From Bdellovibrio sp. ZAP7 (lineage in GTDB: Bacteria; Bdellovibrionota; UBA1018): a stretch of DNA of 35,115 nucleotides. A model generated the notes under the pieces. It had not been told where the DNA came from. It saw nothing but the letters and a program-made list of their open reading frames with translations, and searched no databases. A program made the translations under genes and the position numbers. Positions 1-35,115 of this stretch are shown piece by piece. The stretch lies in contig CAMBEX010000003.1 in assembly GCA_945865865.1 (NCBI GenBank), positions 1-35,115 on the forward strand. The letters are read 5' to 3'. Each line of letters starts with the position of its first letter. Within the stretch, counting starts at the first letter, position 1.

Positions 1-1033
1 CCACGTGAACTTGGTCAGCTTCCCATCCGGCAATTTTCAAATCGCTGACACTCAATTTTCCTTGGGCGCTCAGAGTTTTTTCGAGCGCCAGGAGATCTGC
101 CTGGATCTTGCCCGCGAAAACCAGGTTACCTCCCGGTGAGCTTGCCTGCCGGGACGACGCCTACCCGCGAACCCATGGAATCGCCTTGGAAAGTTCAGCC
201 GAGATCTTGACCTCACCGTTCGCATCGAGCCGTTTTGGATCCAAGAGATTTCCGGCGACCGATCCGGATGCTTCGATACGCACTTCGTCGTCCAAGATCA
301 CGAGGTTCTCAAGCGCAAGTCCTGTGGGGTCGGCAAAGAGTTTGGCGGAGAGCCTCTTGAGATACCTCGTTTCATTTTTGTTCTTGCCCACGAAAAGACT
401 ACCGGCTGCACGAACGTCTCGGAGATCTACATCGACGTCGTAACCCGCACGCCCTCCCCGAGTATCCCGGGACAGTCGGATCGACTCCGCAATGAGTTCC
501 GTCCAGGAGTTCTCCGTCTTTACGCCACCCCGATCTTGTCCCCAAACCAAGCGCACCTTCGTGTCCTTGAGCGCTACGGCCTCGCATTGAATATTGAGCG
601 CCTCGTCCCAGCGAAAGCGGCGATTTGTTTTTTCTGCCGCGGGCCGATCCCATGCGGATGGATCAAAATCGACCAAAACGTCGCCCCGGTGAATGACCAC
701 TTCATTGATCCGAATATTTCCGGAGAGCATCTGAAACGGCAGAAAGTTGAGGTCGATCCTTTCGGCAGAGATCGCTGAGTCCGCCGGGAGGTTGAAAATA
801 TTTTTGCTGTCGAGCGTGAGCCTGGGATTTTTGATCGAAACTCCCGGCGGAAAAAGGGCGATTGAAAGATCCGAGAAATCCCCCTGAACGCCCATTTCGG
901 CTGGAAGCTTTTGAGCAACCGTTTTTTTGACGATTCGGGCAAACGCTTCGCTCTGAATAAAGCCGACCGCGGCTCCGACCAGTGCGCTTACGACCATGAT
1001 GAAAATCAAAAAGGGGCTCTTAAACATTCTCAA
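1..1033 (-). pseudogene. AsmA-like membrane-anchored protein, interrupted by an in-frame TAG (161-163) and continuing past the window edge
   Basis: N-terminal TM helix then AsmA-like beta-rich sequence (VQGDFSDLSIALFPPGVSIKNPRLTL). Past the TAG the same frame stays open to base 1 and reads ASSRQASSPGGNLVFAGKIQADLLALEKTLSAQGKLSVSDLKIAGWEADQVHV. Start is TTG at 1033 or ATG at 1027. Confidence 0.65.
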
Positions 1034-1866
1034 TCCATCGAGTCGAGTTTTTTGATTCTTTCCGCGCAGTCGCGATAGGAGCGGTCAGTTTCCAGGACCT
1101 GCTCATACCAGCCCTGGGCCAAGCCAGGCTCACCGAGCGCTTCTTGCGCGCGGGCCATTAAATAAAAGAAGTGTATTTTTTCCTCGCCAGAAACATCGGA
1201 GTCTCCCACGATCGGCTCCAGAACCATCGCTGCATCAAAAGCTCTCTCAGCTAGGATCAGCGAATAGGCCAAAAGCGCCTGAGCCGGCAGAGACTCCCGT
1301 CCGGCCGCCTTGAACTGCTCGATACTCAACTCGAGCAGCCCCATTTCTAGAAATGCGACGCCCCAATCGATGCGATCCTGCGCGGTGAGTTCGCTGTGCC
1401 GCTGGCCTAGATCGATGGAAAACTTCGCCCAACCTTTTTGTTCTTTTGCGTCTTGAAACAAGGACAGGGCCGCTACACCGCCCAAATTAAAATCCCGGTC
1501 GAGCGCCACAAGGATCGCCTCGACGTCTAACGCTTCGGGAGCAGGCCCCTGGCTTCGAGAACGGCGACCCTCCGCACTCAAGAGGTGGCTCAACTCAAGC
1601 TCAGCAATTTCCGCGAGCTTCTCTTGGGCCAGCACATGATCCGGCTGCGCCATGACTATCCGTCTTAAAACTTTTTTGGCTTCCTCAGTCAAACCTTCAC
1701 TCAAAAGAATATGGGCGCTCTGAAGATCATCGTCGATAGACGGGGAGGATGCCGCACCCACAACTCCCTGGGGTGACGGAACTACGTGCGTAAGTACTGC
1801 GGTCTTTTCGAGGAGATCATCCCCAAGATCGACGACCGTGCCTTCGACGTTTTCGGGAGGGCGCAT
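1030..1866 (-). CDS. TPR-type tetratricopeptide protein
   Basis: Helical repeat pattern (AHILLSEGLTEEAKKVLRRIVMAQPDHVLAQEKLAEI; FYLMARAQEALGEPGLAQGWYEQVLETD); stop overlaps the start of the AsmA-like gene. Confidence 0.75.
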   Translation of the reverse strand: MRPPENVEGTVVDLGDDLLEKTAVLTHVVPSPQGVVGAASSPSIDDDLQSAHILLSEGLTEEAKKVLRRIVMAQPDHVLAQEKLAEIAELELSHLLSAEGRRSRSQGPAPEALDVEAILVALDRDFNLGGVAALSLFQDAKEQKGWAKFSIDLGQRHSELTAQDRIDWGVAFLEMGLLELSIEQFKAAGRESLPAQALLAYSLILAERAFDAAMVLEPIVGDSDVSGEEKIHFFYLMARAQEALGEPGLAQGWYEQVLETDRSYRDCAERIKKLDSMD

Positions 1867-1876
1867 CCCTTGAATT

Positions 1877-3232
1877 TTACTCGTATTTCGGCAGGAACTC
1901 TTCCAAAAAATGCGTGTCGTAGTCGGAGTCGCGGAACTTCTTACTGTTCATGATTTTTTTGTGGAACGGGATGTTCGTTTTAATGCCTTCGATGACATAT
2001 TCGTCAAGCGCCTGACGCATTTTCGCGATCGCTTCGTCCCGCGTTGGGGCATGGACAATGAGTTTTCCGATCATCGAATCGTAAAAGGGAACGACCTTGT
2101 ACTGAGCGTAGACAAAAGAGTCGACCCGCACTCCAAAGCCGCCTGGCGTATGAAGGGCCGTGATTTTTCCGGGCGATGGGGCAAAGCGCTCGGGATCTTC
2201 AGCATTGATCCGACACTCAATGGCGTGTGACTTGATCTGGATATCTTTCTGGGTGAGCTTTAGTTTCTTGCCCGCTGATACGGCGATTTGTTCCTTGATC
2301 AGATCCACGCCGACAACCATCTCGGTCACGGGATGTTCGACCTGAATCCGGGTGTTCATTTCCATGAAGTAAAACTTGCCCTTTTCGACCAAGAATTCGA
2401 CCGTACCCACGTTCTCGTAATTGACCGCGTCGCAAAGCTTCAGTGCCGCGCGCCCCATTTCTTCACGCAGCTTCGCGTCCAAAACCGGGCTTGGGCACTC
2501 CTCGAGCATTTTTTGGTGGCGGCGCTGAATCGTACAATCGCGTTCACCCAAAAAGAGACGATTGCCGAACTTGTCGCAAAGCACCTGGATCTCGACGTGC
2601 CGCGGATGTTCGCAGTACTTTTCAAGATACATTGCCGGATTTCCGAACGCAGCGCCGGCCTCAGAACTCACGCGATCAAAAGAGGCCCTGAGCTGTTGCT
2701 CGTTATAAACGACATGAATCCCGCGTCCACCGCCCCCAGCAGCCGCCTTGAGAATGACGGGATATTCAATTTTTCGTGCCTCTTCGACAGCGGCCTCAAG
2801 CCCTGGAACCGCTTCCGTAGTGCCGGGCAACATGGGGACACCGGCGGCCTTGGCGATCGCGCGAGCCCGGGTCTTTTCACCCATGGCCATAATATTTTCA
2901 GGCGAAGGCCCGATGAACGTCACCTTGCATTCGCGGCAAAGACGCGCAAATTCGGCATTTTCTGACAAAAATCCGTAACCAGGATGGATCGCGTCGGCCC
3001 CCGTGATATCCGCGGCCGAAAGGATGCTCGCCATATTGAGGTAGCTCAATTTTGACTGCGGTGGGCCGATGCAAACCGCCTCATCAGCTAGCTTCACGTG
3101 AAGCGAATGCTCGTCGGCGGTGGAATACACAGCGACTGTTGAAATACCTAGCTCGCGACACGCGCGAATCACGCGGAGTGCGATCTCTCCGCGATTTGCG
3201 ATCAATACTTTTCGAAATAGAGGTGCCGTCAT
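1877..3232 (-). CDS. accC: Acetyl-CoA carboxylase biotin carboxylase subunit
   Basis: FRKVLIANRGEIALRVIRACRELGI, KAAAGGGGRGI, EMNTRIQVEHPVTEMV motifs; 451 aa; adjacent to accB. Confidence 0.97.
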   Translation of the reverse strand: MTAPLFRKVLIANRGEIALRVIRACRELGISTVAVYSTADEHSLHVKLADEAVCIGPPQSKLSYLNMASILSAADITGADAIHPGYGFLSENAEFARLCRECKVTFIGPSPENIMAMGEKTRARAIAKAAGVPMLPGTTEAVPGLEAAVEEARKIEYPVILKAAAGGGGRGIHVVYNEQQLRASFDRVSSEAGAAFGNPAMYLEKYCEHPRHVEIQVLCDKFGNRLFLGERDCTIQRRHQKMLEECPSPVLDAKLREEMGRAALKLCDAVNYENVGTVEFLVEKGKFYFMEMNTRIQVEHPVTEMVVGVDLIKEQIAVSAGKKLKLTQKDIQIKSHAIECRINAEDPERFAPSPGKITALHTPGGFGVRVDSFVYAQYKVVPFYDSMIGKLIVHAPTRDEAIAKMRQALDEYVIEGIKTNIPFHKKIMNSKKFRDSDYDTHFLEEFLPKYE

Positions 3233-3252
3233 AGTCCCGAGTCGTTGAGCGG

Positions 3253-3783
3253 TCAGGTTTCGATCACAAAAAGCGGTTCACCGAATTCAACCGGCTGACC
3301 GTTTTCAGCAAGAATGGACACCACCTTGCCATTGAACTCAGACTCGATCTCATTCATGAGCTTCATCGCTTCGATGATGCAAAGAACATCACCCCGTTTT
3401 ACGGACTTGCCTTCGTTGACGTAAGCCTCAACGTCAGGCGAGGGTCTGCGGTAAAAAGTTCCCACAAACGGCGACAAGATTTGTTTTTGATTTGCAGGCA
3501 GTACGCCCGGCTTTAGATCCGTATTTGCTGCGGAACCGTTTGCGTGATTTGCGCCTGCGCCATTGGATCCAGCTTGTGCGGGAGCATAACCGATTGCGGG
3601 AGCCGAGGCTGAATACACGGTTTCAGAAACCACACCCCATTTGCTGCGAATACGGATTTTCTCACCGCCGCGATCCCACTCGAGCTCCGCCATTTCGTGG
3701 CGCGCCATCATCTCAAAAACAGATTCGAGATCTTTCAAAGGAGTCTGTGGACTTCTTGCCTTCGCAACCGTCTTTTTAGCCAC
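3253..3783 (-). CDS. accB: Acetyl-CoA carboxylase biotin carboxyl carrier protein; probable GTG start at 3783
   Basis: Biotinylation motif [11 protein letters not shown]-terminal biotinyl domain. The ORF-track start at 3879 would overlap efp by ~95 nt; GTG ([11 protein letters not shown]) lies just after the efp stop. Confidence 0.93.
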
Positions 3784-3784
3784 G

Positions 3785-4345
3785 TTACTTATTCGCCTTT
3801 TCTGAATAGGAATAATCGCGGGTATCCACTTTGATGAAATCCCCTTCTTTGATGTGAAAGGGAACGTTGACCACAGCACCCGTCTCTAGCGTCGCGGGCT
3901 TTGTGCCTCCTACCGTGTCGCCCTTGAACGAACCCGTGGTTTCCTTGATTTGCAGTACGACGAAAGTGGGAAGCTCAACGCCGATCGGGCGTTCGTTGAA
4001 GTACATGACTTTGATCACGAGACTTTCCTGAAGAAAATCTTTGCCTTCGCCCAACTGTTCGCCGCTGAGAACAGCCTGTTCAAAATTGGTCTGATCCATG
4101 AAATGAAACCCCTCGGCATCGCGATAGAGGTAGGACATTTCTTTTTCTTCGGTATTGGCTCGGTCCAGCTTATCGCCCGAGGTGATCGTTCGTTCGATCA
4201 CGTTCTGATTCAGCATGTTCTTGAGTTTGGTTCGCGTAAACGCCCGACCTTTGCCTGGACTGACATGCTGGAAATCCACGATTTCAAAGGGAACGCCGTC
4301 AAGCTCGACCTTGAGGCCTTTGCGAAACTGATTGGTTGGGTACAT
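3785..4345 (-). CDS. efp: Translation elongation factor P
   Basis: [44 protein letters not shown] is typical EF-P domain I; 186 aa. Confidence 0.96.
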
Positions 4346-4379
4346 AGGTTTGAGTTAGTAACCGACCCCTTAGGGAGTG

Positions 4380-4979
4380 TCAACGGCAGCGATACCGCTC
4401 GACACCCTGAAGCAAGGCCTGAAGTTTTTCGACCTGGGCCACCCAGTGACGCCGCTTGAGCGCCGGATCCCCCGAAATAGCTCCTTGAGACGCGCGCACT
4501 TCAAATTCTGAGCTAGGAGCATCTGTCCTCAGCACCAGATCCCCAGCTTCATAGGCGCGAGCCTCGAGCTCCTGAACCATGCGTGAAACTTCCACGTCAT
4601 CAGGAGCAAAATACAAAAGCATTTTGTAAGCCATGAGCGCTTCGCCGGCCCGACCCAGCATCAAACAAGACTCTGCCAATAATCGTTGGGCCACCAGATT
4701 ATCGGGAACATCCCGCACAATCGGAGTCAGCTCCACAATGACGTCGTCATAGAGTCGAAGGTCAAAGAGCCCGCGTGCAAGCGCCACTCGCCCACCCACA
4801 AATCCGGGATGAATTCGTAGGCCCTCGCGGGCAATCTCAACTGCTTCCTTAGCTAGACCCGCTTTGCGATATGCCTCCGCAAGCGGCGCGAAAACGCGCG
4901 AGGTCGGGTCCTCCTGATACTTTCGGAGGTACTCGTAAATCACCGGAGATTGCGATCCTTTCAGTACGTTTCGCAGCAT
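4380..4979 (-). CDS. TPR protein downstream of pilQ
   Basis: PTSRVFAPLAEAYRKAGLAKEAVEIAREGLRIHPGFVGGRVALARGLFDLRLYDDVIVEL: TPR repeats. Confidence 0.7.
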   Translation of the reverse strand: MLRNVLKGSQSPVIYEYLRKYQEDPTSRVFAPLAEAYRKAGLAKEAVEIAREGLRIHPGFVGGRVALARGLFDLRLYDDVIVELTPIVRDVPDNLVAQRLLAESCLMLGRAGEALMAYKMLLYFAPDDVEVSRMVQELEARAYEAGDLVLRTDAPSSEFEVRASQGAISGDPALKRRHWVAQVEKLQALLQGVERYRCR

Positions 4980-4990
4980 GATTTTTCCCG

Positions 4991-6823
4991 TCAGCTCGCG
5001 GGACTGCTGTCAGTCACCAAGCCCGCTTCTTTTTCGTTAACGATCCTAGGTGTAATGAAGATAATCAACTCGCTTCGTTTTGTCGTTGCGCCTTCATTTC
5101 CAAAGAGGGCGCCCAAAATCGGGATTTTTCGCAAAAACGGAAATCCTCCGGCCGACTCGATGGTGTCCATCGAGTAAATGCCCCCGATCACCAGGGTAGT
5201 TCCATTCTCTACGAGGACATCGGTAGACATGTTTCTCGGAGCCACGGCCTCCGTACGCAAAACATCGCGCGAGACATTGAGCTGCAAAAGGATGCTGCCC
5301 GAGTTCGTCACTGTAGGTGTCACATCGAGGGACAAATTGGCGTGCTTAACCTCAAATGACGTACTGATCGTTCCATCAAACGAGGTGGTCGTGGATATCG
5401 GAACTTTTACCGGCTCTCCTGCAATGAGCTTTGCAGTTTTCTTATTCAGAACGACTAGCTTAGGAGCAGAAATCACGCGGGTTTTGGATTCCTCCTCCGA
5501 AATTTTAAGAATCGCATTGATGCGACCGATCCCTCTCAAAAAGCTGACGGTCGGAGACAGCCCGAAAATATTGGTGCCCGTCGACTGTCTGCCCTCCGCG
5601 TCGCCAGCAAGCGACTTCGAATCCGGAAAAATACCCGCACCACCGAAAAGTCCGTTCTCCGGACTTGAGCCCGCAAAGCTCGCAAACCAACGTCCGGAGT
5701 TCTGCTTGTCCGAAAGTCCCAGATTTCCGCCCAAACTATGCGCAAAACCCTCACTCGCTTCGACAATCTTGGCTTCCACCAGCACTTGCGGGGTTTGAGT
5801 GTCCAAGAGTTCGATGAGCTTTTTCATCTTTTCGACGTTTTCAGGAATATCCTGGACGATCAGGCTGTTGGTGCGCGAGTCGATTTGAACATTATCTTCG
5901 GCACCCCCGCCAACGCCCGCTGACTTTCCAAATTTGCTCAAAATCTTTGCCAAAGACGGGGCATCGGCAAAGCTAATCGGAAAGATGCGAGTCACTCGTG
6001 GAGCTGAGTTTTCGGCCGCTCTCTTGGCATTTAGAATCGCTACTTTTTCGCCGGTAAAATTTTCGAGCGTCAAAATCCTCAAAATATTATGACTCCGCTC
6101 GGCGCTCAGTCGCATGGTGTTTAAGATCACGTCCAGCGCCTGATCCCACGGAACATCGACGAGCGAAAGCGTGACATTTCCTTTCACCCCTTCGCCTAAA
6201 ATGATGTTGAAACCGCTCGCCTCGCCGATCAACCTCAGCACAGAGCCGATGTCCGCATCGCGCACCTGAAGAGTGACGTGCTTGCCCGTAAAACGTTTTG
6301 TTTTGATTCCATCAGCGAGCTGGTCAAGATTTCTTTCACCCAAAGAAAGCTCGGGTTCCGCTTGCGGGACTCCATCCGTGGTCGCCGGAGAAGCAGCTTC
6401 TACGCCCGATGCCTGTGCGGTTGGAATCGCAATCTTAAGTACGTTTCCGTCCTGCGAAACGGTGGGCGACACCCTCTCGCGGAGCTGAATCACGATTCGA
6501 GCCGTATCAGCCTGACCTTCAACCTGATAAGGACTGACCAAAGTCACGCTGCTGTTAAAGGACGATGTATCCAATTTGCGGTTCGCTGACTTGGAGAGCT
6601 GCGAGTCCTTAAGCTCGATGACAATCTGCTTGTCCTGAGAGTTTTCCTGAGTTTCGTAAGTGATGGGTGAATCCGAGCGAACCTGAATCTCGCTTGCCCC
6701 TTCATGGCTCTTAAACTCAATTCCACTGACTTGAGAGGCCGCCTCGATTTGCGAGGGCTCAAGAAGCATCCCAGCCGCAATACTTAGTGCCAAGCCTAAC
6801 GCCAACTTTACTTTCGTCTTCAT
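4991..6823 (-). CDS. pilQ: Type IV pilus secretin PilQ
   Basis: Signal peptide, AMIN-like N-terminus, secretin/TonB short domain (VTLQVRDADIGSVLRLIGEASGFNIILGEGVKGNVTLSLVDVPWDQALDVIL), C-terminal secretin domain (LVIGGIYS...PFLRKIPILGALFGNEG). Confidence 0.96.
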   Translation of the reverse strand: MKTKVKLALGLALSIAAGMLLEPSQIEAASQVSGIEFKSHEGASEIQVRSDSPITYETQENSQDKQIVIELKDSQLSKSANRKLDTSSFNSSVTLVSPYQVEGQADTARIVIQLRERVSPTVSQDGNVLKIAIPTAQASGVEAASPATTDGVPQAEPELSLGERNLDQLADGIKTKRFTGKHVTLQVRDADIGSVLRLIGEASGFNIILGEGVKGNVTLSLVDVPWDQALDVILNTMRLSAERSHNILRILTLENFTGEKVAILNAKRAAENSAPRVTRIFPISFADAPSLAKILSKFGKSAGVGGGAEDNVQIDSRTNSLIVQDIPENVEKMKKLIELLDTQTPQVLVEAKIVEASEGFAHSLGGNLGLSDKQNSGRWFASFAGSSPENGLFGGAGIFPDSKSLAGDAEGRQSTGTNIFGLSPTVSFLRGIGRINAILKISEEESKTRVISAPKLVVLNKKTAKLIAGEPVKVPISTTTSFDGTISTSFEVKHANLSLDVTPTVTNSGSILLQLNVSRDVLRTEAVAPRNMSTDVLVENGTTLVIGGIYSMDTIESAGGFPFLRKIPILGALFGNEGATTKRSELIIFITPRIVNEKEAGLVTDSSPAS

Positions 6824-6856
6824 CCGTCCCTCATTTCTAGCTTCCTGCCAGAACTC

Positions 6857-7387
6857 TCACCGCTGAGCTGGATCGTACGATCCAGCTGCGTTTTGAGTAG
6901 CCCCTTGCGCCGTTTTTGAGCCGCCTTCTTCGGATTCGAGCTCCGCGGGCAGTCGAAGTTGAACTCTTACGATTTCTTCTTTTCCGACAATGTTGGTAAT
7001 GCGCTCATCAACTTGAACCTCATCCTCGGTGATCTTTTTAATCACACCCCTGCGAGTGCCGATCTTCATGCGCTCCGAAACAAAGTGTGACTTACCGTTC
7101 GGGTCTGCCAAAATCGCCCGCAACCGGTCCGCACCCGTGATCACACCGATCAACTTGAAGCTCTCCGTCTGAAAAGATTCGAGCTCCGATCTAAGCACGA
7201 TCTTTTCTACCACAAGCACGGGCTGCTTGAACGGATCACGCATTTCGAGAAGGGATTCGGAGATCCCGGATTGCGCATTGTCTTTTTCCGCGGCTTCCTG
7301 ATCGGTTTTGGGCGCAGCCTCTTCGCCCCTAGCCGAGGCACCGCTCGCCGTTATGATCAGGGCTAGGATCGAAAGCCACAGTCTCAT
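6857..7387 (-). CDS. pilP: Type IV pilus assembly lipoprotein-like PilP
   Basis: RDPFKQPV and FKLIGVITGADRLRAILADPNGKSHFVSERMKIGTRRGVIKKITEDEVQV; position between pilO and pilQ. Confidence 0.9.
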   Translation of the reverse strand: MRLWLSILALIITASGASARGEEAAPKTDQEAAEKDNAQSGISESLLEMRDPFKQPVLVVEKIVLRSELESFQTESFKLIGVITGADRLRAILADPNGKSHFVSERMKIGTRRGVIKKITEDEVQVDERITNIVGKEEIVRVQLRLPAELESEEGGSKTAQGATQNAAGSYDPAQR

Positions 7388-8073
7388 GGTCCGCCTTCCT
7401 TCTGCGCGGGGGATCCCTGATCAGTCACCGCACCCGCAGGCTGAGCTCTTCCGCTAGACTGGTCGAGTGTGTCCTCTCTCGACTCATTGTACTGATAGGT
7501 CTTGAGCTGCATCACCCCTTCAAGCTCAACAAACTTCGCGGTCGCGGCGGTGACTGGCTTCATCTGAAAACTCTCGACCCGGATGATTCGTTGAACTTTT
7601 GATATTCTCTCAAGGAGTGCATATATTTGCGCAAATACCCCACGAAACTGCACTTCAAATGGCTGCTCGACGTAAAATGTTTTTTCAATTTTTTCGAGCG
7701 ACTTGATTCCCAAAATCGTGACTCCGACCCGTTTAGCTTCACGTTCTATCAACTTCATGAAGCCCCCGGCGTCCATGACGTCACTGAGGTTGGTTTTCAT
7801 CTCTCCGAGTTTTTTTCCCGCCTCTCGAACTCTCTCCGTCGTGGAAGGGAGCATTTTAACAAACTCCTCCATCGCCTTCACCTCGTTCGAAAGAGTTACG
7901 TTGTCATCCTGAAGGGTCTTAATCTGGCTCGCCTTTTGCGCAGTAGGTGATGAAGCGTCGGTTGGAAATACAAAATAGAGATCATAGGCGGAGTAAAGCA
8001 CGTACAAGACCGCAAGCGGACCGCAAGCCCTAGCAATGATCCCCTTAAGTCCAGCTCCTTCAACCTGTTCCAC
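7384..8073 (-). CDS. pilO: Type IV pilus inner-membrane alignment protein PilO
   Basis: Single TM, coiled coil, PilO-like core; position between pilN and pilP; overlaps the pilP start. Confidence 0.87.
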   Translation of the reverse strand: MEQVEGAGLKGIIARACGPLAVLYVLYSAYDLYFVFPTDASSPTAQKASQIKTLQDDNVTLSNEVKAMEEFVKMLPSTTERVREAGKKLGEMKTNLSDVMDAGGFMKLIEREAKRVGVTILGIKSLEKIEKTFYVEQPFEVQFRGVFAQIYALLERISKVQRIIRVESFQMKPVTAATAKFVELEGVMQLKTYQYNESREDTLDQSSGRAQPAGAVTDQGSPAQKEGGP

Positions 8074-8075
8074 TT

Positions 8076-8678
8076 TTATTTCCTCTTACCATTGATCTCA
8101 AACGTAACAACCGACACACCCTGTTGAGTTTTTTCCTGTTTGGACTCTCCAATTTTGAGATCGCTGAAAACTCCGCTGTTGTTGAGATTGGTATTAAGGT
8201 CTGCCACCAAGCTAAATTGCCTTGCCCAACCATTCAACTTCACCTCTACCGGGCCGACCATGAGATTGCTGACCCAAAGCTCTGCTGGAGTGCTCTGTGA
8301 AAGTCCCTTGAGGATCTCGGTGGGTTTTTCGGCATCAGCCATCACTGTTTGAAGCGTTTCGATTTTTTTTCGGATCAATTCCTCGTCCGCGACGAGAATT
8401 TTTCGAGTGTCTTCGTACTTCTGATTTTTTGCGCGTTGCTCCTGTAACGCACTTTGCTCCTGAGTCAGTTTGGAAATCTGCGCATCGAGCTCCGCCAAGG
8501 CACTCGTCTTACTTGAATCCACATAAATATTTGCACCCAAGATCGCGACAATAGGGATTGCCAGTTGCCGAATCGGGAGGTCCTTGAGTGCCGAGGAATC
8601 GAAACTCAGCCCTGACTTGGGCCGGCCTTCACCCACTGCTGCAGGAGATTTTCGAGTCGCCAGATTAATTTTGATCAT
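8076..8678 (-). CDS. pilN: Type IV pilus inner-membrane alignment protein PilN
   Basis: MIKINLATRK start, TM, coiled coil, C-terminal PilN fold; overlaps the pilM stop. Confidence 0.9.
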   Translation of the reverse strand: MIKINLATRKSPAAVGEGRPKSGLSFDSSALKDLPIRQLAIPIVAILGANIYVDSSKTSALAELDAQISKLTQEQSALQEQRAKNQKYEDTRKILVADEELIRKKIETLQTVMADAEKPTEILKGLSQSTPAELWVSNLMVGPVEVKLNGWARQFSLVADLNTNLNNSGVFSDLKIGESKQEKTQQGVSVVTFEINGKRK

Positions 8679-9763
8679 GGGGCTCCCGCCCTGAGCGCAA
8701 GTCCGATCGGAACGGCCGCAATAGGGCCGATCGACTGGACATACTCCTGTGTAAATACCGCGGGGTCGTAAGAAATCGCGTTAAACGGATTGATCATTTG
8801 CGTGGGCAGTCCGATTTTGCTCTCGATCTCTTGCGACAGGTTGGGGACCTTTGAACCCCCGCCCGCCAAGAGCACACACGAAACCGGAGGCGCAACCGAT
8901 GAGGCGTTATAGAAATCGAGTGCGCGCTTGATTTCCATTCCATAGTTTTCGCCCATCAAGTGCATGATCTCGACGACCTCTTGCGGCGTCGAACCGCCTC
9001 CGCCACCGGCCTTGAGGGTTTCAGCATCCGCAAAACTGAGGCCCAGGTGTTTTTGAATTTCGGCCGTGAGATTGCGACCACCCAGTGTCGAGTCCTTGGT
9101 GAAAACCGGAATCCCTTGGTTGACCACCGTTATTTTCATCGCAGCTGAACCGATATCCACAATAGCCGCGGACTCGGAGGCCTGGAGCGGATAGTTGGCT
9201 TCAAAAACGTTTTGGAGCGCAAAAAAATCCGCATCCATGATCGTGGGCTTGAGTCCTGCGTCTTCGATGCAAGTCATGTAGCTATCGAGTACCGAGCGTT
9301 TGACCGCGACCAGCAAGATATCTGTTTGATTGTCCTTGGATCGCGACAATGTTTGAAAGTCCATGACGACGTCCGAGACATCGAACGGAAGGTACTGTTC
9401 GGCCTCCCAAAAAACCTGATCTTGGAGTTCCTTGATCTTGGCCGCCTGAACTTGCATGCGCTTGATGATCAGTGATGTGCCGGAAAGCGATGCGCAGACG
9501 TTTTTTGTTTTGAGCTTCAACTGCGCCATCAGCTGCTTGAGGCTATCGACTAATGCGACAGGATTGACCACCTCACGGTTGACGATCACATCCTCCGGTA
9601 GTTGAATCATTCCAAAATGGAGGAGTTTATAGCCTTTTTTCTCACGTTTCAGCTCGACCAGCTTGATCGCTGACGAGCCGATGCTCAAGCCCACGCAATG
9701 GCTACCGCCACCGCCGCCGAACCCACCGAACAGTTTTGACAACCCCCCAGACGGTGGGCTCAC
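8675..9763 (-). CDS. pilM: Type IV pilus actin-like ATPase PilM
   Basis: VGLSIGSSAIKLVELKREKKGYKL, AAIVDIGSAAMKITVVNQG, CVLLAGGGSKVPNL motifs; GTG start. Confidence 0.94.
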   Translation of the reverse strand: MSPPSGGLSKLFGGFGGGGGSHCVGLSIGSSAIKLVELKREKKGYKLLHFGMIQLPEDVIVNREVVNPVALVDSLKQLMAQLKLKTKNVCASLSGTSLIIKRMQVQAAKIKELQDQVFWEAEQYLPFDVSDVVMDFQTLSRSKDNQTDILLVAVKRSVLDSYMTCIEDAGLKPTIMDADFFALQNVFEANYPLQASESAAIVDIGSAAMKITVVNQGIPVFTKDSTLGGRNLTAEIQKHLGLSFADAETLKAGGGGGSTPQEVVEIMHLMGENYGMEIKRALDFYNASSVAPPVSCVLLAGGGSKVPNLSQEIESKIGLPTQMINPFNAISYDPAVFTQEYVQSIGPIAAVPIGLALRAGAP

Positions 9764-9816
9764 GAAATATAAATCTCCATACTGTTAATTTTTACAGGAC
9801 TGGGCAAAACCTTCAA

Positions 9817-10458
9817 CTATTCGAAGGAAATTTCTGCCGATTGACCGTTTAAAAGTAAAACTGAGAGTCGATCTCGCCGAATCGTCAGTTCATTGACAGC
9901 ACTGCCTGGTACCTCAATGTCTTGGCGGGGGATGATTCCGAAGCCCGCCATCTGTTCTTGATTCGACCACTCTACGCTGCTTCCTTCGAGCGGATCGTAA
10001 CAAAATGTCTCCGAAAGCCCAGGAATTCCGATTTCTTTTCCGCGCGTCGGACTCAAAAGCGAAAATTTTTCTGCGTGAGCAGAAGCCATGAGCGTGCCTT
10101 CTCGCACGACTGCTCCAGAAGGCTCAAAACAGTTGGCCGACTTTTCGACGCGAAAGCTGAGACTTCCCTGGCCCGCGAATCGTATCCGGTAGGCATGCTG
10201 ATCAGCAGCTGCCTCGCGCTTCATCTTCGAGACCTCTTGCGCAAGCACCCTGGACGCCTCAATCGCACGCCAATGCGGCAGTCGTTCGAGTACGATCGGA
10301 ACCGCCGACAGCCCAAAAAAAACCAAAACTGTGGCGCCGATCCAAAGACCGCGCTTCCTTCGCGCGCGAACGACGACCTTTTCCCAGAGCTCATAGTGTT
10401 CCCACTGAGCTCGGGCGCTTCGCTCTTCGGCTACATCAGTTTCATGAATGGGAGCCAT
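9817..10458 (-). CDS. Hypothetical single-TM protein in the pil cluster, possibly pseudopilin (FimT/GspH)-like
   Basis: One TM (GLWIGATVLVFFGLSAVPIVL) followed by EASRVLAQEVSKMKREAAADQHAYRIRF...SLSFRV; no GFTLIE motif. Located between pilD and pilM. Confidence 0.6.
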   Translation of the reverse strand: MAPIHETDVAEERSARAQWEHYELWEKVVVRARRKRGLWIGATVLVFFGLSAVPIVLERLPHWRAIEASRVLAQEVSKMKREAAADQHAYRIRFAGQGSLSFRVEKSANCFEPSGAVVREGTLMASAHAEKFSLLSPTRGKEIGIPGLSETFCYDPLEGSSVEWSNQEQMAGFGIIPRQDIEVPGSAVNELTIRRDRLSVLLLNGQSAEISFE

Positions 10459-11270
10459 TCGAGATCCCCTAAAAAGTAGTAATAGAGTGCCCCTAAAACC
10501 AGAAAGGGACCATACGGAATTGCGACATTCATCAGGCCGCCGCTTGGGGCTTCGTCTGAACCGCTTTCGGACGCCGCTGTTTTGCGAGTAGCCAGTGCAT
10601 AGGTGATTCCGATCACACTCCCCATCACTGAGCTGATCAGAACCGTTGAAAAAACGCCTGCAGGCCCGAGAAACGCGCCAAACATGGCCAGCAATTTAAT
10701 GTCGCCGCCCCCTAAGCCTACTTTTCCTTTGAGTCGGTAATAGGTCCACGAAAGGCCGTAAAAAAATCCAAATCCAAGAGCCGCTCCCACTAGCGCCATC
10801 ACGAGGCCCAATCCAGGCACAAACCAAGCAGTTAAAAGCCCAAGTACCAGCCCGCCCAGACTGAGCTCATCCGGAATAATTCTGTGTTCGAGATCAATGA
10901 AGGTGATGGCAACCAGTGACGCGACAAAAGGCCAATCGCGAATCAGGAGCAGCCCGCCCACTCCGAACTTAATCTCGGTCGCCAAAAAAAGGAGCGCCAC
11001 CAAAAGCTCAATCGCAGGATAGCGGACGGAAATCGAAGTCTTGCACCCACGGCAACGGCCTCGGAGCACTAAATAGCTCAAGACCGGAATATTGTCGTAC
11101 CAGGCAATCGACTTCTCGCACTTGGGACAGCGGCTTCTCGGCGTCACAATCGACTGCCCATGCGGAAGTCTCGCCACCACAACGTTAATAAAACTCCCGA
11201 CGACCAGGCCAAATGCAATAGCCATCGTGTGAGTAAACCAGGGCGGCAGCAGTTGAAGCGTCAGCGTCAC
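10431..11270 (-). CDS. pilD: Type IV prepilin peptidase (A24); probable GTG start at 11270
   Basis: GSFINVVVARLPHGQSIVTPRSRCPKCEKSIAWYDNIPVLSYLVLRGRCRGCKTSIS zinc-type N-domain and FIDLEHRIIPDELSL, GGGDIKLLAMFGAFLG catalytic motifs. The ORF-track start at 11363 overlaps the permease ORF. Confidence 0.95.
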   Translation of the reverse strand: MTLTLQLLPPWFTHTMAIAFGLVVGSFINVVVARLPHGQSIVTPRSRCPKCEKSIAWYDNIPVLSYLVLRGRCRGCKTSISVRYPAIELLVALLFLATEIKFGVGGLLLIRDWPFVASLVAITFIDLEHRIIPDELSLGGLVLGLLTAWFVPGLGLVMALVGAALGFGFFYGLSWTYYRLKGKVGLGGGDIKLLAMFGAFLGPAGVFSTVLISSVMGSVIGITYALATRKTAASESGSDEAPSGGLMNVAIPYGPFLVLGALYYYFLGDLEWLPFMKLM

Positions 11271-11274
11271 GAGC

Positions 11275-12099
11275 TCAGGCCTCTTTTCTACCTGCGAGTC
11301 CGCCCGCAAGCAGCAAGCAGAGCGCAACGAGTGCGAAGGTGTAGACGATCCCTGTTGCAACAAACTGCCAGGTCACAGGGAGCCCATAGGTCACTTTCGT
11401 TCCAAATTGAAAATGCTCAAAATTGGGGAGCACTAAAGCCGCCGTATTGATGGCGCCGCGAATCGGAAGCGACTCGATTTTGGTGGCCACCATCCTGATT
11501 TGCGAAATATTAGAGCCCACCATGAAAGCGCCAATAGTCATCACAGCCGAGAGGGATGTCGTAGAAAACGACGAACAAAAAACGGCAAGTGCCGCCAGGA
11601 CCCAGGATTGCAAAAGCGCGAACCCTACCGCGATCCAAAGAGTCGCGCTAAAGACCGGCGCGTCACCCGCGACATATTTCAAGATCGCCAGATAACAGCC
11701 CGCCATCAGCAGCCAGTTAAGCGTGAGTACCGCGGCAAGGCCCGCGAACTTGCCTGCGACAAATTGAGTTCTAGAGATCGGCCGGGTCAGCGCCACCAAG
11801 ATCGTGCGCCGCTCGAACTCTCGGGCCAGCATTCCTGAACCGATAAAAACCCCGAGCGCACCACACGAAATCAAAAGCGCGGTCAGTCCAAAGTTCAAAA
11901 CAATCCGCTCAGGGCGAAAAAACGTCAGGTTTGAAGCTAGAAATGCGACGCCAAAGAGCAGAACCCCGCAAACCAGGGTGTTGTAGAGGACCTTGTCGCG
12001 GAGAATCTCAGACAGCGTCACGCGCGCGATGCCTGCGACCACCCTAGGCGTAGAAGTAAGCCCTTGGATTGGATTCATGTCTGATCTCTCATGGGTCAC
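11275..12099 (-). CDS. ABC-2 type transporter permease; candidate PilI equivalent
   Basis: Six-TM-like ABC-2 permease (ARVTLSEILRDKVLYNTLVCGVLLFG; REFERRTILVALTRPISRTQFVAGKF); in a pil cluster next to an ABC ATPase. Start could be the internal Met (MNPIQ). Confidence 0.82.
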   Translation of the reverse strand: MTHERSDMNPIQGLTSTPRVVAGIARVTLSEILRDKVLYNTLVCGVLLFGVAFLASNLTFFRPERIVLNFGLTALLISCGALGVFIGSGMLAREFERRTILVALTRPISRTQFVAGKFAGLAAVLTLNWLLMAGCYLAILKYVAGDAPVFSATLWIAVGFALLQSWVLAALAVFCSSFSTTSLSAVMTIGAFMVGSNISQIRMVATKIESLPIRGAINTAALVLPNFEHFQFGTKVTYGLPVTWQFVATGIVYTFALVALCLLLAGGLAGRKEA

Positions 12100-12208
12100 C
12101 AGTGTAAAGCGGGCAGTCGCGTCGGGTCCAGTGTGTTCCTACGCTGATAGGTAGAAATTTTTAAAAACCTGGGGCACACTTTTAACCAAACTCGGAACTC
12201 AGATAACT

Positions 12209-13129
12209 ATGGCTCACCTTCTGGAAATCCAGCAGATCGATCAATCCTTTCGAAGCGGCTTTTGGCTGACTCAGGCGCAGATTCTTCACGATTTGGATTT
12301 TAAAGTCCCGAGTCGCTCGGTGATGGGATTTTTAGGGCCCAATGGAGCCGGAAAAACCACGCTCATTCATCTCATTGTTGGAATCAAGAAACCCAAACGT
12401 GGCCAGATCCTACTGGGCGGAGTCAATGTACTGGATCCTAAGGCCCGCTGCCGCATCGGTTACCTGCCCGAACGCCCCTATTTTTACGAGCACCTCACCG
12501 GCGCTGAGCTGCTCCAGTATTTTGGAAGCCTGGCGGGTATGTCACGCGCGGCGATTGCAGACCGCACCCCGATCGTTTTGAAATCCGTCGGGATGTCGCA
12601 CGCACGCGACCGCGAACTGCGAAACTATTCTAAGGGAATGCTCCAGCGCATTGGGATTGCTCAGGCCATCTTGCATGACCCGGAGTTTTTGGTGCTGGAC
12701 GAACCCATGAGCGGACTCGATCCGTTTGGGCGAAGAGAAATCCGAGAACTCATTCAGCAGCTCGCCTCCGAGGGGCGCACGATCTTTTTCAGCTCGCACA
12801 TCATTCCGGATGTCGAGGCGATTTGTGATCATGTGGCGCTCATACAAAATGGAAGACTCATTGGTGCGGGACCGATCGCTCAGTTTTTAGAAACGGCTGC
12901 GGAGTTCGTTGAAATCACATTTGGCCAAGTGAGTCTCGAGAGCGCTCGTGGGCTGGGAGAGTGGACTGCACTTCGAGAATCCGAAGGCAACGTTTGTGGA
13001 CGGCTGCGTACGAGTCAGGGCGTAGACGCGGTCTTGACCGGACTTTTGGCGGCGCGCGCTCGGATTTTAGAAGTCAAACTCGTGAGGCCCTCACTCGAGA
13101 GCCTTTTTGTGAGGCAAGAAAAACAATGA
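12209..13129 (+). CDS. ABC transporter ATP-binding protein; candidate PilH equivalent
   Basis: Walker A GPNGAGKTT, signature NYSKGMLQRIGIAQA, Walker B FLVLDEPMSGLDP. Confidence 0.93.
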   Translation: MAHLLEIQQIDQSFRSGFWLTQAQILHDLDFKVPSRSVMGFLGPNGAGKTTLIHLIVGIKKPKRGQILLGGVNVLDPKARCRIGYLPERPYFYEHLTGAELLQYFGSLAGMSRAAIADRTPIVLKSVGMSHARDRELRNYSKGMLQRIGIAQAILHDPEFLVLDEPMSGLDPFGRREIRELIQQLASEGRTIFFSSHIIPDVEAICDHVALIQNGRLIGAGPIAQFLETAAEFVEITFGQVSLESARGLGEWTALRESEGNVCGRLRTSQGVDAVLTGLLAARARILEVKLVRPSLESLFVRQEKQ

Positions 13130-13845
13130 CCCGATCGGCGGCGGTCATCGCCTTGATTGCCTCGCTTGGCGTGGGGCAGTTTGCGCTCAATCGCTCGCTC
13201 GTGCTGGGAGAGGGTGCGTGGGTCATTCCACCGGACCATCAAGAAAACCCATGGCATCCGCAGATTTTTAAGACGCTGAGTTTTGGGCAACTCGCTACCG
13301 CGGTGGATTGGCTTTGGCTCAAAACACTTCAAGAAGAAGAACTTTTTCATGTTCCCGAGGGAGTGCATCCTCCGTCTTTTTACGCCACGGATCTAGCGAC
13401 AGATTTGGATCCCGATTTTTTTGAGGGTTTTTGGGTCGCCGGAAACCATCTGGCCATTATTCGAGCCGATACCGAGGGCGCGATCAAGATTTTAGACAAG
13501 GGCATTGCTCATGCGGAACGCCTGCGTGCCAACGGTGGATGGGAGTTGAAACCCGCGTGGCGGCAGGTTTGGCGGCTGTTGATGATTCGCGGTTATCTGG
13601 AACTTTACGAGCGACAGGACCTTGCGCGAAGCTCGGCAAGCTTTGAAGCGGCGGGTGGAATGCCAGGGGCGCCTGAGTTTTTGAAAAAACTTGCGCTGAG
13701 ACTGGCTCAGCCGGGTGGGCGGTTTGAGGTGGGTGTGCGGATTCTCACGCACTTGTTGGATACGACACCGGACATTCCCGCAAACGCCGTCACGCGCGAA
13801 CGGATTTTTGAAAAGCTTGCGGCGCTGAGGCGTGAGGGGGCTTGA
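13126..13845 (+). CDS. TPR-like protein, candidate PilG-type accessory protein; ATG at 13126 overlaps the ATPase stop
   Basis: MTRSAAVIALIASLGVGQFALNRS signal anchor then FYATDLATDLDPDFFEGFWVAGNHLAII...AIKILDKGIAHAERL helical repeats. The ORF-track start at 12961 is overextended. Confidence 0.65.
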   Translation: MTRSAAVIALIASLGVGQFALNRSLVLGEGAWVIPPDHQENPWHPQIFKTLSFGQLATAVDWLWLKTLQEEELFHVPEGVHPPSFYATDLATDLDPDFFEGFWVAGNHLAIIRADTEGAIKILDKGIAHAERLRANGGWELKPAWRQVWRLLMIRGYLELYERQDLARSSASFEAAGGMPGAPEFLKKLALRLAQPGGRFEVGVRILTHLLDTTPDIPANAVTRERIFEKLAALRREGA

Positions 13846-13926
13846 GTGCGGGGTGCGGCTCGCAGCGCGGCTCGCGGGGATATACGAATCTATCAAAGTA
13901 ACGAGAGCTTCTCCGCAGAAATTCAC

Positions 13927-14115
13927 TCAGCGCACAGTTCGCGGAAACAGCTTTGATAATGCTTCCATAACGCGTCGTGATTTCGGACGCTTCCTGCAAA
14001 CATAGAAGTTGACATGTTTTTGAGTGAACGGATCGCCGAACCCTAAATCTGCGGCTAAACGTCCAAGAGTGGCACCCATTTGACCGCCATTCTCCTGTCG
14101 AATTTCCTGAATCAC
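13927..14115 (-). CDS. Small hypothetical protein, possible HTH DNA-binding fragment
   Basis: 62 aa, GTG start; QKHVNFYVCRKRPKSRRVMEALSKLF resembles the recognition-helix end of Xre-like HTH proteins. Isolated and unsupported by neighbours. Confidence 0.3.
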   Translation of the reverse strand: MIQEIRQENGGQMGATLGRLAADLGFGDPFTQKHVNFYVCRKRPKSRRVMEALSKLFPRTVR

Positions 14116-14201
14116 CCACCTAACCCCACCCCAGAACTTGCGCCACTGCGGGCAACTTCGAGCGTCTCAAAGGGCCCGTTTTTCAGTGATACGCCAGTGT
14201 C

Positions 14202-15125
14202 ATGAAAAATATTAAGTCCCTGACAAATCTTGAGCTCCTCACTTACACTCGCGCGCTCGCCAGCGAGGAACGAAAGCTTGGCGTAGAAATTCTCCACCAC
14301 ATTCGCGAGATTGATGCGCGCAAGTTGTATGCAGAGAGGCACGCCTCGCTTCACGGGTTTTTGGTTCAGGAACTCAAGTACAGTGACGGCGCCGCTCACC
14401 GACGAATTCAAGCCATGAGACTTTTGCGCGATCTACCGGAAACCGAAGCTAAACTGAGCAGCGGCGAGATCACGCTCTCATCGGCAAGTCAGCTCCAAAA
14501 CTTTCTTAGGGCAGAGAAGAAACTCGGCACCACTTATGCTCCGGCGCAGAAGCGCGAGCTTCTCGCTAAGATCGAAGGAAAATCCACGCGCCAGACCGAG
14601 GGGCTGCTGGCTGCAATTTCGCCCAAGGCGATTCCACGCGAAAAGGAGCGAACTCTGAATGAATCCGAAACCAGCATTACCTTTGTCGCGGGCCAATCGC
14701 TTCGCGAAAAACTTGCGCGACTTCGTGGGCTGACTGCTCACAAAAACCCAACCCCCACTTACTCCGAACTCTTTGAAATGCTCGCGGATATTGCGCTCGA
14801 AAACCTGGATCCATCAAAGGCCGCTCCCGCTCGGACAAAAAAGGCCACGACGGTAGTGGCAGAAACGATTTCTGAAAAATCACCACGATATATTCCGACC
14901 GCGCTCAAGCGCCTGACCTGGACGCGCGCCGAGGGGCGGTGTGAATTCCGTGATGAGCAAAACCAGCGGTGCCGCTCCAACTACGCGCTCGAAATCGACC
15001 ATCGTATTCCAGTAGGCAAGGGCGGGACCGCAAGCGAGGAAAATCTCCAGCTTCTTTGCCGAAGCCATAACGGCTACAAAAACCTGCGTGATTATGGATT
15101 TACCTGGCAGCGAACCACGGCGTGA
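14202..15125 (+). CDS. HNH endonuclease-domain protein
   Basis: C-terminal RCEFRDEQNQRCRSNYALEIDHRIPVGKGGTASEENLQLLCRSHN is an HNH motif; N-terminal helical DUF222-like region. Confidence 0.88.
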   Translation: MKNIKSLTNLELLTYTRALASEERKLGVEILHHIREIDARKLYAERHASLHGFLVQELKYSDGAAHRRIQAMRLLRDLPETEAKLSSGEITLSSASQLQNFLRAEKKLGTTYAPAQKRELLAKIEGKSTRQTEGLLAAISPKAIPREKERTLNESETSITFVAGQSLREKLARLRGLTAHKNPTPTYSELFEMLADIALENLDPSKAAPARTKKATTVVAETISEKSPRYIPTALKRLTWTRAEGRCEFRDEQNQRCRSNYALEIDHRIPVGKGGTASEENLQLLCRSHNGYKNLRDYGFTWQRTTA

Positions 15126-15276
15126 TCGCGGTCGCCCAAGGGTCGCCTAGAGAGGGCTTCGCAATCTACGCTTTCCCGCAGGAGCTTTCCCTCCGTAACC
15201 CTAGCGTGCCATCTGAGAGGAGATGGGGTCGTTTACTTTGAATTTGAACGCTTAAATGGTCAATTGCTATCATTTA

Positions 15277-15305
15277 TTGACATCAACTGGCACAGGAATT
15301 AGCAT
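15277..15305 (+). promoter_or_regulatory. Candidate sigma-70 promoter for the AAA ATPase
   Basis: TTGACA (15277-15282), exactly 17 nt, TAGCAT (15300-15305; 4/6 to TATAAT); ATG begins at 15312. Confidence 0.5.
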
Positions 15306-15311
15306 CAATTT

Positions 15312-16478
15312 ATGCCACATGAGCGAAAACGCCATGCCGTCGAGCACCTGCGCAAGCTGGCGGCCCTTTGGCCAGCCGTGGGCGTCGTAGGCCCTCGTCA
15401 AGTAGGCAAGTCCACGCTTGTGCGCAACCAACTTGGGATTTCACGCCAATACACCCTAGATGACGAAGACACTCTGGGTGAGATCGAAGCCTCCGCTAAA
15501 GTTTTTGTCGCACGCCTGAATCCGCCCGTCTTGATCGACGAAGTCCAAAAGGCTCCAAAACTCTTTGACGCACTCAAGGCTCGAATCGATCGAAAGCGCA
15601 TTCCCGGTCAGTTTTACTTAACAGGATCCGCGCAGTTTTCATCGCGACTCGGTATCCGCGAGTCCCTCACGGGGCGCATCGGACTGTTTAGGCTTCATCC
15701 GCTCACACTTGCGGAGGTTCATCAAAAACCCCTGCTGGCGCAAGTGGGACTGCAAAATAAAGCACCTCGATTTTCAATCGATGAGTTTAGCTCTGCCATG
15801 GAGCGCGGCGGACTACCCTTTCCGGCATTTCTCAGAGACCCTCAGTCTGTTCAGCTGTACTGGCAGAGCTGGCTGGATACGACCGTGTACCGCGACATTG
15901 CGCGCTTTTTTAAAAGTGCCTATGACCCACGAATCACAATGAGGATCTTAAACAAGCTGCGCGACTGCGCATTGAACGGTGGGCATTTTCAGATCGCAGA
16001 CTTGCCTTCGATTCAATCCAGACGCCTCCACTCTTACTTACAGGCCATGGAAGAGGCATTTTTACTTAGGCGCTTGAGTTGCCATGAAGACGGGGTCGGC
16101 AAGGACCAATGGATGCTCTTTGACTCGGGACTCTTGTACCATCTTTTTGCGGGAGCTCGTTCCGAGGGAGCAACGCTGAGTTTGGCGCGAACTTTCCTTT
16201 TTAACGAACTCTCTGCGCTGGCTGAGTACTCAGGGCGAAGGACCGAGCTCACCTATTTTAAAAGCTCACGCGGAAAACCCGTGGATCTTGTTTGGGATGG
16301 CATCCCCATCAAACTCATCACCTCGACAAGTCTCAAAAATCTGGGCTGGCAGACACGCGCCCTTCATGGCGCAATGAAAGCACTGGGCGTTCACCAAGCC
16401 GCGATCGTAGCGCCGGTTTCAAAGCCCGTGATTGAAAAACGCGGAATCAGTATTTTGCCGTGGTCGTATTGGAGTTAG
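15312..16478 (+). CDS. AAA_14/DUF4143-type ATP-binding protein
   Basis: Walker A VGPRQVGKSTL, Walker B PPVLIDEVQKAPKLFDALKARID, LTGSAQFSSRLGIRESLTGRIGLFRLHPL, C-terminal LTYFKSSRGKPVDLVWDG. Confidence 0.9.
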   Translation: MPHERKRHAVEHLRKLAALWPAVGVVGPRQVGKSTLVRNQLGISRQYTLDDEDTLGEIEASAKVFVARLNPPVLIDEVQKAPKLFDALKARIDRKRIPGQFYLTGSAQFSSRLGIRESLTGRIGLFRLHPLTLAEVHQKPLLAQVGLQNKAPRFSIDEFSSAMERGGLPFPAFLRDPQSVQLYWQSWLDTTVYRDIARFFKSAYDPRITMRILNKLRDCALNGGHFQIADLPSIQSRRLHSYLQAMEEAFLLRRLSCHEDGVGKDQWMLFDSGLLYHLFAGARSEGATLSLARTFLFNELSALAEYSGRRTELTYFKSSRGKPVDLVWDGIPIKLITSTSLKNLGWQTRALHGAMKALGVHQAAIVAPVSKPVIEKRGISILPWSYWS

Positions 16479-16553
16479 GTGGCGCCGAGCATGGGCGCCG
16501 TTGAACGCCGCTTAAACGCAGATGCGAAACCAAAAGGTAGGCCCGACTATAAA

Positions 16554-16580
16554 AAAAGGCCCTCGCTAGGAGGGCCTTTT
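16554..16580. terminator. Bidirectional rho-independent terminator between the AAA ATPase (+) and pilA (-)
   Basis: AAAAGGCCCTC-gctag-GAGGGCCTTTT: 11-bp perfect stem, 5-nt loop. T-tract on the minus strand is TTTTTTT, on the plus strand TTTT. Confidence 0.9.
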
Positions 16581-16614
16581 AAGAAACTCAGCTGAAGATT
16601 ATGCAGTAAATCGA

Positions 16615-17136
16615 TCAGGTGCCGTTAGTCGTATTTGTGAGAACATTGGATTGGGTAATAGACCACGCATCAACCACTGTTCCAGAAGCGATCCCACCTT
16701 GTGCCGTGGCCGTAAAACTGCTGGCATCCGAGGCTCCGGCACAAGCTAAAGTGCCGGTGTTGCCCCCAAATTTTTTGGCTCCCACACAACAAGCGCCCGT
16801 ACCAGCCGGCGCGTTCCCAGGTTTAGTTCCAACCGCTGAAAACCCAACGCTATAATACCCATTGGTATTAGCAATCGAAGTCCCCCCCTCAGGAGCATAG
16901 CCAATCGCATCCAGCGCCCCATAATAGCCGCCATACTCGACAAAAAGTGCTTTCTCCGCAGTAAAAACCCCCGCCAAAGCAATCTTCGCCTCACTCTGCC
17001 GCGCCTTTGCCTGAAATTTTCCGTACTGAGGCACAGCAACCGCGGCCAAGATGCCAATGATGGCGACGACCACCATCAGTTCAATGAGCGTAAAACCGCC
17101 CTGCTTTGCTAAAATTTTTTCCATTCGCTTGTTCAT
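16615..17136 (-). CDS. pilA: Type IV major pilin-like protein; probable start MNKRMEK at 17136
   Basis: Class III leader [38 protein letters not shown]; pil cluster location. Confidence 0.93.
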
Positions 17137-17150
17137 CTTACGTTCTCCTT

Positions 17151-17165
17151 TACGGCTCAGCCGTA
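17151..17165 (-). repeat. Perfect inverted repeat in the pilA leader adjacent to the Shine-Dalgarno
   Basis: TACGGCT-G-AGCCGTA (minus strand), immediately followed by AAGGAG and then the pilA ATG. Confidence 0.75.
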
Positions 17166-17186
17166 GTGTCACCAAATCTTTTATCT

Positions 17187-17214
17187 AGTGTATCAGTTTA
17201 ATTACTTTCAACAA
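17187..17214 (-). promoter_or_regulatory. Candidate sigma-70-like pilA promoter
   Basis: Minus strand TTGTTG (17214-17209), 16 nt, TACACT (17192-17187). Confidence 0.35.
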
Positions 17215-17224
17215 TCCCTGTCGC

Positions 17225-17274
17225 CAAAGCTTTGATTTACCGACGCAATCGATTTGGGCTGTCAAAACTTTGAT
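17225..17274. repeat. Two near-identical quasi-palindromes upstream of pilA
   Basis: CAAAGCTTTGAT (17225-17236) and CAAAACTTTGAT (17263-17274), 38 bp apart. Confidence 0.6.
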
Positions 17275-17293
17275 CACTCCCGGACGCACCCAC

Positions 17294-18325
17294 TCACTCT
17301 CCCCCGTCATCCGCCATCCCGAGTTTCGAGAGGCGATATCGAATACTCCTAAAAGTAATCCCTAAAAGTTCGGCCGCCTTTTTTTTGACTCCGCCTGAGT
17401 GCTCGATGGCTTTCATCAAATACATCCGCTCGATTTCTCCCAAGACCGAGTCGAGGCTGACAGGCCCGCCCGCAAAATCCGGTGCGGCCACTTCTAAAAC
17501 CACCCGAGATGACGATGCGGACGATTGCCCACTTGCGGCGGGTTTTTGGCTAGAAATTACGCCTGCTCTCGCAACGGCGTCCGGTAAAGCGCTCAGACTC
17601 ACCCTCACTCCACTCTCCAAGGTCACCGCGCGTTCGATCACGTTCTCGAGTTCGCGCACGTTGCCCGGCCACGGATAATTTTCGATTGCGGCAAGGGCGT
17701 CGGACTCAAAACCATCGAGCTCCCGCGAAAACTTTTCTGTAAATCGCTTCAAAAAACTCCGCGCTAAAAGACCCACGTCCCCTTTGCGCTCGCGCAAAGG
17801 CGGCGTCGTGATCAAGATCACATTAAGGCGGTAAAAAAGATCCTCGCGAAAAGTGCCCTTGGCGACCGCCGCTGCTAAATCTCGATTGGTGGCGGCCACA
17901 ATTCTGGCATCCACGCGAACGTCATCGTTTCCACCGACCTTGCGGATGACTCGTTCTTGTAACGCGCGCAAAAGCTTGACCTGCATGGAGAGCGGCAGCT
18001 CACCCACCTCATCCAAAAAAAGCGTGCCGCCGTTTGCGGCCTCGAAAAGCCCCTGTTTGTCGGAGATCGCTCCGGTAAAACTCCCGCGCTTGTGCCCGAA
18101 CATCTCGCTTTCGATTAAAGTCTCGGGGATCGCGCCGCAATTTACAGGGATAAACGGCTTGCCATTGAGCGGTCCAGACTCATGAAGCATCCGAGCGACG
18201 AGCTCTTTGCCAGTCCCGCTCTCACCGATGATTAAAACGTTGCTCTGTGAGGGAGCAACACGCGCGATAAACTTCAAAAGATCTTTAACGGCAGGCGATT
18301 CACCGAGGATCTTACGCGGTTTCAC
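17294..18325 (-). CDS. Sigma-54 activator (bEBP), PilR-like but without receiver domain
   Basis: AAA+ sigma-54 interaction domain (GESGTGKELVARMLHESG; GSFTGA; GTLFLDEVGELPLSMQVKLLRALQE), C-terminal Fis-type HTH; GTG start overlaps the pilC stop. Confidence 0.92.
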   Translation of the reverse strand: MKPRKILGESPAVKDLLKFIARVAPSQSNVLIIGESGTGKELVARMLHESGPLNGKPFIPVNCGAIPETLIESEMFGHKRGSFTGAISDKQGLFEAANGGTLFLDEVGELPLSMQVKLLRALQERVIRKVGGNDDVRVDARIVAATNRDLAAAVAKGTFREDLFYRLNVILITTPPLRERKGDVGLLARSFLKRFTEKFSRELDGFESDALAAIENYPWPGNVRELENVIERAVTLESGVRVSLSALPDAVARAGVISSQKPAASGQSSASSSRVVLEVAAPDFAGGPVSLDSVLGEIERMYLMKAIEHSGGVKKKAAELLGITFRSIRYRLSKLGMADDGGE

Positions 18326-19539
18326 TCTACGCCTCCTGCCATCTTGAACATCGGAAGGTACATGGCCACCATCATCCCGGCGACCGCTCCGCCAAGAACC
18401 ACCAAAATCAAGGGCTCGATCATCTTGCCGATATTGCTGACCACCGACTCGATCTCGGCTTCGTAAAAATCCGCGACCTTCTCTAACATCTTGTCGAGGT
18501 TACCGGTGGCCTCACCCACGCCGATCATCTGAACAGCCATACGCGGAAAAACGGTCATCTTGCTGACCACCATTCCAAGAGTTTTTCCGGACTCAATCTC
18601 GGGCCTGATTTTAACGATCTCATTTTCGAGCACCACATTGTCAGCGGTGGTGCGCGCGATCTCGATGGCGTCAATCAAGTTAACGCCCGCAGCCAACAAC
18701 GTCTGGAGTGTGCGCGAAAAAGCCGCGACCCCGCTTTTTTGAATGAGATCTCCAAACAGAGGCAGTCGATACAGCAACCGATCCCGCGCCGCGCGCCCCT
18801 CGGGAGTTTGTAAAAACCGGATCAGCAAAAAGGCCACCACGCCCGCACCGATCAAGATCTGCCACATATTGTCGCCCAGAAAATGTGACGCGTTGATGAC
18901 GAGCTGAGTGGGAAGCGGCAGCCCCTCTTTGGTATTGGCCAACATCTGCTCAAACTTCGGGATTACAAACGTGAGCATGGCCCAAACCACAAGCACACCC
19001 ACCGATGTTACGGCGGCGGGATAAATCAGCGCGCCTTTGACCATTCGGCGCAATCTCTCAGAGTCCTCAAGATAACGGGTGAGGCGCTTAAGGACGGTGT
19101 CCAGGCTCCCCGACGACTCGCCTGCGCGAATCAGCGCGACATAGATTTTTGAAAATGCCTTGGGATAGGCCGCCAGAGTCTCCCAAAAAAAGGATCCCTG
19201 AGAAACACGGTCCTTGACCACCGCCAAGATGCGCTTGAGATTGGGATCACTCGTTTGATCGGATAGAATTTCAAGACCCTGAATGAGTGGAATGCCGGAG
19301 CCGATCATTACTTGAAGTTGGCGCGTAAAGATGATCCGACTCTTGAGGTCGAGTGAGGGCGAACCCCCGCTCAACAAACTTTTGAGATCCGTATTGAGCG
19401 CACGTTTTTTGGCAATTCGAGTCGGGCGGACGCCTTGCCCGCGCAACATCATGCGCACCTCACCTTCGTTTCCAGAGGAGACGGATCCTGAGACTTTTTT
19501 TCCGGTGCGATCGATGCCCTGGTATTCGAAATCAGCCAT
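18322..19539 (-). CDS. pilC: Type IV pilus inner-membrane platform protein PilC
   Basis: FEYQGIDRTGKKVSG start, two T2SSF domains (FTRQLQVMIGSGIPLIQGLEIL; FSRTLQTLLAAGVNLIDAIEIA). Confidence 0.96.
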   Translation of the reverse strand: MADFEYQGIDRTGKKVSGSVSSGNEGEVRMMLRGQGVRPTRIAKKRALNTDLKSLLSGGSPSLDLKSRIIFTRQLQVMIGSGIPLIQGLEILSDQTSDPNLKRILAVVKDRVSQGSFFWETLAAYPKAFSKIYVALIRAGESSGSLDTVLKRLTRYLEDSERLRRMVKGALIYPAAVTSVGVLVVWAMLTFVIPKFEQMLANTKEGLPLPTQLVINASHFLGDNMWQILIGAGVVAFLLIRFLQTPEGRAARDRLLYRLPLFGDLIQKSGVAAFSRTLQTLLAAGVNLIDAIEIARTTADNVVLENEIVKIRPEIESGKTLGMVVSKMTVFPRMAVQMIGVGEATGNLDKMLEKVADFYEAEIESVVSNIGKMIEPLILVVLGGAVAGMMVAMYLPMFKMAGGVE

Positions 19540-19545
19540 TTTTCG

Positions 19546-20622
19546 TTATCCCTGGAGCGCTCCGAGCATTTTGGTGAGCTCATCGGGCATGGACGAATTT
19601 TCGATCGCGTCCGCCTTGGAGAGGTGCCCTTGCTGAACCAGTGTCATGAGGCTCTGGTTCATCGTGCTCATCCCGCTCTCACCCTGTCCGGTTTGCATCG
19701 CGCTGTAAATCTGGTGGAGCTTGTCCTCGCGAATCAGATTTTTGATGGCCATGTTGGGGACCAGCACCTCACACGCCATCGTGCGCCCAGGTTGAAAGCT
19801 CTTGGGGATGAGTTGCTGCGAAACAATGGCCTGCAAAGTAAATGAAAGCACCTGGCGCACCTGACCCTGTTGATGCGGGGGAAAAACGTTGATGATTCGG
19901 TTTACAGATTGAACCGCGCTATTGGTATGCAAAGTCGCAAAGACCAGGTGCCCGGTTTCTGCCATGGTGAGCGCCATCTCGATCGTCTCCACGTCACGCA
20001 GCTCTCCGACTAGGATAAAGTCCGGGTCCTGCCGAAGGACACGTTTGAGTGCATGTCCGAAGCCTTTGGTATCCACACCGATCTCGCGCTGATTGACGAT
20101 GCAGTTTTTGTGAGCGTGGACAAACTCGATGGGATCTTCGACCGTAAGAATGTGACCAAACTCCTCACGGTTGAGGATATCCAGGAGCGACGCGAGTGAA
20201 GTCGACTTGCCGCTTCCCGTAGGGCCGGTCACTAAAATCAAACCGTTGGGACGTCTGATGATTTTCTTGAGCACCTGAGGCAGTTTGAGCTGGTCAAATT
20301 CTGGAATCTGAAACGGAATGCGCCTGAACACGGCAGCCACTCCTCCACGCTGATAAAACATATTGGCGCGAAAGCGCGCGATGTCTTTGATGCCAAACGA
20401 AAAGTCGATCTCAAGGCTTTTTTCGAGCTCACTTTTTTGAGCGTCCGTCAAAACCGAGTAGCAAAGCTCTTTGGTGTCCTGGTTGGTCAGGTTTTCGCCG
20501 CGGACCTTGACCATTTTGCCTAAAATTCGAAACTGCGGCGGTACCCCCACCGTAATGTGCAAATCCGATGCATCCTGTTCGACCATGGCCTTGAGATAGG
20601 CCGCCAATCCCACTTTGCTCAT
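19546..20622 (-). CDS. pilT: Type IV pilus retraction ATPase PilT; probable start MSKVGLAAY at 20622
   Basis: DASDLHITVGVPPQFRI, GPTGSGKSTSLASLLD, GELRDVETIEMALTMAETGHLVFATLHTN. Confidence 0.96.
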   Translation of the reverse strand: MSKVGLAAYLKAMVEQDASDLHITVGVPPQFRILGKMVKVRGENLTNQDTKELCYSVLTDAQKSELEKSLEIDFSFGIKDIARFRANMFYQRGGVAAVFRRIPFQIPEFDQLKLPQVLKKIIRRPNGLILVTGPTGSGKSTSLASLLDILNREEFGHILTVEDPIEFVHAHKNCIVNQREIGVDTKGFGHALKRVLRQDPDFILVGELRDVETIEMALTMAETGHLVFATLHTNSAVQSVNRIINVFPPHQQGQVRQVLSFTLQAIVSQQLIPKSFQPGRTMACEVLVPNMAIKNLIREDKLHQIYSAMQTGQGESGMSTMNQSLMTLVQQGHLSKADAIENSSMPDELTKMLGALQG

Positions 20623-20623
20623 T

Positions 20624-22327
20624 TTACGTCTCCATTGTGAGTGCGACAGCCTCTTCAAGAGAGGTCTTGCCCTCGCCCACTTTACTCAGTGCGGACATTC
20701 TAAGTGTTTTCATGCCTTCTTTGACCGCCTGGCGCTTGATCTCCAAAACGTTTGCGCCCGCCAAGACCATTTCTTTGAGGGTCGTACTGAATTCAAAAAC
20801 CTCGTACACCGCGATACGTCCCTTGTAGCCCGAGTTGTTACACTTGGGGCAGCCCGCCCCTTTCATGCACACCATCGAGCTTGCCTCGGCATCTGGAATC
20901 CCCAGCTCGACGAGTTTCGAAACCGGAATGGACTGCGGGGCTTTGCAGCTCTGGCAGAGGGATCTGAGCAAGCGCTGCGCGACAATGGTGTTGAGTGAGG
21001 CAACGATGAGAAACGGCTCGATTCCCATGTTCATGAGACGGGTGATGGTACTCGGCGCATCGTTGGTGTGCAGCGTGGATAAAACCAGATGTCCCGTCAA
21101 TGACGCTTGCACCGCGACTTCGGCGGTCTCGTAGTCTCGAATTTCCCCCACCAAGATCGTATCTGGATCCTGACGAAGCAACGTGCGAAGAACACTGGCA
21201 AAGGTCAGCCCGATTTCTTTTTGCACTTGGACCTGATTGATCCCTTCGAGATTGTATTCGACGGGATCTTCGACAGTGGAGAGATTGTCTGACACCGTGT
21301 TGAGTTCTTTTAAGGCCGAGTAAAGTGTTGTCGTTTTTCCGCTACCCGTGGGTCCGGTGACGAGCACCATGCCATTGGGCGCGTAAATTCCTTTTTTGAA
21401 AACTTCAAGCTGCCTCGCTTCAAACCCGAGCTTTGTCATGTCGAGTTGAAGGTTCCCTTTGTTGAGCTGACGAAGCACGACCTTTTCGCCAAAAATAGTG
21501 GGCATCGTGCTCACGCGAAAATCGACTTCTTGATTTCCCATCTTAAGCTTGATGCGTCCATCTTGCGGAATACGGCTCTCGGCAATATCCATGCGGGACA
21601 TGATCTTGAGTCGTGCGGTGACCGCGCGCCGCATTTCGAGCGGAACCTCGGTGACCTCCTGCATGGTGCCGTCGATTCGCATCCGGACGCGAACTCGTTT
21701 TTCGTAGGGCTCCAGATGAACGTCACTGGCCATCCGCCTGACCTGCTCAGTAAGAATTCCGTTTACGAAGGAAATCACGGGCGCGTCGATATCATGTCCC
21801 GCATCCACGTCATGGACCTGAACGAGCTCCACGGAAATTCCGCCGTCCGCGGTGCCTGATTTTTTGTCAGCCTTGAACTGCTCAACCACCGAGCTGACCG
21901 AAGCCATCCCGCCATAGTATTTTTGAAGCGCGGCATCGTAAGCCGAGTAAGAGGTCAGTACCGCCTCCACGTTGCGCTTGACCACGAACTTTAAATCTTC
22001 GATCTTGCTCATGTTCGTGGGATCGCACAGAGCGACGACCAGGACGCCCTCATTGGACTGAATCGGAATCGCCCCGCACTTTCGCACGAGTTCGGCTGAA
22101 ACCATCTGGAGAACTTCGGGCGTGACTTCGAACTTGGCCAAATTCACGCTCGGAAGGCCAAATTTTTGGCCAAGATAATAAAGAAGTTTGACCTCGGCGA
22201 CGTGCTTGCTCTCGATCAGCGCGCGAACGATGCTCTTGCCGTTCTTGGCTGCCTCAACGGCCTCAGCAAACTGAGCCGTCGTGATGATCCTATCTTTGAC
22301 TAAGAGCTCGGCAAGCTGGCGCGACAT
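20624..22327 (-). CDS. pilB: Type IV pilus extension ATPase PilB
   Basis: T2SSE N-domain, GPTGSGKTTTLYSAL, GEIRDYETAEVAVQASLTGHLVLSTLHTNDAPSTITRL, tetracysteine motif (CQSC...CPKC). Confidence 0.96.
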   Translation of the reverse strand: MSRQLAELLVKDRIITTAQFAEAVEAAKNGKSIVRALIESKHVAEVKLLYYLGQKFGLPSVNLAKFEVTPEVLQMVSAELVRKCGAIPIQSNEGVLVVALCDPTNMSKIEDLKFVVKRNVEAVLTSYSAYDAALQKYYGGMASVSSVVEQFKADKKSGTADGGISVELVQVHDVDAGHDIDAPVISFVNGILTEQVRRMASDVHLEPYEKRVRVRMRIDGTMQEVTEVPLEMRRAVTARLKIMSRMDIAESRIPQDGRIKLKMGNQEVDFRVSTMPTIFGEKVVLRQLNKGNLQLDMTKLGFEARQLEVFKKGIYAPNGMVLVTGPTGSGKTTTLYSALKELNTVSDNLSTVEDPVEYNLEGINQVQVQKEIGLTFASVLRTLLRQDPDTILVGEIRDYETAEVAVQASLTGHLVLSTLHTNDAPSTITRLMNMGIEPFLIVASLNTIVAQRLLRSLCQSCKAPQSIPVSKLVELGIPDAEASSMVCMKGAGCPKCNNSGYKGRIAVYEVFEFSTTLKEMVLAGANVLEIKRQAVKEGMKTLRMSALSKVGEGKTSLEEAVALTMET

Positions 22328-22366
22328 TCTGTCCTCGTCCGGGTAAAATTGAACAACGGATGTTTA

Positions 22367-22395
22367 ATTTTTAAGGCGATGACAAATTTTGTCAA
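22367..22395 (-). promoter_or_regulatory. Candidate promoter with overlapping palindromic operator upstream of pilB
   Basis: Minus strand TTGACA-N17-AAAAAT; the -35 overlaps the perfect inverted repeat TGACAAA-N1-TTTGTCA (22380-22394). Confidence 0.45.
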
Positions 22396-22441
22396 GGTGA
22401 CAGAGGCTGCGAAGAGAGGGACATTTCTGAAAGTATCGAGT

Positions 22442-23395
22442 TCAGCGTGAAAGAATGGCGCGCGCGCGTGCAACGTCGTCAGCAATCTGGCGTTTGAGGG
22501 CTTCGGCGCCACTAAACTGCCGCTCCTCGCGGAGCCGCTCAACAAAACGGACTTCGATCTCACCCCCATAGAGATTGGTCACTGGGCGTGCATCATCCGA
22601 GCTGAGAATGTGCGTTTCAACGAGAGGCTCGAGCTGCGATGGATTTCGTAAATCCTCAAACGTGGGACGAACCCCCACGTTGGTCACGCTGAAAAAAATC
22701 GATCCGTCGACCTTTGATCGCGTGGCGTAGACGCCCAAGGGAAGCAAGAGCTTGTCAGGCACCTGGATATTTGCAGTCGGAAAACCCAGACCAGCGCCCC
22801 GACCCGCCCCATGCATGACCTGACCCCGGTAATAAAAATCCTGTCCCATGAGTTTCGAGGCTGCACGAAGATCGCCCGAGTTCAGGAGGGCCCGAATCCT
22901 CGAACTCGACACCACCTCTCCTGAGATCTGAAAGGGCGGAACGACCTCAAGCTGTATACCCGCCTTTGAGCAGTGCGTGCGGAGCGTGTCCAAATGTCCT
23001 TCGCGCGCGCGACCGAAACTGAAATCATGTCCCACGACGATGACCTCCGCTCCAAGCTGCCCTCTGAGCACCGACTCAAAAAACTCTTGTGCTGAAACTG
23101 CAGCAAAATCCCTGGTAAAGGCTTGCTCAACGACTTGATCCAGGCCGCATTCTCGAAGTCTCGAAACCTTTTCGTCGTAAGTCAGCAGAAGCGGCGGGCA
23201 CGACTCCGGTCTGAGCACTGCTTGCGGGTGGGGCCTGAAGGTGACAGCGACCGCGTCCAGCTTGTGCGCGCGGGCCAGCTGAACCGTCAGATCGATAATC
23301 TTTTGATGACCGAGATGTACTCCGTCAAAATTACCAATCGTGACCGCGGCTCGTTGTGTCTTCACTGAAACACTCACATCTTCCGTCTGCTTCAC
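22442..23395 (-). CDS. ribF: Bifunctional riboflavin kinase/FAD synthetase
   Basis: TIGNFDGVHLGHQKII, VVGHDFSFGRAREG, SSRIRALLNSGDL, GRGAGLGFPTANIQ; GTG start overlapping the glutamine synthetase stop. Confidence 0.95.
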   Translation of the reverse strand: MKQTEDVSVSVKTQRAAVTIGNFDGVHLGHQKIIDLTVQLARAHKLDAVAVTFRPHPQAVLRPESCPPLLLTYDEKVSRLRECGLDQVVEQAFTRDFAAVSAQEFFESVLRGQLGAEVIVVGHDFSFGRAREGHLDTLRTHCSKAGIQLEVVPPFQISGEVVSSSRIRALLNSGDLRAASKLMGQDFYYRGQVMHGAGRGAGLGFPTANIQVPDKLLLPLGVYATRSKVDGSIFFSVTNVGVRPTFEDLRNPSQLEPLVETHILSSDDARPVTNLYGGEIEVRFVERLREERQFSGAEALKRQIADDVARARAILSR

Positions 23396-25620
23396 GACAA
23401 AAAGAGCATCTCGCGATACTTGGGCAGCGGCCAGTAATCATCCGCCACCATAGACTCGAGCTCATCTGAAAGTTTACGGACCTCAAGCATCGCCTCAGCG
23501 ACGTCACGTGACAGGCATTTTGCTTTATCTTCCTCGGACCCTAGCGACTCCACCTTTTGGGCTGCCGCCTCAAGCTGCTGGCGCTTGATTTGGAGCGACG
23601 AGATGAGCGTTCCGAGCTTACCGAGGGTTTCTGCCTGGGGAGCTGCAACTCCAGCCGCCTTCGCTGCGGCTACTGCCGAAGCAAGTGCCCCGTGATACGC
23701 GTAGCAGGCCGGAAGAATCTGCGTGTCTGCCATCAGGCGCAAGGTATCGAGCTCGATCAGCACATTTTTGATATAGCGCTCAGTTCGAACGTGAAACCTC
23801 GAGTGAACTTCAGCTTCGCTGAAAATTCCCATCGACGTCAGCATCTGAACTGATTTGGGAGCCATGAGCTGAGCAAGTGCTTCAGGCGTTTTTCGGAGAT
23901 TTAAGAGTCCCCGCTTTTCGGCCTCTTTTACCCACTCTTCGGAGTAATTGTTGCCCTCAAAGCGAATCGCCTTAGTTTCAGCGATCGCGTCGCGCACGAC
24001 CTCTAGGACTGCGGCCTCAGTAACCTTGGAGCCACCACATTTCTGGGTGAGCGCGGCAGTCAACTCAGAAAAACCGTCGGCGACCGCTGAGTTGACGAGC
24101 GTGACCGGAAACGCGGTCGATGCCGACGACCCCACGGCACGAAACTCAAACTTATTGCCCGTGAATGCAAACGGAGAAGTCCGGTTGCGATCGGTATTAT
24201 CCTTCATGACCTCAGGGAGCTTGCTAATGCCGAGCTTAAGCACTGCCGCCTCGACGTTTTTGTCACGTCCAGCACCTGCCTCAATCTCATTGAGAATCCG
24301 GTTGAGCAAATCGCCCAAGAAAACCGAAATGATCGCTGGAGGAGCCTCGTTGGCTCCCAGGCGGTGATCGTTTCCAGAAGACGCGATCCCTGCGCGCAAA
24401 AGCCCCGCATGTTTATGCACGCCTTTGAGCACACCCGCCAAAACCAGCAAAAAGCGTAGGTTTTGGTGCGGAGTTTTGCCAGGGTCCAAAAGATTTTCGC
24501 CGTCCAAATCAGGAGAGCTTGCAGCAATCATCATGGACCAGTTGTTGTGTTTGCCGCTGCCGTTAACTCCCGCAAAAGGTTTTTCGTGCATGAGTGCCGA
24601 AAAGTTATGCCTGAGCGCAACCTGCCGCAGCACTTCCATCACAATCTGATTGTGGTCGGTCGCGACGTTGGCCTCCTCGAAAATAGGCGCGGTTTCAAAC
24701 TGACTGGGAGCCACTTCGTTGTGCCGAGTCTTGACCGGAACACCGAGCTTATAGAGTTCGAGTTCCATCTCACTCATGAACGCCTGAGCCCGCGCAGGAA
24801 TGCTTCCGAAATAATGGTCTTCGAGCTGCTGACCCTTGGGAGGCTGTCCACCCACGAGTGTTCTTCCGGACATGGTCAAATCAGGACGAAGACTGGTGAA
24901 CGCGCGATCAATCAAAAAGTACTCTTGTTCAACCCCAAGCGTAGGGACAATGCGTTTCACACCGGTGTCGCCAATCAGATGCAAAAGTTCACAGACTTTT
25001 TGAGAGAGCACTTCCATGCTGCGGATCAGCGCCGTTTTTTCATCCAGTGCGTCTCCGTGGTAACTGATAAAGACCGACGGAACGCAGAGCGTTTTTCCGT
25101 TGGTCGCCTCGGTGATGAATACCGGGCTCGAAGGGTCCCAGGCGGTGTAACCGCGGGCTTCGAAAGTGGTTCGCATTCCGCCCGAAGGAAAACTCGAGGC
25201 ATCTGGCTCACTCTGAATCAGCTGAGAGCCCGAAAATTTTTCGATCACTCGGGAGTGTTCGTCAAAGCTGATAAAGGCATCGTGCTTCTCGGCAGTCAAA
25301 CCCGTCTGCGGCTGAAACCAGTGACAGAAGTGAGTGGCGCCGCGCTCAAGCGCCCATTCTTTTATGGCGTGAGCGACGGTGTTCGCGATTTCTTGATCGA
25401 GTTTTTTTCCGGTTTGAATGGTTGAAAAAAGCTTGCTGTAAACTTCTTTTGGAAGTTTTTCGCGCATCTGGTGGATGTCAAAAGTGTTGGTGCCGAAGTA
25501 CTCAGAAATCTTCAGCGGCCTTCCGTTCTCGTCGGCTGGAAGTTCGATCTTGCGGGGTGTCCGCGAAGTGACATCACGAATTGCCTCAAACCTTGCCCTG
25601 GCGCCCGTACCCATGCTCAT
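23392..25620 (-). CDS. glnN: Type III glutamine synthetase (GlnN type)
   Basis: 742 aa; HFCHWFQPQTGLTAEKHDAFIS, PSGGMRTTFEARGYTAWDPSSPVFI, GVNGSGKHNNWSM, NDHRLGANEAPPAIISVFLG. Confidence 0.94.
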   Translation of the reverse strand: MSMGTGARARFEAIRDVTSRTPRKIELPADENGRPLKISEYFGTNTFDIHQMREKLPKEVYSKLFSTIQTGKKLDQEIANTVAHAIKEWALERGATHFCHWFQPQTGLTAEKHDAFISFDEHSRVIEKFSGSQLIQSEPDASSFPSGGMRTTFEARGYTAWDPSSPVFITEATNGKTLCVPSVFISYHGDALDEKTALIRSMEVLSQKVCELLHLIGDTGVKRIVPTLGVEQEYFLIDRAFTSLRPDLTMSGRTLVGGQPPKGQQLEDHYFGSIPARAQAFMSEMELELYKLGVPVKTRHNEVAPSQFETAPIFEEANVATDHNQIVMEVLRQVALRHNFSALMHEKPFAGVNGSGKHNNWSMMIAASSPDLDGENLLDPGKTPHQNLRFLLVLAGVLKGVHKHAGLLRAGIASSGNDHRLGANEAPPAIISVFLGDLLNRILNEIEAGAGRDKNVEAAVLKLGISKLPEVMKDNTDRNRTSPFAFTGNKFEFRAVGSSASTAFPVTLVNSAVADGFSELTAALTQKCGGSKVTEAAVLEVVRDAIAETKAIRFEGNNYSEEWVKEAEKRGLLNLRKTPEALAQLMAPKSVQMLTSMGIFSEAEVHSRFHVRTERYIKNVLIELDTLRLMADTQILPACYAYHGALASAVAAAKAAGVAAPQAETLGKLGTLISSLQIKRQQLEAAAQKVESLGSEEDKAKCLSRDVAEAMLEVRKLSDELESMVADDYWPLPKYREMLFLS

Positions 25621-25746
25621 GAGAGGTCTCCCTTTTTTGACTCGATCAATTAGTCTTACGCACTGCCATCCTCGAATTTACCGTAACATAGAGGCGCGAA
25701 ATTGGGGCAGGCGCGTTTGACCTTTTTTGGGAGTGCCCGCGAAAAC

Positions 25747-27681
25747 CTACTGACGCATCTGGGCTAAATTTTCTTCAATCGCCCGGCCCTCTAGAATCCA
25801 ATGCGAGAAGCGTGTGCGCGCCTCGGATTCGCTGACCACTCCCGCCTTTGAGGCAAACCGAACCATTTCTGCATAGGCCAAGGCCTGATCGATTCGATTC
25901 CAGATGGATTCTGTTAGGCCGAGTTCCACAACCAATCGTTGCCTGAGTTCACTCCTTGCCACTCCCCGCGAACCCAGCGCAAAATGACGATCAATCAGGT
26001 CATAAATCGCGCCGGCAAAAAGCTCATAAGACTGAACGATCTGTGGCCAAGCCTCTGTTTGCGACCTCTTTCCGCGCTCAGCCAGCCGGTCCCAGCTTTT
26101 GCTTTTTGAGTCCACTGGGACCTTGGGGCGTAGCCAACCCCCACGCATCCGCCTCATCCCAAAGTCGAAGGCAACAAAACCCAAAACGACTCCGAACGCG
26201 AGGTAGCCCAGCCACGGTAAAACCCGGAGCAATTTCCCCTGGTAGACTCCCCTACCTGATTGGGTTGTTTGGTTACCCGGTGCGCCCAAGGATCGAAGCG
26301 GGCTCATTTGCATTTCTTGCTTGGCGTTCTGCGCCACATTTGGCGCCCCGTTTTGCACCCCGTTTTGCGCTGCCAAATTTTCGGCTGCACCAGACTGCAG
26401 CACTTCGATCTCAATGGAGTCGATAGCTCGAGTGAAATATTCCCGCTTACTGGGTGAGAAAAATCCAAACTCCATTTTTGGAACTGCGAATTTTCCAGGC
26501 TGCCGAGGGATCAGGGTAAATTCAAAAATCTTTTCTCCCACCCCACCTTTTCCACTTTTGGCCTTCGCCTTGACTTCAAAGACCTCGACCCCCTCAGGCC
26601 ATGCGACTTTGGGCTCGGAGATAGAAGCCACGTTTCCCTGACCTTCTACCTTGACGGTCAAACTCAGTGCCTCATTTGCACGGACCGAATACTTGTCCAC
26701 GCCGCTAGTCACTGTGAAATCACCTACGCCCCCCGAAAATGAAGCGGGGCGGCCTTCGGTCGGAAGAGGTAAAACCTCAAGACTGATGCTTTCGCTCCGA
26801 ACGCTGTTGGTCCGGGGAGCGATTTGCTGAAAAAAAGTCGCAAACGGATCCATCGCATCGTCCGTCAAATCCGATCCGGGCGAGTAGCTCGCCTTGATTC
26901 CCATTGAATCAATTTTGACCTTTCCGTCCCGACCTTCCTTGAGAGGGTAGGCCGCGTAGCGTGCCAAGAGCGCTCGCTCGTACGGAACGCCATCCAGCAT
27001 CACCTGCTCGCTTTCCAAGCGCTGGCCAAGTACTGGAATCTCAAGGTCCTCGCGTAAAAATCCGTCGAGCACCGGATATTTTTCGACCTGAATATTAAAC
27101 ACTCGAACGCGTCGATAGAGAGAGTAACTCACGATGACCTGCTCGCCCTTGTAGGCTCGGTCCTTGTCGATTTCGGCGCGTACAAAAAAATTTCGGCCCG
27201 GGTCTTTTTTTCCAGCACCCCTGAGGCCAATCCCGCTGCCTCCGTAATTTCTCGGAATCGGCGTGCCGGCTCCGCCACCGCCCACATGGATCGTGATCGG
27301 ATTACTCTTATGGGCCTTACCCCCGACCGAGACCTGAATCCCAGAGATGACGAGACTGCCGGTCTTGAGCGGGCGCAAGACGCGAGTGAACTGACGGTTG
27401 TTTCGCACTCCAAAATTTCCGTTTTCGTAATACGACTCAACGAACACACCGCTGTAGCGATTGACCTCTTCAAAATGAGGAGCGGAAAACTGAGGTTCTG
27501 CGGTATTTGAAGTTCCATCGACCCGTACAGAAAATTTCAGAGAGACGGTCTCGTCCTCGCCGATTTGAGTGCGGTCCACGGTCACTGAAAACTGAACCTG
27601 CTCGGCATCCGCGCCCCAAGCAAGCGCCGAGTGGAAAATCAAAACTCCGACTAAAGCAGACATCCACTTTCGTGGGTTCAT
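25747..27681 (-). CDS. batD: BatD-like aerotolerance protein; probable start MNPRKWM at 27681
   Basis: Signal peptide, VTVDRTQIGEDETVSLKFSVRVDG and repeated oxygen-tolerance-type domains, C-terminal TM; location in Bat cluster. Confidence 0.87.
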   Translation of the reverse strand: MNPRKWMSALVGVLIFHSALAWGADAEQVQFSVTVDRTQIGEDETVSLKFSVRVDGTSNTAEPQFSAPHFEEVNRYSGVFVESYYENGNFGVRNNRQFTRVLRPLKTGSLVISGIQVSVGGKAHKSNPITIHVGGGGAGTPIPRNYGGSGIGLRGAGKKDPGRNFFVRAEIDKDRAYKGEQVIVSYSLYRRVRVFNIQVEKYPVLDGFLREDLEIPVLGQRLESEQVMLDGVPYERALLARYAAYPLKEGRDGKVKIDSMGIKASYSPGSDLTDDAMDPFATFFQQIAPRTNSVRSESISLEVLPLPTEGRPASFSGGVGDFTVTSGVDKYSVRANEALSLTVKVEGQGNVASISEPKVAWPEGVEVFEVKAKAKSGKGGVGEKIFEFTLIPRQPGKFAVPKMEFGFFSPSKREYFTRAIDSIEIEVLQSGAAENLAAQNGVQNGAPNVAQNAKQEMQMSPLRSLGAPGNQTTQSGRGVYQGKLLRVLPWLGYLAFGVVLGFVAFDFGMRRMRGGWLRPKVPVDSKSKSWDRLAERGKRSQTEAWPQIVQSYELFAGAIYDLIDRHFALGSRGVARSELRQRLVVELGLTESIWNRIDQALAYAEMVRFASKAGVVSESEARTRFSHWILEGRAIEENLAQMRQ

Positions 27682-27703
27682 CTTGAACTCTCCTTCATAA
27701 CTC

Positions 27704-29578
27704 TCACCAGTCCTTGCCACCGGACTCGGACCTTCGCCCCTGCTGACGCTTGAGCTTGGCCTGAAGTTCGCGTTCACGATTTCCTAAATCAGCCATGACC
27801 CGCTCAGCATCCTCTTTGGACAGGTGCTTGGACTTAAATTCACGCTGCCGAGTACGAGTGGGGTCCTGATATTGCTTTTGTTGATCTTGCTGCTTTTGCT
27901 CACCGGAGTCCGCGCTTTTCTGTTCGTCTTTTTTTTCAGCCTGATCCTTCTTGTCCTGCTTGTCTTGCTGGCTCTGTCCTTGCTCGTTTTTCTGGTCCTG
28001 ATTTTGTTTCTGATCTTGCTTTTCTTGGTCCTTTTTTTGCTGCTCACGGACCAAAATCTCGATCTTTTTTCGCGCATCCGTCTCAACCTGTGCGTCTCCG
28101 GCTGCCTTCGCCGAAGTGATCGCGCCTAGGTAGGAGCCAATCGCGTGATCGATGTCCGCGTTTTTTTCAAAGGCCGCACCCAGGTTATAAAATGAGCGTG
28201 CAGAGAGCGCAGAATCCCGGACCTGATTGGCCGCAGCGGCAGAGCCTGAAAAATTTCGAATGGCCGCCTCCGTGTCTCCCTGCTGAAGTTGGGTGACCCC
28301 CTGATTAAACTGGGGTGCAGCCAATCCGGGATTGAGAGCTTGCGCCTCGCCAAACTTCAGTTTGGCTTCTTCAAGCTTTCCTTCTTGATACAGTTTGAGA
28401 CCTTCTTGATTTTCAAGATAAACGTCCATCGGAACCGCATGGGCCGGACGCACTCCCAACAGGCTGGCTAGGCCCAGCGATGCGAAGAACCACGAAGCTA
28501 AGACGTCAGGGCGCGAGCTTTTCAGTTCCGCCGCTGAGTTTTCACGGAGAATCTTTCTCGCAGGCATCGAAAATTCCAGAAAAAATAAAAACACCGCAAC
28601 CGCCAGAGGCCATTGGTAACGCTCCTGATAGGTCACAATCCGCCGCTCGGCGTTCTCGCTGCGGTTCAACTTTCCAAGGTCGCCGAGCAACTCTTCGAGT
28701 TCAGATTCAGAGGGCGTGACGCTCCAATATTTTCCGCCCGCCACTGACGCTACCTGCATCAGCGCCTTGGGATCAAAAGAACTCACGACGGTTTCATTGC
28801 CGTGCCTTTTGTGTCCGTGCAAAACACCGGATTCATCTCGCACCGGAATCGGTCCGCCTTTTTCGGTGCCCACACCCAAAGTGTAAAATCGAATCCCCTT
28901 GGACTTCAGCATTCTTGCGGCATCCAATGCGCCTTGTTCTTGATCCTCACCATCCGAGATCAAAACCACTGCCTTTGAGGCAAGGTCTGGCCGATTAGCG
29001 CTGCCGTCACCCCCCTCCTCGGCTCCACGTTCCAGCGACTGCAGGGCTGTTTCGAGCGCGATTCCAATATCTGTTCCCTGGTTGGTCACCACGGACGGCC
29101 CCAGGATTTCAAGCGTCTCTAGGAAATACTGAAAATCCGTGGTCAAAGGACACGCGACAAACGCACTGGCCGCGAACGCTACCGCACCCACTCGGTCCCC
29201 CTTGAGCGCTTCGACAAGATTTCTAATCAGATGCTTGGCCTTTTTGATTCGGCTCGGAACCACATCCTCAACCAACATGCTGTTTGAAACGTCGAGTACC
29301 AGCATGATGTCAAGGCCATCCACTTTGACAATTTCCTCTTGGCGGCCCCACTGAGGTCTGGCAAGCGCAAGAAAAACGAACGCCAGTGCGATGAGCGCAA
29401 GGCGCGCCTTTCTGAAAAGAGCCCCGGGCTCCAGCTCAGGTGCAACCCGCGACCAAAGGCTGGGGTGAATGGTTTTTGAAAATTTGAGAACCCGAGATTT
29501 CTGCTGGTGGCGTAGAAACAAATAAACGAGGGGCAAGAAAGTGAGTGCCCAAAGCCAACCGGGATACACGAACTTCAC
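27704..29578 (-). CDS. BatB-BatC fusion: VWA protein with C-terminal TPR and Q/K/D-rich tail
   Basis: LDIMLVLDVSNSM MIDAS motif with N-terminal TM helices; TPRs (NQGVTQLQQGDTEAAIRNFSGSAAAAN); low-complexity tail. Confidence 0.9.
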   Translation of the reverse strand: MKFVYPGWLWALTFLPLVYLFLRHQQKSRVLKFSKTIHPSLWSRVAPELEPGALFRKARLALIALAFVFLALARPQWGRQEEIVKVDGLDIMLVLDVSNSMLVEDVVPSRIKKAKHLIRNLVEALKGDRVGAVAFAASAFVACPLTTDFQYFLETLEILGPSVVTNQGTDIGIALETALQSLERGAEEGGDGSANRPDLASKAVVLISDGEDQEQGALDAARMLKSKGIRFYTLGVGTEKGGPIPVRDESGVLHGHKRHGNETVVSSFDPKALMQVASVAGGKYWSVTPSESELEELLGDLGKLNRSENAERRIVTYQERYQWPLAVAVFLFFLEFSMPARKILRENSAAELKSSRPDVLASWFFASLGLASLLGVRPAHAVPMDVYLENQEGLKLYQEGKLEEAKLKFGEAQALNPGLAAPQFNQGVTQLQQGDTEAAIRNFSGSAAAANQVRDSALSARSFYNLGAAFEKNADIDHAIGSYLGAITSAKAAGDAQVETDARKKIEILVREQQKKDQEKQDQKQNQDQKNEQGQSQQDKQDKKDQAEKKDEQKSADSGEQKQQDQQKQYQDPTRTRQREFKSKHLSKEDAERVMADLGNRERELQAKLKRQQGRRSESGGKDW

Positions 29579-30570
29579 GGCAACACCCCCCAGGAAAGCA
29601 AGGCCGTCAGAAATTCAAGCAACACCAGAAACAGACCCAATAACAAGGGAGTCTGAAATTTTTCGTCATAACGGATTTTTTCGGTGGTTTTGAGATCCGT
29701 TTTTTCGAGCTGATCGATTTCCTTGAAAACCGAGTCCAGCGCCTGCTCGTCGGTCACGCGATAAAATTTTCCGTTCGTCGATTCGGCAATCTGCTGAAGG
29801 AGTGCAGGATTGAGCGCGTTTTCAAAGTATTGATAATTGACGATATCTCGCCCAAATACACTTTTGGTTCGCACCGGCATTCGCACGCGGCCCTCACGAC
29901 CGATCGCGATGGTGTAAACACGAATGTCATAGCCTGCGGCCAGTTCTCCGGCGGTTGCTGGATCCACCTGACCCACGTTGTTGTCACCATCCGTGAGCAA
30001 AATAATCACTCGTGTTTTAGCGGGCGAGTTTTTGAGGCGGTTGACTGCAAGTGAAAGTCCATCGCCGATCCCGGTTCCGTCTTTCAAGACACCGATGCGT
30101 GCGTCTCGGAGCGCCTTCATCACCAGACCGTAATCGAGGGTGGGTGGAGCCAGGGTGAGCGGCTCTCCGCTGAAAATCAAAAAACCGATCCGGTCATTTT
30201 GGCGGCCCTTGATGAAGGCCTCCATCGTGTCCTTGGCGATGTCAAAACGCGAACGTTCGGAGAGGTCCTCGATGTTCATGCTGGCGGAAACATCCATGAC
30301 CATCATGATGTCGAGCCCGTTGACCTTTCGCTCGACTTGCCGATTGCTCGACTGAGGTCTCGCCAGCGCCGTAATGAAAAAAATCAGGCCGACGTATTTG
30401 ATGAGTTGAAAGAACCGGCGCGAACTCGCGCGGCTGACCTCGCGTGAAACCGCAATCGGAAACCGAATCGCGGCCGGGCGATTGCGCTTTCTCCACCACC
30501 GATGGAGCAGAGGGATCAAGAGAGCGAGCAACAAAAAGGGCCACGCGCTAAATCGCACTCCTGGCCTCAC
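29575..30570 (-). CDS. batA: BatA-like VWA protein; probable GTG start at 30570 (or 30558)
   Basis: FLLLALLIPLLHRWWRKR, ALARPQSSNRQVERKVNGLDIMMVMDVSASM, LLTDGDNNVGQVDP. Confidence 0.88.
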   Translation of the reverse strand: MRPGVRFSAWPFLLLALLIPLLHRWWRKRNRPAAIRFPIAVSREVSRASSRRFFQLIKYVGLIFFITALARPQSSNRQVERKVNGLDIMMVMDVSASMNIEDLSERSRFDIAKDTMEAFIKGRQNDRIGFLIFSGEPLTLAPPTLDYGLVMKALRDARIGVLKDGTGIGDGLSLAVNRLKNSPAKTRVIILLTDGDNNVGQVDPATAGELAAGYDIRVYTIAIGREGRVRMPVRTKSVFGRDIVNYQYFENALNPALLQQIAESTNGKFYRVTDEQALDSVFKEIDQLEKTDLKTTEKIRYDEKFQTPLLLGLFLVLLEFLTALLSWGVLP

Positions 30571-31735
30571 TTCCTTTGGCGCCGTTCGTGGCAGAAATCC
30601 CGGCCGCCACGACTTTGATCCGCGTCTCAAGCACTATTTTTCGCGCCTCTTCAAGAAGCAGCTGGGGCTCCCGCCCTGTCGGCGCAAAATCCGTAAACTT
30701 CACACGATCAAGTTTTTCGTAGAGGGCTGTGACTCGTTCCAAAAAACTACGATCCAGAGGTCTTTTGCTCTGCTTTTCTAATAACTGAACCAGCTCACCC
30801 GATGTCGACTCGAGGGCATCGACCTCAAATCTGCGCGCAAAGTAGGCTTTAAGAATCTCTGAAATTCCAAAATAGTGTTTTTTGAATTGGGAGTTGAGCG
30901 CGAAACCTTTTTGTTCCAGTTCGGACAGCGCCTGCAGCGCGACCTGATCTTCGGGTTTTTCGGGTACAGGGACTTTTGGCAATGCGGCCGGACGTCTATT
31001 CTTGAACCATCGCAAAACTCCCCAGATCACCCCGGCCATGAGAGCCGCGCCGACGAGTCCCAGTGCTACGGCTGCCCAAATCGGAAAGGCCAACCCTATG
31101 GGAGGCAAAAGCTCTGCCGGTTTGTTTTTCTCGGCATCTTCAGCAGAGCCCAGTGCTGATTTTGCTTTAAGTTGAAGCGGGCGCGTGCGGCCCTGCGCTT
31201 TTTTTGCCTCATCCAAAAGCACGAGCGCAGGGAGTTTCAAATCTCCGGAGCGCACAAGTGCGAGTTCAAAAATCACGTCGTCTGACGGGGTGGGCGAAGG
31301 GTTGTGCGAGGTGTTTGGGGCCGCGGCTCCCGATGTAACTAAAAACGCTCCCGGTTGCGCAACCACATGAAATCCATCGCCCGAAATGCTCTCCGGCGAC
31401 TCCGCCACTGGAGCTTTAGCCACTGACACGACACGATCGCGCACGGACTGAGATCCCAGCGCGCGCAATTTTATAGAATCGCCGACGCTCCTGTCCGAAT
31501 GGGACGGCTTGGCGTCCTCCACGATCTCAAGGTCATAGGCGGGCAGGAGCAAAAAATCCCCGGTCTGTGCCGCTGGACTCAACGATGTAGATTCAGCGCG
31601 CGCAAAACCAGGCCCAATCGCCGGCTGAAATGCCAAAAGCGATCCTAGGGCAACGACCCACGCAACCGGGGCGATCGGTGAACTACCGCCTACGGCGCGC
31701 GCGCGCGCGAAAAAATCGCACCACGGCTTCCCCAT
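30548..31735 (-). CDS. DUF4381-like membrane protein of the Bat cluster
   Basis: Central TM (IWAAVALGLVGAALMAGVIWGVLRWFKNRR) followed by cytosolic YFGISEILKAYFARRFEVDALESTSGELVQLL; location between DUF58 and BatA. Start codon uncertain. Confidence 0.72.
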   Translation of the reverse strand: MGKPWCDFFARARAVGGSSPIAPVAWVVALGSLLAFQPAIGPGFARAESTSLSPAAQTGDFLLLPAYDLEIVEDAKPSHSDRSVGDSIKLRALGSQSVRDRVVSVAKAPVAESPESISGDGFHVVAQPGAFLVTSGAAAPNTSHNPSPTPSDDVIFELALVRSGDLKLPALVLLDEAKKAQGRTRPLQLKAKSALGSAEDAEKNKPAELLPPIGLAFPIWAAVALGLVGAALMAGVIWGVLRWFKNRRPAALPKVPVPEKPEDQVALQALSELEQKGFALNSQFKKHYFGISEILKAYFARRFEVDALESTSGELVQLLEKQSKRPLDRSFLERVTALYEKLDRVKFTDFAPTGREPQLLLEEARKIVLETRIKVVAAGISATNGAKGSEARSAI

Positions 31736-32561
31736 GGTCCTCCCGAGTCATGATCTTGAGTTGCTCAACTCTGCCGCCCTTGAACGCCGTTTCGAGATCG
31801 GTCTCATGGGCCGTGTGAGATTCCTTAAACCACTTTTTGAAAGCATATCCCCCGGTATCGACCATGCGCTCATCGCCGGTTTCGGGGTCAGAAAACATCA
31901 GATATCCGACATTTGGCACATGGGACTCGCGTTCATCCGAAACGCGAATGGCCACTACGTCATGCTTTCTCGCAAGACGTCTCAGAGGAATTTCGTAGTT
32001 CGAAGCCATAAAGTCGCTCAGCACGAAAACGATTCCCTTATGCTTCATGATTTTTCCGGCCGACTCCAGCGCTCTGGCCAAATTTGTGCCCGGAGTCTTG
32101 GCCTGAAATCCCAGCAGGTCGCGAACAATCCGCAAAACGTGCTGTTTACCTTTTTTGGGCGGGATGATTTTTTCGACCTCGCCTCCAAACAAAAGCGCAC
32201 CCACTTTGTCGCCCGTCACGGTGGCTGCAAAAGCCAGGATCGCTCCGACCTCGGCGGCGACCTCGGACTTGAGTTTTCCGTTTGAACCAAAGCTCTCCGA
32301 GCCCGAGACGTCCACGATCAAAAAAAGAGTCAACTCTCGTTCTTCGTCAAATTTTTTGATGACCGTCTCGCGACTGCGAGCCGAAACCTTCCAGTCAATA
32401 TGGCGGACGTCATCTCCCGGAACGTAAATCCGGTGATCGGAAAACTGCACGCCCTGTCCCTTGAAGGAGCTCCGGTATTGCCCAGTCATGACATCGTTGA
32501 CCATCCGGCGCGTGGTGAATTCGATCTGACGGACTTTTTTCAACAACTCCTGTTGAATCAT
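31683..32561 (-). CDS. DUF58 (VWA-like) protein
   Basis: GQYRSSFKGQGVQFSDHRIYVPGDDVRHIDWKVSARSRETVIKKFDEERELTLFLIVDVSGSE. Confidence 0.94.
   Translation of the reverse strand: MIQQELLKKVRQIEFTTRRMVNDVMTGQYRSSFKGQGVQFSDHRIYVPGDDVRHIDWKVSARSRETVIKKFDEERELTLFLIVDVSGSESFGSNGKLKSEVAAEVGAILAFAATVTGDKVGALLFGGEVEKIIPPKKGKQHVLRIVRDLLGFQAKTPGTNLARALESAGKIMKHKGIVFVLSDFMASNYEIPLRRLARKHDVVAIRVSDERESHVPNVGYLMFSDPETGDERMVDTGGYAFKKWFKESHTAHETDLETAFKGGRVEQLKIMTREDHGEAVVRFFRARARRRR
31695..31709. repeat. (GC)7G dinucleotide tract inside the overlap of two genes
   Basis: tacg|gcgcgcgcgcgcgcg|aaaaaatcg. Confidence 0.9.
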
Positions 32562-33574
32562 TACGGAACTTCTACGTGTTGAAGAATCTTTTTGATGATC
32601 TGTTCACTGTCCACACCGTCGGCCTCGGCCTCAAAAGTCACTAGGATCCGGTGGCGGAGCACGTCGTAGGCAATCGCCTTGACGTCTTCTGGAGTCACGA
32701 ACCCGCGATGGCGGATAAAGGCATGAGCACGACTGGCCTTCGCAAGCGCAAGCGTCGCACGTGGAGACGCACCGACTTGAATCTGTGAGGCAAGCCCTGA
32801 AATGCCCGCCTTGATAGGAAAGCGGGTCGCAAAAACAATTGAGAGTATATAATCCTTGAGCTTCTCATCCATGTAGATTTGCGAACAAACTTGTCTGGCT
32901 TTGAGAATATCTGCCGGCTGGCAAACTTTTTTAGCTTTGGGGACCACGGTCCCGGACATTCGATTCAAAATCAGCTTTTCTTCGTGCAGCGTCGGGTAAT
33001 CCACTTTCACCTTGAACAAAAATCGGTCGAGTTGCGCTTCGGGTAACGCGTAAGTGCCCTCTTGTTCGATTGGATTTTGAGTTGCCAGCACCGTAAAGGG
33101 CTCCGGCAATTTATAAGTCGTATCTCCAATGGTGACCTGGTGCTCTCCCATGGCTTCCAAGAGCGCGCTCTGCACCTTGGCGGGCGCACGATTGATTTCG
33201 TCCGCAAGCACGAGATGAGTAAATACTGGCCCTTTTTTAGGGGTAAACTCGGCGGTTTTTGGATTAAAAATCATCGTGCCGACGAGATCAGCTGGCAGCA
33301 AATCCGGTGTGAACTGAATTCGCTGAAAATCCGCATGGAGAGCATCGGCCAAAGTCTTGATCGTGAGCGTTTTTGCCAAACCTGGCAGACCCTCGAGCAA
33401 AACATGCCCGTCGCAAAGCAAAGCCAACAATAGGCGCTCTAGGAGGGTTCGTTGACCGACCACTACGCTTGAGACTTCGGTCAAAAGCGTGTCAATAAAT
33501 TGGCTGCGCTGTTTGATTTCCTCGGTAAGTGCCTGAACGTCGAGCGTCGTTTGAGTAGAAGACATGTTGGACAT
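32561..33574 (-). CDS. MoxR-family AAA+ ATPase; probable start MSNMSS at 33574
   Basis: LLEGLPGLAKT Walker A, LVLADEINRAPAKVQSALLEAMGEHQVTIGDTTYKLPEPFTVLATQNPIEQEGTYALPEAQLDRFLFK. Confidence 0.95.
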   Translation of the reverse strand: MSNMSSTQTTLDVQALTEEIKQRSQFIDTLLTEVSSVVVGQRTLLERLLLALLCDGHVLLEGLPGLAKTLTIKTLADALHADFQRIQFTPDLLPADLVGTMIFNPKTAEFTPKKGPVFTHLVLADEINRAPAKVQSALLEAMGEHQVTIGDTTYKLPEPFTVLATQNPIEQEGTYALPEAQLDRFLFKVKVDYPTLHEEKLILNRMSGTVVPKAKKVCQPADILKARQVCSQIYMDEKLKDYILSIVFATRFPIKAGISGLASQIQVGASPRATLALAKASRAHAFIRHRGFVTPEDVKAIAYDVLRHRILVTFEAEADGVDSEQIIKKILQHVEVP

Positions 33575-33618
33575 GTCGTTTATCTTCCGCCCATCAATTA
33601 GGGCAGTCAAGAGAAGGG

Positions 33619-35115
33619 TCAGGGAGATGGCTTGGGAACGCCTCGACGAAGTTGACTGAAAAACTCCTTAATCTCGCCGTTCTCTACGTACTTGCTGAGC
33701 GCGCTCAACATCTTCAAAAAGCGCTCAGGATCATTCTTGATCATAACCATGAACTGAAAGCTGTCTCCGTTTTCAAGTCGATCAGCAAGATATTGACGGA
33801 CTTTGAGCGCGGACTGCGGAGACCCCGGAAGCCGCGTGGATGGCTCTTCTTTGAAAAACTCCAGAGCGTTTTCAAAAATCTCATCCATCTTGAGTTTGGA
33901 GTAATCGGTCAGATCCAGAGCCTCAAGACGTCGCTTGAATAAACCCCAGCGCGCTTCGTTCTCGGGGCGATCCACGATTAAGAGTATATCCATGAAATCG
34001 AGCACGAGAAGGCGATCGCCGTTGGTCGCCGGAATGGCAAGCACATCAACCAGCAGTCTAAAAAACTCGGACCGACCGGGTGTCTGTGGATCCTGTTCCG
34101 CCAGCGCCCGCACCATTCCCGCTGATTCCGGTGAACTCAAGTACTTCAAAATCGTGCCTGAATTTTTAAGAAAATAATCGCCGTAATCCGTCAAAAGCGT
34201 CGCTGTCGCCTGAAGCGTAGCTTCGGTCACGCCCGCCTCTCTACCCATGACCATTGAGTAGAAAGCCAGCTGCTTGAGCCGCGCGGCTCGTCCAGAGTCG
34301 TCAAGCGCGTCAAACATCTTGTCGAAAACTGCCCGGGGCAGACGCAGCTCGGGATCCTTACTGAACAACGCCTCAAGCACCGAACGAAGGATCGGCACGC
34401 AACGAGGGACTTCAGCTTCAACTGAAAGTCCGCAGGCGGTTCCAAGGTGAATGAACCCATCAAAAAACTTATCCATCAGTTGTGAGTCGTGATTTTCCGG
34501 AAGCGTGCTGACTCGCATGTTTTTGGAGATCTGGCGGAACATCCCCATTCGGGCCAGCTTGATTCCAACGCCGACATTGTTCTTCCACGCTGTTTTCGCG
34601 CTGTCGGAACGAAACTCTTCGGGAGTGCTTGCATACAATTCGAACAGGAGATTGCGAAGGACTCCCATTCCGCCGCGATAAGGTCCCGCGGCATCCGGAA
34701 GATTTTCGCCGATCACTCCAACCAGCTGATGCAGGTTGAAGAGGCGGGCTTTCACGTCGGTCGGAAAAACTCCGACTTGTTTTTCATTGAACTCGGCGCA
34801 CTCGGGAACATCCGGATAGCCGATAAAAAAAGACGCCAACTTCAGAGTGCTGCGGATGTCATCGTAAGCATCCCGCAAGGTCGGCGGACGCCTGGATCCC
34901 GGGTAGAGCTTTTTGATCAGCGGCGGCCAACTCTCTCGTGGCTCGTCGCCCCAGGCCAATGCGATCGAATTCAAAAACTCCAACGCAAAATTTTGCGGGA
35001 GCAAGTATTTGAAATCCGCGTTGGTCACCAAAAGTTCAAAACGGTCCAGAGTACTGACCACTTTGAGTCGCGGGAGTGCCTCGCCGGGATAGAAATAAGG
35101 AATTGTGTGAAGCTC
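33619..35115 (-). CDS. Unknown protein, N-terminus beyond the window edge
   Basis: Open frame continues past the GTG at 35061 to the window end (ELHTIPYFYPGEALPRLKVVSTLDRFELLVTNADF...); no family recognised; mostly helical. Confidence 0.7.
   Translation of the reverse strand, partial: ELHTIPYFYPGEALPRLKVVSTLDRFELLVTNADFKYLLPQNFALEFLNSIALAWGDEPRESWPPLIKKLYPGSRRPPTLRDAYDDIRSTLKLASFFIGYPDVPECAEFNEKQVGVFPTDVKARLFNLHQLVGVIGENLPDAAGPYRGGMGVLRNLLFELYASTPEEFRSDSAKTAWKNNVGVGIKLARMGMFRQISKNMRVSTLPENHDSQLMDKFFDGFIHLGTACGLSVEAEVPRCVPILRSVLEALFSKDPELRLPRAVFDKMFDALDDSGRAARLKQLAFYSMVMGREAGVTEATLQATATLLTDYGDYFLKNSGTILKYLSSPESAGMVRALAEQDPQTPGRSEFFRLLVDVLAIPATNGDRLLVLDFMDILLIVDRPENEARWGLFKRRLEALDLTDYSKLKMDEIFENALEFFKEEPSTRLPGSPQSALKVRQYLADRLENGDSFQFMVMIKNDPERFLKMLSALSKYVENGEIKEFFSQLRRGVPKPSP

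Follow-up and report, generated by a model that had tools for sequence, protein, structure and literature searches.

The window, a stretch of 35,115 nucleotides from the Bdellovibrio sp. ZAP7 genome, comprises the whole of contig C3, and window base 1 is the contig end. The assembly is a 2.34-Mb draft in 233 contigs, 86% complete. No Rfam match to an RNA element was obtained anywhere in the window. The left end of the contig carries the following features:

2..160, minus strand: part of tamB that follows the TAG, truncated where the contig ends; its 53 aa alone match relatives
161..163, minus strand: in-frame TAG, at a linker column rich in gaps, from the alignment and the genome search
164..1027, minus strand: tamB 5′ part of 288 codons, with the N-terminal membrane anchor and the first part of the AsmA/TamB fold; matched in 56 of 58 genomes, same-frame homology
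1030..1866, minus strand: TPR-repeat gene directly upstream of tamB, with Pfam TPR matches and a similar ORF at the same place in relatives
1877..3232, minus strand: accC, biotin carboxylase, a conserved neighbour located upstream in relatives too
3253..3879, minus strand: accB-like biotin/lipoyl carrier gene

Minus-strand translation from position 1033 gives ...SKAIPWVRG*ASSRQASSPGGNLVFAGKIQADLLALEKTLSAQGKLSVSDLKIAGWEADQVHV, still open at the window edge. The ATG at 1027-1025 is the likely start of tamB, since relatives open with M-x-K-x-PFLIF, and it gives 288 aa before the stop rather than 290. The TAG at 161-163 is the single in-frame stop codon of this 5′ part and lies 161 bases from the broken contig end; the genome search also lists tamB with one internal TAG. 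Past the TAG, the same frame continues without a stop for 53 codons to window base 1, as the earlier note had observed in reporting more than 50 open codons. The chance expectation of such a run is ~8%, making its length alone unremarkable; the case for a continuing frame therefore rests on homology rather than on length.

TamB, anchored in the inner membrane, is the partner of a TamA-like Omp85 protein and takes part in outer-membrane assembly. Judged by homology, the interrupted gene is the N-terminal quarter of tamB (~344 of ~1,370 codons). The part before the TAG matched 56 of the 58 genomes searched, a set that includes the window's own genome and no other member of its genus. An open tamB frame of 1,271-1,458 codons was present in 45 of the 55 other matching genomes. 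In relatives the gene runs uninterrupted over about 1,370-1,400 codons, in line with the expectation that such proteins are usually much longer than 290 aa. Relatives have accC, the TPR gene and tamB in succession, followed by a POTRA-containing Omp85 (TamA-like) gene, and the upstream part of this order (accC, TPR gene, tamB) is the same in the window. The start, the N-terminal membrane anchor and the N-terminal homology are shared with intact, full-length TamB relatives. Those relatives further possess a C-terminal TamB domain (PF04357, located at the C-terminus of two intact full-length proteins) and the POTRA/Omp85 TamA-like gene directly downstream. In contrast, tamB is here interrupted by the TAG, and only its 5′ quarter is seen because the contig ends inside the gene, leaving the PF04357-encoding part outside the assembled sequence.

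The AsmA family (PF05170) belongs to the same clan and gave a weak N-terminal match (E 0.009), with 15.3 bits against a curated cut-off of 29.8. Identification of the interrupted gene as AsmA was rejected on this score; this genome has its AsmA gene, separate and complete, on contig C114. The description of the ORF as AsmA-like thus stands at the level of the clan, while the gene is specifically tamB.

Homology to TamB continues on both sides of the stop. The 53 residues after the TAG, searched alone, matched relatives over the equivalent stretch (best E 8e-9, 46% identity), confirming that the sequence past the stop is protein-like. This match is colinear with the one before the TAG, keeps its frame and falls where expected; a frameshift at the site was rejected, as homology keeps to one frame. 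Because both flanks match relatives in the same frame, the interruption is read as a single in-frame nonsense codon. In the alignment, the TAG falls in a gap-rich, poorly conserved linker with a conserved stretch on each side. Mean identity to relatives was 0.35 upstream of the TAG and 0.31 downstream. The latter value lies within the range of 0.18-0.34 obtained when relatives were compared with each other over the post-TAG stretch, and there is therefore no sign of decay.

At the DNA level, 38 orthologous loci were examined, and none has an in-frame stop in its matched stretch. Where a tamB frame among these loci is short, it is cut off by a contig edge, by an N gap (G022) or by a deletion plus frameshift (G042). 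A natural split of tamB in relatives was rejected: the break in G022 is an N-filled gap and that in G042 is the deletion and frameshift further downstream. None of the relatives examined ends naturally at this site, although the earlier note had allowed for orthologues that do. A contig search with the window protein yielded no close relatives, and one with an alignment of the gene reached only distant MAGs; the named ones are labelled Bdellovibrionales, Oligoflexia or Bacteriovoracaceae, so that the host probably belongs, as an uncultured member, to this group.

The break in G042, a distant relative (L050, G042:C205, 1697-1732), consists of an internal tamB deletion of ~40 codons with a frameshift, just past the corresponding linker; the G042 assembly is 72% complete.

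A natural two-gene layout, with the TAG closing the first reading frame and another gene starting beyond it, would find some basis in a GGAGGT run 29-34 bases past the TAG and in-frame TTG codons at codon offsets 35 and 40. However, the first 35 codons after the TAG contain no in-frame ATG, GTG or TTG, and the GGAGGT codes for part of an aligned Pro-x-Gly stretch. The second product would also have no membrane anchor, and the site is unsplit in every relative examined. We consider this layout highly improbable.

Reading of the TAG as sense, through general amber recoding or a suppressor tRNA, would yield full-length TamB. The locus resembles amber recoding in that an open, conserved frame runs on past the TAG. 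It differs in that TAG is here a common, normal terminator: among 633 ORFs of at least 300 codons, 163 end in TAG, 271 in TGA and 199 in TAA. Within the window, TAG-ended ORFs include 9817-10458, 10431-11363 and 25747-27777, in agreement with the earlier statement that TAG ends other genes here. Coding frames that span a stop showed no enrichment in TAG; the scan returned mostly natural tandem genes and apparent antisense shadow frames. Both RF1 (PAT motif) and RF2 (SPF motif) are encoded, and no tRNA with a CUA anticodon was present among the 23 tRNAs in the 1.28 Mb scanned, about 55% of the assembly. Relatives, moreover, have no stop at this position. General amber recoding is excluded on the basis of stop usage and RF1, as the earlier note had argued, and read-through of the TAG in either form is very unlikely. 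Still less likely is site-specific read-through that would control how much full-length TamB this lineage makes. Among the origins first listed for the stop (single-base nonsense mutation, sequencing error or suppression), the first two hold, and nothing supports suppression. The stop most likely stems from an ordinary nonsense mutation or from a base error, not from a new reading of the genetic code.

Two further loci of the same assembly have frames parted by a stop. A gene for a repetitive secreted or tail-fibre-like protein with GNVGIGT-type repeats (L088, G000:C21, 13053, minus strand) has an apparent in-frame TGA, with repeat-like sequence for ~300 codons further; it is a second likely stop-interrupted gene, with a stop codon different from that of tamB. 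At L093 (G000:C26, 14947), two CBS-domain-like frames in the same frame are parted by a TGA and a short ATG-bearing spacer and are probably natural tandem genes.

The remaining three quarters of tamB were not found in the assembly. Contigs C114 (AsmA) and C81 (a TamB paralogue) were rejected as its continuation, both being separate genes, and at the DNA level a query of the first 600 bases retrieved nothing but itself. Contig C1 carries a truncated TamA-like gene from its base 2 on (L069, 2-691), with 46% identity over query residues 338-574. This suggests that C3 and C1 are neighbours, lying left end to left end; if the gene order of relatives holds, an unassembled gap of ~4.05 kb between them is implied. 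The last-numbered contig, C233, has 3,029 bases, so pieces below 3 kb may have been dropped.

The locus is very probably an ordinary tamB cut by the contig end, in which one base substitution in the loosely constrained linker turned a sense codon into TAG. For the source of this substitution, we infer a wrong or minority-strain consensus base (~55%) slightly ahead of a genuine recent nonsense mutation (~45%).

That the consensus base near the contig end is wrong or from a minority strain, with tamB intact in the organism, has about an even chance. The short distance from the TAG to the contig end, the ~4 kb between C3 and C1 that failed to assemble or bin, the fragmented and incomplete draft, and the normal-looking constraint past the TAG are all consistent with this reading, but no overlapping second contig with an alternative base was present. 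A literature search on stop errors at contig ends found nothing specific.

Genuine loss of tamB, by a real nonsense mutation fixed in the lineage and tolerated as other AsmA-clan proteins cover the function, appears somewhat short of even odds. A second TamB-domain protein is encoded on C81, an AsmA protein on C114, and one further gene of the assembly is likely interrupted by an in-frame stop. TamB, YhdP and YdbH of E. coli are redundant with one another (PMC8593681); given this redundancy and the C81 and C114 genes, a real loss of tamB would be tolerable. On the other hand, tamB is nearly universal in relatives, the 53 codons past the TAG show no decay, and the site adjoins the contig break. 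Were the mutation genuine, translation would stop after 288 residues, and the product, without the C-terminal TamB domain, would probably fail as a partner to TamA.

The main consequence is for annotation: tamB should be entered here as incomplete and interrupted, with the contig ending inside it, rather than labelled a short AsmA-like protein or taken as evidence of recoding. Should the mutation be real, the bacterium would be one that tolerates losing an outer-membrane biogenesis gene that is nearly universal.
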